From Oscillospiraceae bacterium (GTDB lineage: Bacteria; Bacillota; Clostridia; Oscillospirales; Ruminococcaceae): a stretch of DNA of 64,000 nt. Shown here piece after piece: positions 1 through 64,000 of this stretch. The notes under the pieces were generated by a model. The model worked only from the letters and a program-made list of their open reading frames with translations. It did no database searches and had not been told where the DNA came from. Both the position numbers and the translations under genes were made by a program. The stretch lies in assembly GCA_017468865.1 (NCBI GenBank), contig JAFUHM010000048.1, forward strand, positions 1-64,000, written 5' to 3'. Numbering within the stretch: the stretch's first letter is position 1; each line of letters starts with the position of its first letter.

Positions 1-2
1 AT

Positions 3-194
3 GAAGTCGAGATATGTGCCGAATCGTCCACAGCTCACCCCAAGTCTGCTATCCAAGTCCGTAACAGGAGCATCGTTGACCGATCAGACCTTGTAATATG
101 CTGTATTCAGCACAAAAGCGGCGGAGCTTATCAGACGGTACAATATGCAAAGAAACAGGGCAAGAATATCATAAACCTTGCAGACGAAAACTGA
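3..194 (+). CDS. SLOG-family (DUF1273/YpsA-like) protein, 3' end only
   Basis: This is the C-terminal 63 codons of a gene whose start lies before the window. The frame is open from base 3 to a TGA at 192-194. Visible segments such as RSIVDRSDLVICCIQHKSGG and the ending KQGKNIINLADEN resemble the C-terminus of the SLOG superfamily (DUF1273, YpsA type), a Rossmann-like fold proposed to bind nucleotides or nucleotide-derived ligands. A strong hairpin terminator follows within 25 bases, so the gene ends its transcript here. The family call is by eye from a fragment, and the upstream context is unknown. Confidence 0.6.
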   Translation, partial: EVEICAESSTAHPKSAIQVRNRSIVDRSDLVICCIQHKSGGAYQTVQYAKKQGKNIINLADEN

Positions 195-218
195 ATAGGC
201 TTCTGAAAAGAAAAAATC

Positions 219-277
219 AGGGCTATGCCTTCCGTACACGTTTACGGAGGACATAGCCCTTATCTTATGTTATTTTT
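219..277 (+). terminator. Rho-independent terminator after the SLOG gene
   Basis: AGGGCTATG (219-227) pairs with CATAGCCCT (252-260); inner bases CCTTCCGTA and TACGGAGG extend the stem. A T-rich stretch follows (TTATTTTTAT near 268-277). It separates the first gene from the next. Confidence 0.75.
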
Positions 278-353
278 ATATCGAAATATGGCTGTCTGAT
301 TTTACCCTGTATCCATTAAATGTGGTTTCCGATTTTTTTAAGAGGTCATTTTC

Positions 354-1022
354 ATGAAACTGTTTTCACCGCAGATGCTGGACTTTCTGACCGAGAATGT
401 GATGCGTGACGACAAGGAGTATTTCAGGGCGCATAAGTCCGAATTTGAGGACCTTGTCATGGCGCCGATGCGTGAATTCACCGGCAGGCTCCTGCCCTAC
501 ATCACATCCATCGACGATACCATAGATAAGGTGCATATCTCACGGATCTACCGTGATGCCAGATTTCTTCACGGCAGGTCTTACTTCCGTGAGAATATGT
601 GGGTATCCTTCGGACGGGCAAAGGATCTGTACAAGTCACTTCCTGCCTTCTATTTCGATATATCTCCTGCGGGTGCCGAATACGGCTGCGGATACTATGT
701 GCCGCCCGATGGGGTGATGCAGACCATGCGTGAGACTATCACAGCAGGGGATCCGGGATTTATCGCTGCATCCGATTGTCTGGAAGGCACGCATTTTGAA
801 ATGTACGGGGACAAGTACAAGAGAAGCAAGTTCCCCGACAGGACAGAGGCTGAGCGTGAATGGCTCGACGGCAAGACCATTGGTATAATGCGCCGCCGCA
901 CCGACTGGGAGAATATTTTCTCCGAAGGATTTGCGGAGGAGACAGGGGAAGAACTCACCGCAGTCAAGCCCTTCTATGACTTTTTGCTCAAGACAGCCTA
1001 TGTGGGCATGAAAAGTCAATGA
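354..1022 (+). CDS. DUF2461 family protein
   Basis: A 222-residue protein without signal peptide or membrane segment. It matches the DUF2461 family (TIGR02453 type): the N-terminal 'FL..N..D..WF..HK..FE' pattern (here FLTENVMRDDKEYFRAHKSE), the 'ISRIYRDARF' segment and the 'YFRENMWVSF' segment are all recognisable. The family's biochemical role is unknown. The ATG at 354 follows a purine-rich AAGAGGTC. It is a single-gene unit between the terminator near 219 and the promoter at 1059. Confidence 0.8.
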   Translation: MKLFSPQMLDFLTENVMRDDKEYFRAHKSEFEDLVMAPMREFTGRLLPYITSIDDTIDKVHISRIYRDARFLHGRSYFRENMWVSFGRAKDLYKSLPAFYFDISPAGAEYGCGYYVPPDGVMQTMRETITAGDPGFIAASDCLEGTHFEMYGDKYKRSKFPDRTEAEREWLDGKTIGIMRRRTDWENIFSEGFAEETGEELTAVKPFYDFLLKTAYVGMKSQ

Positions 1023-1058
1023 ATTTATGAATAAATTTTAAAATTTGATAAAAACATC

Positions 1059-1087
1059 TTGAAATCCACACTTGATAATAGTATAAT
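1059..1087 (+). promoter_or_regulatory. Sigma-A promoter for the divIC-like/S1 operon
   Basis: TTGAAA (1059-1064), 17-base spacer, TATAAT (1082-1087). It lies 36 bases before the TTG start of the septum protein gene. Confidence 0.8.
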
Positions 1088-1122
1088 AGTATATATCGGA
1101 CAGGTATACGGAGGTGGTGTGA

Positions 1123-1491
1123 TTGGCAGACGTCAGCATGCGGCAGCATAAGAGATCCGCTGCGAAGATACTGCGCAAATACAAGCGTCAGAAGCGTCAC
1201 GGCCTTATACCTCCCTTCGTGACAGTCATTGTCACGGCAGCGGTCATCGTCCTTACCGTTGGGTGCGGATTTGCCTTTGTTATAGATGAAGTGACAGTAT
1301 CGAAGAAAGAGGCAGAGCTTGCGGAGCTCAATGAGAAGATAGAGATGCTCAGGGCAGAGAATGAGCAGTATGAGAGCATACTCAGCGATGATGACGAGAG
1401 ATCGTTTATGGAGCGTATAGCAGAGGAGAGGCTCGGTTACGCTTATCCGAACGAGAAACGTTTTGTAGATCCCAATAAGAATAACGGGTGA
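1123..1491 (+). CDS. DivIC/FtsB-like septum formation initiator
   Basis: A 122-residue single-pass protein: a basic N-terminus (KRSAAKILRKYKRQKRH), one membrane helix at about residues 28-50, then a coiled coil (KKEAELAELNEKIEMLRAEN, about 65-88) and the conserved ending region 'MERIAEERLGYAYPNEK'. This is the DivIC/FtsB layout, a division-site scaffold that pairs with FtsL and FtsQ/DivIB. The start is a TTG at 1123 preceded by GGAGGTGG; the nearby GTG at 1117 is followed at once by a stop and cannot be used. It sits just ahead of an S1-domain gene, an order common in Clostridia and Bacilli (divIC-yabR). Confidence 0.85.
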   Translation: MADVSMRQHKRSAAKILRKYKRQKRHGLIPPFVTVIVTAAVIVLTVGCGFAFVIDEVTVSKKEAELAELNEKIEMLRAENEQYESILSDDDERSFMERIAEERLGYAYPNEKRFVDPNKNNG

Positions 1492-1514
1492 TTCACCCAT
1501 GGAAAGGGTCATAT

Positions 1515-1964
1515 ATGCAGCCTGAAGTCGGAAATATTTATGAGGGCAAAGTTACCGGTATCACCAAGTTCGGAGCATTTGTCGAGCTGGAGCCGGGGGT
1601 ATCCGGCATGGTACACATTTCGGAGATCGCCAATTCATATGTAAGTGAGATACGAGACCATGTTACCGAGGGCGATACGGTCAAGGTCAAGGTCATCGGT
1701 ATCAATGACGGCAAGATCTCCCTTTCTATCAAGAAAGCATTGCCTGTCCAGCCGTCATCACGGCAGGGGGGCGGCAGACCCTTCTCAGGGAAGCCCAGGA
1801 ACGATCGTCCTTTTGAAAGCCGCAGGACACAGGGGGCAGAGATGCCGACAGGTCCTCAGTCATTTGAGGATATGCTTAACAAGTTCAAGGCAAGCTCGGA
1901 TGAGCGTATGGGCGACATCAAGCGCAATATGGACAGCAAGCGCAGAGGCTCACGCCGCAAATAA
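1515..1964 (+). CDS. S1-domain RNA-binding protein (YabR-like)
   Basis: A 149-residue protein with one S1 OB-fold at residues 1-75 (VGNIYEGKVTGITKFGAFVE, then GMVHISEI and VKVKVIGINDGKISLSIKK) and a basic, Gly/Arg-rich tail (SRQGGGRPFSGKP, KRRGSRRK) likely to add RNA affinity. S1 proteins of the YabR/GSP13 type associate with ribosomes or RNA. The ATG at 1515 has GGAAAGGG upstream and begins the conserved fold; a longer frame from a GTG at 1488 overlaps the previous gene and adds unconserved residues. It is downstream of the divIC-like gene in the same transcript and followed by a strong terminator. Confidence 0.85.
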   Translation: MQPEVGNIYEGKVTGITKFGAFVELEPGVSGMVHISEIANSYVSEIRDHVTEGDTVKVKVIGINDGKISLSIKKALPVQPSSRQGGGRPFSGKPRNDRPFESRRTQGAEMPTGPQSFEDMLNKFKASSDERMGDIKRNMDSKRRGSRRK

Positions 1965-1972
1965 CGAATGAA

Positions 1973-1999
1973 AGCAGAGCATTGGGCTCTGCTTTTTTA
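1973..1999 (+). terminator. Rho-independent terminator
   Basis: GCAGAGC, loop ATTG, GGCTCTGC, then TTTTTT (1992-1997). It ends the divIC-like/S1 transcript. Confidence 0.9.
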
Positions 2000-2005
2000 T
2001 GTACG

Positions 2006-2033
2006 GCAGTCGGATACAGGTGTATCCGACTGC
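2006..2033. terminator. Perfect 13-bp inverted repeat between convergent genes
   Basis: GCAGTCGGATACA (2006-2018) is mirrored exactly by 2021-2033. It lies 10 bases beyond the stop of the minus-strand esterase gene and just after the plus-strand terminator, so it probably ends the minus-strand glycan operon. It has only a weak T tract. Confidence 0.55.
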
Positions 2034-2042
2034 TTTATCTGA

Positions 2043-3866
2043 TTAGCCGGTTATCTCCATCTCAAAGGGTGTCACAGGCAGACCGTCACAGAAGAGTTCC
2101 GCCCTGTCCGGATCATCCTCATACAGATATCTCACCGTGACAGGGGAAATGCCGCCATAGGTGAGCCTTATGGTGTCACCGTCAACTTCTGCCTTCGCAG
2201 GGCAGGTCTGTGTCCCGTCGGACACGGTGAATTTCTGCGGATCCTCTGCCGTTACGGGGCATGACATTCTGATCGTTATGCCGCAGTCATCCTTCACAGC
2301 CGAGACAGGGTATGCAGAGCGGGGGACGTCATCATTGCCGTATATGAGCCGCAGAGCCGCATAAGCGAGCCGTTTTCCCACATCCCACTTGTTTATGGGG
2401 TGCAGATCGTGAGACTCTCCTATGTCGATGTTCACGGTCATAGCAGTACCCGGTATGTCAAGGCACTTGCGCTGAGCCTCCCTCAATGCCGCCCATGAAC
2501 CGGGCTTCACATCCGCAAAGTTGGGGAGTTGGGCAAAGATAACGGGTATATCACGGCCGCATCGCCTGCGGTACATCTTTACGAATTCTCCGAACAGGAA
2601 AGGATAGCGGTCAGCGTTATCCCCGTTGGACTCAGCCTGATACCATATGAGCCCTGCACACGGTATGCGCAGAACAGGGGAAGTCATGGTGTACAGAGAA
2701 AGAGGGAGCCCCTGGAAGAATACATCGGGCACAAGGTCGGGTGCCTTGTGTGCAACATGGTATTCCCATTTCCCCGACAGATCGATGATAGTCTCTCCCA
2801 GTCTCAGGCAATATCTCTTGCCCTCGGTAAAGCCGCCGTTTCCCGTGCGGACCTCCAGTCTTATGCAGACCTCGTTCTCGCCGTGGCGGAGTATGTCCGC
2901 AGGCACGGGGTAACGTCTCGGCGGGTACATATAACCTGTCTCCCCGACCTTTACGCCGTTTACATAAACTTCGTCCGCATCCGTCATCACACCCAGGGAA
3001 AGGAGAGCATCGTCAAATGTGGCATTATCGGGTATGGTCAGCTTTCGTCTGAACCATACCCTGCCACTGATCCCCCACAGATCCTCCCTTTCCGAAAAGT
3101 GGAACGGTATATTGCACTCACCCTCAAAGGGTGTATCTGTCATATCCGACAAAGAAGTATCCATGCCGCTTACCCATTCGACATACTTTTTTCTGTCGGC
3201 AGCGACGGTATTCTCTATATATCCTTCTTTTGTGCATTCATCGAGGAATGCATCATATCCGCCGTAGGAACGCAGCATATCAAGGGACAGGCGAGCCTCC
3301 ACAGGAGCGCCGCCTGCCGCCGTATTGATAAGTCCCACAGGAACGTCCAGCCTTGCACGGATCTCCTGTGCAAAGTAATGGCCTGCACCGCTCATCTGAT
3401 AAAGTGCATCACCTTCGGACTTTTCCCATTTTCCGCCGGGTTCGTCGCTCTCGCTCCCGTCAAAGCGGGGCGTGACGGGTACACGGTATTCCCTGATGTA
3501 TCCGTCCTCGGCGGGATAATGCGGTTCAAAGGGATCGACAGTGCGGCAGATAGGGAGTTCCATGTTGGACTGTCCGCTTATGTGGAATACTTCCCCCACA
3601 AGCACGTCGGAAAATCCGTATTCCGTACTGCCGTCCGATATATGTATCTCATAGGTATCATATGATGGGGATATGGGAGGGAATACGACCTCCCACCTGC
3701 CGTCCTTCACGACTGCCGAAGCTGTCTGCTTAGTGCCTGCACCGGTAAGCCCGACGGTGACTTTGCCTTCACTTGCGGTGCCGTATACACTTATCGGCAT
3801 ACCGCCCTGGATTATCATATGATCCCCGAAATATGAATTGACTTTCAGACCGCTCATGTCTGTCAC
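2043..3866 (-). CDS. Sialate O-acetylesterase-like (SASA) carbohydrate esterase
   Basis: A 607-residue SGNH-type esterase. The oxyanion/nucleophile motif HISGQSNMELP is near residue 97, the family motif LIWYQAESNGDNADRYP is near 400, and the catalytic Asp-x-His is in SHDLHPINKWDVGKR near 490. Between these sits a beta-sandwich insert (about 255-370), as in the sialate O-acetylesterase family. Related enzymes remove acetyl groups from sialic acid or xylan; no signal peptide is visible, so it probably acts in the cytoplasm on imported oligosaccharides. It is the last gene of a minus-strand operon with a GH3 glycosidase and a mutarotase-like protein, which favours acetylated hemicellulose fragments over sialic acid as substrate (inference). 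Confidence 0.85.
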   Translation of the reverse strand: MTDMSGLKVNSYFGDHMIIQGGMPISVYGTASEGKVTVGLTGAGTKQTASAVVKDGRWEVVFPPISPSYDTYEIHISDGSTEYGFSDVLVGEVFHISGQSNMELPICRTVDPFEPHYPAEDGYIREYRVPVTPRFDGSESDEPGGKWEKSEGDALYQMSGAGHYFAQEIRARLDVPVGLINTAAGGAPVEARLSLDMLRSYGGYDAFLDECTKEGYIENTVAADRKKYVEWVSGMDTSLSDMTDTPFEGECNIPFHFSEREDLWGISGRVWFRRKLTIPDNATFDDALLSLGVMTDADEVYVNGVKVGETGYMYPPRRYPVPADILRHGENEVCIRLEVRTGNGGFTEGKRYCLRLGETIIDLSGKWEYHVAHKAPDLVPDVFFQGLPLSLYTMTSPVLRIPCAGLIWYQAESNGDNADRYPFLFGEFVKMYRRRCGRDIPVIFAQLPNFADVKPGSWAALREAQRKCLDIPGTAMTVNIDIGESHDLHPINKWDVGKRLAYAALRLIYGNDDVPRSAYPVSAVKDDCGITIRMSCPVTAEDPQKFTVSDGTQTCPAKAEVDGDTIRLTYGGISPVTVRYLYEDDPDRAELFCDGLPVTPFEMEITG

Positions 3867-3912
3867 CTTCCGATGTGTATTGTCTTTACAGCGGATGATA
3901 TGAGCAGATATG

Positions 3913-5985
3913 TCATATTTCCGTCTTCAGGCAGTCAGTGCCGCAGAGTTTGCAGGAGAGCTCATCGGGAGCGTGTGTGCCTGCATAGAGAGTAAAGCTC
4001 TTGCCGTATACGCCTCGTACTCCCTTGGCGTCTACTGCTGTGAATGCCCGTTCGGGGATGTCTATGACTATGGTCTTCTCTTCTCCTGCCGAAAGTGTCA
4101 CACGCTCAAATCCGCAGAGTGAGAAGTTAGGCACAGCATATTCGCAGTGATCCTTGATGTAGAGTTGTACCACATCGTCTGTTGCCCTGCTTCCCGTGTT
4201 GCGGACGGTGACAGTGGCCTTGCCGTCGGCATAGGTCAGAGAGGTACATTCTGTCTTAGAATAGGTAAGTCCGTATCCGAAGGGGAAGAGGACGTTGTTC
4301 TCGGCATAGCGGTAAGTGCGGTTCTTCATGGAGTAGTCGGTGAACTCGGGAAGAAGATCGGTGGACTGATAGAATGTAACAGGGAGCTTAGCGGAAGGCG
4401 AAACATCACCGAAAAGTATCTCAGCCAGCGCCGTGCCTCCCTCAGAACCGGGATACCATGCGTGAATAAGCGCATCGGGCTCAGCCTCGGTGTTGATGGC
4501 GCTTCCTGCTGCGACCACGACTATGGTGGGTTTTCCGACAGCCATGACCCTCTTTATCAGTTCACGCTGCACTTCGGGGAGACGGATGTCGTTCTTGTCT
4601 CCGGAGGAGAATTCATTTCCCGTATCTCCCTCTTCGCCCTCGATAGTCGCATCAAGTCCGACGCAGATGATGACCGTATCCGCAGCTTCAGCGGCTGCAA
4701 CAGCCTCAGCATATCTGTCGCCTGGGCGTGCAAGTACGGACACCTTGTTCTTGTAAAGGTGGCAGCCCTCCGCATAGAGAACTCTTCCGGGATATGTGTC
4801 CTGTACAGCGGAGAGGAATGTGTGATACCTGTCAGCAAGACCGTTGTAGTTGCCTTCAAGTGCTGCACGGCTGTCTGCATTGGGGCCTATCACAGCGATG
4901 GTCTTGGCAGCATCTCTTGCCAGAGGGAGTATGCCGTTGTTCTTGAGCAGCACGACGGACTTTTCCGCACATTCAAGCGATACAGCCTTGTGCTCCTTGG
5001 ATGCTATCACGGAATAGGGGATATTGTCAAACTCCGTCTTATCATCGAACATTCCCAGTCTTATGCGTGTGCGCATAAGGTGGATGCAGGCCTTGCGTAT
5101 GTCTTCCTTTGTGATGAGGCCTTCCGCAAGGGCAGTGGTCAGATGCTGATATGTGCATCCGCAGTTGAGGTCGCAGCCTGCTTTCAGGGCAAGTGCGGCG
5201 GATTCGGCAATGTTATTGGTAAGTCCGTGATGCTCATGGAAGTCACGGATAGCCCAGCAGTCAGATACGAAATATCCGTCAAAGCCCCATTCCTCCAGCT
5301 TGCCCATGAGGAAAGTGCTTGCACAGGCACCCTCGCCGTTCACACGGTTGTATGCGCCCATTACGGACTCTACGCCCGCATCCTTTACAAGAGCCTCAAA
5401 TGCAGGAAGATAAGTCTCCTCCATATCCTTGGGCGTAGCCTTTGCGTCAAACTCATGGCGTACAGCCTCGGGTCCGCTGTGTACTGCAAAATGCTTTGCG
5501 CAGGCAGCCACCTTCATCGTCTCGCCGTCGCCCTGAAGGCCTCTGACAGTGGCTTTGCCCAGCTCCGATGTGAGATAGGGGTCTTCGCCGTAAGTCTCAT
5601 GGCCTCTGCCCCATCTGGGGTCACGGAAAATGTTTATGTTGGGAGCCCAGAAGGTAAGTCCCTTGTATATATCCCTGTCACCGTGACGGGAGTATGCGTT
5701 GTACTTTGCCCTTGCCTCGGTGGAAGTTACCGTTGCGGCACGTTCGGTGAGTTCCCTGTCAAACATGGCAGCAAGTCCGATAGCCTGCGGGAACATGGTA
5801 GCCACGCCCGAGCGTGCAAGTCCGTGTATGCCCTCGTTCCACCAGTTGTATTCGGGGATGCCCAGTCTGTCTATGGCAGGAGCATCATAGCGGAGCTGGG
5901 AGATCTGCTCCTCCGTGGTCATTTCGTCTGTAAGTGCGGTGGCTCTTTCAAGGGGGGATAAGGATTTATCCAAGTATTTTTTCAT
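3913..5985 (-). CDS. Glycoside hydrolase family 3 (beta-xylosidase/beta-glucosidase type)
   Basis: A 690-residue GH3 enzyme without signal peptide. The N-terminal TIM barrel carries NWWNEGIHGLAR (about 47), WAPNINIFRDPRWGRGHETY (about 113) and the nucleophile Asp in YFVSDCWAI (about Asp242). A central alpha/beta sandwich holds SVVLLKNNGILPL and VIGPNADS, and a C-terminal fibronectin-III-like domain is present (ATVTVRNTGSRATDDVVQLY). The pattern is closest to the Xyl3A-like xylosidase subgroup, but specificity among xylose, glucose and arabinose cannot be read off. The start at 5985 is chosen because GAGGTATC lies before it; an ATG four codons earlier has no ribosome site. Its gene follows the mutarotase-like gene within a few bases. 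Confidence 0.88.
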   Translation of the reverse strand: MKKYLDKSLSPLERATALTDEMTTEEQISQLRYDAPAIDRLGIPEYNWWNEGIHGLARSGVATMFPQAIGLAAMFDRELTERAATVTSTEARAKYNAYSRHGDRDIYKGLTFWAPNINIFRDPRWGRGHETYGEDPYLTSELGKATVRGLQGDGETMKVAACAKHFAVHSGPEAVRHEFDAKATPKDMEETYLPAFEALVKDAGVESVMGAYNRVNGEGACASTFLMGKLEEWGFDGYFVSDCWAIRDFHEHHGLTNNIAESAALALKAGCDLNCGCTYQHLTTALAEGLITKEDIRKACIHLMRTRIRLGMFDDKTEFDNIPYSVIASKEHKAVSLECAEKSVVLLKNNGILPLARDAAKTIAVIGPNADSRAALEGNYNGLADRYHTFLSAVQDTYPGRVLYAEGCHLYKNKVSVLARPGDRYAEAVAAAEAADTVIICVGLDATIEGEEGDTGNEFSSGDKNDIRLPEVQRELIKRVMAVGKPTIVVVAAGSAINTEAEPDALIHAWYPGSEGGTALAEILFGDVSPSAKLPVTFYQSTDLLPEFTDYSMKNRTYRYAENNVLFPFGYGLTYSKTECTSLTYADGKATVTVRNTGSRATDDVVQLYIKDHCEYAVPNFSLCGFERVTLSAGEEKTIVIDIPERAFTAVDAKGVRGVYGKSFTLYAGTHAPDELSCKLCGTDCLKTEI

Positions 5986-5993
5986 ATGATACC

Positions 5994-6929
5994 TCATTCG
6001 ATGTTATTGGCGGTGCCGTTCAAAAAGCCGATCCTGTCCAGTTCAGCCTTCACATCCGACAGCTCGGGCTCGTTTTCGTCGGTGTTGTCGATAAGGAACC
6101 ATTTCTCGGTGAGCACAGCCTCCTCATCACGGGCATATTCACGGTATTCGCCGATGTTCTCACATTCAAGGAAGAGAGAGTTCGTGTATGTTTCGAAGTT
6201 GCAGGAAAAATCAGGGTAATCGATATCCCTGTATGCAGGTACGGACTTTACGAATATCTGACCGCTCACAGCGTAGCAGACAAATCCGTCCTCCACGTTC
6301 AGTCCTATCTTGAATGCGTTTTTCTTATATATATCCTGACGCAGCCTTATCTCGGTATTCGAGAGGGAAAATCTGGGGTCGTTTATGTCGGTGTAATCCC
6401 ACAGAGCAAGAGTGCGGTTGCCCAGATACCCTGTCTTTCTGGTGCTGACGGGGATCTTGCACACGCCGCCCGATCTGAGCCCTGTAATGGACCATGCTGC
6501 GTATTTGGCGGGCTTGTCCGATACGTTCCTTATTTTGTGGCATACCGTGACCACGGGCTTTTCTTCGTCCATAGTCACCTCAAGGGAAAATGCCTTCCCG
6601 AAGGGGGTAGCCTTCGGAGCGAGGGTTACGGTGTTCCCGTTTACCGTGTAGGCAACGGGTGCGTTATCGGGTGAGTAAGTCTCGGGATTTACCTCAGGAG
6701 CGCACCACAGGCGGTGGCCGCCGTAGTTTACCCAGTCATCCATCCCCTGCACCTTTTCTGTAAAGCGCCTGCCATGATCCTCAAACATTATATTGTTATG
6801 CTCTTTAAGTGAAAAGTAGATTATTCTGGGACCCACATCGACAGTGATGCCGAGTTCTGCACTGCCGTTGTCTAAAAAAATACATTTGCCGTAGTTGTCG
6901 TATTCACGTTCTGATACATTAACGCTCAC
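5994..6929 (-). CDS. Mutarotase-like beta-sandwich protein (DUF4380-like)
   Basis: A 311-residue all-beta protein with features of the galactose-mutarotase-like fold: an N-terminal 'LDNGSAELGITVDVGPRIIY' strand pair, GGHRLWCAPE near residue 90 and the long beta-rich middle. It probably binds or epimerises a sugar, or is a companion of the glycosidase next to it; catalytic residues are not identifiable with confidence. The GTG at 6929 is preferred because GGAGGTG stands 6 bases before it; an upstream in-frame ATG at 6986 lacks a site. It is the first gene of the minus-strand operon with the GH3 and esterase genes. Confidence 0.55.
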   Translation of the reverse strand: MSVNVSEREYDNYGKCIFLDNGSAELGITVDVGPRIIYFSLKEHNNIMFEDHGRRFTEKVQGMDDWVNYGGHRLWCAPEVNPETYSPDNAPVAYTVNGNTVTLAPKATPFGKAFSLEVTMDEEKPVVTVCHKIRNVSDKPAKYAAWSITGLRSGGVCKIPVSTRKTGYLGNRTLALWDYTDINDPRFSLSNTEIRLRQDIYKKNAFKIGLNVEDGFVCYAVSGQIFVKSVPAYRDIDYPDFSCNFETYTNSLFLECENIGEYREYARDEEAVLTEKWFLIDNTDENEPELSDVKAELDRIGFLNGTANNIE

Positions 6930-7025
6930 TGTACACACCTCCGATTGTAAATATTGTACAACAATAAGCCGTTTTTCTCTAATCAATTATTGTGTTGGAT
7001 GGTTCACATATTGCGGTTTTATCCT

Positions 7026-7058
7026 CAAAAAAACGTGCGGGGGATCACCTCGCACGCT
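7026..7058 (-). terminator. Terminator of the EAL/U32-like operon
   Basis: On the minus strand CGTGCGAGG pairs with CCCCCGCACG and is followed by seven T (A-run 7027-7033 on the plus strand). It lies 60 bases past the stop of the U32-like gene. Confidence 0.8.
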
Positions 7059-7118
7059 ATGCAGCCGTATTGCTCCTGTGGGTCTTAAAAGCCGCCGCCA
7101 TGCTGTCATATTCTTAAG

Positions 7119-8030
7119 TCAGAAATACTTTACGTTCTTAGTCAGTTTCAGAAGCAGTTCAAGCCTCACTTCATCCTTGTATTCCGGACGCACCATGTAG
7201 TATATGTAGTTTTCGAGCACATTTATATCGGGCACGCTGCGCCCCTCTATCTTGAAGTTCTGTATACCCATGTCGGAGTATCTTCCGTACACATCATCGG
7301 GTGTGATGTGCAGGGGAGAGCTTACAGTCTGATACAGGTTCTTGAGCATACATTCACATTCGAAGCGCTCCGGGTCGCACAGCTTTCCCGTCTTTTTCAG
7401 GGACTCATCGAGTTTGATGTGTGACCTTCCGATGGAGCGGTAATGCTCGCCTCTGCGCTTGCAGTGAGGAGTGCAGCAGGGGTCGATGAGCAGCTCTATC
7501 TTCTCCTTGTGGGGGAGGGACCGTATCACGTCAAAATCATTGTTGAAGTTGTAGTCGAGCACCACGAGGGAGTAGTCCTTTTCAAGCTCCTCTTTCAGCT
7601 TATCCGCATCCTCTATCTGCTTGCAGGTGGATGATGTCAGCTTCATATCGGGGAAATTCCCGCGCAGATGCTCCTCAAGCAGAGGGGAGAATACTATCGC
7701 CTCGTTAAGCCCGTTGTCAGCCGCCCTGAGTATGGAATTGCAGTAGGGATCCGACAGATGCTCCTTTGTGAGGCAGGGGTTTGTCAGGGTGAACCTGCAG
7801 GCGATGCCCCTGCTGTTGAACTGCGTGAGTATCTCACGCAGCACCCTTGCATCCATGCTGCCGTGGAGAAATCTCCCGCCGTTCCACAGCATATTCGGGA
7901 AAGCACCGTATACCGATGCTATCTTCACCCCGTCCCTGAATACCTCCGGAGAGCGCTTCATCATGTCCGCCAGCATGATATTGAGCTTGAAATGGCGGAC
8001 AAAATCGGGTAAATGAAATCTATGATCCAT
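7119..8030 (-). CDS. U32-peptidase-like TIM-barrel protein
   Basis: A 303-residue cytosolic protein. The fragment LLIDPCCTPHCKRRGEHY near residue 190 places a Cys cluster where U32 'peptidases' have theirs, and GIQNFKIEGR near 265 is the typical U32 'KIEGR' motif. U32-type proteins include RNA and ubiquinone hydroxylation factors with iron-sulfur clusters, so peptidase activity should not be assumed. The ATG at 8030 stands 2 bases after the stop of the EAL gene with no clear ribosome site of its own, suggesting translational coupling. Longer readings at the N-terminus run into the EAL gene in another frame and look non-protein-like. Its link to c-di-GMP control is unknown. Confidence 0.6.
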   Translation of the reverse strand: MDHRFHLPDFVRHFKLNIMLADMMKRSPEVFRDGVKIASVYGAFPNMLWNGGRFLHGSMDARVLREILTQFNSRGIACRFTLTNPCLTKEHLSDPYCNSILRAADNGLNEAIVFSPLLEEHLRGNFPDMKLTSSTCKQIEDADKLKEELEKDYSLVVLDYNFNNDFDVIRSLPHKEKIELLIDPCCTPHCKRRGEHYRSIGRSHIKLDESLKKTGKLCDPERFECECMLKNLYQTVSSPLHITPDDVYGRYSDMGIQNFKIEGRSVPDINVLENYIYYMVRPEYKDEVRLELLLKLTKNVKYF

Positions 8031-8032
8031 AA

Positions 8033-10567
8033 TCAGCCTGTCTTTATATCGGTCAGGGTATCGGTAAGCGTCACCGTACCGTTTTTGCTTATGATGCCGT
8101 TGGTATCCTTTGCGAGCATCGTGAGGTTTATCTTGCAGCTCGTGATGTCGATATCGCCGCTGCCCTCCGCATCGCCTATGCCCGTTATGACGTTGCCGCC
8201 GCACTCTATCTTGGTATCCGAGCGGTTGAAGCTGATGTCGATGTCACCGCTGTCCGTTCCCACGCAGCGGATACATCTGCCGTGGAAATCTCCGAACAGG
8301 CTGCCGTCACTGATGTCGATGCGTCCCGTGCCCTCATCTGCGGCACCTATCCCGCACAGGTTGAGCCCGGACAGATCCACGAACACACGGAAGTTTGACA
8401 GGGCGATGTCCACCTCGCCGCTGATCGTGCCTATGCCGACGGAGTTGACTGCATTTGTCATGACGGACATGGAGCAGTCGAATATATCCACCAGCGCATT
8501 TCCTCTGACTGTGCCCACACCCACGGATGATGAGCCTTCACAGCTTATGCGCAGGTCGCCGCTGGCTATGTGTATCCTTGAACCGTTCTCGTTGCGTCCG
8601 CCGCCGATGCCCACGGTAGTATCCCCGTAGGATTCTATGGTCAGGCGTCCCGATGATGCGATGACTATATCGCCGTAGCTTGAATCCTTGTCGCATCCGA
8701 TGCCGTAGGAGTAGGTGGATGATGCCTGTATCTCCAGCGAACCTCCCCCCGTCAGTCTGAACGACGATCCCGAGGGTACATATATGCCCCTCTTGAACAT
8801 GAGGTTTCGCCCCGTTATGTTCAGATCAAGGGATGCGCCTGCCCCGATGGACACCAGAGGGATGTCCTTTTCGGTGGTAAGACAGACGTTCTCAAGGTTT
8901 ATCTTTGTTTTTATCCCGTCCTTGATGACGATGGGGATATTTATGGGGGTAGTGCTGCTCGCACTCTTTATCGTGACTTCCGGCACCTCGACGAAAAGGG
9001 AGGAGTAGTGGTCCGCCGACAGATCGTAAAGGTCTATGATCTCGCCGTCCGACGGGTGATAATATCTTGACACTTTACCTATGAGCTCGTTGTTTATGCG
9101 CACGATCTCGTTTATCACGTTCTCCGAGATCTCCGTCTGTATGTATGTCTTAGGGCGGGCGCAGTAGTATCCCTGTATCAGGTCGGCGCCGAGCTGTATC
9201 ATCACCTTCAGCTCATCGTATGTCTCGACGCCCTCCGCAAGTGCGACATATCCGTTGGAGTGGATGAATTCGATTATGCCCGACACCAGCTGCTGCACCT
9301 TCGGCTTTTTGTTTATCTCCGTGATAAGGGTGCGGTCTATCTTTACATAGTCGGGTGAGTAGCGGAGAAGGTTCGATGTGTTGGAGTAGCCCGTGCCGTA
9401 GTCGTCGATGGCAAGGTAGATGCCCGTGTCACGGAGCCTGTCCTTTATCAGGGTGATCTTCTCGTCGGTCATTTCCGTCTGTTCGGTCAGCTCGATAACA
9501 AGATGATCCATGATGTCGCCGAACTTGTGCTCGAGATTGTTCCAGTCATCATCCGTCAGCACATATGCGGAAATGGAATTGACAAACAGCTTCTTGTCGG
9601 CAAATTCATCACGGTGATTGCCGATGGTACCGAGGCAGTTGAGCATGGTACACCGTTCCACATCATATAGCCTGTTGGACCGGGCGGCGTAGTCTATCAC
9701 CTGATCGGGGGAGAGACCTATGCTGTTCTCCGTGCGCATCAGTGCTTCATATGCGAATATCTTGCCGTTATGAGCGGACACGATTGGCTGGAAGCTGTAT
9801 ACGAACAGGTTCTCGTCTATGAGCCTTGTAAAGCTCCTTGCGATGTCGTATTCCTCGGTGTGCTCCCTGTACAGCTTCTCGGAGAATTCGTGTATGGTGC
9901 CCTTGCCTTCGATATTTGCATTGAAGAGCATGAATTCCGCCGTATCCATGCGGTAGACAGGCTCGCTCGACTTGTCTGCGATGCCTGCGGTGAAGGTGAC
10001 GTTATCCATTCCCTCAAGGGATTCCTTCTGTATGTGCGAGAGCCTGTCGGCAGGGTTGTCGCCTGCATCCGGGATAAAGAGCCAGTATTTCCTGTTGCCG
10101 CATCGTGAGATAAGGGCGGAAGGCTCTATCTCGGCGATGTTGTTGATGATGTTCAGCACGGAGAAGGCGGCAGGTATCCCCTCGAATGCCTGCATCTCGA
10201 TCATGGCGAGCATGGAGCGCTCCGAGGCGGAGGCGAGCGCCGCCATTATATTACCTCTGCCGCACAGCTTCGGGTCGGTCAGGGTCATGCGGTTGATGCG
10301 GACTATCACCGCTTCGATGCCATCTTTCGGGGTAAGTACCTTGTATGAGAGGGGGGCGGCATCTATGGGCTGCTCTTCCAGTGCCTTGAGCAGTACACGG
10401 ATACGGTCGTAGCTCGGGTCATTCGTCAGCCCCAGAAGCCTTCCGGCGTTGGAGTCGATCATGACCGTCTTGTCTGTATTGTTTATAAGAATGCCGCATA
10501 CGTCGGGGGACATATTGACCAGTTCGCCCCACGCCGTGCCGAAGATCTGATCCCATAATTCTTTCAT
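8033..10567 (-). CDS. EAL-domain c-di-GMP phosphodiesterase with C-terminal beta-helix
   Basis: An 844-residue protein with no signal peptide or membrane helix. Residues 1-235 form a divergent sensor or degenerate GGDEF-like region without a GGDEF motif. Residues 237-475 are an EAL domain with its catalytic landmarks present: YEALMR (about 273-278), VIELTEQTE, LAIDDYGTGYSN, YVKIDRTLI, ALAEGVET and LIQGYYCARP. It therefore looks able to hydrolyse c-di-GMP. From about 530 to the end come repeated short beta-strand turns with GIG signatures (SYGIGCDKD, TVGIGGGRN, SVGVGTVRG, SVGIGTISG, CGIGAADEG, TGIGDAEGSG), the look of a parallel beta-helix. The ATG at 10567 is fixed by GGAG 8 bases upstream and by the promoter, which overlaps any longer reading. 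It heads an operon with the U32-like gene. Confidence 0.85.
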   Translation of the reverse strand: MKELWDQIFGTAWGELVNMSPDVCGILINNTDKTVMIDSNAGRLLGLTNDPSYDRIRVLLKALEEQPIDAAPLSYKVLTPKDGIEAVIVRINRMTLTDPKLCGRGNIMAALASASERSMLAMIEMQAFEGIPAAFSVLNIINNIAEIEPSALISRCGNRKYWLFIPDAGDNPADRLSHIQKESLEGMDNVTFTAGIADKSSEPVYRMDTAEFMLFNANIEGKGTIHEFSEKLYREHTEEYDIARSFTRLIDENLFVYSFQPIVSAHNGKIFAYEALMRTENSIGLSPDQVIDYAARSNRLYDVERCTMLNCLGTIGNHRDEFADKKLFVNSISAYVLTDDDWNNLEHKFGDIMDHLVIELTEQTEMTDEKITLIKDRLRDTGIYLAIDDYGTGYSNTSNLLRYSPDYVKIDRTLITEINKKPKVQQLVSGIIEFIHSNGYVALAEGVETYDELKVMIQLGADLIQGYYCARPKTYIQTEISENVINEIVRINNELIGKVSRYYHPSDGEIIDLYDLSADHYSSLFVEVPEVTIKSASSTTPINIPIVIKDGIKTKINLENVCLTTEKDIPLVSIGAGASLDLNITGRNLMFKRGIYVPSGSSFRLTGGGSLEIQASSTYSYGIGCDKDSSYGDIVIASSGRLTIESYGDTTVGIGGGRNENGSRIHIASGDLRISCEGSSSVGVGTVRGNALVDIFDCSMSVMTNAVNSVGIGTISGEVDIALSNFRVFVDLSGLNLCGIGAADEGTGRIDISDGSLFGDFHGRCIRCVGTDSGDIDISFNRSDTKIECGGNVITGIGDAEGSGDIDITSCKINLTMLAKDTNGIISKNGTVTLTDTLTDIKTG

Positions 10568-10603
10568 TCGATCAACTCCAAGTGTCATATCTAACCACAT
10601 TAC

Positions 10604-10632
10604 ATTATACCACATTTCTCCTGATTTGTCAA
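10604..10632 (-). promoter_or_regulatory. Promoter of the EAL operon
   Basis: On the minus strand TTGACA (10632-10627), 17-base spacer, TATAAT (10609-10604). The -10 is 37 bases before the ATG at 10567. The spacer ends ATGTGG, as in the divergent tRNA promoter. Confidence 0.85.
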
Positions 10633-10698
10633 TATCGTACAAAAAATTCTTGAAATCTCACAAATTTTCGTAAACACGAAAAAAAATCGGTCAAGCCC

Positions 10699-10727
10699 TT
10701 GACATTTCATGCTCAATGTGGTATAAT
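10699..10727 (+). promoter_or_regulatory. Promoter of tRNA-Leu
   Basis: TTGACA (10699-10704), 17-base spacer, TATAAT (10722-10727), 15 bases before the tRNA 5' end. Confidence 0.88.
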
Positions 10728-10741
10728 GTCATCTGTTGAAT

Positions 10742-10826
10742 GCGGATATGGCGGAATAGGCAGACGCGTCAGATTCAGGTTCTGGTGGGGCGACCCGTGC
10801 AGGTTCAACTCCTGTTATCCGCACCA
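10742..10826 (+). tRNA. tRNA-Leu (CAG)
   Basis: An 85-base class II tRNA. The acceptor GCGGATA pairs with TATCCGC (10816-10822), followed by discriminator A and an encoded CCA (10824-10826). The anticodon loop TTCAGGT between TCAGA and TCTGG arms gives anticodon CAG, reading CUG codons. A long variable arm (GTGGGGCGACCCGT region) and the T-loop GGTTCAACTCC are present. Confidence 0.95.
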
Positions 10827-10856
10827 AGGCACACTTTCGTGTGCCTTTTCTTTTTT
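10826..10856 (+). terminator. tRNA transcript terminator
   Basis: AAGGCACAC, loop TTTC, GTGTGCCTT, then a T-rich tail with six T at its end. Confidence 0.9.
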
Positions 10857-10957
10857 CCATTATTCCAAAAAACTCCCGACCCATAAGGGCGGCGCTGATA
10901 TAGAAGATTTAAGCCATGGTATTTCTGATGCAAAGTCAGAAGTACTATGCGTTTCTA

Positions 10958-10986
10958 TTGACAGTGCATAGATGACGTGCTATAAT
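10958..10986 (+). promoter_or_regulatory. Promoter of the GNAT gene
   Basis: TTGACA (10958-10963), 17-base spacer, TATAAT (10981-10986), 36 bases before the ATG. Confidence 0.82.
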
Positions 10987-11022
10987 GGTAAGTACATAAA
11001 TCGAAATTCAGAGGTGAAAAAC

Positions 11023-11508
11023 ATGATTAAGGAAATTGATCGAAGTGATATACCGAATTGTGTCTCTGTTATTAAAGACAGCTTTATGACTGTTGCTGAT
11101 GAGTTCGGATTCACTTCAGAAAATGCACCCCGATTTACAGCATTCGCTGTATCGGACGATAGACTGTACTACCAATTGGATAATGAACATAGAATAATGG
11201 CTGCATACTATTTGGATAATAAGATAGTTGGATATTATTCCTTACTTTTGCAGGAAAATGATCAATGTGAGCTGAATAACCTAAGTGTCCTTCCCGATTA
11301 TAGACATAATAGTATCGGTACCGCATTGTTAGATGATGCTGTAATTCGAGCCAAAACAATGGGGTGCGTTAAAATCAATATCGGAATCGTTGAAGAGAAT
11401 AAGATATTACGAAAATGGTACGAGGATAAAGGCTTTACTCATATTGGCACAAGGAAATTCGATTTTTTCCCATTTACTTGCGGCTATATGGTAAAGACAT
11501 TAATCTAA
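11023..11508 (+). CDS. GNAT-family N-acetyltransferase
   Basis: A 161-residue single-domain GNAT protein. The acetyl-CoA binding motif A is LNNLSVLPDYRHNSIGTALL (Q/R-x-x-G-x-G/A variant: RHNSIGTAL, about residues 101-109), followed by the motif B region KINIGIVEENKILRKWYEDK and a C-terminal GFTHIGTRKFDF. The substrate is unknown. GAGGTG lies 7 bases before the ATG; an upstream in-frame ATG overlaps the promoter. The gene is visibly richer in A+T than its surroundings, stands alone, and sits next to a tRNA gene, all compatible with recent acquisition (inference). No integrase or attachment repeat was seen. Confidence 0.85.
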   Translation: MIKEIDRSDIPNCVSVIKDSFMTVADEFGFTSENAPRFTAFAVSDDRLYYQLDNEHRIMAAYYLDNKIVGYYSLLLQENDQCELNNLSVLPDYRHNSIGTALLDDAVIRAKTMGCVKINIGIVEENKILRKWYEDKGFTHIGTRKFDFFPFTCGYMVKTLI

Positions 11509-11544
11509 ATTATGATTTGTTTTATCAGTTGTATAAAATACAAT

Positions 11545-11574
11545 GCCCCGAAGCACTTTGAAGTGCTTCGGGGC
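11545..11574. terminator. Bidirectional terminator hairpin
   Basis: GCCCCGAAGCACTT (11545-11558) and its exact complement (11561-11574) form a 14-bp stem between convergent genes. The minus-strand side runs into ATTGTATTTTAT. Confidence 0.75.
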
Positions 11575-11621
11575 AAAGCTTCTGTATGGGTATCTGTTTT
11601 ATGGGTCGGGAGGTCTGTTTA

Positions 11622-13643
11622 TCAGTCGTCTTCTTCGGTCACGGCCGAAGTCTCGGTGACAGTGATCTGTGCCACCATAGACAGTTCCGTGGTGGTCTCT
11701 TCTGGCTGTGTCTCGGAGGGAGGCTCGGTGACGGGAGGCGTTGTTTCCGTTTCTGTCACAGTCTCCGTCTCTATGGCAGCGAGGATCGCTTCAAGATCTT
11801 CCGTCTCATATGTTACCTCAGTCTCGGCCTCGGTAACTTCCTCTGAAACGGTCGTCTCCTCAGTGGTCTCCTCTGTCTCGGATACGCTTTCCTCCGAAGT
11901 CTCTGCGGTCGTCTCCGCAAGCAGGGGATCGGTGGAGAAGTCTATGGGCTTGTGTTCCATGCCCGCATTCGGCTTGGAGGGCTGTGATTCGTACCTGATG
12001 GAGGGCTGCCCCGCCTGTATCACAAATTCCTCGGGATTGAGGTACAGTCCGTTCTCACGCACCTCAAAGTGAAGGTGGTTGCCCGTGGAGTCGCCCGTAC
12101 TGCCGACATATCCTATAAGCTGACCCATTTCCACATGGTCGCCCGTCTTCGCCGCAAGCTCCGACTGATGCGCATAGACGGTAAGTCTGCCGTCGTCATT
12201 CTGTATCTTGATGACGTTGCCGTATCCTCCGCTCCAGCCCGTGGAAGTCTCTATCACCGTGCCTGCCGCCGCCGCATAGATAGGCGTGCCGTAGGGAGCG
12301 GCGATGTCGATGCCCTTATGGCCTCGCCTGTCGCCGATGTGTGCGGATATGTATCCGCCGTCCACAGGCCAGCAGTATTCTCCGCTGCCCATGCCCAGCT
12401 TGAACTTGGCGGCATTATGGTTGATGGCGGGAACGCCCACCCTGATTATCTGGGGCGAGGAGTCGTTGTATATCTCCGTATCTATCGTCCTGCGCCTGAT
12501 GACCTTGCCGTCACGGTAGGTGACAAGTGCATGGGTGCGCTTCTCGCCGTTCTCGCCTTCGCTTTCGACTACCGTCTGTCCCACAGGAAGGGTGGGGTCT
12601 TCGATGGTGACGGTGTTAAATGGGAGATCGGAGCGGTAGGTCACATTCTTTGTCAGCTCCACTTCCAGATATGCTTCACTTGATGCAAACTGGATCATGG
12701 TGCCGCTTTTGAGCACGTTCCCCTGCAAGGTTATAGCCTTGCCGTTATATGTGGCATAGCAGCTTTCGAGCTCCTGAAGGGTCATGCCGTGTTCCTCGGC
12801 TATCTTGGTGAGGAAGTCGCCGTCCTGCACCTCATAGTATTCTGCGGACTTGACACGGCTCATGAGTATCTTTATCACGTCCGACTGAGGCACGATGTCC
12901 TCGGGGTCCACATATTCCTCCAGGTCATATACGACTTCCTTGTTGAAGGAGATGTCGGTGTAGCTGCCGTCATCAAAGGAAGCCTTGTAGTCCTCAAGTG
13001 CCTTCTCTATCTCGGAGTTGTCTTCCACCGCCCCGATGAGTTCACCGTTTACTCTGACGGCATATGCCTTGACCTTGCCCTCGATGGAGATGACCTCTTC
13101 CTCCGCAGGCTCTTCTTCGGGCTTTTCATCGTATACGCTGGATATCCTGCCTTCCATCGCACGGGCAAGTGCGTTCTCATCTATCACTGCCGATGACGAG
13201 GTGAGGGGGGTTATGGAAAGGGACGCATTGACGTAATAGTCGCCGTTGGTATCGTAATACCGCACCCTGTCCGCCACCACCTGCTGAGCCACGCTCAGCA
13301 CGTTGTCGCCGCTGATGACGCCCAGGGACTCCCCGTCATAGATCACTTCCACTCCGTACTCTCTTGATGCGAAGTGATTGACCGTGAGGATAAGTGCGGC
13401 AGCCGATGCCGCAGGGAACAGTATGTTCCCTGCCTCCGCAAGCATCATGCCTGCGGTAAGCCTGCGCTTTTCTGCGGCAGGCTTCTTTATCTTCTGAAAT
13501 GAATGTTTTGTATTGGCTTTTACGGACCTTCCGACAGATCGGACTGCATTTACGGCGGCTGCGGCGCTTGAGCATACATATGCGCCCAGCTTCCCGACAA
13601 AAGAGCTTTCCAGCTTGTCGGTGCCGTTATGAGTTCCTGTCAT
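11622..13643 (-). CDS. Secreted/anchored M23 endopeptidase with LysM and G5 domains
   Basis: A 673-residue cell-wall hydrolase. One membrane helix at about 65-92 (ILFPAASAAALILTVNHF) follows a basic cytoplasmic start. Then come a LysM-like domain (about 269-320, EYYEVQDGDFLTKIAEEHG), a G5 domain (about 325-404, ending RRRTIDTEIYND), and an M23 peptidase (about 430-540) with zinc ligands in GHKGID (about His442/Asp446) and HLHFE. A 100-residue Thr/Glu/Ser-rich tail ends the protein, perhaps a wall spacer. It probably cuts peptidoglycan cross-bridges. GGAAGGAGG precedes the ATG. It is a single-gene unit on the minus strand. Confidence 0.9.
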   Translation of the reverse strand: MTGTHNGTDKLESSFVGKLGAYVCSSAAAAVNAVRSVGRSVKANTKHSFQKIKKPAAEKRRLTAGMMLAEAGNILFPAASAAALILTVNHFASREYGVEVIYDGESLGVISGDNVLSVAQQVVADRVRYYDTNGDYYVNASLSITPLTSSSAVIDENALARAMEGRISSVYDEKPEEEPAEEEVISIEGKVKAYAVRVNGELIGAVEDNSEIEKALEDYKASFDDGSYTDISFNKEVVYDLEEYVDPEDIVPQSDVIKILMSRVKSAEYYEVQDGDFLTKIAEEHGMTLQELESCYATYNGKAITLQGNVLKSGTMIQFASSEAYLEVELTKNVTYRSDLPFNTVTIEDPTLPVGQTVVESEGENGEKRTHALVTYRDGKVIRRRTIDTEIYNDSSPQIIRVGVPAINHNAAKFKLGMGSGEYCWPVDGGYISAHIGDRRGHKGIDIAAPYGTPIYAAAAGTVIETSTGWSGGYGNVIKIQNDDGRLTVYAHQSELAAKTGDHVEMGQLIGYVGSTGDSTGNHLHFEVRENGLYLNPEEFVIQAGQPSIRYESQPSKPNAGMEHKPIDFSTDPLLAETTAETSEESVSETEETTEETTVSEEVTEAETEVTYETEDLEAILAAIETETVTETETTPPVTEPPSETQPEETTTELSMVAQITVTETSAVTEEDD

Positions 13644-13698
13644 AAAGTTCCTCCTTCCAAATTATTACAAATTGGTAACACGGTAAGACACTATGTAT

Positions 13699-13726
13699 AT
13701 TATAGTCAAAATCGCAGAAAAATCAA
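13699..13726 (-). promoter_or_regulatory. Promoter of the M23 peptidase gene
   Basis: On the minus strand TTGATT (13726-13721), 16-base spacer, TATAAT (13704-13699). The spacer start (TTTCTGCG) resembles the repeated promoter module described in the findings. Confidence 0.7.
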
Positions 13727-13966
13727 GCATTTTCCCCGATCACGGCATAACGCTCCGGGAATTTCGGCACCTTGCACAAATATCGGCATCAGACTTTCAT
13801 GGTTTATATTACTTTGGGTGCGGAGACGTTTCATAAAGCTGCAGATTTATTCACATAAAATTAAACTTAGCCGAAAAGGTTACAGCTTGTAATCTTTTCT
13901 TTTCCTGTCGGCGGTACCCTCGGCCTATGGCAGGGAAAAGGCGTGAAAATGTTCAAATAAAACACC

Positions 13967-13995
13967 TTGACAAATCGCTCGAAATGTGATAGTAT
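13967..13995 (+). promoter_or_regulatory. Promoter of the polyamine operon
   Basis: TTGACA (13967-13972), 17-base spacer, TAGTAT (13990-13995). The leader of about 50 bases has no evident riboswitch. The stretch 13644-14052 otherwise holds only the divergent M23 promoter. Confidence 0.75.
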
Positions 13996-14052
13996 AGTAA
14001 GGAAACGCTGACGGGCGTTCACTTTGCGATCTACTGAAGGGATGTGTCTGTA

Positions 14053-14856
14053 TTGAGCGATAAGCTGAGGCTGTACGGTTTCAACAATCTTACCAAGACC
14101 CTTAGTTTCAATATATACGATGTCTGTTATGCCAAGAGCCTGCGTGAGCAGCAGGACTACCTCAAATACATAGATGAGCAGTACAACTCCGACAGACTTA
14201 CCAAGATACTCTGCGATGTCACGGAGATGATAGGTGCTCATGTGCTCAACATCTCTAAGCAGGACTATGAGCCCCAGGGCGCATCGGTGACGATCCTTAT
14301 CTCCGAGGAGCATCAGGATGACGGCGAGGGCGTTCGCAGCGTGCGTGGCATCCCCGTGCAGTCTGTGACAGGCACGGAGATAGCGGGTCATCTTGACAAG
14401 TCCCATCTGACAGTGCATACCTATCCCGAATTCCATCCCGATAACGCCATCACCACCTTCCGTGTGGATATAGATGTATCGACCTGCGGAGAGATCACGC
14501 CTCTGAAGTCCCTCGATTACCTTATCGGCAGCTTTGACTCCGATATAATCACCATAGACTACCGTGTGAGGGGCTTTACCCGTGACGAGGGTGGCAAGAA
14601 GCTGTTTATCGACCACGATATCACCAGTATACAGAACTACATCGATCCCGATACCCTCGAGCGATACGATGCCCTTGACATCAACGTATACCAGGCGAAC
14701 ATATTCCACACACGCATGATGATAAAGGACATCATCCTGCAAAACTACCTGTTCAACACCGATACCTACGAGCTTGCTCCGAAGCGCCGCCTGGAGATAA
14801 ACGATCTTCTCAGAAAGGAAATGATAGAGATATTCAGCGGCATGAATATCTTCTGA
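14053..14856 (+). CDS. speD: S-adenosylmethionine decarboxylase proenzyme (E. coli type)
   Basis: A 267-residue SpeD of the long gammaproteobacterial type: KLRLYGFNNLTKTLSFNIYD at the start, QDYEPQGASVTILISEE, and LDKSHLTVHTYPEFHP, where the Ser of DKSH (about Ser117) is the self-cleavage site that becomes the pyruvoyl group. DIDVSTCGEITPLKSLDYLI and TIDYRVRGFTRDEGGKK are also conserved. It makes decarboxylated SAM, the aminopropyl donor for spermidine. TTG at 14053 gives the conserved N-terminus and is spaced 8 bases from AAGGGATG; an in-frame GTG at 14044 is a less likely start. It is the first gene of the spe operon. Confidence 0.93.
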   Translation: MSDKLRLYGFNNLTKTLSFNIYDVCYAKSLREQQDYLKYIDEQYNSDRLTKILCDVTEMIGAHVLNISKQDYEPQGASVTILISEEHQDDGEGVRSVRGIPVQSVTGTEIAGHLDKSHLTVHTYPEFHPDNAITTFRVDIDVSTCGEITPLKSLDYLIGSFDSDIITIDYRVRGFTRDEGGKKLFIDHDITSIQNYIDPDTLERYDALDINVYQANIFHTRMMIKDIILQNYLFNTDTYELAPKRRLEINDLLRKEMIEIFSGMNIF

Positions 14857-14862
14857 TGTGAT

Positions 14863-15432
14863 ATGAAGAGCTTTAAGATAGTTGGAAGGTTCAAGGACGA
14901 ATCACAGCTCGACACAAGGGAACATCCGGAAGGGGCTGTGGCATTCAGAGAGCCTAAGAGTGCAAAGGCTCTCAGCCTGATAGGTTCGCTTATCTCTGTC
15001 CTGTTAATTTTTGCCGTATGGCTGCTGATAACGGCTGTACACAGCGATTTCAAGTTCAGCATTGCCGGCTTCCTGCTGGCGTATGCGCTCATGGTGCCCC
15101 ATGAGTTCCTTCACGCACTGTGCTTTCAGGGGGATGTGAAGATGTATCACGCCCTGACAAAGGGGATGCTGTTCGTACACGGCACGGAGGACATGACAAA
15201 GCTGCGGTTTGTGATGATGTCCCTTTGTCCCAATATAGCTTTCGGCTTTGTGCCGCTGATACTTTACTTCATTTTTCCGCAGCTGCACATCCTCGGCACT
15301 CTCGGACTGATGTCGGTCGCATTCGGTGCAGGCGACTATATCAACATCTTCAATGCCCTGACGCAGATGCCAAAGGGCGCACTTACCTACCTCAGCGGCT
15401 TTCACAGCTACTGGTACATCCCAAAGGCATAA
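14863..15432 (+). CDS. DUF3267 membrane protein (putative metalloprotease)
   Basis: A 189-residue membrane protein with about four hydrophobic segments (residues 45-60, 65-80, 123-140, 143-160). The HEFLHAL segment (about residue 78) matches the HExxH zinc motif characteristic of DUF3267, a family related to membrane-embedded site-2-type proteases. Activity is unproven. It lies 6 bases after speD and 12 bases before speA, so it is cotranscribed with polyamine synthesis, though nothing in its sequence explains the link. Confidence 0.78.
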   Translation: MKSFKIVGRFKDESQLDTREHPEGAVAFREPKSAKALSLIGSLISVLLIFAVWLLITAVHSDFKFSIAGFLLAYALMVPHEFLHALCFQGDVKMYHALTKGMLFVHGTEDMTKLRFVMMSLCPNIAFGFVPLILYFIFPQLHILGTLGLMSVAFGAGDYINIFNALTQMPKGALTYLSGFHSYWYIPKA

Positions 15433-15444
15433 CGGAGGCGGCAA

Positions 15445-16896
15445 ATGTCATTAGACCAGAAAAAAGCCCCTATATATGAGGCGCTTGAAAGATATAACGA
15501 TATGCGTGTCGTCCCCTTTGACGTGCCCGGTCACAAGCACGGCAAGGGGAACCCGCTTTTGACCGATTTCCTTGGTCAGACCTGCATGAATGTTGATGTC
15601 AACTCCATGAAGCCGCTTGACAACCTCTGTCACCCCGTTTCGGTGATACGGGAGGCGGAAAACCTGGCGGCAGAGGCATTCGGTGCGGGTCATTGCTTTT
15701 TTATGGTAAACGGCACCACTTCCTCCGTACAGTCCATGATACTGTCGGTATGCAAGGAAGGGGACAAGATAATCATCCCCCGCAACGTCCACAGGAGCGC
15801 CATCAATGCGCTTATCATAAGCGGTGTGCTGCCCGTGTACGTTGACCCGGGGGTGGACATGAAGCTCGGCATCCCTCTCGGAATGAGCATCGCCGACGTC
15901 CGCCGTGCCATGGATGAGAATCCCGATGCCAAGGCGGTTTTCGTCAACAACCCCACCTACTACGGCATCTGCTCCGACCTGTCAAAGATAGTGAAGATGG
16001 CTCATTCAAGGGGCATGAAGGTGCTCGTGGACGAGGCGCACGGCACTCATCTCTATTTCGGGGCGAATATGCCAATCAATGCAATGGCGGCAGGTGCGGA
16101 CATGGCGGCTGTCTCCATGCACAAGACGGGCGGCTCCCTTACCCAGTCGAGTTTCCTGCTGGTGGGGAAGAAGGCAGGCATAACCGAGGGTCACGTCCGT
16201 TCGATCATCAACCTCACGCAGACCACGTCCGGCTCATACCTGCTGCTGTCATCACTGGACATAGCACGCAAGTACTACGCCACACGGGGACGTGAACTGT
16301 GCGCACAGGTGGTCAAGTCCGCCGAATACGCAAGGGCGGAGGTCAACCGCATAGGCGGCTACTACGCATATTCCGATGAGCTTGTCAACGGCGACAGCAT
16401 ATTCGCCTTTGATAAGACAAAACTCTCCGTCTACACCCGTGATGTGGGTCTGGAGGGCATCGAAGTCTATGACAAGCTCCGTGACCTGTACGATATACAG
16501 ATGGAGCTGGGCGACCTTGGCAACGTGCTTGCCATCATATCCCCCGGCGACAGGTGGAAGGACATAGAGCGCCTTGTATCCGCACTGGCGGAGATAAAGC
16601 GCAGATACGGCTCGGAGGGGAAGAAGCAGCTTGACCACAGATACATAAATCCGGAGATCGTATCCTCGCCCAAGCAGGCATTCTACGGGGAGCAGGAGAG
16701 CATCCCCATCATGGAAAGTGCAGGACGTGTATCATGTGAGTTCGTGATGTGCTATCCTCCCGGCATCCCCATAATCGCACCCGGCGAGAGGCTCACCCCG
16801 GAGATACTCGAATACATCGAGCACAGCAAGAACAGCGGATGCTTCATGACAGGCACGGAAGATATGGATATTGAATATATAAGGGTAATGAAATGA
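15445..16896 (+). CDS. speA: Arginine decarboxylase (Orn/Lys/Arg decarboxylase class III, SpeA-like)
   Basis: A 483-residue PLP enzyme of fold type I. PFDVPGHKHGKG opens the domain, VNGTTSSVQSM binds the cofactor phosphate region, VDEAHGTHLYF supplies the Asp for the pyridine ring, and SMHKTGGSLTQSS carries the PLP lysine. Family members decarboxylate arginine, lysine or ornithine; agmatinase (speB) in the same operon argues for arginine to agmatine. RBS ACGGAGG lies 7 bases upstream. Its TGA overlaps the ATG of the DNA methyltransferase gene. Confidence 0.88.
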   Translation: MSLDQKKAPIYEALERYNDMRVVPFDVPGHKHGKGNPLLTDFLGQTCMNVDVNSMKPLDNLCHPVSVIREAENLAAEAFGAGHCFFMVNGTTSSVQSMILSVCKEGDKIIIPRNVHRSAINALIISGVLPVYVDPGVDMKLGIPLGMSIADVRRAMDENPDAKAVFVNNPTYYGICSDLSKIVKMAHSRGMKVLVDEAHGTHLYFGANMPINAMAAGADMAAVSMHKTGGSLTQSSFLLVGKKAGITEGHVRSIINLTQTTSGSYLLLSSLDIARKYYATRGRELCAQVVKSAEYARAEVNRIGGYYAYSDELVNGDSIFAFDKTKLSVYTRDVGLEGIEVYDKLRDLYDIQMELGDLGNVLAIISPGDRWKDIERLVSALAEIKRRYGSEGKKQLDHRYINPEIVSSPKQAFYGEQESIPIMESAGRVSCEFVMCYPPGIPIIAPGERLTPEILEYIEHSKNSGCFMTGTEDMDIEYIRVMK

Positions 16897-17960
16897 CAAA
16901 TTATTATTCGGTGGAGCTTTTTGCAGGTGCAGGAGGATTAGCATTAGGACTTGAAGAAGCCGGATTTCATCATCTCGGTCTTGTGGAGTTTGATCGCTCG
17001 GCCGCACAAACGCTGATCACTAATCGTCCTGAATGGAATGTTCTGTGTGAGGATGTAGAGGAAGTAGCCAAAAGGGATCTGGAAAAGGAATTCAACATAA
17101 AAAAAGGCGAGCTTGATCTGCTTTCCGGCGGTGCGCCCTGTCAATCGTTCAGTTATGCAGGTAAAAGGCTTGGACTTAACGATGTAAGGGGTACGATGTT
17201 TTTCCACTATGCCACATTTCTCCATAAGCTTCAACCCAAAATGTTCCTTTTTGAAAATGTCAGAGGTCTGTTGTCTCACGATTCAGGCAGAACATATAGA
17301 ACCATTTGTGATATATTTGAAGATGAGGGCTATTCTGTATCTTACAAGGTGCTTAATGCATGGGATTATGGTGTGCCCCAAAAGAGAGAAAGACTCATCA
17401 CTGTAGGTATACGAAACGACTTGGCAAAAACTATTTCATATCAGTTTCCTAAAAAGCATTCATATAGACCCGTGATCAAAGATATAAAACTTGATACAGA
17501 CCCACCGGCAGATGAATGCGTAAGGTACTCGGAGTACAAAGAAAAAGTTTTTTCACTTGTTCCTGCTGGGGGTTATTGGCGTGATATCGATCCTGGCGTG
17601 GCAAAAGAATATATGAAGACCTGCTGGAATATGGGTGGTGGAAGAACTGGTATTTTAAGGCGTATCGGTTTAGATGAACCGTGTCTCACAGTGCTTACAA
17701 ATCCGGGTATGAAGCAGACTGATCGCTGCCATCCAATAGAGGTAAGACCGTTTTCTTATAGAGAAAATGCGAGAATACAAACATTTCCGGATGAGTGGGT
17801 GTTTTGCGGCAAGCTGTCTGAAAAATACAAACAAGTAGGAAATGCGGTACCTGTAAATCTGGCAAAGGATATAGGTATGTCCATCATTTTAGCATTAAGC
17901 GGAGGAACCATGGAAACGGAGGTGAACGAAAATTATAATGTACAGCTTGCCTTTTATTAA
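16893..17960 (+). CDS. DNA (cytosine-5) methyltransferase, type II (predicted GGNCC)
   Basis: A 355-residue C5 methyltransferase with motifs in canonical order: SVELFAGAGGLALGLEEAG (motif I), GGAPCQSFSYAGKR (IV, catalytic Cys), FLFENVRGLL (VI), PQKRERLITVGI (VIII) and KQVGNAVPVNLA (X). It protects the host from the neighbouring Eco47II-like nuclease, from which the GGNCC target is inferred. The gene starts in an ATGA overlap with speA and is visibly A+T-richer than speA and speE. It overlaps the nuclease gene by 23 bases. The clean fit between two polyamine genes points to acquisition of the pair as a cassette. Confidence 0.93.
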   Translation: MTNYYSVELFAGAGGLALGLEEAGFHHLGLVEFDRSAAQTLITNRPEWNVLCEDVEEVAKRDLEKEFNIKKGELDLLSGGAPCQSFSYAGKRLGLNDVRGTMFFHYATFLHKLQPKMFLFENVRGLLSHDSGRTYRTICDIFEDEGYSVSYKVLNAWDYGVPQKRERLITVGIRNDLAKTISYQFPKKHSYRPVIKDIKLDTDPPADECVRYSEYKEKVFSLVPAGGYWRDIDPGVAKEYMKTCWNMGGGRTGILRRIGLDEPCLTVLTNPGMKQTDRCHPIEVRPFSYRENARIQTFPDEWVFCGKLSEKYKQVGNAVPVNLAKDIGMSIILALSGGTMETEVNENYNVQLAFY

Positions 17961-18678
17961 ACAATCAGACTTTAAGGAGCACGTTAAGGCTACACTTGAT
18001 TCGTACAGCAGAAGTATGAATTCTATTGACCTCGAAAAATTCAACTCGAATGTGGTCGATCCAATCAAACTTCTTTTTGACAAAAGTATGTTTAGAATGT
18101 CATATGAGGAGTTGATAACACAGGAGATTCATAGGCAGCGAGACAAATCTAATACAAACTCTATCGGTTATTTTCATCAGAACATATTCAGGTATATAGA
18201 AAGATGTGTTGTTCCGCACAGTGGATGGGATGTCGTTTTTGACAACAAAGTGTACATTGAAATGAAGAACAAACATAATACTATGAACTCTTCATCATCC
18301 CAAAAAACGTATATACATATGCAGAACCAGATCCTGCGATATCCGGAAACTTACTGCTATCTTGTGGAAGTGATCGCTAAAAGATCTCAAAATATTGCGT
18401 GGAAGTGTTCTCTTGATGGCATATCATATGAACACGAGCATATCAGAAGAGTTTCTATCGACAGGTTTTACGCTGAGGTAACAGGAATCGAAAATGCATT
18501 TTATATGTTGTGTATGCAGTTGCCGGAAACGATCAACGAGCTTATAAATGAAAGAGCCACTGACATCATACAGGAAGATACCGTTATTTATGAATTAAAA
18601 CAAAGAAATCCAGATTTACTAAAAGCATTGTATCTTCTTGCTTTTGAAACATATGAAGGCTTTTCGGAATTAATCTGA
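17938..18678 (+). CDS. Eco47II-family type II restriction endonuclease
   Basis: A 246-residue nuclease resembling the Eco47II family (PF09553). The core region GWDVVFDNKVYIEMKNKHN (about 98-116) holds the D...ExK-type catalytic residues (Asp, Glu-Met-Lys), and the following NSSSSQKTYIHMQNQIL is characteristic of the family. Eco47II and its relatives cut GGNCC, giving the predicted specificity. GGAGGTG stands before the ATG, inside the end of the methyltransferase gene, so production is tied to the methyltransferase. Base composition is low in G+C, as for its partner. No controller (C) protein gene is present. Confidence 0.9.
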   Translation: MYSLPFIKQSDFKEHVKATLDSYSRSMNSIDLEKFNSNVVDPIKLLFDKSMFRMSYEELITQEIHRQRDKSNTNSIGYFHQNIFRYIERCVVPHSGWDVVFDNKVYIEMKNKHNTMNSSSSQKTYIHMQNQILRYPETYCYLVEVIAKRSQNIAWKCSLDGISYEHEHIRRVSIDRFYAEVTGIENAFYMLCMQLPETINELINERATDIIQEDTVIYELKQRNPDLLKALYLLAFETYEGFSELI

Positions 18679-18697
18679 TTCACAGAAAGGGTGCTAT

Positions 18698-19546
18698 ATG
18701 GAACTTTGGTACAGTGAAAACCATACGAAGGATGCGAAGATGTCCATAAGGGTGGAGAAGCAGCTTTACAGCGGACAGAGCGAATATCAGCGGATAGACG
18801 TGTTCGAGAGCAATGATTTCGGCCGCTTCCTCACCCTTGACGGGATCATGATGCTGACAGAGAAGGATGAGTTCATCTATCACGAAATGATAACCCATGT
18901 GCCCATGGCGGCATATCCCGACATAAAGCGTGTGCTGGTCATAGGCGCAGGTGACGGCGGCACGGTGCGTGAGCTTACCCGCTACAAGGGGATAGAGCAT
19001 ATCGACATGGTGGAGATAGATGAACAGGTGGTGGACGTGTGCAGGGAGTATCTGCCCCAGACCGCCTGCAAGCTCGGCGATATCAGGGTGCATCTTCACT
19101 TTGAGGACGGACTGCGGTTCGTGAGAAGGCGTGAGGATGAATACGACCTCATCATCGTTGACAGCACAGATCCCTTCGGTCCGGGTGAAGGGCTTTTCAC
19201 TACGGAGTTCTACGGCAACTGCTACAAGGCGCTCCACGAAAAGGGCATCCTTGTAAATCAGCATGAGAGCCCTTATTACGATGACGACGCAAAGGCTATG
19301 CAGAGGGCGCATAAGCGCATCGCACAGTCCTTTGACATATGCAGGGTATATCAGGCGCATATCCCCACATATCCTTCGGGACACTGGCTCTTCGGATTTG
19401 CCTCAAAGGGGATAGATCCGCTTGCCTTCGATGCGGATGCGTGGAACGCACTCGGACTGCGCACCCGTTACTATAACACCGATCTTCATGCGGGATGTTT
19501 CGCCCTGCCAAACTATGTAAAGGAGCTTCTGGACAATGCAACCTGA
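18698..19546 (+). CDS. speE: Spermidine synthase
   Basis: A 282-residue aminopropyltransferase: N-terminal beta region with RFLTLDGIMMLTEKDEFIYH, the nucleotide-binding VLVIGAGDGGTVREL (about residue 83), DMVEIDEQVV, and the catalytic segment VDSTDPFGPGEGLF. It transfers the aminopropyl group from decarboxylated SAM (SpeD product) to putrescine (SpeB product). GAAAGGG precedes the ATG. It begins 19 bases after the nuclease gene and overlaps speB by 11 bases. Confidence 0.95.
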   Translation: MELWYSENHTKDAKMSIRVEKQLYSGQSEYQRIDVFESNDFGRFLTLDGIMMLTEKDEFIYHEMITHVPMAAYPDIKRVLVIGAGDGGTVRELTRYKGIEHIDMVEIDEQVVDVCREYLPQTACKLGDIRVHLHFEDGLRFVRRREDEYDLIIVDSTDPFGPGEGLFTTEFYGNCYKALHEKGILVNQHESPYYDDDAKAMQRAHKRIAQSFDICRVYQAHIPTYPSGHWLFGFASKGIDPLAFDADAWNALGLRTRYYNTDLHAGCFALPNYVKELLDNAT

Positions 19547-20396
19547 GATAAGATCATTCATCGGATGTGACGCTCCCTTTGAGGAGGCGGACACCGTCAT
19601 ATTCGGCGCACCCTTTGACAGCACCACATCATTTCGTCCCGGCACACGCTTCGGCCCGTCTGCCATTAGAAATGAGAGCTTCGGCATAGAGACATATTCC
19701 CCCTATCAGGATAAGGATCTTACCGATATCAAGGTATTCGATTCGGGAGACCTGGAGCTTCGGTTCGGTTCCCCGGAGTCGGCTTTGAAGGATATAGAGG
19801 CGCACACGGCGGAGATACTTTCCGCAGGGAAGCGCCCCGTGATGCTCGGCGGCGAGCATCTTGTGACCCTCGGAGCGTTCCGTGCGGTGACGAAGGCATA
19901 CGATGATGTGCATCTGATACAGTTCGATGCGCACACGGATCTGCGAAACGATTACCTTGGCGAACCTCTTTCCCATGCCTGCGTTGTCCGCAGATGCCAT
20001 GACATCATCGGGGACGGCAAGATCTGGCAGTTCGGCATACGCAGCGGCGAAGGATATGAGTTTGCGTTCGCAAGGGAGCACAACCACATCTATCCCACAT
20101 CCGTAAGCGGCGTGGACTTTTCAGGCATAGATGACTGCGTGGCTGCGCTCAGAGGAAAGAACGTCTATCTTACCATAGACCTTGATGTGCTCGATCCTGC
20201 CTATTTCCCCGGCACAGGCACTCCCGAAGCAGGGGGAGCCACATTCAATCAGATACTTGAAGCCGTAATAAAGCTCGGTGAACTCAACATCGTAGCGGCA
20301 GACCTGAATGAGCTCTCGCCCCATTACGATCACAGCGGAGCATCCACCGCCATTGCCTGCAAGCTCCTGCGTGAGCTCCTTCTTGCGATGCACTGA
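19536..20396 (+). CDS. speB: Agmatinase
   Basis: A 286-residue ureohydrolase with the binuclear manganese ligands in GGEHLVTLG, QFDAHTDLRNDY and TIDLDVLDPAYFPGTGTPE. It cleaves agmatine to putrescine and urea and completes the arginine-agmatine-putrescine-spermidine route of this operon. Arginase or formiminoglutamase are the alternatives; the context with speA and speE makes agmatinase much the likeliest. The overlap with speE implies translational coupling. Confidence 0.93.
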   Translation: MQPEIRSFIGCDAPFEEADTVIFGAPFDSTTSFRPGTRFGPSAIRNESFGIETYSPYQDKDLTDIKVFDSGDLELRFGSPESALKDIEAHTAEILSAGKRPVMLGGEHLVTLGAFRAVTKAYDDVHLIQFDAHTDLRNDYLGEPLSHACVVRRCHDIIGDGKIWQFGIRSGEGYEFAFAREHNHIYPTSVSGVDFSGIDDCVAALRGKNVYLTIDLDVLDPAYFPGTGTPEAGGATFNQILEAVIKLGELNIVAADLNELSPHYDHSGASTAIACKLLRELLLAMH

Positions 20397-20434
20397 TGAC
20401 CGGTGCGGCTACTTACAGAAAAGGACATGATAGT

Positions 20435-21724
20435 ATGGATATGTGTAAGATTATCACCGGAGCTGTCATCTCTCTTGCACTGACACTGTGTATGTCATCT
20501 GCGGCAAGTGCGGATGCGGTGTATGACAGCGAGACAAGCACACTGACCCTTTCGGGGAAAGTGGAGATAAATGCGTCTGAGGGCGTTGTTCTCCCCGCAG
20601 GGGTAGTAAAGACTGATGTGGAGCGTGTGGTTTGCGAGAATGCAAAGTTTGAAAACTGCGATTATGCATTCAGTGACTTTTCAAATTGTACATCCATGGA
20701 TCTTAGAAGCTGCGATACATCGGCTGTCACGAGTATGAAAGCTATGTTCATAAAATGTTCTAAGGTAACTGTGCTTGACCTCAGTTCATTTGATATGAGA
20801 AGTGTTAAAAACGTCAATCTAATGTTTAAGAATTGTTCGGAGCTTCACACTATCTATGTTGGCAGTCAAAACTGTGACTGGACTGAAATAACTAATGGCA
20901 GTGATATGTTCACAAACTGTAATAATCTTGAAGGTGGGGATACAACTAAATTCATCAACGTTAAAAATACAGGTAAAGCATACGCCAAGGTGGATGGCGG
21001 TGAGGATGACATGGGCTACTTCACCCTGAAAGTCCCTGAATACACTGTCACATTCGAGACTAACGGCGGAAGAGCCGTTGATCCCGTTACTGCCGCAGCG
21101 GGTCAGACTATCGGTGAGCCTGACACCGCACGAAAGGGATATACCTTTGAGGGCTGGTATACGGACAAGTCTTTTTCGGAAGAGTTTGACTTTACCACGG
21201 GGATAGCCTCCGACATCACCCTTTATGCGAAGTGGTCGATGGAAGCTCCCGGGGAGTTCGTGGTCAAGTATATGTGGGACGGGGATGACTGCACCGCATA
21301 TGTCTATGACAAAGACGAAGGCGAACTGCTTGCGGCTGTCCATCTTGAAGCTGAGGGGGATAAATGGACAGGGGAGTACAACGGCTGTGACATAGCTGTC
21401 GAAAAGCCGTCCGGTACACGAAATGACGCATCTGTCAAGCGCACCTCGAACGGGGACGGCTCATCGGACAAGGCTGTCATCACCTACCGTGCCGCCCTTG
21501 ACAAGGAAAGCGGCGACTACCTCACGGCACTCAAGATAGATGTTTCACTGTCAAACGGCAGGGAAGCCTCATATACGAAGGACGTCAGGGCGTATTCCTC
21601 ATATATGGTGCTGACGCTGAAGATACCGTCGGACACATACCTCGACTACACCTGTTCCTATGTGACAAAAAGAGGGAATACGGTGAGCGAAGTGAACGGC
21701 ACGAGCGGTACGCTGGAAGGCTGA
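20435..21724 (+). CDS. Secreted BspA-type (DUF285) protein with InlB-like repeat
   Basis: A 429-residue exported protein. A signal peptide (ITGAVISLALTLCMSSAASA) ends near residue 27. Residues about 45-190 are BspA/DUF285 leucine-rich-type repeats (YAFSDFSNCTSMDLRSCDTS, AMFIKCSKVTVLDLSSFDM, LMFKNCSELHTIYVG). One Listeria-Bacteroides (InlB B) repeat follows (YTVTFETNGGRAV...GYTFEGWYTD...ITLYAKW). The rest is an unassigned beta-rich domain. No sorting signal or lipobox is seen. Such proteins usually mediate surface binding. The ATG at 20435, preceded by AAAGGA, starts the signal peptide. It lies 38 bases after speB. Confidence 0.8.
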   Translation: MDMCKIITGAVISLALTLCMSSAASADAVYDSETSTLTLSGKVEINASEGVVLPAGVVKTDVERVVCENAKFENCDYAFSDFSNCTSMDLRSCDTSAVTSMKAMFIKCSKVTVLDLSSFDMRSVKNVNLMFKNCSELHTIYVGSQNCDWTEITNGSDMFTNCNNLEGGDTTKFINVKNTGKAYAKVDGGEDDMGYFTLKVPEYTVTFETNGGRAVDPVTAAAGQTIGEPDTARKGYTFEGWYTDKSFSEEFDFTTGIASDITLYAKWSMEAPGEFVVKYMWDGDDCTAYVYDKDEGELLAAVHLEAEGDKWTGEYNGCDIAVEKPSGTRNDASVKRTSNGDGSSDKAVITYRAALDKESGDYLTALKIDVSLSNGREASYTKDVRAYSSYMVLTLKIPSDTYLDYTCSYVTKRGNTVSEVNGTSGTLEG

Positions 21725-21738
21725 GACGGAGGAATGAC

Positions 21739-21864
21739 ATGGAATACATCAGACCCGAGCTGGAAATAATAGAATTTGAGGAGACGGATATGCTTGAAAG
21801 CAGCGGTGAGCCTGTGCTCAACGTGGTGCGTGTAGAGATGTTCGACGACCTTACGGAGGAATGA
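21739..21864 (+). CDS. Small acidic protein, 41 residues
   Basis: A 41-codon gene with an excellent ribosome site (GGAGG, 6 bases before ATG) placed 14 bases after the BspA-like gene. It begins MEYIRPELEIIEFEETDML, continues ESSGEPVLNVVRVEMF and ends DDLTEE; it is strongly acidic and has no Cys. Short proteins opening 'M-x-Y-x-(R/K)-P-E-(I/L)-E' are seen widely in gut Clostridia and Bacteroidetes as uncharacterised small proteins; some resemble peptide precursors, but no maturation enzyme is adjacent here. Function unknown. A hairpin at 21892-21915 follows. Confidence 0.65.
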   Translation: MEYIRPELEIIEFEETDMLESSGEPVLNVVRVEMFDDLTEE

Positions 21865-21891
21865 CAGCCTGCAAGGGCTGCGATGGACGAC

Positions 21892-21915
21892 AGGGTGAAG
21901 GCTTGCCTTCACCCT
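21892..21915 (+). terminator. Hairpin terminator after the small gene
   Basis: AGGGTGAAGGC, loop TT, GCCTTCACCCT: a perfect 11-bp stem with a weak T tract (TATGTAATG). Confidence 0.6.
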
Positions 21916-22001
21916 TATGTAATGTGCACAAATCTTATCAGCACTTTTCGGCATAAAACCTCAAATTGGTGGTTTTCACAAAAAATAAAGCAAAAAATCC
22001 C

Positions 22002-22030
22002 TTGTAAAATACATAAAAATATGTTAAAAT
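22002..22030 (+). promoter_or_regulatory. Promoter of the sensor-GGDEF gene
   Basis: TTGTAA (22002-22007), 17-base A/T-rich spacer, TAAAAT (22025-22030), 49 bases before the start. Confidence 0.6.
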
Positions 22031-22078
22031 ATTTTCATAGTATGGGGAAGTGTATTCCCAAAAACGGAAATCTTACGG

Positions 22079-23980
22079 GTGATCGCTGTGCTCAACGGAA
22101 GAAAGACAATAGGAATATTCATGACAGGCATTTCAGGCACTTTCCGCAGGGAACAGTGCAGGGCGATCAGTGTGTCTGCGAAGGCACACGGCTATGATGT
22201 GCTGTTCTTCAATTTTGTAGGACTTATCGGTGCAAATCTCGATGTCTACGGTATCAGAGAGGACTGGATACTCGACGTCATCCCATTTGACAGATTTGAC
22301 GGCATAATCTTTGACAACAACAATGTCTTCATCGACAGTATCAGGGAGAAGATACACGACCGCCTGAAGTCATGCACCTGTCCCATAATATCCATAAGTG
22401 AACCGTGTGACGATTTCTGTCAGATATGCTTTGACAACAGCAGCTCGATAAAGGAATTCGTGGATCATTTCGTGAAGGTTCACGGCTTTACACGCATAGG
22501 GTTCATGTCGGGGATAGAGGGGCATCCCGATGCGACGGAAAGACTTGATGCCTTTACGGAAGCCATGAAGGAGAACGGCCTTCCGCCCCGGGGCGAAGGC
22601 GTGTTCTACGGGGATTTCTGGTATAACAAAAAGGATGAGGCGGCGGAGTTCTTCATAAATGAGTGCGGAGGACTGCCCCAGGCTATCATATGTGCTAACG
22701 ACTTTATGGCGATGTCCCTTTGCGATGCCCTTGAAAAGAGGGGATACAGAGTACCCGAAGATGTATGTATCTCAGGCTACGATGACGTGATCGAGGGGCG
22801 CACACATCAGCCCTCCATAAGCTCTGCCATGCAGGATCAGGATCTGCTTGCAGAGAAGATATTCGAGCTGTTTGACAGAGCCGCAGCAGGCGGTCAGCTT
22901 GAGAAGAAGATCTGCATACCCACCACCAATGTATACCGTGCCTCATGCGGATGCAAGGCGGATGAGGAGGACGGCATCAGGGACAAGAATATGTCCTACC
23001 ACAGGAACATCAGCTTCCTGTACAATATCTACGATGCGGAGGCGGCTATGCTTTCGCTTACGGCGCTTAACAGCATAGACAGGATGGAGGAAGTGTTTGA
23101 AAAGCACAGCCTGAATTTCGGGCCATATGAGAAATTCTTCCTCTTTGCCTATACCGACAGCATGGGAGTGCCTTCCTACAACAAGGCGTTCTTCCGCCCG
23201 ACGCACACCGTCAAGGCAGCCATCAGCATAGACAGGAGCGGCACTTCCGTCCTGCCCGACGGGGATATGTCCACAGATATGTTCATCCCCCCGGTAAACT
23301 GCGATGAGCCGCAGTGCTGCTATATAACACACATCCATTTCGGCGATCACTGCTTCGGATATTCAGCCGTGACGATGGATAATGAGTATCCCTTCAATGA
23401 GTTCTACAACATATGGACGGTCAACCTTGCGGTATCCCTTGAGACGCTGATGCAGAGAAACTCCATCTCTTCTCTTGTGTCCGACCTTGAAAAGGAAAGC
23501 ACCCATGACCGCCTGACGGGGCTTCTCAACCGCCGTGGGTTTGAGGACAGGCTGTACTCCGAATTTGAGAAGGTACACGATACCGACATGGTGATAACCG
23601 CAGTGATGATGGATCTTGACGGCCTCAAATACATAAATGACTACTACGGCCACGGTGAAGGCGACGTGGCGCTGTCCGCCATGGGAAGGATAATCTCTTC
23701 GGGAGTCGATGACAGCGTTATCTGCGGACGGACAGGCGGCGATGAGTTCTATGCGGTGATGTTCGGCAAGGATATAGACTATGCGGAGAGCTTCGTGACC
23801 CGTGTGCGTCACAGCATCGACACCTTCAACAAGACAGCAGGGAAGAAATATGTCCTTGCAGCAAGCTGCGGCATACACAGTCACAGAGCCTGTGACATAC
23901 GGCATATAGACTCCCTCCTGCGCACCGCAGACGAGAGGATGTATGCGGAGAAACGGAGCAAGCACGCCGAAAGGCGGTGA
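22079..23980 (+). CDS. Diguanylate cyclase with LacI-type sugar-binding sensor domain
   Basis: A 633-residue soluble protein. Residues 1-290 are a type-1 periplasmic-binding-protein domain as in LacI/GalR regulators (KTIGIFMTGISG, GFTRIGFMSG, PQAIICANDFMAMSLCDALE, VPEDVCISGYDD), but the HTH DNA-binding headpiece is absent. A central region (about 300-460) is unassigned. Residues about 470-633 are a GGDEF domain: STHDRLTGLLNRRGF, MMDLDGLKYINDYYGHGEGD and an intact GRTGGDEFYAV. The RxxD inhibitory site normally upstream of GGDEF is absent. It probably makes c-di-GMP in response to a cytoplasmic sugar. Start GTG at 22079; a GTG at 22088 is also possible. Confidence 0.85.
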   Translation: MIAVLNGRKTIGIFMTGISGTFRREQCRAISVSAKAHGYDVLFFNFVGLIGANLDVYGIREDWILDVIPFDRFDGIIFDNNNVFIDSIREKIHDRLKSCTCPIISISEPCDDFCQICFDNSSSIKEFVDHFVKVHGFTRIGFMSGIEGHPDATERLDAFTEAMKENGLPPRGEGVFYGDFWYNKKDEAAEFFINECGGLPQAIICANDFMAMSLCDALEKRGYRVPEDVCISGYDDVIEGRTHQPSISSAMQDQDLLAEKIFELFDRAAAGGQLEKKICIPTTNVYRASCGCKADEEDGIRDKNMSYHRNISFLYNIYDAEAAMLSLTALNSIDRMEEVFEKHSLNFGPYEKFFLFAYTDSMGVPSYNKAFFRPTHTVKAAISIDRSGTSVLPDGDMSTDMFIPPVNCDEPQCCYITHIHFGDHCFGYSAVTMDNEYPFNEFYNIWTVNLAVSLETLMQRNSISSLVSDLEKESTHDRLTGLLNRRGFEDRLYSEFEKVHDTDMVITAVMMDLDGLKYINDYYGHGEGDVALSAMGRIISSGVDDSVICGRTGGDEFYAVMFGKDIDYAESFVTRVRHSIDTFNKTAGKKYVLAASCGIHSHRACDIRHIDSLLRTADERMYAEKRSKHAERR

Positions 23981-24027
23981 TCTTCGGGCATAGCTCCGTT
24001 ACTTGTGAAGCTGTCACCAAAACAAAC

Positions 24028-24052
24028 AGGGCGGATCATACCGATCCGCCCT
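24028..24052. terminator. Bidirectional terminator between convergent genes
   Basis: AGGGCGGATC (24028-24037) pairs exactly with GATCCGCCCT (24043-24052), followed by TTT on the plus strand. Confidence 0.75.
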
Positions 24053-24112
24053 TTAAAGCACTTATTTATGATCGTCACGTTTTCTCCCATGCGGTGGAAA
24101 CGGCACGGGACG

Positions 24113-24976
24113 CTACATTTCCTCTTCGGTGGTGTGGTTTAGCTTGTAGAGCTTTTTGTATTCGGAGGGGGTGTAGCCGTTTATGAGCTTGAATACACGG
24201 TTGAAGGTGGTCAGGCTCGAAAATCCTGCCCTCATGGCTACATCGGTTATGGATGTGTCGCCCTCGATGAGCATCATTTCAGCCGCCCTGACTCTGCGTC
24301 GGTTGAGGAAGTTGATGAATGTGGTGTTGGAATACTTCTTGAATAGGCGTGAGAAGTGATAGGTGCTGTATCCTGCCACGGCGGAGAGTTCTTCAAGAGT
24401 GATGTCATTCATGTAATTCTGGTCTATATAGCGCAGCACCACGCTGAATGTCTCGGCATAGCGGCCGTCATCATTGTACTTGACCTGGCTCAGCTGGTAT
24501 TCCTTGACTTTGGCGAGCAGGGTGAGCACCTTGATGTAGATGTACACCTCGGAGACTTCGTTAAAGTTGGAGTAGAGGACATAGATATCTTTCATGATAT
24601 TCCCCGCAAGGTCGAGAAATTCCTGGGAACACTCCCTGTTTATCAGCACAGGCTCCGCCATTACAGCGGTAAGCTCGGTAAGAGCAGGGTTGTTGATGAA
24701 TGCTTCGTTGTCTATGAGCAGGATGAGCCTTCTTCCCGTGCAGGCTTTCAGGCTGTGGAGGACACCGGATGGGATGATGAGGAGATCTCTCTCGCTCATG
24801 TGCATCTCCCTGCCTCCGCAGATGGCTTCAAAGCTGTTGGTAAGAGGCATGATTATCTCTATCGCATTGTGCCAGTGAGGAGGATACTCCTCATTCTCTA
24901 TATTGTCATAAAGACGGACGCTCCTGTCCTGAACATAATCAACGGTCTCATAGTCTCCGTTAAGATGAACGATCAT
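24113..24976 (-). CDS. AraC-family regulator with cupin sensor
   Basis: A 287-residue AraC/XylS regulator. The N-terminal cupin (residues about 15-95) has PPHWHNAIEIIMPL and RDLLIIPSGVLHS. The C-terminal double HTH (about 190-285) has ITLEELSAVAGYSTYHFSRLFKKY and TSITDVAMRAGFSSLTTFNRVFK, ending GYTPSEYKKLY. Such proteins typically sense a sugar and activate glycan genes; the target is unknown. The start at 24976 (GGAGG, 7 bases upstream) is preferred: an earlier ATG at 25027 lies 2 bases from the promoter -10 and would be leaderless. Confidence 0.88.
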   Translation of the reverse strand: MIVHLNGDYETVDYVQDRSVRLYDNIENEEYPPHWHNAIEIIMPLTNSFEAICGGREMHMSERDLLIIPSGVLHSLKACTGRRLILLIDNEAFINNPALTELTAVMAEPVLINRECSQEFLDLAGNIMKDIYVLYSNFNEVSEVYIYIKVLTLLAKVKEYQLSQVKYNDDGRYAETFSVVLRYIDQNYMNDITLEELSAVAGYSTYHFSRLFKKYSNTTFINFLNRRRVRAAEMMLIEGDTSITDVAMRAGFSSLTTFNRVFKLINGYTPSEYKKLYKLNHTTEEEM

Positions 24977-25029
24977 AGCATTTCCTCCATGGACATTCAA
25001 AACGTGTGGGATATCTTTCTCCATCATCC

Positions 25030-25058
25030 ATTATAACACCAATTTCTGATTTTTGCAA
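25030..25058 (-). promoter_or_regulatory. Promoter of the AraC regulator gene
   Basis: On the minus strand TTGCAA (25058-25053), 17-base spacer, TATAAT (25035-25030). It gives a leader of about 45 bases to the ATG at 24976. Confidence 0.7.
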
Positions 25059-25239
25059 GTGTTTTTTAAGCATTTTTAAGGGAGAAAGATATTATTAAGC
25101 AATTATCGTCCTGCAAAGCTGTGCCTTTGCGGATGATGATATTCCCCAAAAGGTGCGATGATAAGCACGGGAAATTTTGGCATATCGACAAAATCCCGCC
25201 GCTGCGGGATGTAATCCATTACAAAGCCGAAACAGGTTA

Positions 25240-25268
25240 TTGACAAAGCGGAGAAAATGGGGTATAAT
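25240..25268 (+). promoter_or_regulatory. Promoter of the glmU operon
   Basis: TTGACA (25240-25245), 17-base spacer, TATAAT (25263-25268), 30 bases before the ATG. Confidence 0.88.
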
Positions 25269-25298
25269 AATAAACAGTTCATTCAAGGAGGAAGAAGT

Positions 25299-26690
25299 AT
25301 GAGTGAGTGCTGTGCAGTCATTCTTGCCGCAGGGCAGGGCAAACGCATGAGATCGGATCTGCCCAAGCCCATGTTTGAAGTGCTGGGCGTACCCATGCTC
25401 GACTGGGTCATCTCCGCCTGCGAGGAGTCGGGTATCACCGATATATGCGTGGTCACAGGCTACAATCATGAGGTGATCGAGAAGCACCTTGACGGGAAGT
25501 ATACCACCGTACTGCAGACCGAGCGCAAGGGCACGGGTCATGCGGTCATGATGGCAAAGGACTGGCTTTCCGAAAGACGTGACAAAAATGTGCTCATACT
25601 CAACGGCGATGCACCCTTTATCGACCGTGAGACCATACTTGCCGCACTCTGGCAGCATGAACACAAGGACGACGATGTGACGGTCATCACCGCAGAGATA
25701 GCCGATCCTCACGGATACGGCCGCATCATACGCACGTCGGGCGGTATCTCCGCTATCGTTGAGGAGAAGGATGCAACTGATGAGCAGAAGTTCATCAGGG
25801 AGGTCAACAGCGGCACCTACTGGTTCAGGACTGACAAGCTCCTTTCAGCCCTCGACAGGCTCCGTCCCAACAATGCACAGAGCGAATACTATCTTACCGA
25901 TACGATATACATACTTCTGGGGGAGGGCTGCCGTGCCAATGCGTACACTTCGCCCAATCCCGATACCGTTCTCGGAGCCAATGACCGCAGAGGCCTTCTC
26001 ATGCTCAATGACAAGGCACGCATGGTCATCATAAACAGGCTCCTTGACGAAGGCGTGGAATTTGTCTGCACGGACGGCGTGATGATAGGGAAGAATGTCC
26101 GTGTGGGAGCAGGCACCAAGATACTCCCCGGCGTCATTATCACGGGCAGCTCGCAGATAGGCGAGAACTGTGTGATAGGTCCGGACTGTCTGATAGACAA
26201 TACCTCTGTCGGCAACGGCACGGTGCTCAACTGCGTGCAGAGCCATGACAGCACCGTCGGCAACAATGTGAAGATAGGGCCGTGGGTGCAGCTTCGCCCC
26301 GGCACAAAGATAGACGACGGCGTGAAGATAGGCGACTTCGTGGAGATAAAGAACTCCACGATAGGCACGAATACGGCGGTGGCGCATCTTACATACATCG
26401 GCGACAGCGATGTGGGCAGCGGCGTCAACTTCGGATGCGGCGTAGTCACCGTAAACTATGACGGCAAGGCAAAGTTCCGCACCACAATAGGGGACAATGC
26501 CTTCATCGGATGCAACACCAACCTTGTTGCCCCCGTCACCGTAGGCAATGCGGCATATACGGGCGCAGGCTCAACCATTACCCGTGACGTGCCCGACGGT
26601 GCTCTTGCGGTGGAGAGAGCGGACACACGCATAGTTGAAGGATTCGGCGTGAAGCGCCTTCATGACAGGATAACGAAGAACAGGACATGA
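25299..26690 (+). CDS. glmU: Bifunctional GlmU (GlcNAc-1-P uridyltransferase/acetyltransferase)
   Basis: A 463-residue enzyme with both halves. The N-terminal nucleotidyltransferase has LAAGQGKRMRSDLPKPM, TERKGTGHAVMMA, LNGDAPF and HGYGRIIR. The C-terminal left-handed beta-helix of hexapeptide repeats (about 250-440) contains RPGTKI, HLTYIGDS and VNYDGK, with the acetyltransferase signature residues. It makes UDP-GlcNAc for peptidoglycan. The start at 25299 follows AAGGAGG; an upstream in-frame ATG overlaps the promoter. It is followed 46 bases later by prs, the usual Firmicute order glmU-prs-pth. Confidence 0.95.
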   Translation: MSECCAVILAAGQGKRMRSDLPKPMFEVLGVPMLDWVISACEESGITDICVVTGYNHEVIEKHLDGKYTTVLQTERKGTGHAVMMAKDWLSERRDKNVLILNGDAPFIDRETILAALWQHEHKDDDVTVITAEIADPHGYGRIIRTSGGISAIVEEKDATDEQKFIREVNSGTYWFRTDKLLSALDRLRPNNAQSEYYLTDTIYILLGEGCRANAYTSPNPDTVLGANDRRGLLMLNDKARMVIINRLLDEGVEFVCTDGVMIGKNVRVGAGTKILPGVIITGSSQIGENCVIGPDCLIDNTSVGNGTVLNCVQSHDSTVGNNVKIGPWVQLRPGTKIDDGVKIGDFVEIKNSTIGTNTAVAHLTYIGDSDVGSGVNFGCGVVTVNYDGKAKFRTTIGDNAFIGCNTNLVAPVTVGNAAYTGAGSTITRDVPDGALAVERADTRIVEGFGVKRLHDRITKNRT

Positions 26691-26736
26691 CTTAGCTATC
26701 ATAAATGTAAAATTTTTGATATAAGGAGAAAGAAAC

Positions 26737-27699
26737 ATGAATATTCACGGCAAGGATATCAAGATCTTCACGGGTAACTCCAACCCCGCAGTTGCCAAGG
26801 GGATCGCAGAGGCTCTCGGCCTTCGTCTCGGTCAGTCCGAGGTAGTCACCTTCTCCGACGGAGAGGTGAGCGTTTCCATCAAGGAATCCGTAAGAGGATC
26901 GGACGTATTCGTGGTACAGTCCACAAGCTATCCCGTCAACGATCACCTGATGGAGCTGCTCATCATGATGGACGCATTCAAGCGTGCTTCCGCAGGACGC
27001 ATCACCGCAGTTATCCCCTACATGGGATATGCAAGACAGGACAGAAAGGCTAAGGCAAGAGATCCCATTTCCGCAAAGCTCGTTGCAGACCTGCTTACCG
27101 CCGCAGGTGCCGACAGGGTGCTTTCCATGGATCTTCACTGTCCTCAGATACAGGGATTTTTCAACATCCCCGTGGATCATCTGCTGGGCGTTCCTCAGCT
27201 CGTTCCCTACTTCATCGACAAGTACAAGGACGTGAAGGACAATACAATCATCGTATCTCCCGACTTAGGCTCCGTTACCCGTGCCCGCAACTTTGCAGCC
27301 CGCTTTGATGCACCTCTTGCCATTGTTGACAAGCGCCGCCAGAAGGCAAATGTCAGCGAGGTGATGAACATCATCGGTGACGTAAAGGACAAGGATGTTA
27401 TCATCGTTGACGATATGATCGACACCGCAGGCACCCTTTGCAATGCAGCAAAGGCAATAATAGAGAAGGGCGGCGCAAGGTCCGTTTCCGCCTGTGCTAC
27501 ACACGGCGTACTCTCAGGTCCTGCTATCGACCGCCTGAAGGAGAGCGTGCTCAAGGAAGTAGTCATTCTTGATACCATCGCACTTCCCGAGGAGAAGAAG
27601 ATAGACAAGATCACTGTCCTTCCCGTGGCTCCCGTATTCGCTCAGGCAATACAGAGGATCTACAACGATACGCCTATTTCACCCATGTTCAATAACTGA
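26737..27699 (+). CDS. prs: Ribose-phosphate pyrophosphokinase
   Basis: A 320-residue PRPP synthase: NIHGKDIKIFTGNSNPAVAK at the start, SDGEVSVSIKESVRGSDVFV, the PYMGYARQDRKAK loop, DLHCPQIQGFF and the PRPP-binding VIIVDDMIDTAGT. It makes PRPP from ribose-5-phosphate and ATP for nucleotide, His and Trp synthesis. RBS AAGGAGA. A hairpin (27705-27733) lies between it and pth. Confidence 0.96.
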   Translation: MNIHGKDIKIFTGNSNPAVAKGIAEALGLRLGQSEVVTFSDGEVSVSIKESVRGSDVFVVQSTSYPVNDHLMELLIMMDAFKRASAGRITAVIPYMGYARQDRKAKARDPISAKLVADLLTAAGADRVLSMDLHCPQIQGFFNIPVDHLLGVPQLVPYFIDKYKDVKDNTIIVSPDLGSVTRARNFAARFDAPLAIVDKRRQKANVSEVMNIIGDVKDKDVIIVDDMIDTAGTLCNAAKAIIEKGGARSVSACATHGVLSGPAIDRLKESVLKEVVILDTIALPEEKKIDKITVLPVAPVFAQAIQRIYNDTPISPMFNN

Positions 27700-27704
27700 T
27701 GATG

Positions 27705-27733
27705 TGCAGTCCTGTCCATACGGCAGGACTGCA
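27705..27733 (+). terminator. Hairpin between prs and pth
   Basis: TGCAGTCCTG (27705-27714) pairs exactly with CAGGACTGCA (27724-27733). The T tract is short (TTT), so it may be a partial terminator or an mRNA-stability element that lowers pth expression relative to prs. Confidence 0.55.
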
Positions 27734-27750
27734 TTTGAATGGAGGCGGCC

Positions 27751-28392
27751 ATGAGCATATTTGATATATTTGACAAGATAAAGAAGGAAGAAGAGCCTGT
27801 CGGCAATGTGGAATACATCATCGCAGGTCTGGGAAATCCGGGGCTTCAGTATGAGAATACCCGCCATAATGCAGGCTTTATGACCGTGGACACCCTTGCC
27901 GGGCGGCTGGGCTTTGAGATAAAGCGGCTCAGATTCAAGTCCCTTACCGCAGACACGGTGATAAACGGAAGGCGATGCCTTGTGATGAAGCCGTCCACTT
28001 ATATGAACGAGAGCGGTCAGGCAATAGTTGAGGCAATGAATTTCTACAAGATACCCATCGAGAATGTCATAGTCTGTTTTGACGACATAAGCCTTGAACC
28101 GGGACACATCCGCATACGGAAAAAGGGGAGCGACGGCGGACACAACGGCATTAAGTCCATCATCTACCTGACAGGTTCCGATGCCTTCCCGAGGATCAAG
28201 GTGGGGGTGGGGAAAAAGCCCCATAAGGACTACGATCTGAAAGACTGGGTACTCGGGAACTTCCCCGCAGAGGTGCTTCCCGATATGCACAAGGCGACTG
28301 AGCTTGCCTGTGACTGCCTTGCCCTCATGGTAAACGGTGAGACGGATAAGGCGATGAATATGGTCAACCGCAAGGAGAAAGCAGATGATTGA
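27751..28392 (+). CDS. pth: Peptidyl-tRNA hydrolase
   Basis: A 213-residue Pth with a 20-residue N-terminal extension (SIFDIFDKIKKEEEPVG) before the normal start region YIIAGLGNPGLQYENTRHNAG, whose His is catalytic. KPSTYMNESGQA, FDDISLEPGHIRIRKKGSDG and HNGIKSI are also conserved. It releases peptides from peptidyl-tRNAs. The ATG at 27751 is spaced 5 bases from GGAGG, which fixes this start over the ATG at 27739. Confidence 0.95.
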   Translation: MSIFDIFDKIKKEEEPVGNVEYIIAGLGNPGLQYENTRHNAGFMTVDTLAGRLGFEIKRLRFKSLTADTVINGRRCLVMKPSTYMNESGQAIVEAMNFYKIPIENVIVCFDDISLEPGHIRIRKKGSDGGHNGIKSIIYLTGSDAFPRIKVGVGKKPHKDYDLKDWVLGNFPAEVLPDMHKATELACDCLALMVNGETDKAMNMVNRKEKADD

Positions 28393-29557
28393 CTTCCTTG
28401 TACGCAGGTTCGTCCCCGATCATGAACGCATCAACGACCCTGCGGTGCGCCGCAGCTACGGCCTGCTTTCGGGTACGGTGGGGATCATATGCAATGTGCT
28501 GCTGAGCGTGGTCAAGCTGATCGTGGGCATCATATCGGGGTCGATCGCCGTTATTTCCGATGCCTTCAACAACATATCGGATGTGGTGAGCAGTCTTGTG
28601 ACCATATTCGGCTATCGTGCCGCATCCAAGCCTGCCGACAAGGAGCATCCCTTCGGACACGGCCGCACGGAGTATCTGGCGAGCCTTATGATAGGCGTGG
28701 TCATCATGTACCTTGGGGTGTCCCTGTTCGTCACCTCGGTGCGCAAGATAATATCACCTGTCCCCATAAAGCCCGATGCTGCCGCACTGGCGATACTCTT
28801 TGCCGCCATACTCATGAAGGTATGGCTGACCGTATTCAACAAGAAGCTGGGCAAGCGGATAAATTCGCCCGTGATGCTGGCTACCTCACAGGACGCAAGG
28901 AACGATGTGATAACCACATCCGCCGCATTTGTCGGAATGGCGGCTGCGTACTTTACCGACCTGCCGCTGGACGGAGTGATGGGTGCGGTGGTATCCATCT
29001 ACGTCACCATATCGGGTGTCAACGTCCTGCGTGAGACGGCGGATGACATCATCGGCAGACCCGGTTCAAGCGACATGATAGGGAGGATAAATGAGATCGT
29101 ATCACATCATTCCCGTATCCTCGGCATCCATGATGTGCTGATACATGATTACGGCCCGGGACGTGTGCTTGCTTCCTGCCATGCGGAGGTAGATGCCGAA
29201 GAGCGCCTTATGGAGATACACGAGATAATCGACGATGCGGAGCGTGAGATAGAGCGTGAACTCGGCATACATATAACCATGCACATCGACCCTGTCGATA
29301 TGTCAGACCCCCGCTTGAAGGAATACCGTGACATACTTCAGGGGGAGGCTGACAGGGTATGCCCCGGAGCGGACGTGCATGATCTGCATATCGCCCATGA
29401 GGACACTGTCCCCACCATAACATTCGATCTTCTCCTGCCCTACGGGTACAAGGATCCCAAGCAGGCGGAGAGGGACATACTTTCCTTTGCGCAGGAGAGA
29501 TTTGAAAGTTACCGCATAATACTTACCGTGGAACACGGCCTTGACGGCGGTCTGTGA
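28385..29557 (+). CDS. Cation diffusion facilitator (CDF) exporter
   Basis: A 390-residue CDF transporter with about six membrane helices in the first 220 residues. SGSIAVISDAFNNISDVVSS (metal site Asp residues) and KEHPFGHGRTEYLA are the family signature, with SQDARNDVITTSAAFVG the second metal motif. The C-terminal cytoplasmic domain (about 225-300) has MEIHEIIDDAEREIER. It most likely exports Zn, Mn or Fe, which cannot be resolved. A further 80-residue C-terminal extension (from about 305) repeats that fold in part (FAQERFESYRIILTVEHG). The gene overlaps pth by 8 bases. Confidence 0.9.
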   Translation: MIDFLVRRFVPDHERINDPAVRRSYGLLSGTVGIICNVLLSVVKLIVGIISGSIAVISDAFNNISDVVSSLVTIFGYRAASKPADKEHPFGHGRTEYLASLMIGVVIMYLGVSLFVTSVRKIISPVPIKPDAAALAILFAAILMKVWLTVFNKKLGKRINSPVMLATSQDARNDVITTSAAFVGMAAAYFTDLPLDGVMGAVVSIYVTISGVNVLRETADDIIGRPGSSDMIGRINEIVSHHSRILGIHDVLIHDYGPGRVLASCHAEVDAEERLMEIHEIIDDAEREIERELGIHITMHIDPVDMSDPRLKEYRDILQGEADRVCPGADVHDLHIAHEDTVPTITFDLLLPYGYKDPKQAERDILSFAQERFESYRIILTVEHGLDGGL

Positions 29558-29574
29558 CACGGATAACCATATTG

Positions 29575-29620
29575 AACAAACCCGAACTTTACGGAGAGTG
29601 AAGTTCGGGTTTGTTGCTTA
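29575..29620 (+). terminator. Rho-independent terminator after the CDF gene
   Basis: AACAAACCCGAACTT (29575-29589) is mirrored exactly by 29601-29615, giving a 15-bp stem. The intergenic stretch to 29767 also holds a small hairpin GATGCCG/CGGCATC (29729-29747) just before the next ribosome site. Confidence 0.8.
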
Positions 29621-29767
29621 TGCACATATAATTATGTGAAATAGTCCTGATGTTTGGCAATATTCACAGTATAAAAGTTAAGGATAATTTAAGGCTGGTG
29701 CAGTATCATATATACATCAAAGGGAACGATGCCGTTTATCGGCATCATGAGAGAAAGGAAAACTATC

Positions 29768-30430
29768 ATGAAACTTACATCAATGACTAAGGTGCTCGCA
29801 GCGGCTCTTATCGTATCCTCCATGACAGCGGCTCTTCCCGCTCATGTATCCGCAGAGGATGCACAGGCTTCGGCTCAGACCGTTCAGGCGGCTCAGACGA
29901 AGGCTCAGACGAAGAAGATCGGCAAGGTCACGGCAGTAAACGGCACAAAGGTGACCATCGCACTCGGGGAGATAGAAAGACCCGAAAGACCTCAGAAGTC
30001 TAAGACCGACAAGACAGCGGCAAATACAGCGGTGGACAAGACAGCGGCAAATGCAGCTACCGATAAGACAGCATCAAATGCAGCCGCCGACAAGACTGCA
30101 TCAAAGACTGACAAGACCGCATCGGACAAAAAGGCAAAGCCCGAAGGCGGCAGGAAAGGGCAGTCATTCAAGGAGAGCGGCGAGACAGTAACGGCAGATC
30201 TTGCGGCTGTCACCGTCACCAAGGACGGCAAGGCAGCTTCCGCTGCTGACATCAAGGAAGGCGACATAGTGACGCTTGTATATGAGGGGACAACTCTGAA
30301 AGAAGTAAAGTGCGGACACGGCTTCGGCGGCAGAGACAAGAAGGACAGGAACACAGACAAGACGGCAAAGACCGCCAAGACGAAGAAGACAGACTCCACA
30401 CAGCAGACGTCACAGGCTCAGACAGTCTGA
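29768..30430 (+). CDS. Secreted Lys/Thr/Ala-rich protein with DKTA repeats
   Basis: A 220-residue exported protein of unknown function. A signal peptide (VLAAALIVSSMTAALPAHVSA) is followed by a short beta module split in two parts: KIGKVTAVNGTKVTIALGEI (about 50-69) and ESGETVTADLAAVTVTKDGK...VTLVYEGTTLKEV (about 142-185). Between them lies a low-complexity stretch of five DKTA-based repeats of 9 or 7 residues. The tail is Lys/Thr-rich and ends QTSQAQTV. The same beta module opens the next protein, so the two are partial duplicates. The ATG at 29768 follows AAAGGAAAA. Confidence 0.75.
   Translation: MKLTSMTKVLAAALIVSSMTAALPAHVSAEDAQASAQTVQAAQTKAQTKKIGKVTAVNGTKVTIALGEIERPERPQKSKTDKTAANTAVDKTAANAATDKTASNAAADKTASKTDKTASDKKAKPEGGRKGQSFKESGETVTADLAAVTVTKDGKAASAADIKEGDIVTLVYEGTTLKEVKCGHGFGGRDKKDRNTDKTAKTAKTKKTDSTQQTSQAQTV
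30008..30130 (+). repeat. 27-bp coding tandem repeat (DKTAANxAx)
   Basis: Three 27-base units GACAAGACAGCGGCAAATRC-like plus two shortened units, encoding DKTA-led nonapeptides inside the secreted protein at 29768. The codons differ slightly between copies, so it is an older expansion. Confidence 0.8.
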
Positions 30431-30446
30431 AACGGGAGGGATATTC

Positions 30447-32234
30447 ATGAGGTACAGATCGGTCGTCGGCATATTCTGCGCAGGAATGATGATAGCGAAT
30501 ACTCCTGCTATACTGCCTGCTGTGTATGCGGCTGATGCCGCTGCGACGGCTTCACAGGCGGCTGCGGCTATACGGTATGCCAAGGTGACGGCAGTCGGAA
30601 CGAATGCGGTCAAAGTCACCTTCGGGGAGATAGAGAAGCCTTCCGCACCCGCAGGCGGCAATATGGGGACACCGCCCTCATCCGGAGATGCCCCCGACGG
30701 CACGGGCGGCACTCCTCCCGAAATGCCCGAAGGAATGACACCGCCTTCCATGGGTGGTTCATCGGACGGAGCGGCTCCTCCCGAGAAGCCCGACGGCAGC
30801 GGACAGGGCGGACGTCCCGATATGTCCTCATTGTTTAAGAGCGGCACCGAGACTGCCACCATATCCCTGAAGGGCGTGACCATCACAAAGAACGGTCAGA
30901 CCGCATCGGTATCGGATATTTCCGTGGGGGACATACTTACTCTCACCTATACGGGCAGCACCCTTTCCGCCGTGAATATCGGCGCAGAGATGAAGCCCGA
31001 CGGCAAATCAGGCATGGGAAAGTCAGTCGGTCAGTCCTCGAAGGCGGAGATAAAGGGAAAGTATGAGGCAAAGGGCAAAGCCGTCACCGTCAGCGGAAAG
31101 AAGCTGACATCCGTATCAGCCGACACATCCGTGCTTGCTGTATCTGACGGCGGCAGGGCATCGGTGAAGTCCTCCAAGCTGTACAAGAAGGGTGATTCCT
31201 CCAGCGAGGATCAGTCGAATTTCTACGGGCTCAATGCCATAGTTGTCACACAGTCGGGGAGCTCTGCCGACATAAGCGGCAGCTATCTCTGGTCGGATGC
31301 GGAGGGCGCAAATGCGGTATTTGCCGCAGGCGAGGATGCAACTGTGACGGTGAAGGACACCACTATTGTGACAAAGGGGAATTCCTCACGGGGACTTGAT
31401 GCTACTCTGGGAGGCAGCATCACTGCTGACAATGTGAAGATAAAGACATCGGGTGCGCATTGTGCTCCTGTTGCGACCGACAGGGGCGGCGGAACGGTCA
31501 CTGTGGATAACTCGACCCTCATCGCATCGGGCGACGGCTCCCCCTGTATCTATTCCACGGGTGACATCACCGTGACGGGCAGCAAGGGCAAGGCAACAGG
31601 TTCGCAGATATGCGTTGTCGAGGGGAAGAACTCCATTACACTTGATAAGTGTACCCTTATCGGTGCGGGCAAGAACGGAATCATGCTGTATCAGAGCACA
31701 TCCGGCGATGCGGAAGTGGGTACTGCGGTGCTTACCGCAAACAACAGCACCCTCAAGACCACATCCGCAGGCCCTATGTTCTACATCACCAACACCGATG
31801 CGGTCATAAACCTTACGGGGAATAAGCTCATCTTCACGTCGGGCGTGCTTCTCGATGCAGCAGGCAACAGCACCAACAACTGGGGCACTCCCGGGAAGAA
31901 CGGCGGCAATGTGACCCTTAATGCGGTGAAGCAGGAACTGAGCGGAGACATCACCTGTGATGAGATAAGCACAGTCTCCCTTGACCTGAAGTCAAGCACC
32001 TTCAGGGGGGCAGTGGATGCCGATGATACGGGAAGTGTCAGCGTTGCCCTTGACAGCACATCGGTATGGGAAGTAACAGCTGATTCCTATGTGACTTCCA
32101 TTTCCGACAGCGACACATCCTATTCAAACATAAGATCCAACGGACATACGATCTATTATGACAAGGCGGCTTCTCCCTCACTGGGAGGCAGGACGATCAC
32201 TCTTTCGGACGGCGGCAGGCTCGTACCGCAGTGA
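30447..32234 (+). CDS. Secreted beta-helix protein
   Basis: A 595-residue exported protein: signal peptide to about residue 30 (ANTPAILPAVYAAD), then the same module as in the preceding gene (YAKVTAVGTNAVKVTFGEIE ... TISLKGVTITKNGQTASVSD). It is interrupted by a Gly/Pro/Glu/Met-rich linker (about 70-125, PEMPEGMTPPSMGG). Residues about 200-560 are many short beta-strand turns (ITVTGSKGKATGSQICVVEG, VTVDNSTLIASGDGSPCIYS), typical of right-handed parallel beta-helix proteins. Related helices bind or cleave polysaccharides; no lyase active site is recognisable. RBS GGGAGG. It sits 16 bases after the DKTA-repeat gene. Confidence 0.78.
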   Translation: MRYRSVVGIFCAGMMIANTPAILPAVYAADAAATASQAAAAIRYAKVTAVGTNAVKVTFGEIEKPSAPAGGNMGTPPSSGDAPDGTGGTPPEMPEGMTPPSMGGSSDGAAPPEKPDGSGQGGRPDMSSLFKSGTETATISLKGVTITKNGQTASVSDISVGDILTLTYTGSTLSAVNIGAEMKPDGKSGMGKSVGQSSKAEIKGKYEAKGKAVTVSGKKLTSVSADTSVLAVSDGGRASVKSSKLYKKGDSSSEDQSNFYGLNAIVVTQSGSSADISGSYLWSDAEGANAVFAAGEDATVTVKDTTIVTKGNSSRGLDATLGGSITADNVKIKTSGAHCAPVATDRGGGTVTVDNSTLIASGDGSPCIYSTGDITVTGSKGKATGSQICVVEGKNSITLDKCTLIGAGKNGIMLYQSTSGDAEVGTAVLTANNSTLKTTSAGPMFYITNTDAVINLTGNKLIFTSGVLLDAAGNSTNNWGTPGKNGGNVTLNAVKQELSGDITCDEISTVSLDLKSSTFRGAVDADDTGSVSVALDSTSVWEVTADSYVTSISDSDTSYSNIRSNGHTIYYDKAASPSLGGRTITLSDGGRLVPQ

Positions 32235-32299
32235 CCGATGCCGCATAAAAAAGTGACCGGTGCCTGCCGACCAAAGCTGCACCGATCGCTTTACAGTGA

Positions 32300-32319
32300 A
32301 GTGAACGAAAACGTTCACT
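32300..32319. promoter_or_regulatory. Palindromic operator-like site
   Basis: AGTGAACG (32300-32307), loop AAAA, CGTTCACT (32312-32319): a perfect 8-bp-arm inverted repeat 62 bases before the next gene. The form (NAACG-NNNN-CGTTN) resembles LacI/GalR-family operators. No T tract follows, so it is not a terminator. Confidence 0.5.
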
Positions 32320-32380
32320 CTCATGATACAGTAAAATGCGTGTATTGTCAAGCATTTTTAGTAAAAAAAGAAGAGGAAAT

Positions 32381-34321
32381 ATGAAGAAAAGATCTATCAC
32401 AGCCATTGCGGCGCTTACAGCCGTATGTATGACTATATCCATGATCCCTGCCGCATATGCGGCGGAGACTTCGGCACAGGCTCCCTCTGCCGTGTCCTCT
32501 GTCAGGGACGGACAGATGATAATCAGTGAGGGCGGTACATACACCCTCAGAGGCAGAATGAACGGCACGGTATTTATAGACACGGCGGAGGATGTGACGC
32601 TCGTATTTGACGGCGTATCCATAAACGGCGGGAATGCCCCTGCCGTGGTGAAGGAGAAGGGCAGCCTTGCCATCAAGGCACAAGGCAATAACACTATCAG
32701 AGGCAAGAACGGAAAATATGACGGTGTGATCTCCTGCGGCGAAGACCTTACCGTAGAAAAGGGAAAGTTTACCATATACGGCGACAAAAACGGCATTGCC
32801 GCCAAGTCGCTGATACTAAGCGGCGGCACGGTGAAGGTGGCAGCCAAGAGGACAGTGAGCCTGAAGACCAAGGTCGTTGAAGACGGCGGAAAGATCATAC
32901 TTATAGATGACAATACCAAAACACCCGAACTGGGTACGGTGCTTGGGACGGCTGTTTCCTCAAGTCAGCCTTCATATGCAGACGGCATGGCTCAGACATC
33001 AGCTTCGGCTGTAAGCACAGACACACAGGCGGAGACTGCGGCTGCAGATGAGGCTAAGCCTGCGGAAGTGCCCGATCAGAGCTACAATAAGACCGAACAG
33101 GATAACTTTGTCCCTCCCGAGAGGACTGATGAGACTGCACCGGAGCAGATGGGAGAGTTTGATCCTGCACAGGCAGGGGACTTTGCACCGGGTCAGACTG
33201 GTGGATTTGATCCTGCACAGGGCGACGGACAGACGAACACTCAGACGGCAGAATCTACGGTTTCTCAGGCTACGACCATAGCAGAGGGTACGACTTCAAA
33301 CTCAGCCATGACACTTGCGGCTGATACCGACAACACTGTTACATATACCATTACTGATGATGACAGTGATGTGACTATATCCTCTTCCGGAACATATATC
33401 GTGACAGGCTCTGCATCCGACGGCTCCGTTACAGTGAAGAAGGGGACGACGGGGGTAGTGCTCATACTTGAGGATCTTGACCTTACAAGCACCACGGGTG
33501 CGGCGCTTTCCATAAACAAGAATGCGGAAGTACAGGTCATTATCAGCGGCACGGTCAGCCTTACCGACAATGAAGATCCCGCCGATGAGACCTTTTCCGA
33601 TGAGGCTGTCGCCGATGCCTTTGACGGGGCAGCGATCAAGGTCAAGGCAGGAGCGGTGACTTTCATCACGGGCGACGGCACTCTCAACATCAGCGGCAAT
33701 GCCAAGAACGGCATAAAGGGCGGCGATGAGTCGAGCATCATCATAGGCGGAGATGTGACTGTCAACATCACTGCCGCCAATGACGGCATCAACGGAAGCT
33801 ATGATGTGACCATACTTGACGGCACTGTCAATATCTCCGCAGGAGATGATGCTGTCCATGCCGACCGCATACTCACCGTAGGCAGTGACGACGGGACAGG
33901 CCCCGACATAAACATCGCCTCCTGTGAGGAAGGTCTGGAGGGCACGGCTGTAAACATCAGGGGCGGCAATATCACCATAAACTCCAACGATGATGCGGTA
34001 AATGCTGCCAACTCCGACGGCACTTATTCCGATACCCTTGATTTCTCCATAAATCAGACAGGCGGCACCGTTACGATAAATGCGGGCGGTGACGGCTATG
34101 ATTCTAACGGCAATATCAATCTGATAAACGGCTCTGCTTCCATTACATCTGCCAATATGGGCGGAGAAGCGGGCATTGACTACGACGGCAGCCTCTACAT
34201 CTCTGATTCCTTTGTCCTGAACAACGGCAGCGGTGTGGCAGGCGCAGACGGCGCACCTCCCATGGGCGGCATGAATGGTCAGCCGGGTGCTGTGGGCGGA
34301 CGGCCGGGCGGTATGTTCTGA
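32381..34321 (+). CDS. Secreted Cthe_2159-like carbohydrate-binding beta-helix protein
   Basis: A 646-residue exported protein with signal peptide (ITAIAALTAVCMTISMIPAA). It has a short N-terminal beta-helical segment (about 38-160, MIISEGGTYTLRGRMNG...VTLVFDGVSI), a Pro/Gln/Ala/Thr-rich linker (about 195-305) and a full domain (about 315-620) of the type found in Clostridium thermocellum Cthe_2159 (PF14262): SSSGTYIVTGSASDGSVTV, VVLILEDLDLTSTTGAALSI, LNISGNAKNGIKGGDESSII, TAANDGINGSYDVTI, GDDAVHAD, EEGLEGTAVNIRGGNITINS. It ends in a Gly/Met/Pro tail (MGGMNGQPGAVGGRPGG). Cthe_2159 binds pectin and acidic polymers, so surface or biofilm binding is a reasonable inference. RBS AGAGGAAAT. The N-terminal segment looks like a partial copy of the main domain. 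Confidence 0.82.
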   Translation: MKKRSITAIAALTAVCMTISMIPAAYAAETSAQAPSAVSSVRDGQMIISEGGTYTLRGRMNGTVFIDTAEDVTLVFDGVSINGGNAPAVVKEKGSLAIKAQGNNTIRGKNGKYDGVISCGEDLTVEKGKFTIYGDKNGIAAKSLILSGGTVKVAAKRTVSLKTKVVEDGGKIILIDDNTKTPELGTVLGTAVSSSQPSYADGMAQTSASAVSTDTQAETAAADEAKPAEVPDQSYNKTEQDNFVPPERTDETAPEQMGEFDPAQAGDFAPGQTGGFDPAQGDGQTNTQTAESTVSQATTIAEGTTSNSAMTLAADTDNTVTYTITDDDSDVTISSSGTYIVTGSASDGSVTVKKGTTGVVLILEDLDLTSTTGAALSINKNAEVQVIISGTVSLTDNEDPADETFSDEAVADAFDGAAIKVKAGAVTFITGDGTLNISGNAKNGIKGGDESSIIIGGDVTVNITAANDGINGSYDVTILDGTVNISAGDDAVHADRILTVGSDDGTGPDINIASCEEGLEGTAVNIRGGNITINSNDDAVNAANSDGTYSDTLDFSINQTGGTVTINAGGDGYDSNGNINLINGSASITSANMGGEAGIDYDGSLYISDSFVLNNGSGVAGADGAPPMGGMNGQPGAVGGRPGGMF

Positions 34322-34421
34322 TAACTCTCATTTACCGATATGCCCGATGCTACATCGGGTATGATCCTCCCCCTCTTTTATGGAAATGGCCGATGCTGCT
34401 GCGTCGGTCATTTCCTTTGGT

Positions 34422-34820
34422 GGGCAGGGTGGGCCTGCACCCAATTCGTTGATTTATTCTGCCGAGCCCTTTTCCGATAGGCTCGGAATACTTGATAAAC
34501 GGATCCACTCCGGGTCGTACCCGGCAGGCTGAGCCTGCACCCCGTTCGTTCATCCGTTTGCATCGGGTATATGCAAAATGGCTCGGCAGGGCAGGGTGGG
34601 CAGTGCCCACACCCAATTCGGTCATTCATTTGTATCGGGTATATGCAGTACGGCTCGGCATACTTTATCGACTGATAGGTTCCGTATCGTATCCGGCAGG
34701 CTGAGCCTGCACCCCAATCGTTCATCCGTTTGCATTGTGCATATGCAAAATGGGTCGGCAGGGCAGGGTGGGCGGTGCCCACACCCCGTTCGTTTATCCG
34801 TTTGTATCCGTTCAGGTAAA
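34422..34820 (+). repeat. 167-172-bp tandem repeat array with GC-rich hairpins
   Basis: About 2.3 copies of a compound unit start at 34422, 34589 and 34761. Each has a GGGCAGGGTGGGC hairpin and, about 100 bases on (34523, 34695), a GGCAGGCTGAGCCTGC palindrome. After each hairpin comes CACCC-TTCGTTCATCCGTTTG and a TATGCAAAATGG-like segment. The latter resembles a decayed form of the promoter module that immediately follows at 34829. Together with 34322-34421 (two small hairpins) this fills the 614-base stretch before the ftsA-like gene; no gene is credible here. Confidence 0.85.
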
Positions 34821-34828
34821 AAATCTTT

Positions 34829-34867
34829 GGCATATCTATTGATTATTATCCCGTTTTATGGTATAAT
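34829..34867 (+). promoter_or_regulatory. Promoter module of the ftsA-like operon (repeat family)
   Basis: TTGATT (34839-34844), 17-base spacer, TATAAT (34862-34867). The segment from 34831, CATATCTATTGATTATT, is identical over 17 bases to the promoter of the metallophosphoesterase gene on the other strand. Confidence 0.85.
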
Positions 34868-34935
34868 CAGTTCAGTAATATCTCCTTCGGCGGCATCATG
34901 TCCGGAGGAGCATCTGATGATGAGGCGGTGATAGC

Positions 34936-36948
34936 ATGGACGGTCTGACTCCTCAGACGGAGGGAGATATATTTGCGCTGGATATAGGTACTCGGAATGT
35001 GGTGGGGATGTACTGCCGCCTTGAGGAGGATGTTTTTCGGGTGAAGGCGTATGTGTCTGTGCCTCATTCATCAAGAGCCATGTCCGACGGACAGATCGAG
35101 GATATATCAAGGACGGCGGAGACTATATCCGCTGTGAGGTCGGAGCTGTCGAAGATCACGGGGATAGACTTCACAAGGGCGGCAATTGCCGCCGCAGGAC
35201 GTGCGCTGGTGACGAAGCGTCACTTGTCGGAGAGGGAGACAGACCCTGATGAGCCTATAAGCGACGGTGAGATACACAGCCTTGAACTGGAGGCGGTGTC
35301 CTGTGCGGCGGAGGAACTGGAGGATACGGAAGGCTTCTACTGCGTGGGTCATTCGGTGGTGAGATACACCCTTGACGATTACCCGATAAAAAACCTGTCG
35401 GGACATAAGGGGAGCAGGATATCCGCTGATGTGCTGGCGGCTTTCCTTCCTGTCAGCGTGGTCAACGGACTGAATGCGGCGATGGATATGTGCGGACTTG
35501 CGGCTCAGAGCCTGACGCTCGAGCCCATCGCAGCCATGAACCTTATCATCCCGCCCGAGCTAAGGCTCATAAACATCGCTCTGGCGGACATCGGTGCGGG
35601 AACTGCGGATATTGCTGTATCCAAGGACGGGAGCATATTCGGGTATGCCATGTCCACCATTGCGGGCGATGAGATCACCGAGGAGATCGAGAGGAAATAC
35701 CTTGTGGACTTCGACACGGCGGAGAGGATGAAGACTTCTGCGGAAGAGGTCATCACCTATACGGACATCCTCGGATTCACGCATGAGGCAGACCGCACCT
35801 CGGTGATGGAGAGCGTATCGGAGAGCATAGGGCATCTGGCGGCAAGCATCTGCGAGGAGATCAAGAAGGTCAACGGTCAGACCCCTGCGGCGGTGTTCCT
35901 TGTGGGGGGCGGCAGTCTGCTTCCCGGGCTTGACAGGCTCATCGCACAGGAACTGGGGCTTCCGGGTGAGAGAGTGGCTGTTGGCGGCAGGAACATACAG
36001 CTGAAAGTGGAGATGGACGGACAGAGGGTGATAGATCCGCTGTACATCACACCTATCGGGATAGGGCTTACCGCATCGGGGAACATGGGCTATGACATTT
36101 CCTCGGTCATCCTCAACGGCAGGAAGATACGCATATTTGACACGAAGACCCTGACCTGTGCGGAGCTTATCATGCAGTCGGGGCATAAGGCGAGTGAGAT
36201 CATCGCCCGCACGGGAAGAGGGCTGATGTATACCCTAAACGGCGAGAAAAAGCATATACGGGGTCAGTCGGGGACTCCATCGCAGATAGCGGTGAACGGA
36301 CATAATGTGTCGATGGATCATGTCATACGTCCGGGCGATGAGATACTCTTCACCCCTGCGGTGGAGGGACGCTCTCCTGTGGTGACGGCGGCGGATATAA
36401 CGGATGACAGCGTTGTCACCGTCAACGGCAGGACATACGGTGCTGCTGCCGTGGTGACGGTCAACGGAAAAGAGGTAGGCCCCGAATATCGGATACAGAT
36501 GAACGATGATGTTGAGATACACAGGCTGTCATCGGTGGAAGAACTGGTGGACGGGCTTGTCGAGCGGGGCGAGATAGACCCCGATGAGGTGACGCAGGTC
36601 ACTGTTTCGGGTGAGGCTGACGAAGCGGATGATGATGTGAGCCTTGCCGTAAATGAAGAAGTGACAGAGCCCGAGCCTCATGAGGAGCCTGTCACTGAAG
36701 CCGAAGCAAAAGCGGATGAAGACCGTGATATCACCGTATTTGTGAACACGGTGCCGACGGTGCTTCCTGCGGGCAGGGAACATATATTCCTTGAACTGAT
36801 GGCGGATGCGGATATAGACACGAAGTCGCTGCCCAGGGGGGCGGAGGTATTCCTGAAACTGAACGGCAGGGATGCCCTGTTCTCCGATGTGCTGCATGAC
36901 GGAGATGCAGCGGAGATAGGCTGGCGCATGATGGATAGGAGAAAGTAA
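34936..36948 (+). CDS. FtsA/PilM-like actin-fold protein with C-terminal beta-grasp region
   Basis: A 670-residue actin-fold ATPase. FALDIGTRNVVGMYC is the phosphate-1 loop (about 12), ADIGAGTADIAVSKDG the phosphate-2 loop (about 218), and FLVGGGSLLPGL the adenosine motif (about 318). The central part matches FtsA/MreB-type proteins, but it continues 270 residues beyond with repeated short beta modules (TLNGEKKHIRGQSG, VTVNGRTYGAAAVVTVNGKE, VFVNTVPTVLPAG) and an acidic linker (VTEPEPHEEPVTEAEAK). No membrane-targeting helix is obvious. The operon with a purine phosphorylase is not the dcw cell-division cluster, so it may be a paralogue. RBS GGCGGTG. Confidence 0.75.
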   Translation: MDGLTPQTEGDIFALDIGTRNVVGMYCRLEEDVFRVKAYVSVPHSSRAMSDGQIEDISRTAETISAVRSELSKITGIDFTRAAIAAAGRALVTKRHLSERETDPDEPISDGEIHSLELEAVSCAAEELEDTEGFYCVGHSVVRYTLDDYPIKNLSGHKGSRISADVLAAFLPVSVVNGLNAAMDMCGLAAQSLTLEPIAAMNLIIPPELRLINIALADIGAGTADIAVSKDGSIFGYAMSTIAGDEITEEIERKYLVDFDTAERMKTSAEEVITYTDILGFTHEADRTSVMESVSESIGHLAASICEEIKKVNGQTPAAVFLVGGGSLLPGLDRLIAQELGLPGERVAVGGRNIQLKVEMDGQRVIDPLYITPIGIGLTASGNMGYDISSVILNGRKIRIFDTKTLTCAELIMQSGHKASEIIARTGRGLMYTLNGEKKHIRGQSGTPSQIAVNGHNVSMDHVIRPGDEILFTPAVEGRSPVVTAADITDDSVVTVNGRTYGAAAVVTVNGKEVGPEYRIQMNDDVEIHRLSSVEELVDGLVERGEIDPDEVTQVTVSGEADEADDDVSLAVNEEVTEPEPHEEPVTEAEAKADEDRDITVFVNTVPTVLPAGREHIFLELMADADIDTKSLPRGAEVFLKLNGRDALFSDVLHDGDAAEIGWRMMDRRK

Positions 36949-37781
36949 TGTCACAGATGTATAAGAGACTTGAAAAGGCACTTGCGTGCATAAGAGAAAA
37001 GACGGACATGATCCCCAAGGTGGCTCTGGTGCTGGGTTCGGGACTTGAAGGGATAACCGATGAGATGGAAGTGTCGGCGCAGATACCCTACTCGGGGAGA
37101 GAGGGGATGCCCGTATCGACTGCTCCCGGACATACAGGGGCGTTCGTGCTCGGCACTCTCGAGGGAGTACCTGTGGCGGTCATGAAGGGGCGTGTACACT
37201 ATTATGAGGGGTACTCCACCGCCGAGACGGTCATGGGCGTCAGACTTATGAAGATGATGGGCGCTGAGGCTCTGATGCTTACAAATGCGGCAGGGGGCGT
37301 CAACTGGGGCTTTGAGGCAGGCGACCTTATGCTTATCAGGGATCAGATATGTATGGTGCCTTCGCCGCTTATCGGTGAGAATGTGGATGAACTCGGAGTC
37401 CGTTTCCCCGATATGAGCGAGATCTATTCAAAGCGGTTCCGTGAGACGGTGAAGGATGCGGCGGCTGAGGCAGGCGTCCGTCTAAAGGAGGGCGTATATA
37501 TACAGCTTGGCGGCCCCAACTACGAAAGCCCATCGGAGATACGCATGGTGCGCACTATGGGCGCTGATGCGGTGGGTATGTCCACCGCAGCGGAAGCCAT
37601 AGCCGCAAGGCATATGGGACTTGAAACCGTGGGTATATCCTGCATATCCAATCTGGCGTGCGGTATGTCGAACGCTCCTCTTACGCATGAGGAGGTACAG
37701 GAAACGGCCAACCGTGTATCTGCCGATTTCCGCAGGCTTGTGCGGACAAGCGTGAGGATGATCGGGGGGCTGATCGGATGA
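36948..37781 (+). CDS. Purine-nucleoside phosphorylase (trimeric type)
   Basis: A 277-residue PNP of the PunA type: VALVLGSGLEGITDEM, TAPGHTGAFVLG, MKGRVHYYEGYS, TNAAGGVNWGFEAGDLMLI and GPNYESPSEIRM with DAVGMSTAAEAIAARH. It cleaves guanosine and inosine with phosphate. The ATG overlaps the previous TAA by one base and has AGGAGA as ribosome site; its own stop overlaps the next start (ATGA). Confidence 0.94.
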   Translation: MSQMYKRLEKALACIREKTDMIPKVALVLGSGLEGITDEMEVSAQIPYSGREGMPVSTAPGHTGAFVLGTLEGVPVAVMKGRVHYYEGYSTAETVMGVRLMKMMGAEALMLTNAAGGVNWGFEAGDLMLIRDQICMVPSPLIGENVDELGVRFPDMSEIYSKRFRETVKDAAAEAGVRLKEGVYIQLGGPNYESPSEIRMVRTMGADAVGMSTAAEAIAARHMGLETVGISCISNLACGMSNAPLTHEEVQETANRVSADFRRLVRTSVRMIGGLIG

Positions 37782-39031
37782 GAGACGCAAGACTGCTGCT
37801 GATGCTCGTGCCGCTGATGCTTTCCGCCTGTCAGAGTTCTGCTCCTGCGGCAGATACCCCCGCAGATACCTCTGCGGTGCAGGTGACGCAAAATGCAGAC
37901 AGCGCTGCGGCAGAGGAGGGGGATATGATGTCCCGTTCCCTCTTCCGTCTCGGAAACACGGACAGGCTCAACAAGGCGATAACTAAGGCACAGAGCGGCG
38001 AAGTCACTACTGTCGCATACATAGGCGGCTCGATAACTGAGGGCGTAGGTGCCGCAAAGGGAGATACAAAGAATGCAGACTGCTACGCAAAGCTCTCATA
38101 TGAGGCATTTGCGGAGAAGTACGGCAAGGGCGACAATGTGATATATGTCAATGCAGGCGAGAGCGGCACTCCGTCACAGCTTGGCAATCTGCGTGCCGAA
38201 AGGGACGTTATCAGCAAGTCTCCCGATGTGGTCTTCGTGGAGTTTGCCGTAAATGACAGTACGGATGATATGGCGAAACAGTCCTATGAGTCGCTGGTGA
38301 GGACACTGCTTTCTTGTGAGAGCGAACCTGCGGTGGTGCTTATCATCAATCGTCTGGAGAACGGATACAGCGCAGGGGAGCATATGAAGAAGATAGGCGA
38401 GCATTACGATCTGCCTGTCATCTCCGTTGCCGATGCCATCACTCCCGAACTTGACAGCGGAAGGATGACGTGGGACGATTATTCCGATGACAGCTCCCAT
38501 CCCAATCCCGAAGGGCATAAGCTGACAGCAGGCTTTATCGCAAATATGTTCGACAAGGCTTACGAGACCAAGACGGAAGGGTATGTGATGCCCGAGACTT
38601 CACTCTACGGAGCGCCCTTTGCAAATGCGGTAATGATCACTCCCGTTGACAGCGAAAAGGACGGGCTTGCCCTGGTAGACACGGGCTCATTCAAGTCCTC
38701 CGCAAGCGGTTCTCCAAACTTCCCTTCAAGCTGGGAATACGACAAGGAAGGCGGAGACAGCCTGAAGTTCATGGGGACGGGGACTGCCGTTTATGTCATC
38801 TTCTCCCGAAACAATTCAGACACATACGGCTCCTTTGACGTATATCTCAACGGTTCAAAGGCAAAGACCATGAACACGAACCAGAAGGACGGCTGGGGCG
38901 AAGCATTCTCCGAACAGGTGATAAAATTCCAGACATCACGGGAAATGGATATAGAGATAGTTCCCACCGAGGGGAGCAAAGACAGGACAGTACGGATACT
39001 CGGCATAGGCATCGCCGATGATCCCGCATGA
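37778..39031 (+). CDS. SGNH/GDSL hydrolase lipoprotein
   Basis: A 417-residue lipoprotein: signal peptide with lipobox LMLSAC (Cys at about 18), a linker, then an SGNH hydrolase domain (about 65-255) with AYIGGSITEG (Ser), VNAGESGTPS (Gly), FVEFAVNDS (Asn) and DDSSHPNPEGH (Asp/His). A C-terminal beta-sandwich (about 275-415), as in CE2-like or carbohydrate-binding partners, follows. It probably deacetylates a polysaccharide outside the cell, and would complement the xylan genes elsewhere in the window (inference). It is translationally coupled to the PNP gene. Confidence 0.88.
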   Translation: MRDARLLLMLVPLMLSACQSSAPAADTPADTSAVQVTQNADSAAAEEGDMMSRSLFRLGNTDRLNKAITKAQSGEVTTVAYIGGSITEGVGAAKGDTKNADCYAKLSYEAFAEKYGKGDNVIYVNAGESGTPSQLGNLRAERDVISKSPDVVFVEFAVNDSTDDMAKQSYESLVRTLLSCESEPAVVLIINRLENGYSAGEHMKKIGEHYDLPVISVADAITPELDSGRMTWDDYSDDSSHPNPEGHKLTAGFIANMFDKAYETKTEGYVMPETSLYGAPFANAVMITPVDSEKDGLALVDTGSFKSSASGSPNFPSSWEYDKEGGDSLKFMGTGTAVYVIFSRNNSDTYGSFDVYLNGSKAKTMNTNQKDGWGEAFSEQVIKFQTSREMDIEIVPTEGSKDRTVRILGIGIADDPA

Positions 39032-39033
39032 AT

Positions 39034-39060
39034 AAGGGGCTGCGTCATGCAGCCCCTTTG
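39034..39060. terminator. Terminator between convergent operons
   Basis: AAGGGGCTGC (39034-39043), loop GTCAT, GCAGCCCCTT, then TG. It ends the SGNH gene and lies just past the stop of pilT on the other strand. Confidence 0.8.
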
Positions 39061-39064
39061 TATG

Positions 39065-40162
39065 TCATATGAGTTTGTTCTGCTGTATCTTGGTGAGCAT
39101 CTTGTCAAGCTCTTCCTTGTTGTTGCTGTTTGCCATAGCATCCTCATAGCTGATGAGGTCAAGGTCGTAGAGCCTTGCGATGCTGTCGTTGAAGGTGGTC
39201 ATGCCCACCTTTCTGCTCTGCTGCATGATGCTGTCCATCTGGAATGTCTTTTCGGAGCGGATAAGGTTCTTGACAGCATCCGTGCCGAGAAGTATATCGA
39301 ATGCGCAGACACGCCCGTTGTGATCGGCGGTGGGGATAAGGGTCTGGGAGATCACAGCCTCAAGGATGGTGGAGAGCTGTGAACGCACCTGTGCCTGACC
39401 GTGGGGCGGGAATACGTCGATTATACGGTTGATAGTCTCAGCCGCACCGGTGGTGTGCAGGGTGGCAAGGACAAGGTGTCCTGTCTCTGCGGCGGTGATG
39501 GCAAGGGAGATAGTCTCATAGTCACGCATCTCACCTACAAAGATGACATCGGGGTCTTCACGGAGAGCGCTGCGCAGAGCCGAGCCGAAATCTGCCACAT
39601 CTGCGCCTATCTCACGCTGGTGGATGGTAGCCTTTGCATTCTCGTAGCGGTATTCGATGGGGTCCTCGATGGTGATGACATGGCAGGCACGGTTCTCGTT
39701 GATGAGCCTGATTATGGATGCAAGGGTAGTGGTCTTGCCGGAGCCTGTGGGACCCGTAACAAGGATGAGCCCACGCTTCTTCTTGGCAAGGTCCTGCACT
39801 ACCTTGGGTATGCGCAGAGCCTCCGCACTGGGTATCTCGGTATGGAGCAGGCGGATGGTGGCTGCGAGCTTGCCGCACTGGTGGAATACGTTTACACGCT
39901 GGCGTGCGCCTGTGGACAGCTCGAAGGAGAAGTCAAGGTCTTTGCCGGAATTGATGACTTCCTCCTGATCGGCATTGAGCATAGCGTGTATCATGCGGTT
40001 GATGGCAACGGGGGAGTAGTCCTCCTCGCCCCTGAGCTCGCTGAATTTGCGGAGTTCGCCGTGGACTCTGAATACGGTGGGTGCTCCCACGGTCAGATGG
40101 ATGTCGGATGCCTCACATTCTCTTGCGAAGAGGATAAAATCTTCAAAAGTCTTGATCTCCAT
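39065..40162 (-). CDS. pilT: PilT-like type IV pilus retraction ATPase
   Basis: A 365-residue PilT/VirB11-family ATPase. SDIHLTVGAPTVFRVHGEL at the N-terminus, Walker A VTGPTGSGKTTTLASII (about 130), Asp box VITIEDPIEYRY, Walker B PDVIFVGEMRD and the C-terminal AEGG-region variant are all seen; the family's AIRNLIRE signature appears as AVKNLIRS. It retracts pili for twitching motility. RBS AAGGAG. No other pilus gene is in the window. It follows a CobU-like gene by 10 bases. Confidence 0.9.
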   Translation of the reverse strand: MEIKTFEDFILFARECEASDIHLTVGAPTVFRVHGELRKFSELRGEEDYSPVAINRMIHAMLNADQEEVINSGKDLDFSFELSTGARQRVNVFHQCGKLAATIRLLHTEIPSAEALRIPKVVQDLAKKKRGLILVTGPTGSGKTTTLASIIRLINENRACHVITIEDPIEYRYENAKATIHQREIGADVADFGSALRSALREDPDVIFVGEMRDYETISLAITAAETGHLVLATLHTTGAAETINRIIDVFPPHGQAQVRSQLSTILEAVISQTLIPTADHNGRVCAFDILLGTDAVKNLIRSEKTFQMDSIMQQSRKVGMTTFNDSIARLYDLDLISYEDAMANSNNKEELDKMLTKIQQNKLI

Positions 40163-40172
40163 AACTTACTCC

Positions 40173-40712
40173 TTACTTGATCTTGAACTGGATGCCGCTG
40201 ACGGACATATATACGTCTGTTGAGGAATTGGCTATTCTCTGGTTGACTGAGCCCAGCACATCACGGAAGAACTTCTGCTCGGTATCCTGCGGCATCACAG
40301 AGAAGCTGACCTCACTGCTGATGATGGTAAGATTGCTCCCGTTTATCTGGACTTTGGAGATGAGATCTTCCATTTCATCTACGATAAGTGAGGTGACCTC
40401 GACTTTCTTCTCCCGTGTCATCTGATCGGCAGACAGACCGAGAGCATTGATGTATTTGGAAGTGTAGGTGGCAAGATCGTCAAAGATGATGAATTTATGC
40501 TTGTCTGCCTCGGCGGAGCTCGGAGAGGCGGATGTTTCTATGACCCATTCCACAAAATTGTGTTCATTGGCCCATTTGATGCGTTCAGCAAGTTCATCAT
40601 CCATTTTATCCGATGTGCAGAGATACAACACATTGTCGCACGCCTGGAAGTAAGTGGCTGCCCAGCGGGATTTACCGCTGCTGACGCCGCCGGTAATGAA
40701 ATTGATCTTCAT
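40173..40712 (-). CDS. CobU-like P-loop protein lacking the catalytic histidine
   Basis: A 179-residue protein with the CobU (adenosylcobinamide kinase/guanylyltransferase) scaffold: NFITGGVSSGKSRWA P-loop, LTIISSEVSFSVMPQDTEQK (normally VSNEVG-GIVP), FFRDVLGSVNQRIANSSTDV and VSGIQFKIK at the end. In CobU a His-His pair follows the 'RI' motif (RIxHH), and the second is guanylylated; here the same spot reads RIKWANEH, with Trp-Ala in its place. It is therefore unlikely to be a normal CobU, and no cobalamin gene is near. The ATG at 40712 (GAAAGGA upstream) begins the P-loop strand. It is cotranscribed with pilT. Confidence 0.78.
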   Translation of the reverse strand: MKINFITGGVSSGKSRWAATYFQACDNVLYLCTSDKMDDELAERIKWANEHNFVEWVIETSASPSSAEADKHKFIIFDDLATYTSKYINALGLSADQMTREKKVEVTSLIVDEMEDLISKVQINGSNLTIISSEVSFSVMPQDTEQKFFRDVLGSVNQRIANSSTDVYMSVSGIQFKIK

Positions 40713-40739
40713 CAGGTGATCTTCCTTTCTGTACAAGTA

Positions 40740-40828
40740 TGGTATTGTTATTATAACATAAGATCGGAGAAAAAGCAATGGATATCGGCAAATTTTTAAA
40801 ACGGTGTGAGAGTAGTTAAACTCAAAAC
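40740..40828 (-). promoter_or_regulatory. Promoter module of the cobU-like/pilT operon (repeat family)
   Basis: On the minus strand TATCCATTGCTTTTTCTCCG leads to TTATG and TATAAT; -35 TTGCTT, 17-base spacer. The module copy abuts the hairpin unit at 40829. Confidence 0.78.
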
Positions 40829-40940
40829 GGCTGCGGGCACTGCCCACTGATAATTAATAAAGATAAATGGGATGAATAAGTCATATCAATAAAACAGAGC
40901 AGACGCATTTATCCCCAAAACGGCTGCAGGCACCGCCTGC
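40829..40940 (-). repeat. Promoter-hairpin repeat, two units (93-bp period)
   Basis: GGCTGCGGGCACTGCCC begins at 40829 and GGCTGCAGGCACCGCCTGCC at 40922. The segment between them is a decayed copy of the promoter module. The second hairpin is directly past the TAG of the lipid kinase gene and may serve as its terminator. Confidence 0.75.
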
Positions 40941-41861
40941 CTATATGAGGAGTTTGAGCCTGTGTCCGTACATCCTCACGCTGATATGGGTGGATCTGCC
41001 GACACATTCGCCGTCGGCGTGGGCGTACTGGGGAGTGTCGGCGACAAGTTCCGCACAGGGGGTGCGGTCCATGTATATGCCCTTGACACCGGTGGTCTTT
41101 CCCGCATACGCCAGCGGGATTATGGACACGAACTTTGCCTTGCTCAGGTTCCCTGCGGCGATGTCGAACTGACCGTCGTCAAAGAGGGCGTCGGGGCAGA
41201 ATTTCATGCCGCCGCCTTCATAGCAGGTGTTCATGACCATACATGAGAGGGTGCTGTCGTATGTTGTGGTTTGTTTATCCGTGGTGAGGGTGAGTGTGAA
41301 GGGCTTCAGACCCTTGATTGCCTTGAGGACTTCCGCAAGGAATGTCACGCTCCCGTTCTTGAATCTCTTCTTGAGAGGGGAGTGATCCACCCGATAGCAT
41401 ACCTCTGAGCCGAAGCCGAGCTCACAGCTTATGTTGAAGCGTCTGATGATGTCCTCGCCCGTGTCATCCACATTATGGAATGTGACTTCTCCCACATCGG
41501 TGGAGTGCTTTACCTTGCCGTCAAAGATGTAGTCTATCTGGTCTTCGAGTTTCTTTGGTATGTCAAAGTTACGGATGAAGTCATTCCCCGTGCCCGCCGG
41601 TATAAGTCCCAGCTTGGTGTGTTCAAAGTCACGGATTCCGTTGACAGCCTGATTCATGGAACCGTCGCCGCCGATGATGATGAGGGTGACATTTCCCTCG
41701 CCCGTGAGCTTGCTGCACAGCTTCTCTATACCGTCACGTCCCGATGAACGGTAGAGCTTGTACTCAATGCCCTTGGCATCAAGGATGACCTTGACTTTGC
41801 GCCATTTTTTGAGGGCCCGTCCGCCTGCACCCACAGGGTTGAGTATTATGCACGCTCGCAT
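40941..41861 (-). CDS. Diacylglycerol-kinase-family lipid kinase
   Basis: A 306-residue DAGK-catalytic-domain protein (YegS/DgkB type): IILNPVGAGG at the start, LIIIGGDGSMNQAVNGI as the GGDGS nucleotide loop, LIPAGTGNDFIRNF, and YAHADGECVG near the C-terminus. It phosphorylates diacylglycerol or a related lipid at the membrane. AAGGAG overlaps the glpK stop and serves its ATG, 4 bases downstream. The stop is TAG, showing that UAG is a real stop in this organism. Confidence 0.9.
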   Translation of the reverse strand: MRACIILNPVGAGGRALKKWRKVKVILDAKGIEYKLYRSSGRDGIEKLCSKLTGEGNVTLIIIGGDGSMNQAVNGIRDFEHTKLGLIPAGTGNDFIRNFDIPKKLEDQIDYIFDGKVKHSTDVGEVTFHNVDDTGEDIIRRFNISCELGFGSEVCYRVDHSPLKKRFKNGSVTFLAEVLKAIKGLKPFTLTLTTDKQTTTYDSTLSCMVMNTCYEGGGMKFCPDALFDDGQFDIAAGNLSKAKFVSIIPLAYAGKTTGVKGIYMDRTPCAELVADTPQYAHADGECVGRSTHISVRMYGHRLKLLI

Positions 41862-41865
41862 ACTA

Positions 41866-43347
41866 TCACTCCTTTTCCCAGTCTCTTGTCAAGGCTACCG
41901 CCTTGTGCCATTTATTCAAACGCTTCTGCCGGTCTTCGGGGGAGATCTCCGGGGAGAAAACAGTGTCCCTGCGCTTCTCGGAAAGGCTCTTCCTGTCATA
42001 GATGCCCACTGCCAGACCCGCAAGATACGCCGCTCCCAGTGCGGTAGTCTCCAGTATGTCGGGACGTATGATCCCGCGCTGAAGTATATCCGCCTGTACC
42101 TGCATGAGAAGGTCGTTTGCGGATGCACCGCCGTCCACACGGACAGCCGACAGCTTCCCGAAATCCGCCTCCATCGCCATGAGCACGTCGCAGGTCTGGA
42201 ATGCCAGGGATTCAAGGGAGGCACGGATGATGTGATACTTGTTCACGCCCCGTGAGAGTCCGACTATCGCTCCCCGTGCATAAGGATCCCAGTAGGGTGC
42301 GCCGAGCCCCGTGAATGCGGGGACGACGATGCAGCCGTTTGTATCCTTTACCTTGCGTGCAAAGTATTCCGAATCTGCGGCGCTGTCGATGAGCCTGAGC
42401 TTGTCACGCAGCCACTGGATAAGTGAGCCTGCTACGAATACGGAGCCTTCAAGGGCGTATTCCACACGGCCGTCTATCCCCCATGCGATGGTAGTTACCA
42501 GCCCGTGTTCCGAGAAGACAGGCTTTTCTCCCGTGTTCATCAGGAGAAAGCATCCCGTTCCGTAGGTGCTCTTCACATCTCCCGCATTAAAGCAGGTCTG
42601 CCCGAAGAGGGCGGACTGCTGATCTCCAGCCGCTCCTGCGATGGGGATGCTGCCGCCGAAGATGTCGGGGTCTGTCTCTCCGTAGATGCAGCTTGAAGGC
42701 ATCACCTTCGGCAGGATGCAGGGCGGGATGTCCATGATCCTGAGTATCTCCTCATCCCATTCAAGGGTGTTTATGTTGAACAGCATCGTCCGTGATGCGT
42801 TGGAATAGTCGGTGATGTGGAGCCTGCCCCCCGAAAGGTTCCATATGAGCCATGTGTCGATGGTGCCGAAGAGGAGTTCCCCTCTTTCGGCTCTTTCTCT
42901 TGCATGGGGTACATTATCAAGCATCCAGCGTATCTTGGTGGCGGAGAAGTAGGGGTCTATGAGGAGACCCGTCTTCTGCCTTATCGTGTCGGAAATGCCG
43001 TCAGCGATGAGCTTATCGCAGAAGGGGGCGGTGCGCCTGTCCTGCCATACTATCGCATGGTATATGGGTTCGCCTGTGATACGATCCCATATCACGGAAG
43101 TTTCACGCTGGTCTGTTATGCCGACGGCGGCGATGTCAGATGCTGTAAGCCCTGCATCTGACATCGCCTTTGCGGCTGCGCTCCGCTGGGTGTCCCATAT
43201 CTCCACGGCATCATGCTCCACACGGTCGGGAGTCGGGAAGAACTGGGTGAATTCCTTCTGTGCGGAGGATACGGGTCTTCCGAAACGGTCAAACAGGATA
43301 CATCTGCATGATGTGGTGCCTGCATCGAGTGCCATTATGTATTTCAT
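41866..43347 (-). CDS. glpK: Glycerol kinase
   Basis: A 493-residue FGGY kinase: [72 protein letters not shown] and [14 protein letters not shown]. These match GlpK closely, with the usual TTDRE-like region as TDQRE. It makes glycerol-3-phosphate, which fits its partner lipid kinase gene. Its ribosome site is weak (AGGGATAAA). Confidence 0.95.
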
Positions 43348-43469
43348 TATCGTTTATCCCTATCTGTGACCGCAAGCCAAAGCCTGCCGTCTGACGGTTA
43401 AAAGCAAGATCTGAAGTTCGGGTGAGATCATGGGCATGAAGGCATCTGTCCCGAGGCGCAGTCGGCGGC

Positions 43470-44276
43470 TTACGCCTGCTCAAGCGCTCCTTCTCTTATG
43501 GCGTAGAACAGATACTGCTGTGCTATGCCCTCTATGCCCTTGGTGCAGGACGGAAGGCCATCGGGATAGAAACGGGCGTTCACACGCTTCATCCATACAT
43601 CGACAGGGTATGCCTCCGTCCTGTGAAAGCCGAAAAGCAGCGTACACATGGCGACTTTGATGCCTACGCCCTTTACGGTCATGAGCATATCTGCGGCGGT
43701 GTCAAGATCCGCACGGGATACGGCATCAAGGTCAAGTTCTCCGCTGTTTATGCGGTGTACGCAGTCAAGCAGGTATCGGGTGCGAAATCCTGCCCTGAGC
43801 GGTGAAAGGGTGCTCTCGTCGGCACCCTCCATTTCCCGTGCCGTGGGAAATCCGCCGTATATGCCGCACAGCCTTTCGATTATGCCCTTGATGCGGGGAA
43901 TGTTGTTGTTCTGGGATATGATGAAGGAGAGGAGAGTCTCTTCGGGCGGCTGGCGCAGAAGGCGTATGCCGTGCCCGTATTCGCAGGCTCTCCGCAGGAC
44001 GGCATCCTCAGAGAGGGTCTGCTTTATCCTGCCGTAGTCGGTGTCAAGATCAAAGTATCCCGCCCAGAACGGAAAGTCCTCTTCGGGGGTGTCATAGAGG
44101 GTGAACCTGTCACCGTCCTGTGATATGGTCAGCTTCTTTCTGCCCACAGCACCTCTGAACGTGTGCCCGTCCGTCTGCTCCCAGCGGAAAGCCTGACCGC
44201 AGTCCAGTGTATGGGCAAGGTCAAAGTCGGGACAGGTAAAGATGATGTTCCCGCTGTCTGTCGTGTACTTGGTCAT
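43470..44276 (-). CDS. ogg: OGG1-type 8-oxoguanine DNA glycosylase/lyase
   Basis: A 268-residue HhH-GPD glycosylase. DLAHTLDCGQAFRWEQ begins the OGG N-terminal domain. SFIISQNNNIPRIKGIIERL and the hairpin region LMTVKGVGIKVAMCTLLF (catalytic Lys in GVGIKVA) with YPVDVWMKRV (catalytic Asp) follow. It excises 8-oxoguanine and nicks the strand. ATG overlaps the metallophosphoesterase stop (ATGA). Confidence 0.92.
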   Translation of the reverse strand: MTKYTTDSGNIIFTCPDFDLAHTLDCGQAFRWEQTDGHTFRGAVGRKKLTISQDGDRFTLYDTPEEDFPFWAGYFDLDTDYGRIKQTLSEDAVLRRACEYGHGIRLLRQPPEETLLSFIISQNNNIPRIKGIIERLCGIYGGFPTAREMEGADESTLSPLRAGFRTRYLLDCVHRINSGELDLDAVSRADLDTAADMLMTVKGVGIKVAMCTLLFGFHRTEAYPVDVWMKRVNARFYPDGLPSCTKGIEGIAQQYLFYAIREGALEQA

Positions 44277-44884
44277 ATTTCCACCGGCTCATCGAATACC
44301 GCATGATACTTGGGCGGTATGATCTTATTCATATGGAGCATCCCGAAATACCATGCTGAGAATTTCAGCTTCTGCCTTACGGTGTCAAAGAAGTATCCCA
44401 TGGATGCGCTCGTTTCCGTGCCTTTGAGAAAGGCGCCTATGGAGGCGGGAGGCTCATGGGTGAGCACCATGTCCACTTCCATTGCGTTGAGGAGCAGTTC
44501 GTCAGTGACCAGGTCTTCCGTCTTGTCGGCATCATCGGCATTCGGCGTGCCGCAGATAAGGAGCTTCCTGCCCTCAAAGCTGTATACTCCAGGTGAGAGG
44601 AGGAACAGGTTCCCGTATATGCATCTTGCCCTGCCGCCGAACATATCCTCTTCGGGTATGTCCCTGTACAGGGACAGGTCGTCGTTTGCGCCGGGGATGA
44701 AGAACGTGCGGTGCCTGCGCAGCCCTATCTTCCTCAGTTCCTTATGCTCCTTTTCGCTGTTCTCCCACAGAAAGCCGAAGTCGCCCAGGATGAAAAGGTT
44801 TTCATCCGCCTTCAGCGAACGTATCTTCTTATGGGAGAATGCGGACATATCCCCGTGTGTGTCTGCTGTCAAAAGCAATGACAT
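44273..44884 (-). CDS. Calcineurin-like metallophosphoesterase
   Basis: A 203-residue phosphoesterase: LTADTHGDMSAF (Asp, His), FILGDFGFLWENS (GD), FIPGANDDLSLY (the usual GNHE/D replaced by GANDD), LLICGTPNADD and MVLTHEPPAS (GH-type motif as THEPP). Target unknown. GGGAGG lies only 2 bases before the ATG at 44884; an ATG at 44899 has no site and a TTG at 44878 is well spaced, so the exact start is uncertain. It is coupled to ogg. Confidence 0.8.
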   Translation of the reverse strand: MSLLLTADTHGDMSAFSHKKIRSLKADENLFILGDFGFLWENSEKEHKELRKIGLRRHRTFFIPGANDDLSLYRDIPEEDMFGGRARCIYGNLFLLSPGVYSFEGRKLLICGTPNADDADKTEDLVTDELLLNAMEVDMVLTHEPPASIGAFLKGTETSASMGYFFDTVRQKLKFSAWYFGMLHMNKIIPPKYHAVFDEPVEI

Positions 44885-44928
44885 CGCCTCCCGGCTCATG
44901 TATTGGTGTCTAAAGCAAGTTCTGTAAC

Positions 44929-45004
44929 TATTATAACATAAAAAGAGGAAATAATCAATAGATATGAAAAAATTAAACTGCGTGAGAGTAGGTAAATCCC
45001 AAAT
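44929..45004 (-). promoter_or_regulatory. Promoter module of the metallophosphoesterase/ogg operon (repeat family)
   Basis: On the minus strand CATATCTATTGATTATT, then TTTTTATGT and TATAAT; -35 TTGATT, 17-base spacer. It is nearly identical to the ftsA-like promoter at 34831 in the opposite orientation. Confidence 0.85.
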
Positions 45005-45180
45005 GGGTGCAGGCACTGCCTGCTTATAACATATTGAAAAGAAAAATGCAATAGATAAGTCAAATTATAAACTTCGTGAGCGTACTCAAATTCAGGTCGG
45101 GTGCAGGCACTGCCTGCTTACAGCATAAGGAGAAGAAAAATGCAACGGATAAGTCAGGAGTATAAGCAGCGCAAAGGTAT
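45005..45180 (-). repeat. Promoter-hairpin repeat, two units (94-bp period)
   Basis: GGGTGCAGGCACTGCCTGC at 45005 and again at 45099. Each is followed by TTATAACATA- or TTACAGCATA-type sequence and GAAAAATGCAA(T/C)(A/G)GATAAGTC, which on the minus strand is a decayed copy of the promoter module (TATCTATTGCATTTTTC). The unit preceding 45005 is the working promoter. Confidence 0.88.
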
Positions 45181-45186
45181 TACCCC

Positions 45187-45213
45187 GGGCCGAAAATTTT
45201 TTGGCCTTTTTTT
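45187..45213 (+). terminator. Terminator-like hairpin without an upstream plus-strand gene
   Basis: GGGCCGAAAA and TTTTTTGGCC can pair (with a G-T pair), followed by seven T. It lies 66 bases before a secreted-protein gene. It may end an unannotated small RNA or act as an attenuator. Confidence 0.5.
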
Positions 45214-45278
45214 CTTCCGTGTCGGTTAAATGTACAAAAGAAAAAACAACGGGCGAAATGCCCAGGGAGGATATAATC

Positions 45279-45959
45279 ATGTTTAAAAGATCATTCAAAG
45301 TTATCGCATCCGTGATCGCTGCAGCAGCAGCTATGACCGCACTTTCCGCAGCAGCCAAGGCTGATGTGTATTATGACCCGAACGGTGCCGTAGTGTACGA
45401 CACATACAATAACGGGGCATATTTCGCGTATGAGCCTGTCTATAACTATGCGAACGCAGTTTCCGTAAGCTATGATATGTACGGGAACAGGATCGTCGTC
45501 TGTGCCGACGGCACGACCTTTATCGAGAAGGCGGATGATACCTTCATTTTTGCACCGGTAACATTCGGCGTGAATGACTATGTGGTAAACTATTACGACA
45601 AGGCATCCGCAGAGAGGGCAGTCGGCTTCGGCATCACGATCCCTGAGGCATTCAGGAACTTCCCGTATGCCGAATACTCCGTGATCTCGGGCAGCATCCT
45701 TCAGGTAAGGCTTACCGATGCCCTCGGCAACTGTGCAGTTATCCGCAAGGGCGCAGGCAAGGCTGATATTTCGGGTGATGCCTCCGCTTACCTGTATCAG
45801 GAAAAGGAACTGGTGGGTACGTCTCCTGCCGTAATAAGCGGCAGTGTCAACGGATTTTTCAAAGGCATCGAGTACAAGAACGGGTACAGCCTTTCGGTAG
45901 TGAGCAACTACGGGATGACGCTCAGCGAGGCGGAGAATATACTGGGAGGTGTGGCTTGA
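45279..45959 (+). CDS. Secreted protein of unknown function
   Basis: A 226-residue exported protein. A classic signal peptide (FKVIASVIAAAAAMTALSAAAKA, cleavage near residue 26) is followed by a Tyr/Asn-rich segment (DVYYDPNGAVVYDTYNNGAY) and a C-terminal domain (about 110-226) ending VVSNYGMTLSEAENILGGVA, beta-rich with few charged clusters. I do not recognise the family with confidence; it resembles DUF4367-like extracytoplasmic domains in general appearance only. GGGAGG with 9 bases to the ATG fixes the start. Confidence 0.7.
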   Translation: MFKRSFKVIASVIAAAAAMTALSAAAKADVYYDPNGAVVYDTYNNGAYFAYEPVYNYANAVSVSYDMYGNRIVVCADGTTFIEKADDTFIFAPVTFGVNDYVVNYYDKASAERAVGFGITIPEAFRNFPYAEYSVISGSILQVRLTDALGNCAVIRKGAGKADISGDASAYLYQEKELVGTSPAVISGSVNGFFKGIEYKNGYSLSVVSNYGMTLSEAENILGGVA

Positions 45960-46059
45960 TAAAACGGCGCAGTGATGCGGCGGCGTGCAGGGCGGATGTC
46001 CTGCACGCCTTTGTGCGTCACAGGGCAAGGATTTTTTGCAAGAAAATGCGAAAAAGTAC

Positions 46060-46088
46060 TTGACAAATCGGCGCAAATATTGTATTAT
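46060..46088 (+). promoter_or_regulatory. Promoter of the pyruvate formate-lyase operon
   Basis: TTGACA (46060-46065), 17-base spacer, TATTAT (46083-46088). It gives a leader of about 180 bases before the ATG at 46275. Confidence 0.82.
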
Positions 46089-46093
46089 ATTAA

Positions 46094-46274
46094 CAAGACC
46101 CATCATGTTTATGTTGGGTGCGTTTTTGCGTGTTTGCCGCACGTTTCGATTTTTGTGTCAAAAGAATACTGATGCGGTAGACTTTTAACGATCAGATGTG
46201 TACTACAATTATGCATCTAATAACGTTCGGATATGTCCACGAGATCTGTCCGAAAGATCAAGGAGGAAAATAAA
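46094..46274 (+). promoter_or_regulatory. Long 5' leader of pflB
   Basis: About 180 bases of untranslated leader. It contains a GCGTGTTTGCCGCACG hairpin near 46127 and a TTCGGA/TCCGAA pair (46226-46253) just ahead of AAGGAGG. No known riboswitch was recognised; it may control expression of this high-level gene. Confidence 0.5.
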
Positions 46275-48368
46275 ATGAAGCAGATGCCACAGGAATGGGA
46301 AGGCTTCGTCGGCGGTCACTGGACCGACGAGATCAACGTCAGAGACTTCATACAGAAGAACTATACTCCCTATGAGGGCGATGAGAGCTTCCTCGCAGGT
46401 CCCACAGACGCAACCAAGAAGCTCTGGGACGATGTAATGGAGCTTGCAAAGCAGGAAAGAGAAGCAGGCGGTGTCCTTGATATGGACAACAACGTTGTTT
46501 CCTCTCTTACCTCTCATGCAGCAGGCTACATCGAGAAGGATCTCGAGAAGATAGTAGGTCTTCAGACAGACAAGCCTTTTAAGCGTTCTTTCATGCCTTA
46601 CGGCGGCCTCAGAATGGCTGAGAATGCCCTCGAGATGAACGGCCGTACTCCCGATCCCCTCATGCACAAGATATTCAGCGAGTACAGAAAGACCCATAAC
46701 GCAGGCGTTTTTGATGTATATACCCCTGAGATGAGAGCTGCAAGAACATCTCACATACTCACAGGTCTTCCCGATGCTTACGGCAGAGGCCGTATCATAG
46801 GCGACTACAGAAGAGTGGCACTTTACGGCGTTGACAGACTTATCAAGGACAAGCAGGAGCAGAAGGCTTTCTATACCTGCCCCATGACCGATGATAAGAT
46901 TCGTGCAAGAGAAGAGATCGCTGAGCAGATCAGAGCACTTGAGAACCTCAAGAAGATGGCTGAGATCTACGGCTGCGACATCTCCAAGCCCGCTGTTACA
47001 GCACAGGAAGCTGTTCAGGCTGTATACTTCGGCTACCTCGGTGCCGTTAAGGATCAGAACGGTGCGGCTATGTCCCTCGGACGCACTTCCACATTCCTCG
47101 ATATTTATTTTGAGAGAGATTTCAAGCTCGGCAGACTTACCGAGACAGAAGCTCAGGAGATCATAGACCACTTCATCATGAAGCTCCGTCTTGTCCGTTT
47201 CGCAAGAACTCCCGAATACAACTCTCTCTTCTCCGGTGACCCCCAGTGGGTAACTGAGTCTCTCGGCGGTATCGGTATCGACGGCAGACCCATGGTAACA
47301 AAGACTTCCTTCCGTTACCTCCACACCCTTGAGAACCTCGGCACTTCTCCCGAGCCCAACCTGACCGTGCTCTGGTCTCCCAGACTTCCCGACGGCTGGA
47401 AGAGATACTGTGCTAAGATCTCCATCAACACATCTTCCATCCAGTATGAGAACGATGAGCTGATGAGAGTTACACACGGCGATGACTATGCTATCGCTTG
47501 CTGCGTATCCTCCATGAGAGTCGGCAAGGAGATGCAGTTCTTCGGCGCAAGAGCAAACCTCGCTAAGTGCCTGCTCTACGCTATAAACGGCGGCGTTGAT
47601 GAGATCAGCGGTGTACAGGTAGCTCCCAAGTACAGACCTATCACAAGCGAGTACCTCGATTACGATGAGGTAATGGAGAAGTACGATGACATGATGAGCT
47701 GGCTTGCTGAGCTGTATGTAAATACACTCAACATCATCCACTATATGCATGACAAGTACTGCTATGAGTCACTCCAGATGGCTCTCCATGACAGAGAGGT
47801 AAGAAGATACTTCGCAACAGGTATTGCAGGTATCTCCGTTGTGGCTGACTCCCTCTCCGCTATTAAGTACGCTAAGGTTAAGCCTATCCGCAAGGATATC
47901 GAAGTTAAGGACAAGAAGGGCAATGTTCTCTACACTGCCAAGGATGTTGTCGTTGACTACGAGATCGAGGGTGACTTCCCCAAGTACGGCAATGATGACG
48001 ACCGTGTTGACGAGATCGCTCAGATGATCCTCAACAAGTTCATGGACAAGATCCGTCAGCAGCATACTTACAGAAACGGCTTCCCCACTACTTCCATTCT
48101 TACCATCACATCCAACGTTGTATACGGCAAGAAGACAGGTACCACACCTGACGGACGTAAGCAGGGCGTGCCTCTGGCTCCCGGTGCTAACCCCATGCAC
48201 GGCAGAGATACTCACGGTGCATCCGCATCCCTCTCTTCCGTATCCAAGCTCCAGTTCTCCAACGCTCAGGACGGTATTTCCAATACCTTCTCCATCATCC
48301 CCGATGCTCTCGGCAAGGATGGCGGCGTATTTGTCGGAGATCTCGACCTTGACGCACTGAAGAAGTAA
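46275..48368 (+). CDS. pflB: Pyruvate formate-lyase catalytic subunit lacking the glycyl-radical domain
   Basis: A 697-residue PflB with the Cys-Cys pair in [16 protein letters not shown] (about Cys409-Cys410), [14 protein letters not shown], and [28 protein letters not shown]. The ending [20 protein letters not shown] stops (TAA) exactly where normal PflB (about 750 residues) continues into its glycyl-radical domain. That domain is encoded by the next gene in a different frame, 68 bases downstream. The enzyme converts pyruvate and CoA to acetyl-CoA and formate in anaerobic fermentation. AAGGAGG fixes the ATG at 46275. The codon choice is strongly biased, suggesting very high expression. Confidence 0.92.
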
Positions 48369-48386
48369 AAACAATGACTTTCCCGT

Positions 48387-48408
48387 CACACCCGTCCACG
48401 GGTGTGAT
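48387..48408 (+). other. Perfect hairpin between the two pfl genes
   Basis: TCACACCCGT (48387-48396), loop CC, ACGGGTGTGA (48399-48408). There is no T tract. It may set the mRNA ratio or stabilise the upstream message. Confidence 0.7.
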
Positions 48409-48436
48409 GCGGGAGTATGCGAAAGGAGTAATCGTA

Positions 48437-48676
48437 ATGGCTAATTCACAGCAGATAGATAACCTCGTTGGTCTTCTCGATGGCTATTCCGTAAAGGGCG
48501 GTCATCACCTCAACGTTAATGTATTCAACCGTGAGACACTTCTCGATGCACAGAAGCATCCCGAGAACTATCCTCAGCTCACCATCAGAGTTTCCGGTTA
48601 TGCGGTTAACTTCATCAAGCTCACCAAGGAGCAGCAGGATGACGTTATCGCAAGAACCTTCCATGCTTCTCTGTAA
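48437..48676 (+). CDS. Separate glycyl-radical subunit of pyruvate formate-lyase
   Basis: A 79-residue protein equal to the C-terminal domain of Pfl[61 protein letters not shown] and [10 protein letters not shown]. The radical glycine is Gly54 in RVSGYAV. E. coli YfiD/GrcA carries a similar domain, but only as a repair part for an intact PflB; here the neighbouring PflB has no such domain, so this protein must supply it. AAAGGAG lies 8 bases before the ATG, giving independent translation. It is in a different frame from pflB. Confidence 0.92.
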
Positions 48677-48679
48677 GAC

Positions 48680-49429
48680 ATGACGGGGTTCATACATTCA
48701 ACTGAATCCTTTGGTACAGTCGACGGACCGGGTATCCGGTTCGTCGTCTTTTTCCAGGGATGTCCGATGCGCTGCCTTTACTGCCACAATCCCGATACAT
48801 GGACGGTACACTCCGCAAAGGAGCCTGTGGGCACGGAAATGACCGTGGATGAGATACTGGCTATGTATGACGGCGTGAAGGAGTTCTGCAGCGGCGGTAT
48901 CACCTGCACCGGCGGCGAGCCCATGATGCAGCCTGCGTTTCTGACGGAGCTGTTTGAGCGTGCCAAGGAAAAGGGGATACATACCTGTCTTGACACTTCG
49001 GGCGTGACCTTCAACCCCGACAATACGGCGGTGTTCGACAGGCTCATGAAGTCAACGGATCTGGTCATGCTTGACATCAAGCATATAGATGATGAGGAGC
49101 ATAAGAAGCTCACGGGTCACACCAATAAGAATATACTTGCCTTCGCAAGGTATCTCTCGGACATGGGCAAGACTCTGTGGGTGCGTCATGTGACGGTGCC
49201 CGGCATCACCTATAATGATGACTATCTGTACAAGCTGGGGCTGTTCCTGTCGGAACTCAAGTCCTTAAAGGCACTTGACGTGCTCAAGTATCACGACATG
49301 GGCAAAGTCAAGTATGAAAATCTGGGGATGGAGTATCCCCTCGGAGATACGCCTCCCCTTACCACGGAAGAGGCAAAGCACGCCAAGGACGTTATCATGC
49401 AGGGCATAAAGGACGGACTTAACAGATAA
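48680..49429 (+). CDS. pflA: Pyruvate formate-lyase activating enzyme
   Basis: A 249-residue radical-SAM enzyme: FGTVDGPGIRFVVFFQGCPM leads into the cluster motif CPMRCLYC, then TCTGGEPMMQP and LVMLDIKHID. It installs the glycyl radical on the PFL radical domain, here presumably on the separate 79-residue protein. It starts 3 bases after the previous stop with no strong ribosome site, so translation is probably coupled. Confidence 0.95.
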   Translation: MTGFIHSTESFGTVDGPGIRFVVFFQGCPMRCLYCHNPDTWTVHSAKEPVGTEMTVDEILAMYDGVKEFCSGGITCTGGEPMMQPAFLTELFERAKEKGIHTCLDTSGVTFNPDNTAVFDRLMKSTDLVMLDIKHIDDEEHKKLTGHTNKNILAFARYLSDMGKTLWVRHVTVPGITYNDDYLYKLGLFLSELKSLKALDVLKYHDMGKVKYENLGMEYPLGDTPPLTTEEAKHAKDVIMQGIKDGLNR

Positions 49430-49432
49430 GAT

Positions 49433-49463
49433 ACAGCTCATGGTTCGATCCATGAGCTGTTTA
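49433..49463. terminator. Terminator between pflA and the WYL genes
   Basis: ACAGCTCATGG (49433-49443), loop TTCGAT, CCATGAGCTGT (49450-49460), then TTTA. It serves convergent genes. Confidence 0.85.
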
Positions 49464-49466
49464 CAT

Positions 49467-50384
49467 TTATAAAGATGCGGGCGGAAGATACTGCTTCTGA
49501 CGTTCAAGGCGCATCTTTATCAGCAGGATAAAGCTTTTCGGCGCAGTCACTTTTATCATGGGGCCGAAGGAAAGTATCCGTATCAGAAGCTCTGTGCGGT
49601 CGCTGTGTTCATATCTGAGGATAACGTGATAATGGGACTCATCGAGCCGCTCCACTTCCTTCTCGAAATGGGCAAAGTGCATGAGGACACGTTCGAGAGC
49701 TTTCCTTGTGTCGAAGAGGTCAAATTCTACTGTTTCGTATTCCTGTTCGGAAGGCGATAATGACACATTTCCCTCATAGACCGAACACTGTGTGATGCGG
49801 CCGATGTTCACTGTCACGGTCGAGGTGGAGCTGTCGCCCATGATGCGGAATTTATCGTCCTTTTCGGAATACTCGATGACCTTCGGCACCATCACGGTGT
49901 TCCTGATATGGCCGTGCCTGTTTCTGACTGACAGCTTCAGGGGCAGCGAGTTTTCCGCCGCATGGAGTATCATGTGGAAAAATCTGATGTATGTCTCATC
50001 GGTGAAGTCATCACCGTCTGCGTACTTATCGAATACGCAGACGTCCTCATCGGTGAACAGCGGCTCCACATCATCCAGCCATGAGGGAGTATCGTCGGTG
50101 AACAGGCGTATCCGAGGATCGAGGTATACCGACTTTATCCACCGTTTCTGGAGCGTGGTGAGGGGCATGGCGGGGGCGTGTTCAAGGGGAGTGGTGCCGT
50201 CCTTGTACAGAAGCTGCCACTGCTGATCCTTCAGGGCTGTTTCGATGGTGAGTATGCTCTCGTCAAATGCCGACAGGCTGACGGCTTCCCTGAGCTGACG
50301 GTCGGTGATGCCGCCGTTCACGGCGGATGAGAGTATCTTTGCGACCGCATTGTAGTAGGCGCTGTATAATTCGCTGAATAACAT
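49467..50384 (-). CDS. WYL-domain protein (second of a pair)
   Basis: A 305-residue protein resembling WYL-type transcription regulators: a helical N-terminus, the WYL-like middle (about 75-210) with IKSVYLDPRIRLF, and a C-terminal WCX-type region from about 225 (FDLFDTRKALERVLMHFAHFEKEVERL). The canonical W-Y-L triad is not conserved in obvious form. Such proteins often sense nucleic acids or nucleotides and regulate stress or defence genes. The start at 50384 follows GGAGGT. It begins 16 bases after the first WYL gene. Confidence 0.68.
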   Translation of the reverse strand: MLFSELYSAYYNAVAKILSSAVNGGITDRQLREAVSLSAFDESILTIETALKDQQWQLLYKDGTTPLEHAPAMPLTTLQKRWIKSVYLDPRIRLFTDDTPSWLDDVEPLFTDEDVCVFDKYADGDDFTDETYIRFFHMILHAAENSLPLKLSVRNRHGHIRNTVMVPKVIEYSEKDDKFRIMGDSSTSTVTVNIGRITQCSVYEGNVSLSPSEQEYETVEFDLFDTRKALERVLMHFAHFEKEVERLDESHYHVILRYEHSDRTELLIRILSFGPMIKVTAPKSFILLIKMRLERQKQYLPPASL

Positions 50385-50400
50385 CTCATACCTCCTGCGG

Positions 50401-51621
50401 TCAGACGTCATCGGAGTACATACGGTACATCATGTCTATGTCGTCAAGAAAGCGCTTTTCCGCTGTCTTGTCGGAGATATGTATCTCCTTTATCCTGCAA
50501 ATGAAGGTGCGCAGCCACGGGACAAGCTCGGTGACGTTGTATACATCTGCGGAGAACTTAGCGGTGTTCCTGTCGATGAGTTCCACGGCGCCGCACCGCT
50601 TCTCACGAAAGAGCCTTTGAAGGATGTGCTGTTCGTCGTCGTCAAAATGCACGGTCATATCTATATGCTCTATCCTGTCGGGTGAAAAGCCCTCGGTGCT
50701 TATCCCCCACATATGCTGTCGTGCGTTGCGGTACAGTTCACGGTATCGGGGCAGATCGGGGCATTTTGCGGCTTTTTCGACCGATACCGCCTTATCGGTG
50801 CGAAATGACCGTATCATGTGCCGGACAGGGTCATATACCATGAGATACTGCCGTCCGTTCTGGGCACTTATCATCAGCTGCAGGGGCACGAAAAGCTCGG
50901 GAGCGGACTTGCCGTTCTCGTGACGGATGGTCACGAAACTTCCGTCGTGCAGGGCGTCGAGAAAGGAATAGATGATCTCGCTGTCCATGGCGGCAGTGAT
51001 GTAGTGGTGCTTGAATGTGAATATGCTCTCATGGGGCGGCAGCTTGTCGAGCAGGGTGGAGCCTATCACTCCGCAGGGGGATATCTCCGTGAACAGGTCA
51101 AGGATGCAGGCAGGGGGGAGAGGGACATCTTCCGCCCTGCTGTAAACGACCGTCCTGCCCTGCTTTTGCATGGTGATGAGCCCTTCTTCCGCATATTCCT
51201 TCAGCTTCTTCCTGACGGTGGAGACATCAAAGGTGCGGGGCTCATCAAAGCCCGAAAGGGTGTCGTCGATCCTCTCGCATATCTGCGAGACGGTGAGGGA
51301 CACGGAGGGGTCATGGAGGATGTCGAAAATGATGAAGTGGAGGGTGATGTCACCGTCGGTAAAGCTCTTTGCCTTCCATGCCCTGAAGAAGGGATTGTGT
51401 GCTCTTGTCCTGCTGTCAACGGAGATATACACCGTCTTTGAATCGGCTGTCCTTCGGAACTGCCTATAGTCTGAAAGGTATGATTCTATGCGGCGGCGTT
51501 CGTCATCGTAGGAACGGCTGCTCACCTTGCTGTAATCATCTCTGCTTTTAAAGCCGTAGATGTAGAATTCCTGCATGAACCTGCGTATCAGCGAGAAATT
51601 CTTGATAAGCTCAGAGTACAT
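50401..51621 (-). CDS. WYL-domain regulator with winged-helix N-terminus
   Basis: A 406-residue protein. The N-terminal half holds a winged helix (about 100-185: SLTVSQICERIDDTLSG, FDVSTVRKKLKEYAEEGLIT). The WYL domain (about 225-310) contains IRHENGKSAPELFVPLQLMI and RQYLMVYDPVRHMIRSFRTD, and a C-terminal WCX-type region follows. It probably acts as a ligand-responsive regulator of its own operon (inference). GAGG precedes the ATG at 51621; a GTG three codons earlier is the alternative. It lies 27 bases after the GTPase-nuclease gene. Confidence 0.8.
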   Translation of the reverse strand: MYSELIKNFSLIRRFMQEFYIYGFKSRDDYSKVSSRSYDDERRRIESYLSDYRQFRRTADSKTVYISVDSRTRAHNPFFRAWKAKSFTDGDITLHFIIFDILHDPSVSLTVSQICERIDDTLSGFDEPRTFDVSTVRKKLKEYAEEGLITMQKQGRTVVYSRAEDVPLPPACILDLFTEISPCGVIGSTLLDKLPPHESIFTFKHHYITAAMDSEIIYSFLDALHDGSFVTIRHENGKSAPELFVPLQLMISAQNGRQYLMVYDPVRHMIRSFRTDKAVSVEKAAKCPDLPRYRELYRNARQHMWGISTEGFSPDRIEHIDMTVHFDDDEQHILQRLFREKRCGAVELIDRNTAKFSADVYNVTELVPWLRTFICRIKEIHISDKTAEKRFLDDIDMMYRMYSDDV

Positions 51622-51648
51622 TGGATACACCTCATTTGTACAGCCCTG

Positions 51649-54138
51649 TCAGCGGCTGTCGGATATGAGTTCTCTTATGGCGTTCTCGACCTGCTTTACT
51701 TCTTCGTAGAATTTACCTGCGGGCACACGCAGAGCACCGTTGCCGAGTATGATGAGCTGTTCGGCATAGTCGGAGGTGGCTACCCTGATGCGCCTTGCCC
51801 CCTTGATGTCATGGGTGGTGCGCTCGATATACATATCGGCTGTTTCCGCTTCCTTTGTGTATACGACGGTGATGCCGCTCTCCTGCTCGATCTCCCGTGT
51901 GCCGCCCTTTATCTTGTAGGCATCGAACACGAGTATGGTCTGACACCCCTTGAAGCCCGCAAAGTTGGCGAGGATGTCCGTAAGGCGCTTCCTTGCGTGA
52001 TCGAGGGATGTACGGGCGAGATCTCTCAGTTCATCCCATGCAAAGATGATGTTGTACCCGTCAACAAGGAGATAGTCCGGGCCTGTGCTTACGGGCGCAG
52101 GCTTTACACGCTTCACAGGGATGTCGTCACGGCGCATTGCGCTCCTTTTGGGGCGGTCTATCTTTCCGTAGGTGCGCTCGAATATCGCCATAAGCTCATC
52201 GTCACTGTAAAGCCTTGCCTTAAACTGTGCGATGCGTGCAGGGGTGATCTCGTCGGACGGCTCCTCTGCCTGCCTGATGGCTGTGTGCATATGTGACGGG
52301 GCTTCGTCCCACCTTATGACTGCCGCAGCACCCTTGATGCAGAAGATGCTGTCGGGTGAGTTGGCGGTATCAGCCAAGGGATCGTAGTTTGCCTGAGCGA
52401 TGATGTCTGTCGGGTCGGATACGGGGAAGTATCCGCAGAAGTCGAGCTGGAGCCTGCCGGTGCCGCCTGTATATGATGCGACTTCGGTATGGTAGCCGTT
52501 TATCCCGGCGGCAGGCACCCTGCCCCTTATGACCGCAGTGTCTCCGTCTATTTCGGGGGAAGCTGTCGCTCCCATGAGATCAAGGTCGGTCATGGCACGC
52601 CCCATGGAGGACAGGGGCAGTTCGAGGGCGTATTCGTAGCAGGGTTCAAGGAGGATGCTTTCCGCCTGCATCAGAGCCTGACGCACTGCCCTGCGTGCAG
52701 CCTGCCTTAGATCGCCGCCCTCGGTATGCTTGACGTGGATGCGGCCGCCCGTCAGTATGATATGCACATCGGTGAGGGGTGAACCTGTCAGCACACCGTA
52801 ATGGACTTCGTTTTCGAGGACGGAGATGATGCTTTTCTGCCGTGCCGTGGAAAGCAGATCTTCGGGACATTCGCTGCTGACCGTGATGCCGCTGCCCCGT
52901 GGTGCGGCCTCGAGCCTCACCACCGCTTCCCCGTAGTGTCTGAGAGGTTCGTAGTGTCCGTAGCCCGTGACGCTGCCTCTGATAGTCTCAAGATAGCGGA
53001 TGTGCCTTTGCCCGAATGAGACTTCACCGCCGAACTTTTCACGGTAGATCGTACTTATCACATCAAGCTCCATATCCCCCATGACGCTTATGGAGACCTT
53101 CCCGTCTGCGGTGGGCGAAAGGGTGGGGATATCAGTCTCGACGGCTTTCATCCGCTCGTAGAGGGTATGTTCATCGCAGTCGGCGGTGACGACGTAGCTT
53201 ATCAGGGGGATGAGGGGATCTCTCCTGTCGGGCTCTGCGCCCATGCCGTCACCTGGGCGCAGCTTATCCGTGACGAAGGCGGCGCACTGTCCTGCGCAAA
53301 CTTCACCTGCCTGCTCGTACTTCTCGCCCGAGTAGATGCGCAGTTCGTTGACCTTGATGCCGTCTGTTTCGTCCTTGACACGCAGGGTTCCACCCGTGAC
53401 CTTGATGTGCGCAAGAGTGTTCTTTCCGTCCGAGGTGAGCTTGAACACCTTTGCGGCAAATTCACTGCCGTATGTCCTCACGGGGGCAAACCTGTCTATC
53501 ATGGAGATAAGCTCGGCGATGCCCTCGGAGCGCAGTGCGCTTCCCCACATGACGGGGAATATGTCCCTTTTTGCGATGGCGGCTGTCACATCCTCATCGG
53601 AAAGCGTGCCGTCCTCGTATTTCTCAAACAGGCTCTCATCGGCAAAGGCACAGTTTTCATATATGTCACCGGACAGGTCTGCCGCCCTGCCCCCCGTGAA
53701 GTCATTTAAGACAGCGGCGAGCCGCTCTCTGTCTATGCCCTGAAGGTCGGTCTTGTTGACGAACAGGAATACGGGTATCTTATCCTTTTCAAGGAGCTTC
53801 CACAGTGTCCTGGTATGGCTCTGTATGCCGTCCGAGGCACTTATGAGGAGGATGCACATATCCATGACGCTTATGCACTGCCTTGCATGGGAGGCAAAAT
53901 CCGCATGGCCCGGGGTGTCGAGCAGCGTCACACAGAGCTTGTCTGTCCTGAATACCGCCTGATGAGAGAAGACGGTTATCCCCCGAGACTTCTCTATGCT
54001 TGAGTTGTCAAGATAGGCATTCCCCGAATCGACACGTCCCTTTTTGCGTATACTTCCCGCCGCAAACAGGAGTTCCTCGGCAAGCGTGGTCTTGCCCGCA
54101 TCGACGTGGGCTGCAAGTCCTATCACGATATTGTTCAT
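51649..54138 (-). CDS. TetM/EF-G-like ribosomal GTPase fused to a YacP/Rae1-type NYN nuclease
   Basis: An 829-residue protein. Residues 1-650 are a translational GTPase of the ribosome-protection type: AAHVDAGKTTLAEELL (G1), SIEKSRGITVFS (switch I), LLDTPGHADF (G3), LFVNKTDLQGI (G4), then EF-G-like domains II, III, IV and V (RAMTDLDLMGATASPEIDGD in IV/V). A basic linker (RPKRSAMRRDDIPVKRVKPA) leads to residues 687-829, a YacP/Rae1-like domain: YLLVDGYNIIFAWDEL, ILVFDAYKIKGGTRE, TKEAETADMYIE, RVATSDYAEQLIILGNGA. Its metal-binding Asp residues are conserved. Rae1 cuts mRNA in the ribosomal A site, so this chain joins a ribosome-clearing GTPase to an A-site nuclease. Drug resistance cannot be claimed. 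It heads an operon with two WYL genes. RBS AAAGGA. Confidence 0.88.
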   Translation of the reverse strand: MNNIVIGLAAHVDAGKTTLAEELLFAAGSIRKKGRVDSGNAYLDNSSIEKSRGITVFSHQAVFRTDKLCVTLLDTPGHADFASHARQCISVMDMCILLISASDGIQSHTRTLWKLLEKDKIPVFLFVNKTDLQGIDRERLAAVLNDFTGGRAADLSGDIYENCAFADESLFEKYEDGTLSDEDVTAAIAKRDIFPVMWGSALRSEGIAELISMIDRFAPVRTYGSEFAAKVFKLTSDGKNTLAHIKVTGGTLRVKDETDGIKVNELRIYSGEKYEQAGEVCAGQCAAFVTDKLRPGDGMGAEPDRRDPLIPLISYVVTADCDEHTLYERMKAVETDIPTLSPTADGKVSISVMGDMELDVISTIYREKFGGEVSFGQRHIRYLETIRGSVTGYGHYEPLRHYGEAVVRLEAAPRGSGITVSSECPEDLLSTARQKSIISVLENEVHYGVLTGSPLTDVHIILTGGRIHVKHTEGGDLRQAARRAVRQALMQAESILLEPCYEYALELPLSSMGRAMTDLDLMGATASPEIDGDTAVIRGRVPAAGINGYHTEVASYTGGTGRLQLDFCGYFPVSDPTDIIAQANYDPLADTANSPDSIFCIKGAAAVIRWDEAPSHMHTAIRQAEEPSDEITPARIAQFKARLYSDDELMAIFERTYGKIDRPKRSAMRRDDIPVKRVKPAPVSTGPDYLLVDGYNIIFAWDELRDLARTSLDHARKRLTDILANFAGFKGCQTILVFDAYKIKGGTREIEQESGITVVYTKEAETADMYIERTTHDIKGARRIRVATSDYAEQLIILGNGALRVPAGKFYEEVKQVENAIRELISDSR

Positions 54139-54183
54139 TGCGTTTTCCTTTATTTGTCGTTTTTTATCGGCTGAGTGAGTTCA

Positions 54184-54262
54184 TATATTATAGCATAAAA
54201 CCGGAGAAAAATCAATGGATACAGGCAAAAATTTAAATCTGAAAAAGTGCAGCTGAATTCAA
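54184..54262 (-). promoter_or_regulatory. Promoter module of the GTPase-nuclease operon (repeat family)
   Basis: On the minus strand TATCCATTGATTTTTCTCCG, then GTTTTATGC and TATAAT; -35 TTGATT, 17-base spacer. The leader to the ATG is about 40 bases. Confidence 0.85.
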
Positions 54263-54265
54263 CTT

Positions 54266-54391
54266 GGGTGCAGGCACCGCCTGCTTATAGCATAAAAACG
54301 GAGAAAATGCAATAGATAATTCAGTTTTATAAGACGGCACAAACGAAAATAGTCTTGATTGGCTGCGGGCACCGCCCGCTTACAGGATCGG
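54266..54391 (-). repeat. Promoter-hairpin repeat, two units (95-bp period)
   Basis: GGGTGCAGGCACCGCCTGC at 54266 and GGCTGCGGGCACCGCCCGC at 54361. Between them on the minus strand lies TATCTATTGCATTTTCTCCG followed by TTTTTATGC and TATAAG, a promoter-like copy of the module. Downstream (54392-54480) there is an A/T-rich stretch with a GCGGC hairpin; the rest of 54139-54561 is the GH115 promoter. Confidence 0.88.
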
Positions 54392-54482
54392 AACAAAATT
54401 TTACACTTTGTTCATAGGGCGGCTGTGCCGCTTCGCAGCGCAAAAAATGATGAACTTGTCTAATATTGCGACAATAATAATC

Positions 54483-54511
54483 TTGAAAAATTATTGCGGA
54501 TATGTTATAAT
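54483..54511 (+). promoter_or_regulatory. Promoter of the GH115-uxuA-uxuB operon
   Basis: TTGAAA (54483-54488), 17-base spacer, TATAAT (54506-54511), 50 bases before the ATG. Confidence 0.82.
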
Positions 54512-54561
54512 CGGTTTATATCATATTGACTAAATGTCACGCTTGTTCAGGGGCTGAGACT

Positions 54562-57213
54562 ATGATAATAACCAAAAATACGGATATCAATTTCATTTAT
54601 ACCGACGGATGCCCTTCGGGTGCTGTCCGTGTGGCTGAGCTTGTCCGTGAGGATATAGGCAAGGTCGTGGGCGTATCCGATGACAAGACTGACAGGCTGG
54701 ATATCGTGATCGGCACGGCTGATGCTATGCCTGACGGATACGGGTGTGAGGATATAAAGGGGAAAAGGGAGGTATATTCCTTCTCTGTGACCGACAGGAT
54801 AGTGATCGTGGGCAGCGACAAGAGAGGGCTTATCTACGGGCTTTTCCATATATCGGATCTGATGGGGGTATCCCCCTTTGTCAACTGGTCGGGACTGATG
54901 CCCGTTCACCGTGATGGGTTTGCGATGGATGAGCAGACATATATATCCGCTGAGCCTTCTGTGAGGTACAGGGGATTTTTCATCAATGACGAATGGCCTG
55001 CTTTCGGTACATGGTGCTCCAAGCACTTCGGCGGCTTTACCGCAAAGATGTATGCAAATGTGTTCGAGCTTATCCTTCGCATGAAGGGGAACCTGCTGTG
55101 GCCTGCCATGTGGTCTTCCTGCTTTGCCTGTGACGGCCCAGGTCTGGAGTCGGCAAAGCTTGCGGATGAATTGGGCGTGATAATGGGCACGTCACACCAT
55201 GAGCCATGTCTGCGGCACGGTGAGGAATACAGTCACCTCAGGGGCAAGGGATCGCCCTACGGTGATGCGTGGAATTTCCGCACCAACAAGGAGGGCATCA
55301 CACGGTTCTGGGCTGACGGACTGAAGAGAAACGGCGATCTGGAGAACATAGTGACCGTAGGCATGAGAGGAGAGCGTGACTCCTCCATCCTTGGGGATGA
55401 CTCCGCTCTTGCCGATAATATCGCACTTCTGCGGGATGTGCTCCATACGCAGAACGAGCTTATCCGTGAACATATAAACAGTGACCTTGATGCGGTGCCG
55501 AGGATGCTTGCGCTGTACAAGGAAGTTGAGCCCTACTATTACGGCGATGAAAAGACTCCCGGCCTTATCGACTGCGATGAGCTTGACGGCGTGATACTTC
55601 TGCTGTGCGACGACAACCACGGCTATCTCAGGCGGCTCCCCGATGAGCGCATGAGAAAGAAGAACAATACCTTTGGTATGTACTATCACTTCGACTACCA
55701 CGGCGAGCCTGTGTCATATGAATGGGTAAACTCCAATGCGCTTCCTGTGGTACAGGAGCAGATGACCACGGCTTACGAATACGGCGTCAGGGATCTGTGG
55801 ATAGTGAATGTGGGGGATCTTTCCCAGAATGAGATACCTCTCGGCTACTTCATGTCCCTGGCATATGACTATGACAGATGGTCTGCTGCGGATACGGACG
55901 AATACCTGCGTGAGACCTTCGCAGACTTCGGCCTTGGTGAGGAAGATACGGACAAGCTGGTGCGTATGTATGCGGATTTTGCACATCTTATGCACAACAG
56001 GCGTCCCGAACATCTTGACTGCCATTCCTACAATGTGAAGAACGGTGAAGCACAGGCGGTGCTTGAAAAGATCGAAGAGATACGCAGAGTATGCAACGAG
56101 ACGGAGAAGAAGATACCCGATGAGAACAAGGCGGCATTTACCGAGCTTGTATATTATACGGTAATGGGCGGCACCAATCTGGTGCAGATGTGGATATATG
56201 CGGAGTATAACCATTTCTTCGCATCCATTGGGGCTGTGCGTGCAAACAGATACGCAGAGGACATCAGAAAGGCTCTGGCGGCAGACAAGGAACTTACCAA
56301 TAAACTGCATACCGTCGCTGACGGTAGATTTGACGGCTTCGGGCTGGCGCCCCATATAGGCTTTAAGCACTGGAACAGTGAGGAGTCGGCAAACCCCGTG
56401 ATACACAGCGTGATCCCCGTGGAAGGGAAATCCATCAAAGTGGGGCTCCTTATGGGGGATGAGTATACATCAGGCCTTGAATGGACAGGGAAGAAGCTGG
56501 TGGCGGATACCTTCGCAGAGAAGGACGGCGTGAGATACACGGGATTCTATGCTGCACTCTGCGGTACCGATCCTGTTGCATACAGCGTGAGCTGCGACAG
56601 CGATGCGGTGAGCATAAACAAGAAAGACGGCATACTCTCTCCCGGCAGGGATATCATCGAGCATATCGTTACCCTGAAAGGCACTCTGACGGAGGATGTA
56701 TCTGTCAAGGTGAAGTATGAGGGACATACGGTCGAGATCATCCTGCGTGAGTCGGATGAGCTTGTCATCCCTGCTGCTGCCTTCTCGGACAATGTGGCGC
56801 AGGACGGCAGAAAGTTTGAAGTGATGCCTTCCCTCGGACGTGACACCGATGCCGTCAAGGTACTGCCCCTGTTCATGGGTGCCAAGGCACCTGCGCCCTA
56901 TGTGGAGTACACCTTTGAGCGCAGCAGGAGCGGCGAATATGACATAACGTTCGAGATCGCACCGAATAATCCGTACAGCGGCGAGATCCCCGAGATAGTA
57001 TACTCCGTCAACGGCGGTGAGCTGAGGCATCTGCCTGCCGTGAGGGATGACTACACCGTGGGAGTGTCGGCTGAATGGGCAGAGGGCGTACTTTCGCATA
57101 TACACAGGGTACATGACCGCATATCCCTGAATGAGGGGGAGAATGTGCTTCGTTTCTGCGGCACGGCAGATGAGATCGTGCTTGAGAAGATTTTGATCGG
57201 AGGAATAGTATGA
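54562..57213 (+). CDS. GH115 xylan alpha-1,2-glucuronidase
   Basis: An 883-residue glycoside hydrolase family 115 protein without signal peptide. The family signature YRGFFINDEWPAFGTWC (about 143) is followed by GGFTAKMYANVFELILRMKG, NLLWPAMWSSCF, GTSHHEPCLRHGEEY, YYHFDYHGEPVSYEWVNSN and WIVNVGDLSQNEIPLGYFM. GH115 enzymes remove (4-O-methyl)glucuronic acid from xylan; as no signal is seen it probably acts on imported oligosaccharides. The downstream uxuA and uxuB process the released uronate. A weak GGGG site precedes the ATG at 54562. Confidence 0.93.
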   Translation: MIITKNTDINFIYTDGCPSGAVRVAELVREDIGKVVGVSDDKTDRLDIVIGTADAMPDGYGCEDIKGKREVYSFSVTDRIVIVGSDKRGLIYGLFHISDLMGVSPFVNWSGLMPVHRDGFAMDEQTYISAEPSVRYRGFFINDEWPAFGTWCSKHFGGFTAKMYANVFELILRMKGNLLWPAMWSSCFACDGPGLESAKLADELGVIMGTSHHEPCLRHGEEYSHLRGKGSPYGDAWNFRTNKEGITRFWADGLKRNGDLENIVTVGMRGERDSSILGDDSALADNIALLRDVLHTQNELIREHINSDLDAVPRMLALYKEVEPYYYGDEKTPGLIDCDELDGVILLLCDDNHGYLRRLPDERMRKKNNTFGMYYHFDYHGEPVSYEWVNSNALPVVQEQMTTAYEYGVRDLWIVNVGDLSQNEIPLGYFMSLAYDYDRWSAADTDEYLRETFADFGLGEEDTDKLVRMYADFAHLMHNRRPEHLDCHSYNVKNGEAQAVLEKIEEIRRVCNETEKKIPDENKAAFTELVYYTVMGGTNLVQMWIYAEYNHFFASIGAVRANRYAEDIRKALAADKELTNKLHTVADGRFDGFGLAPHIGFKHWNSEESANPVIHSVIPVEGKSIKVGLLMGDEYTSGLEWTGKKLVADTFAEKDGVRYTGFYAALCGTDPVAYSVSCDSDAVSINKKDGILSPGRDIIEHIVTLKGTLTEDVSVKVKYEGHTVEIILRESDELVIPAAAFSDNVAQDGRKFEVMPSLGRDTDAVKVLPLFMGAKAPAPYVEYTFERSRSGEYDITFEIAPNNPYSGEIPEIVYSVNGGELRHLPAVRDDYTVGVSAEWAEGVLSHIHRVHDRISLNEGENVLRFCGTADEIVLEKILIGGIV

Positions 57214-58286
57214 AGATGTCGTTCCGATGGTACGGAGAGGGCAACGACAGCGTTACGCTGGCGCAGATAAAGCAGATCCCCGGCGTGGAGGAGATCGTGT
57301 GGGCACTCCACCACAAAGCTCCCGGTGAGATATGGGAGAAGGAAGAGATAGCTGCGGTGAAAAAGCAGCTCGATGAATACGGCTTCGGCATGGAAGTCGT
57401 GGAGTCGGTGAATGTTCACGATGATATAAAGACGGGCAGCGGCGAGCGTGACAGATATATAGAGAACTACTGCACGACACTGCGAAATCTGAGCGAGTTC
57501 GGCGTGAAGGTGGTATGCTACAATTTCATGCCTGTGTTCGACTGGACGAGGACGGACCTCTTCCATCCGCTTCCCGACGGCTCCACGGCACTGTTCTATG
57601 AGAAGTCCAAGATCAAGGACGATCCAATGGAAATGGCGGAGTATATCCTGAAGGAGTGCAGGGACTTCACCATGCCCGGATGGGAGCCTGAAAGGCTTGC
57701 CGATCTGAAGGGACTGTTTGAACGGTATGCGGATGTGGACAAGGAGACTCTGTGGGCGAACTTCAAGTACTTTCTTGAGGCGATCATGCCCACCTGCAAC
57801 GAGTGCGGAATAAAAATGGCGGTGCATCCCGATGATCCCCCATGGGATATATTCGGACTTCCCCGTCTTATCACAGGGGAGGAGGGCGTGTCACGCCTGC
57901 TCTCCATGGTAGACGATCCCTGCAACTGCCTTACCCTCTGCTCCGGTTCTCTCGGGGCGTCTCCCGACAACAACGTGGCAGACATCGCAAGAAGGCACGC
58001 AGACCGCATTCCTTTTGCACACATCAGAAATGTTCACCGCTATGACAACGGTGACTTCACGGAAGTATCCCACCGTGACAGAGACGGTGATGTGGGCGTG
58101 CTCGACATAATCACGGCACTGTACGAAAACGGGTTTGACGGGTATATCCGTCCCGATCACGGCAGACATATATGGGGCGAGAAGTGCCGTCCCGGTTACG
58201 GCCTTTACGACAGGGCACTCGGTATAATGTACATACTCGGTGCGTGGGATATGCTTGACAAGCGGTCACTGTCCGCCGTCAGGTGA
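57210..58286 (+). CDS. uxuA: Mannonate dehydratase
   Basis: A 358-residue UxuA: MSFRWYGEGNDSVTLAQIKQ, WALHHKAPGEIW, VCYNFMPVFDWTRTD, MAVHPDDPPWDIFGLPRL, FAHIRNV and YIRPDHGRHIWGE. It dehydrates D-mannonate to 2-keto-3-deoxygluconate in glucuronate catabolism. The ATG overlaps the GH115 stop by four bases. Metal-binding His and Cys residues of the family (HP, CSGSLG) are present. Confidence 0.96.
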   Translation: MKMSFRWYGEGNDSVTLAQIKQIPGVEEIVWALHHKAPGEIWEKEEIAAVKKQLDEYGFGMEVVESVNVHDDIKTGSGERDRYIENYCTTLRNLSEFGVKVVCYNFMPVFDWTRTDLFHPLPDGSTALFYEKSKIKDDPMEMAEYILKECRDFTMPGWEPERLADLKGLFERYADVDKETLWANFKYFLEAIMPTCNECGIKMAVHPDDPPWDIFGLPRLITGEEGVSRLLSMVDDPCNCLTLCSGSLGASPDNNVADIARRHADRIPFAHIRNVHRYDNGDFTEVSHRDRDGDVGVLDIITALYENGFDGYIRPDHGRHIWGEKCRPGYGLYDRALGIMYILGAWDMLDKRSLSAVR

Positions 58287-58335
58287 GGCCGTCGGGTTCT
58301 GACTGTCGGAAAAATAATAGAAAAGGGAATGTGCC

Positions 58336-59940
58336 ATGAAACTTACACTTGAAGGGATAAAGAACAGGGGTGACTGGAAAAAATGCACCCTGCCCGAATA
58401 TGATATCGAGGCTGTGCGCCGCAGGACACTTGCATCACCCGAATGGATACATTTCGGCTGCGGAAATATTTTCCGTGGGTATATCGCACGCCTTGCGGAT
58501 GACCTGATCGCAAAGGGCGAAATGCAGACGGGCATAATTGCGGTGGACTTCTTCAACCGTGAGTCCATAGAAAAGGTCTTTGCGCCGCATGACGATCTGT
58601 GCATGACTGTCGGACTGTGTACCAACGGCAAGCGCACCATGCGTGTGATAGGCAGCATCGCACGGACGGTTGCCTGTGTGGATGAGGGCTTCGGTGAGCT
58701 TCAGACTTACTTTGCGGCACCGTCCCTCAAAATGATCTCCCTTACCATAACGGAGAAGGGCTATGCGGTCAGGGACAGCAGCGGGGCTCTTACGGCAGGG
58801 GCAGAGAATGATATCAGCGTCGGCCCTGAAGGGAAGCTGTCTACCGCAATGGGGAAACTCTGTGCCCTTGTCCTTGCAAGATATCGTGCAGGGGGACTTG
58901 CTGCCGCTCTGTGCAGCATGGACAACTGCAGCCGCAACGGTGAGAAGCTCAGGGAGAGCCTGCTTACCGTGGCCGGGGGCTGGTGCAAAAAGGGATTTGC
59001 TGATGAAGGGTTCATCGCATACATCACCGATACCCTCACATTCCCGTGCAGCATGATAGACAAGATCACTCCCGCACCTGCCGCAGATATGGCGGTAGAC
59101 TTTGCGGCGATGGGCATAGAGGATATGGCACCGATCGTCACGGCAAGGGGCACTCATCTGGCGCCCTATGTGAATGCGGAGATACCCGAATATCTGGTGA
59201 TTGAGGACAGGTTCCCCGGAGAGCGCATCCCGCTGGAGGAAGCAGGGGTATATATTACGACTCTTGATGTGGTGGAGAAGACCGAGCGGATGAAGGTGTC
59301 CGCCTGCCTCAATCCGCTGCACACATTCCTGGCGATATACGGCTGTCTGCTGGGATACAAGCGGATATCCGACGAAATGGCGGATGAGGATCTGCTGTAT
59401 CTGGTGAAGAAGCTGGGATTCGATGAGGGGCTTCCCGTGGTGGAGCCGCCCGGCATAATCTCTCCGGAGGAGTTTTTGAGAGAAGTCATAGAAGTGAGAC
59501 TTCCCAACGCATCTCTTCCCGATACGCCCCAGCGCATAGCCACCGATACCAGTCAGAAGCTGTCTGTACGCTTCGGCGAGACCATAAAGGCACACCTTGA
59601 AAAGGGGGATGCACACGACCTGACGGTGATACCCCTTGTGATCGCAGGGTGGATACGCTACCTTACGGGGATAGACGACAGCGGAAAGGAAATGGCTCTC
59701 AGTCCCGATCCTATGCTCGATGAACTCAGGGAGACGGTCAGACCCGAATGGTTCACGGTGGAGCATGGACTCAATGAGGAGTCCTCAAAGCAGCTCAACG
59801 TCCTTCTTTCAAATGACAAGATATTCGGCACGGATCTTGTAAAAGCAGGGCTTTCGGATCATATCATGGCGCTGCTCGATGATATGCTCTCATATGCGGG
59901 GGCTGTCAGGGCTGAGCTTGCATATGCAAGAGGAAGATGA
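58336..59940 (+). CDS. uxuB: D-fructuronate reductase (mannitol dehydrogenase family)
   Basis: A 534-residue NAD-dependent polyol/uronate dehydrogenase: WIHFGCGNIFRGYIARLADD as the nucleotide-binding Rossmann start, SMDNCSRNGEKLRESLL, KITPAP, and a catalytic-region KVSACLNPLHTFLAIYGCLL. Among mannitol, altronate and mannonate enzymes, the partner uxuA makes fructuronate reductase most likely (mannonate and NAD to fructuronate and NADH). AAAAGGGAA precedes the ATG. It is followed by a strong terminator. Uronate isomerase (uxaC), kdgK and kdgA are not here. Confidence 0.92.
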   Translation: MKLTLEGIKNRGDWKKCTLPEYDIEAVRRRTLASPEWIHFGCGNIFRGYIARLADDLIAKGEMQTGIIAVDFFNRESIEKVFAPHDDLCMTVGLCTNGKRTMRVIGSIARTVACVDEGFGELQTYFAAPSLKMISLTITEKGYAVRDSSGALTAGAENDISVGPEGKLSTAMGKLCALVLARYRAGGLAAALCSMDNCSRNGEKLRESLLTVAGGWCKKGFADEGFIAYITDTLTFPCSMIDKITPAPAADMAVDFAAMGIEDMAPIVTARGTHLAPYVNAEIPEYLVIEDRFPGERIPLEEAGVYITTLDVVEKTERMKVSACLNPLHTFLAIYGCLLGYKRISDEMADEDLLYLVKKLGFDEGLPVVEPPGIISPEEFLREVIEVRLPNASLPDTPQRIATDTSQKLSVRFGETIKAHLEKGDAHDLTVIPLVIAGWIRYLTGIDDSGKEMALSPDPMLDELRETVRPEWFTVEHGLNEESSKQLNVLLSNDKIFGTDLVKAGLSDHIMALLDDMLSYAGAVRAELAYARGR

Positions 59941-59945
59941 TATCT

Positions 59946-59978
59946 GCCGTCCGCATCACGGATGCGGACGGCTTTTCT
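59946..59978 (+). terminator. Terminator of the uxu operon
   Basis: GCCGTCCGCATC, loop ACG, GATGCGGACGGC, then TTTTCT: a 12-bp perfect stem. Confidence 0.92.
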
Positions 59979-60072
59979 CTGCATGAGAGAGACGGGCAGC
60001 AAGTCGGATATAAAAAAAATCGGCTCTGATTTGTGCAATATGCTGATTTTGTTTGTAAACAAAAAAATAATA

Positions 60073-60101
60073 TGGACATAAATTACATAATGTGGTATAA
60101 T
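60073..60101 (+). promoter_or_regulatory. Promoter of the small Cys-rich protein gene
   Basis: TGGACA (60073-60078), 17-base spacer ending ATGTGG, TATAAT (60096-60101). Confidence 0.75.
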
Positions 60102-60172
60102 ATATACAGTGAGCCGGACGGGGCAAAGCTCCTGTTCTGAGTATCAGCTTCTTGACGAAAGGATGGTCGGAT

Positions 60173-60382
60173 ATGGCTAAGAAGAAATACTTCGGTGAAA
60201 ATATAGTTCCCATGTGTCAGTACTGTCAGTTCGGTACGAGGGCTAAGAACGGAGGAAAAGTGCTCTGCGAGAAGAAGGGCGTCGTGGAAGGTGATTCCTC
60301 CTGCAATAAATTCACCTATTCACCGCTCAAGAGAATACCTAAGAAACAGCTGCATATACCCGGTAACTTTGACGATGTATGA
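60173..60382 (+). CDS. Small Cys-rich (zinc-ribbon-like) protein
   Basis: A 69-residue basic protein. VPMCQYCQFG gives a Cys-x2-Cys knuckle, followed by VLCEKKG and SSCNKF, giving C-x2-C-x14-C-x11-C, which could hold one zinc ion. Rich in Lys; no signal peptide. Small proteins like this occur in Clostridia next to RNA-metabolism genes but have no assigned function. AAAGGATGG precedes the ATG at 60173. A terminator follows 23 bases after its stop. Confidence 0.72.
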   Translation: MAKKKYFGENIVPMCQYCQFGTRAKNGGKVLCEKKGVVEGDSSCNKFTYSPLKRIPKKQLHIPGNFDDV

Positions 60383-60405
60383 CAGTTACGGGGTAAGTTT
60401 GCGTG

Positions 60406-60432
60406 ACACTCCCGACAACGGGAGTGTTTTTT
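60406..60432 (+). terminator. Rho-independent terminator
   Basis: ACACTCCCG, loop ACAA, CGGGAGTGT, then TTTTTT. Confidence 0.92.
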
Positions 60433-60449
60433 GATAGAGGTCAGCAGAT

Positions 60450-61385
60450 ATGAAATATGTGAGTGTATCGTCTATAAACAGGCGTATCTCCGATCCTGCG
60501 GGATTTGTGGGCATTGTGGAAGAGAACTATGCCGCATATGTGGAGGATGCCGCACTTGAGGTGATAGGCAGGGGCGCACCTATCGTACTTATCTCAGGCC
60601 CTTCAGGGTCGGGGAAGACCACTACCGCCATGCGGATCGCCGACAGCATCGCAGCAAAGGGGCACAAGGCGGAAGTGCTGTCGATGGACAACTACTTCCA
60701 TCCCATAGAACGTTTCAGCGATGATACCATACCCCGTGATGCGGATGGGAATGTAGATCTGGAGTCACCGCTTAGAATGGATATACAGCTCTTTTCGGAG
60801 CACCTTCTCAAGCTTGCGGCGGGTGAGACGATAGATATGCCGCTCTTTGACTTCCCTACCCAGAAGCGCAAAGGGACTATGGAGATGCGGCGTGACGAGG
60901 ATGAGTACATGATAATAGAGGGTATCCATGCCCTCAATCCCATGGTGACCGGAGAGGCTGACAAATACTGCACCTGTATGTACATAGCTCTGCGGACGAG
61001 GATACGCCTGTCTGACGGGTCGATGATCCACCCCGACCTTATCAGGCTCATGAGAAGGCTCTGCCGTGACGGGAAATTCCGCAAGCGTGAGCCTGAAGAT
61101 GTGTTCAGGATGTTTGAGAGCGTATCGAGGGGGGAGGAGCTTTACATCCGACCCTACAAGCACCGTTCCCACTATGACATAGATACATTCATGGCGTATG
61201 AGGCTTCACTGTACAAGCCTGTGATCGAGCAGAAGCTCATAGATCACAGAGCCTCACTCGAAAGATTTCCCGAATATGAGATGATAATGCGTGCCCTTGC
61301 ACAGCTTGATCCCATAGATGAAAGGTTCGTGCCTGACAACTCCCTTGCAAGGGAATTTGTCGGCGGGTCGAGCTTTGATTATTGA
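60450..61385 (+). CDS. Uridine kinase-like P-loop kinase
   Basis: A 311-residue kinase of the uridine kinase/PRK family: Walker A VLISGPSGSGKTTTAMRIA (about 46-64), LSMDNYFHPIERF, LFDFPTQKRKG, MIIEGIHALNP (Walker B) and RLMRRLCRDGKFR. A family of such proteins in Clostridia is annotated as uridine kinase, but this one has about 45 extra N-terminal residues and a long C-terminal helix region, so the substrate is uncertain. It sits 17 bases past the terminator with a weak GAGGTC site, and precedes two genes in the same direction. Confidence 0.8.
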   Translation: MKYVSVSSINRRISDPAGFVGIVEENYAAYVEDAALEVIGRGAPIVLISGPSGSGKTTTAMRIADSIAAKGHKAEVLSMDNYFHPIERFSDDTIPRDADGNVDLESPLRMDIQLFSEHLLKLAAGETIDMPLFDFPTQKRKGTMEMRRDEDEYMIIEGIHALNPMVTGEADKYCTCMYIALRTRIRLSDGSMIHPDLIRLMRRLCRDGKFRKREPEDVFRMFESVSRGEELYIRPYKHRSHYDIDTFMAYEASLYKPVIEQKLIDHRASLERFPEYEMIMRALAQLDPIDERFVPDNSLAREFVGGSSFDY

Positions 61386-61394
61386 GGTGATATT

Positions 61395-62075
61395 ATGCGT
61401 GAGTCATTGCTTACCATACCGATAAGCGAAGTCATGGAGGCGGACGGATGTCCCATATGCGCTATGCGCAACACCCTTGAGAGCCGCACGGTGGACTATA
61501 TCATGGGGGCGGCAATGATGGAGCCCGATGTCAGGATAGAGACTAACAAGGCAGGGTTCTGCTCGCTGCACTTTGCCCGTATGCTCAAGGCAAAGAACCG
61601 CCTTTCACTGGCGCTCATGCTCCAGACTCACCTGGATCAGGTGAATGCAGACCTGTTTGCACGAAAGAAGCTTTTTGAGGCGAAGGATGCTAAGAAGAAG
61701 CGTCTGTCCCGTATAAATGAGAGCTGCTTTGTCTGCGATAAGATCGACTGGGGCATGGAGCGGCTAATGAGGACTTTCTTTGAAATGTGGGAGGACAGAC
61801 AGTTCAGGGAGACCCTTGCAGGCCGTGACTATATCTGTCTGCCCCATTACGACCTGCTCGTGTCTCTCTCTCCCAAGTATCTGGGCAAGGGTGCGGCGGA
61901 GTTTGACAAGGCAGTGGGGGAACTGGTGCAGAAGCATATACACGGACTGTATGATGACGTGTCCAAATACTGCTCCATGTATGACTACCGCAACACAGGA
62001 AAGGATGCGGACTGGGGCAGCTCAAAGGACAGCATTGAGCGGTCTATCACATTTCTGACTTCGAGGGAACCGTAA
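61395..62075 (+). CDS. DUF6062-like Cys-rich protein
   Basis: A 226-residue soluble protein with paired Cys/His motifs: GCPICAM (about 18-24), GFCSLHFARML (about 54-64), ESCFVCDKID (about 108-117) and YICLPHYDLL (about 147-156). They look like two repeated CxxC plus CxxH half-sites, suggesting metal or cluster binding. Charged helices fill the rest. It resembles DUF6062, which has no known role. GAGGTG precedes the ATG. The stop overlaps the rnr start by one base. Confidence 0.7.
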   Translation: MRESLLTIPISEVMEADGCPICAMRNTLESRTVDYIMGAAMMEPDVRIETNKAGFCSLHFARMLKAKNRLSLALMLQTHLDQVNADLFARKKLFEAKDAKKKRLSRINESCFVCDKIDWGMERLMRTFFEMWEDRQFRETLAGRDYICLPHYDLLVSLSPKYLGKGAAEFDKAVGELVQKHIHGLYDDVSKYCSMYDYRNTGKDADWGSSKDSIERSITFLTSREP

Positions 62076-64000
62076 TGATAAATATAAAGGATCGCACCCG
62101 TGCGAGGATACTGAACATTATAAAGGCTGAAAAGCGTGCCCTTACGGAAAAGGAACTTTTCAGAAAGTGCAAAGGCAAGTCAAATCCCATCAGACAGAAT
62201 GATTTCAGGGCTGTTCTGACGGAGCTTGTGAGAAACGGTGAAGTGATGCAGACGAAGAACGGTATCCGTGCCGTTCCTGCGGATACCTTTGCCGCAACTG
62301 TGACAAGGCTCAACAAGACCTTCGGATTTGTCAGGGATAATTCCCTTCCCCGTGAGGATCAGACGGAGATATTCGTTCCCGGCAAGTTTATGATGGGTGC
62401 TCTGCCCGGGGATGCGGTGCTGTGCAGGTATATCGAGTCGAGGGGGGAGCTTCCCGAGGCTCAGATAATTGCTGTGACTGCCGAAAACGATGCGGTGTTC
62501 ACGGGAAAGGTGGTCATAGACGGCGCAGTATATGTGTAGCCTGATGAACTGTGCAAGGATCTGATCCGTGTCACGGGTCACAGAGAGGCACAAGAGGGGG
62601 ACAATGTAGCTGCACGGATAGTGTACAGGGGTCAGCGCCATGCGGATCACAGGTGCGAGATCGTCAGCTCCTTCGGCTCGGCGGACAGTGCCGCAAACTG
62701 CGCAGCTTCACTTATCTATTCCCGTGAGATAGAGGTGGACTTCCCGTATGCGGTGATGGATGAGGCACGTCATATAGGCACGATGAAGATGACCGACAGG
62801 GATATTTACACAAGGCTTGACCTGCGTGATGAGGATATATTCACCATTGACGGTGCGGATACAAAGGATATAGATGATGCGGTGAGTATTTCACGCACGG
62901 ATAAGGGATATGCTTTAGGCGTGCATATCGCAGACGTGTCATACTATGTAAAGCCCGGTACGGCACTTGATGCGGATGCTATGGTGAGAGGGACATCCGT
63001 ATACTATGCGGACAAGGTGATACCCATGCTCCCGAAGGAGCTTTCCAACGGGATATGCTCGTTAAATCCGAATGAGGACAGGCTTGCGTTTTCCTGCCTT
63101 ATGGAGATCGACAGCGAGAGCAGCCTTATCGGGTACAAGTTCAGCAAGTCCGTGATACGCTCCCGTGTGAAGGGAGTTTACGAAGAGGTAAACCGTATAC
63201 TGAGGGAGGGGAAAGTCCCCGATGACCTGACGGAGAAATACGGTGCGCTGTATGATAAGATCATGCTCATGCACGAACTTGCGGATATCCTGCACAAATG
63301 CAGGAAAAGGCGGGGCGCTCCCGAACTTGAGACCATAGAGCCAAAGATAATCACCGATGAAAACGGCATATGTATCGGAGTGGAAAGACGGCACGGCGAT
63401 GACCTTGAGTGCAGTGCGGAGAATATCATAGAGGAATTCATGCTCATGGCGAATACCTCTGCGGCACGCACCGCAAGGGAGCATGACATCCCCTTCGTAT
63501 ACCGTGTGCATGAACGCCCCGCTCCCGAGAAAACGGCTCATCTGAAGGAGATATGCGACAAGCTGTCTATCCCTTATCCGCAGTTTGACAAGCCAAAGCC
63601 CGTGCATATGGCTCAGATACTTGAAAACTCCCGTGAAAAGGGATACGGTGTGATAATGGATACTGCCGTACTGCGTTCGATGGCAAAGGCAAGGTATTCT
63701 CATGAGGCGCTCGGCCACTTCGGGCTTGCCCTTGATGACTATGCACACTTCACCTCCCCCATAAGGAGATATCCCGACCTTGCCATACACAGGATACTCA
63801 CCGATCTGTGCTATGAGAAGAAGAGTACGGAGAACATAACAAGGCGATATATCGCATTTGCGTATGAGGCGGCGGTGCAGTCGTCGGAGACGGAGCTTGC
63901 GGCACAGCAGATCGAGCGTGACTGTGAGAGTATGTACATGGCTGAATACATGAAGGCTCATGTGGGAGAGGACTTTGAAGGGATCATCTGTTCGGCGGCG
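62075..64000 (+). pseudogene. rnr: Ribonuclease R with an in-frame TAG, running off the window
   Basis: Codons 1-154 (62075-62536) encode the RNase R N-terminus: winged helix (ALTEKELFRKCKGKSNPIRQ), then cold-shock/OB region (FGFVRDNSLPREDQTEIFVP). A TAG at 62537-62539 follows GAVYV. The same frame then continues without further stops for 487 codons to the window end. It gives PDELCKDLIRVTGH, the catalytic TIDGADTKDIDDAVS, GVHIADVSYYVKPG, FTSPIRRYPDLAIHRIL and more. In intact homologues this spot is a short 'VYV-x-PDE' stretch, so the TAG probably replaced one sense codon. Either the gene is inactivated, the codon is suppressed, or the base is a sequencing error. RNase R degrades structured RNA and acts in trans-translation. 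Confidence 0.85.

Follow-up and report, generated by a model that had tools for sequence, protein, structure and literature searches.

A fusion of an EF-G/Tet-like GTPase with a Rae1-type nuclease domain in Clostridia, a candidate ribosome-targeted mRNA endonuclease that appears to replace stand-alone Rae1

Rae1 is an endonuclease of the ribosomal A site, and its access to that site may rise when ribosomes stall (PMC6613710, PMC12320835). Translational GTPases of the EF2 family work by displacing ribosome-bound ligands (PMC4342817). The domain combination of the protein described here is not new, since Atkinson (BMC Genomics 2015, PMC4342817) described it as Tet plus YacP: a YacP-like NYN RNase domain had been gained by the Tet proteins of ten Clostridiales species, and it was proposed that the ability of these fusions to act as rRNA RNases, and their role in resistance, be tested. 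Beyond that study we found no paper on the fusion in the literature searched, which covered the Rae1 literature in part. Our protein is a member of the Atkinson set, with the same domain order and from the same bacterial group. That work filed the fusions under Tet and suggested antibiotic resistance via RNase activity, whereas in our analysis the GTPase belongs to a clade of its own, apart from the tetracycline protectors. What we add is this placement, the breadth of the fusion, and its near-exclusive replacement of stand-alone Rae1, which is best read as displacement.

The window, by which we mean the whole 64,000-nucleotide stretch analysed, comes from a gut-type bacterium and carries the fusion gene (P0001) at 51649..54138, as the first-pass annotation had reported while leaving the strand unstated. 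It is a single uninterrupted open reading frame of 829 aa plus stop on the minus strand (54138..51649), as are all the parts described below. Residues 1-574 (52417..54138) are an EF-G/Tet-like translational GTPase with Pfam matches to GTP_EFTU (residues 4-219, E 3e-44), EFG_IV (380-493, 1e-14), and EFG_C (496-574, 8e-13). They contain G1 AHVDAGKTT, G2 RGIT, G3 DTPGH, and G4 NKTD as well as domains II-V, and so bear the marks of the EF2 family, namely G1-G4, DTPGH, and domains IV and V. In an alignment with 33 homologues that share 39-47% identity with the window protein, G1-G4 and the histidine of DTPGH show little or no variation. The tip of domain IV reads KHTEGGDL (residues 470-477, 52708..52731), the family signature being KHTxGGDF. 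The GTPase is followed by a C-terminal extension that is conserved in the fusion alignment (residues 575-620, SIFC...VIRWDEAPSHMH, 52279..52416) and at which relatives without an NYN domain stop. Next comes a linker (residues 621-689, 52072..52278), delimited from the alignment and the AlphaFold model and including the conserved helix DDELMAIFERTYG. The YacP/Rae1-type NYN nuclease domain occupies residues 690-826 (51661..52071), as judged from Pfam PF05991, alignment to 5MQ8/5MQ9, and conservation among the full-length fusions that we extracted (n=118).

The call of a GTPase with a C-terminal YacP NYN domain, made at first from the letters alone, is borne out by Pfam and by structure prediction. 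NYN_YacP (PF05991) matches residues 690-826 with an E value of 1.3e-46 and 159.1 bits against a cut-off of 24.6, and the motifs LLVDGYN, VFDAY, ETADMYI, and ATSDYAEQ are all present as listed in that annotation. In an AlphaFold model with 33 homologues as input, the GTPase, domain IV/V, and NYN parts are all folded (mean pLDDT 79). The C-terminus forms an alpha/beta domain in which most NYN blocks have a pLDDT of 79-92 and two blocks 55-61, while the mutual placement of the domains is unsure because the pTM is 0.49. A prediction of the NYN domain alone from a single sequence had a pLDDT of 46 and was left out of the evidence. Foldseek returned EF-G as the top matches. By sequence, residues 4-573 are nearest to TetO and TetM among solved structures, and residues 688-823 to B. 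subtilis YacP (5MQ8/5MQ9).

Collinear GTPase-NYN fusions are found in all 40 homologous Clostridia loci, in addition to the window, so that the fusion is neither a chance join nor an assembly join. A scan of GTDB genomes gave at least 589 stretches that encode a relative, and nearly all of the best 80 of these match over the full length; the hosts of these 80 include Oscillospiraceae, Lachnospiraceae, Ruminococcus, Intestinimonas, Flavonifractor, Fusibacter, and others. The fusion is thus widespread, with relatives in hundreds of Clostridia.

The nuclease domain is complete in comparison with B. subtilis Rae1/YacP (5MQ8/5MQ9). Its conserved residues in the window protein include D693, N696, D739, D768, E772, and D790, and the Rae1 residues D7, N10, D53, D81, E85, and D104 are all retained. 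Across the family, D7, N10, D53, D81, and D104 are kept in 118/118 fusions and E85 in 117/118. The two proteins have all conserved acids in common and each occurs in one copy per genome; they differ in that Rae1 stands alone with about 170 aa, while the fused domain forms the C-terminal portion of a protein of 829 aa encoded at unrelated loci. In a phylogenetic tree of the NYN domain, which is based on few columns, the fused and stand-alone domains are separated by a single branch (SH-aLRT 96), a topology compatible with one fusion event.

TetM and TetO share the GTPase and the domain II-V layout with the fusion and are its best full-length sequence match. This match to residues 4-573 would suit protection of the ribosome against tetracycline by a protein that has gained an RNase step, which is the published suggestion (PMC4342817) and is also implied by NCBI, where fused and NYN-less relatives are named as TetM/TetW/TetO/TetS family. 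We nonetheless consider a function of this kind quite unlikely. The domain IV tip, which dislodges tetracycline in TetM and TetO, reads YYSPVSTPADF in all 22 ribosomal protection proteins (RPPs) compared, and it is replaced in the fusions by the conserved KHTxGGDF: K-H-T-x-G-G-D is found in 117/118 fusions and in 20/20 NYN-less relatives. The C-terminal extension also differs. In the fusion family it is conserved after domain V and ends ...VFCxHGAGFxVKWDxVxxYMH. Homology of this extension to the Tet C-terminal tail was considered and rejected, as the two are alike in the last few residues only and the profile comparison ends ahead of the extension. The window protein falls under all NCBIfam Tet cut-offs (tet_protect, M_W, Q, M), with 319 bits against 775 for tet_protect and, as another example, 224 against 1100.

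A maximum-likelihood tree of the GTPase, made by a quick search with long branches flagged by the program and with RPPs of the TetO/W/M kind only, places the fused and NYN-less proteins in one clade (SH-aLRT 99) apart from the RPPs (100) and EF-G (99). EF-G and EF-G-like factors have the five-domain fold in common with the fusion, but the tip of EF-G is YHEVDSSEMAF, and the fusion adds the C-terminal extension and the nuclease and scores under the EF-G cut-offs. By the features tested, that is, the tip motif, the C-terminal extension, the NCBIfam cut-offs, and the separate clade, the GTPase is not a protection protein of the TetM/TetO type. The label of ribosome-protection GTPase given in the first-pass annotation finds no support in the strict sense on the same four features, and its caution that a tetracycline role is not implied was justified. 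Also speaking against tetracycline protection, no common leader ORF or attenuator was found upstream of the 41 fusions, and terminator-like hairpins occur in 12/41 at scattered distances. The distribution described below is likewise that of a single-copy replacement of a chromosomal gene and not that of mobile resistance.

The NYN-less relatives are about 645-726 aa long and end at the conserved extension, and 18 of them cluster together in the GTPase tree. Two others (L167, L168), from contigs in viral collections, nest within the fused clade and have about 50 extra residues inserted between domains II and III; their position suggests that the nuclease may have been lost after transfer. NCBI labels as TetM/TetW/TetO/TetS-family tetracycline resistance both a protein of NYN-less length on a large plasmid of Ligilactobacillus salivarius (L254, 6001-7920) and a fused protein of Agathobacter rectalis (L255, 7980-10781). 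This label is probably wrong for such relatives. If so, some "tetracycline resistance" proteins of common gut bacteria such as Agathobacter rectalis are suggested to be translation-linked housekeeping factors, which matters for surveys of resistance genes.

The first-pass annotation had raised the question of whether a stand-alone YacP exists elsewhere in the same genome, and we found a single YacP domain in this genome, that of the fusion. The same pattern extends to relatives. In the order, YacP occurs in 101/295 genomes surveyed, and apart from a few fragments and split frames it always lies in long fused frames. Among 181 genomes examined across the class, 98 have the fused form, 78 the stand-alone form, and 5 are unclear; one genome (G565) has fused and stand-alone YacP together. 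A survey of the phylum gave 18 fused genomes and 145 other YacP genomes with an overlap of 0 against 8.7 expected, where the P values of co-occurrence overstate independence and are indicative only because the surveyed genomes are related.

Gene order points in the same direction. In G467, G541, and G598, stand-alone yacP is the next gene after rlmB and is followed by a sigH-like gene, whereas G317, G668, and G777, which have the fusion, lack yacP at this place and have sigH next after rlmB. In this comparison rlmB was identified by TIGR00186, and sigH and mrnC were recognised by eye from their sequences. The window gene itself is outside the rlmB-sigH slot, and the rlmB of its genome is on another contig. 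On these comparative grounds the pattern is best read as gene displacement of stand-alone Rae1 by the fusion, which suggests that the fusion does the job of Rae1.

We propose that the fusion is a ribosome-targeted mRNA endonuclease, in which a Rae1 carried permanently on its own translational GTPase has replaced the stand-alone protein and cuts mRNA in the A site. We regard this as probable, though by no means secure. The first-pass annotation had already put forward a protein that enters the A site and cuts the message, and this is the best-supported reading of the sequences given the retained Rae1 acids, the near mutual exclusivity of the two forms, and the displacement seen in synteny. The EF-G/Tet-like part in its GTP form would dock at the factor site of a ribosome with an empty or stalled A site, and the KHTxGGDF tip of domain IV would be placed in the decoding centre. 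GTP hydrolysis, with release or rearrangement of domain IV, would then give the tethered NYN domain access to the A-site codon. The cut would start decay of the message and leave a ribosome on truncated mRNA for rescue. Domain IV and the NYN domain cannot share the A site at once, so the cut should follow the release or rearrangement of domain IV; that a sequential step has to be assumed counts against the proposal. We infer ribosome binding by the fusion, the order of events, the signal, the substrates, and the target ribosomes.

Translational GTPases can act on immature ribosomal subunits. An alternative would accordingly have the NYN domain cut structural RNA (rRNA or tRNA) on the ribosome, in maturation or quality control, with the GTPase as an assembly or recognition module. 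A role in rRNA and tRNA maturation was the first one proposed for NYN/YacP proteins, in work cited in PMC4342817. We think this unlikely, as Rae1, the characterised member of this exact family, cuts A-site mRNA (PMC6613710, PMC12320835) and as about two thirds of the sampled genomes of the order are without YacP, which argues against an essential maturation step.

Returning to A-site mRNA cleavage, a natural and widespread fusion to a GTPase of a type that enters the A site, replacing a separate gene, points to GTP-controlled delivery. More tentatively, and with the odds in our judgment somewhat short of even, the KHTxGGDF GTPase subfamily, partly mislabelled as tetracycline resistance, may have evolved to deliver or license Rae1 at stalled A sites, and the fusion would have made this delivery obligatory in many Clostridia. 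An NYN-less GTPase (matches of at least 540 bits) is found in 14/52 genomes with stand-alone YacP and in 4/28 genomes without any YacP. The direction of this co-occurrence is as expected for partners acting in trans, but the association is not significant: a Fisher test with 16/52 was not significant, and 14/52 is weaker still. This lack of significance weakens the view that Rae1 is a constant partner of the GTPase. In the phylum-wide survey, 3/3 genomes with an NYN-less GTPase have stand-alone YacP. If the proposal is true, a GTP-controlled, ribosome-associated mRNA endonuclease would to our knowledge be a new class of enzyme. The fusion also offers a one-protein system for testing how Rae1 locates stalled ribosomes and enters their A site.

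The window copy is unusual within the family in its GTPase. It is the most diverged of the 118, with changes at 23/169 highly conserved columns against a family median of 2, and the changed positions include three in the switch II helix (E84, E86, and R87); the NYN domain in contrast has no change at 29 conserved columns. In the window lineage the GTPase may thus be modified or weakened while full constraint persists on the nuclease, and an altered GTPase would count against the proposal for this copy. The same difference between the two parts would be expected if the GTPase of this lineage served only to anchor the protein on the ribosome and had no working cycle, and the NYN domain acted as an ordinary Rae1. 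We hold this to be improbable, since the window copy retains G1-G4, the DTPGH histidine, and K-H-T-E-G-G-D, and since the GTPase is strongly conserved across the fusion family.

The surroundings of the gene bear on a further possibility, an anti-phage or toxin-like factor whose mRNA cleavage would shut down translation. RelE-type toxins use A-site mRNA cleavage (PMC12320835), and weakly WYL-like genes lie nearby. Such a role is very improbable for the fusion, since no neighbour genes are shared across the 41 fusion loci, PADLOC matches around the window gene are at noise level only, and the distribution is that of a single-copy gene replacing a chromosomal housekeeping gene. The first two of these results also leave the defence factor named in the first-pass annotation without backing. 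The weakly WYL-like pair, 49467-50411 and 50401-51630 (both minus strand), consists of overlapping genes on the same strand as the fusion and 18 bases downstream of it, with weak matches to the WYL domain, and it does not recur beside other fusions. Rfam gave no match near the window gene.

Carriage of the fusion by phages was considered and rejected. Two records named "Bacteriophage sp." (L252, MT835563.1; L253, MT835514.1) carry fusions but look like bacterial scaffolds, because a citrate transporter is encoded in one of them, and addA and addB together with a glutamyl-type tRNA synthetase in the other. The IMG/VR matches with a KHT GTPase are without the NYN domain, and two out of three begin at the end of a contig; the other matches are ordinary genes for RPPs or EF-G.

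We also rejected the idea that the fusion was driven by a loss of trans-translation. Neither SmpB nor tmRNA was found above cut-off in the window genome (G000, 97.8% complete), whereas SmpB is present in 53/53 relatives tested, and the absence is either an assembly gap or a real loss.

Elsewhere in the window, a pyruvate-formate-lyase-like ORF of 711 aa with the start of a glycine-radical domain lies at 46233-48368 (plus strand). It is followed by a separate ORF of 100 aa (48374-48676, plus strand) that is the C-terminal glycine-radical part, and then by the activating enzyme (48680-49429). The enzyme is thus encoded in two pieces, by either a natural split or a frameshift.
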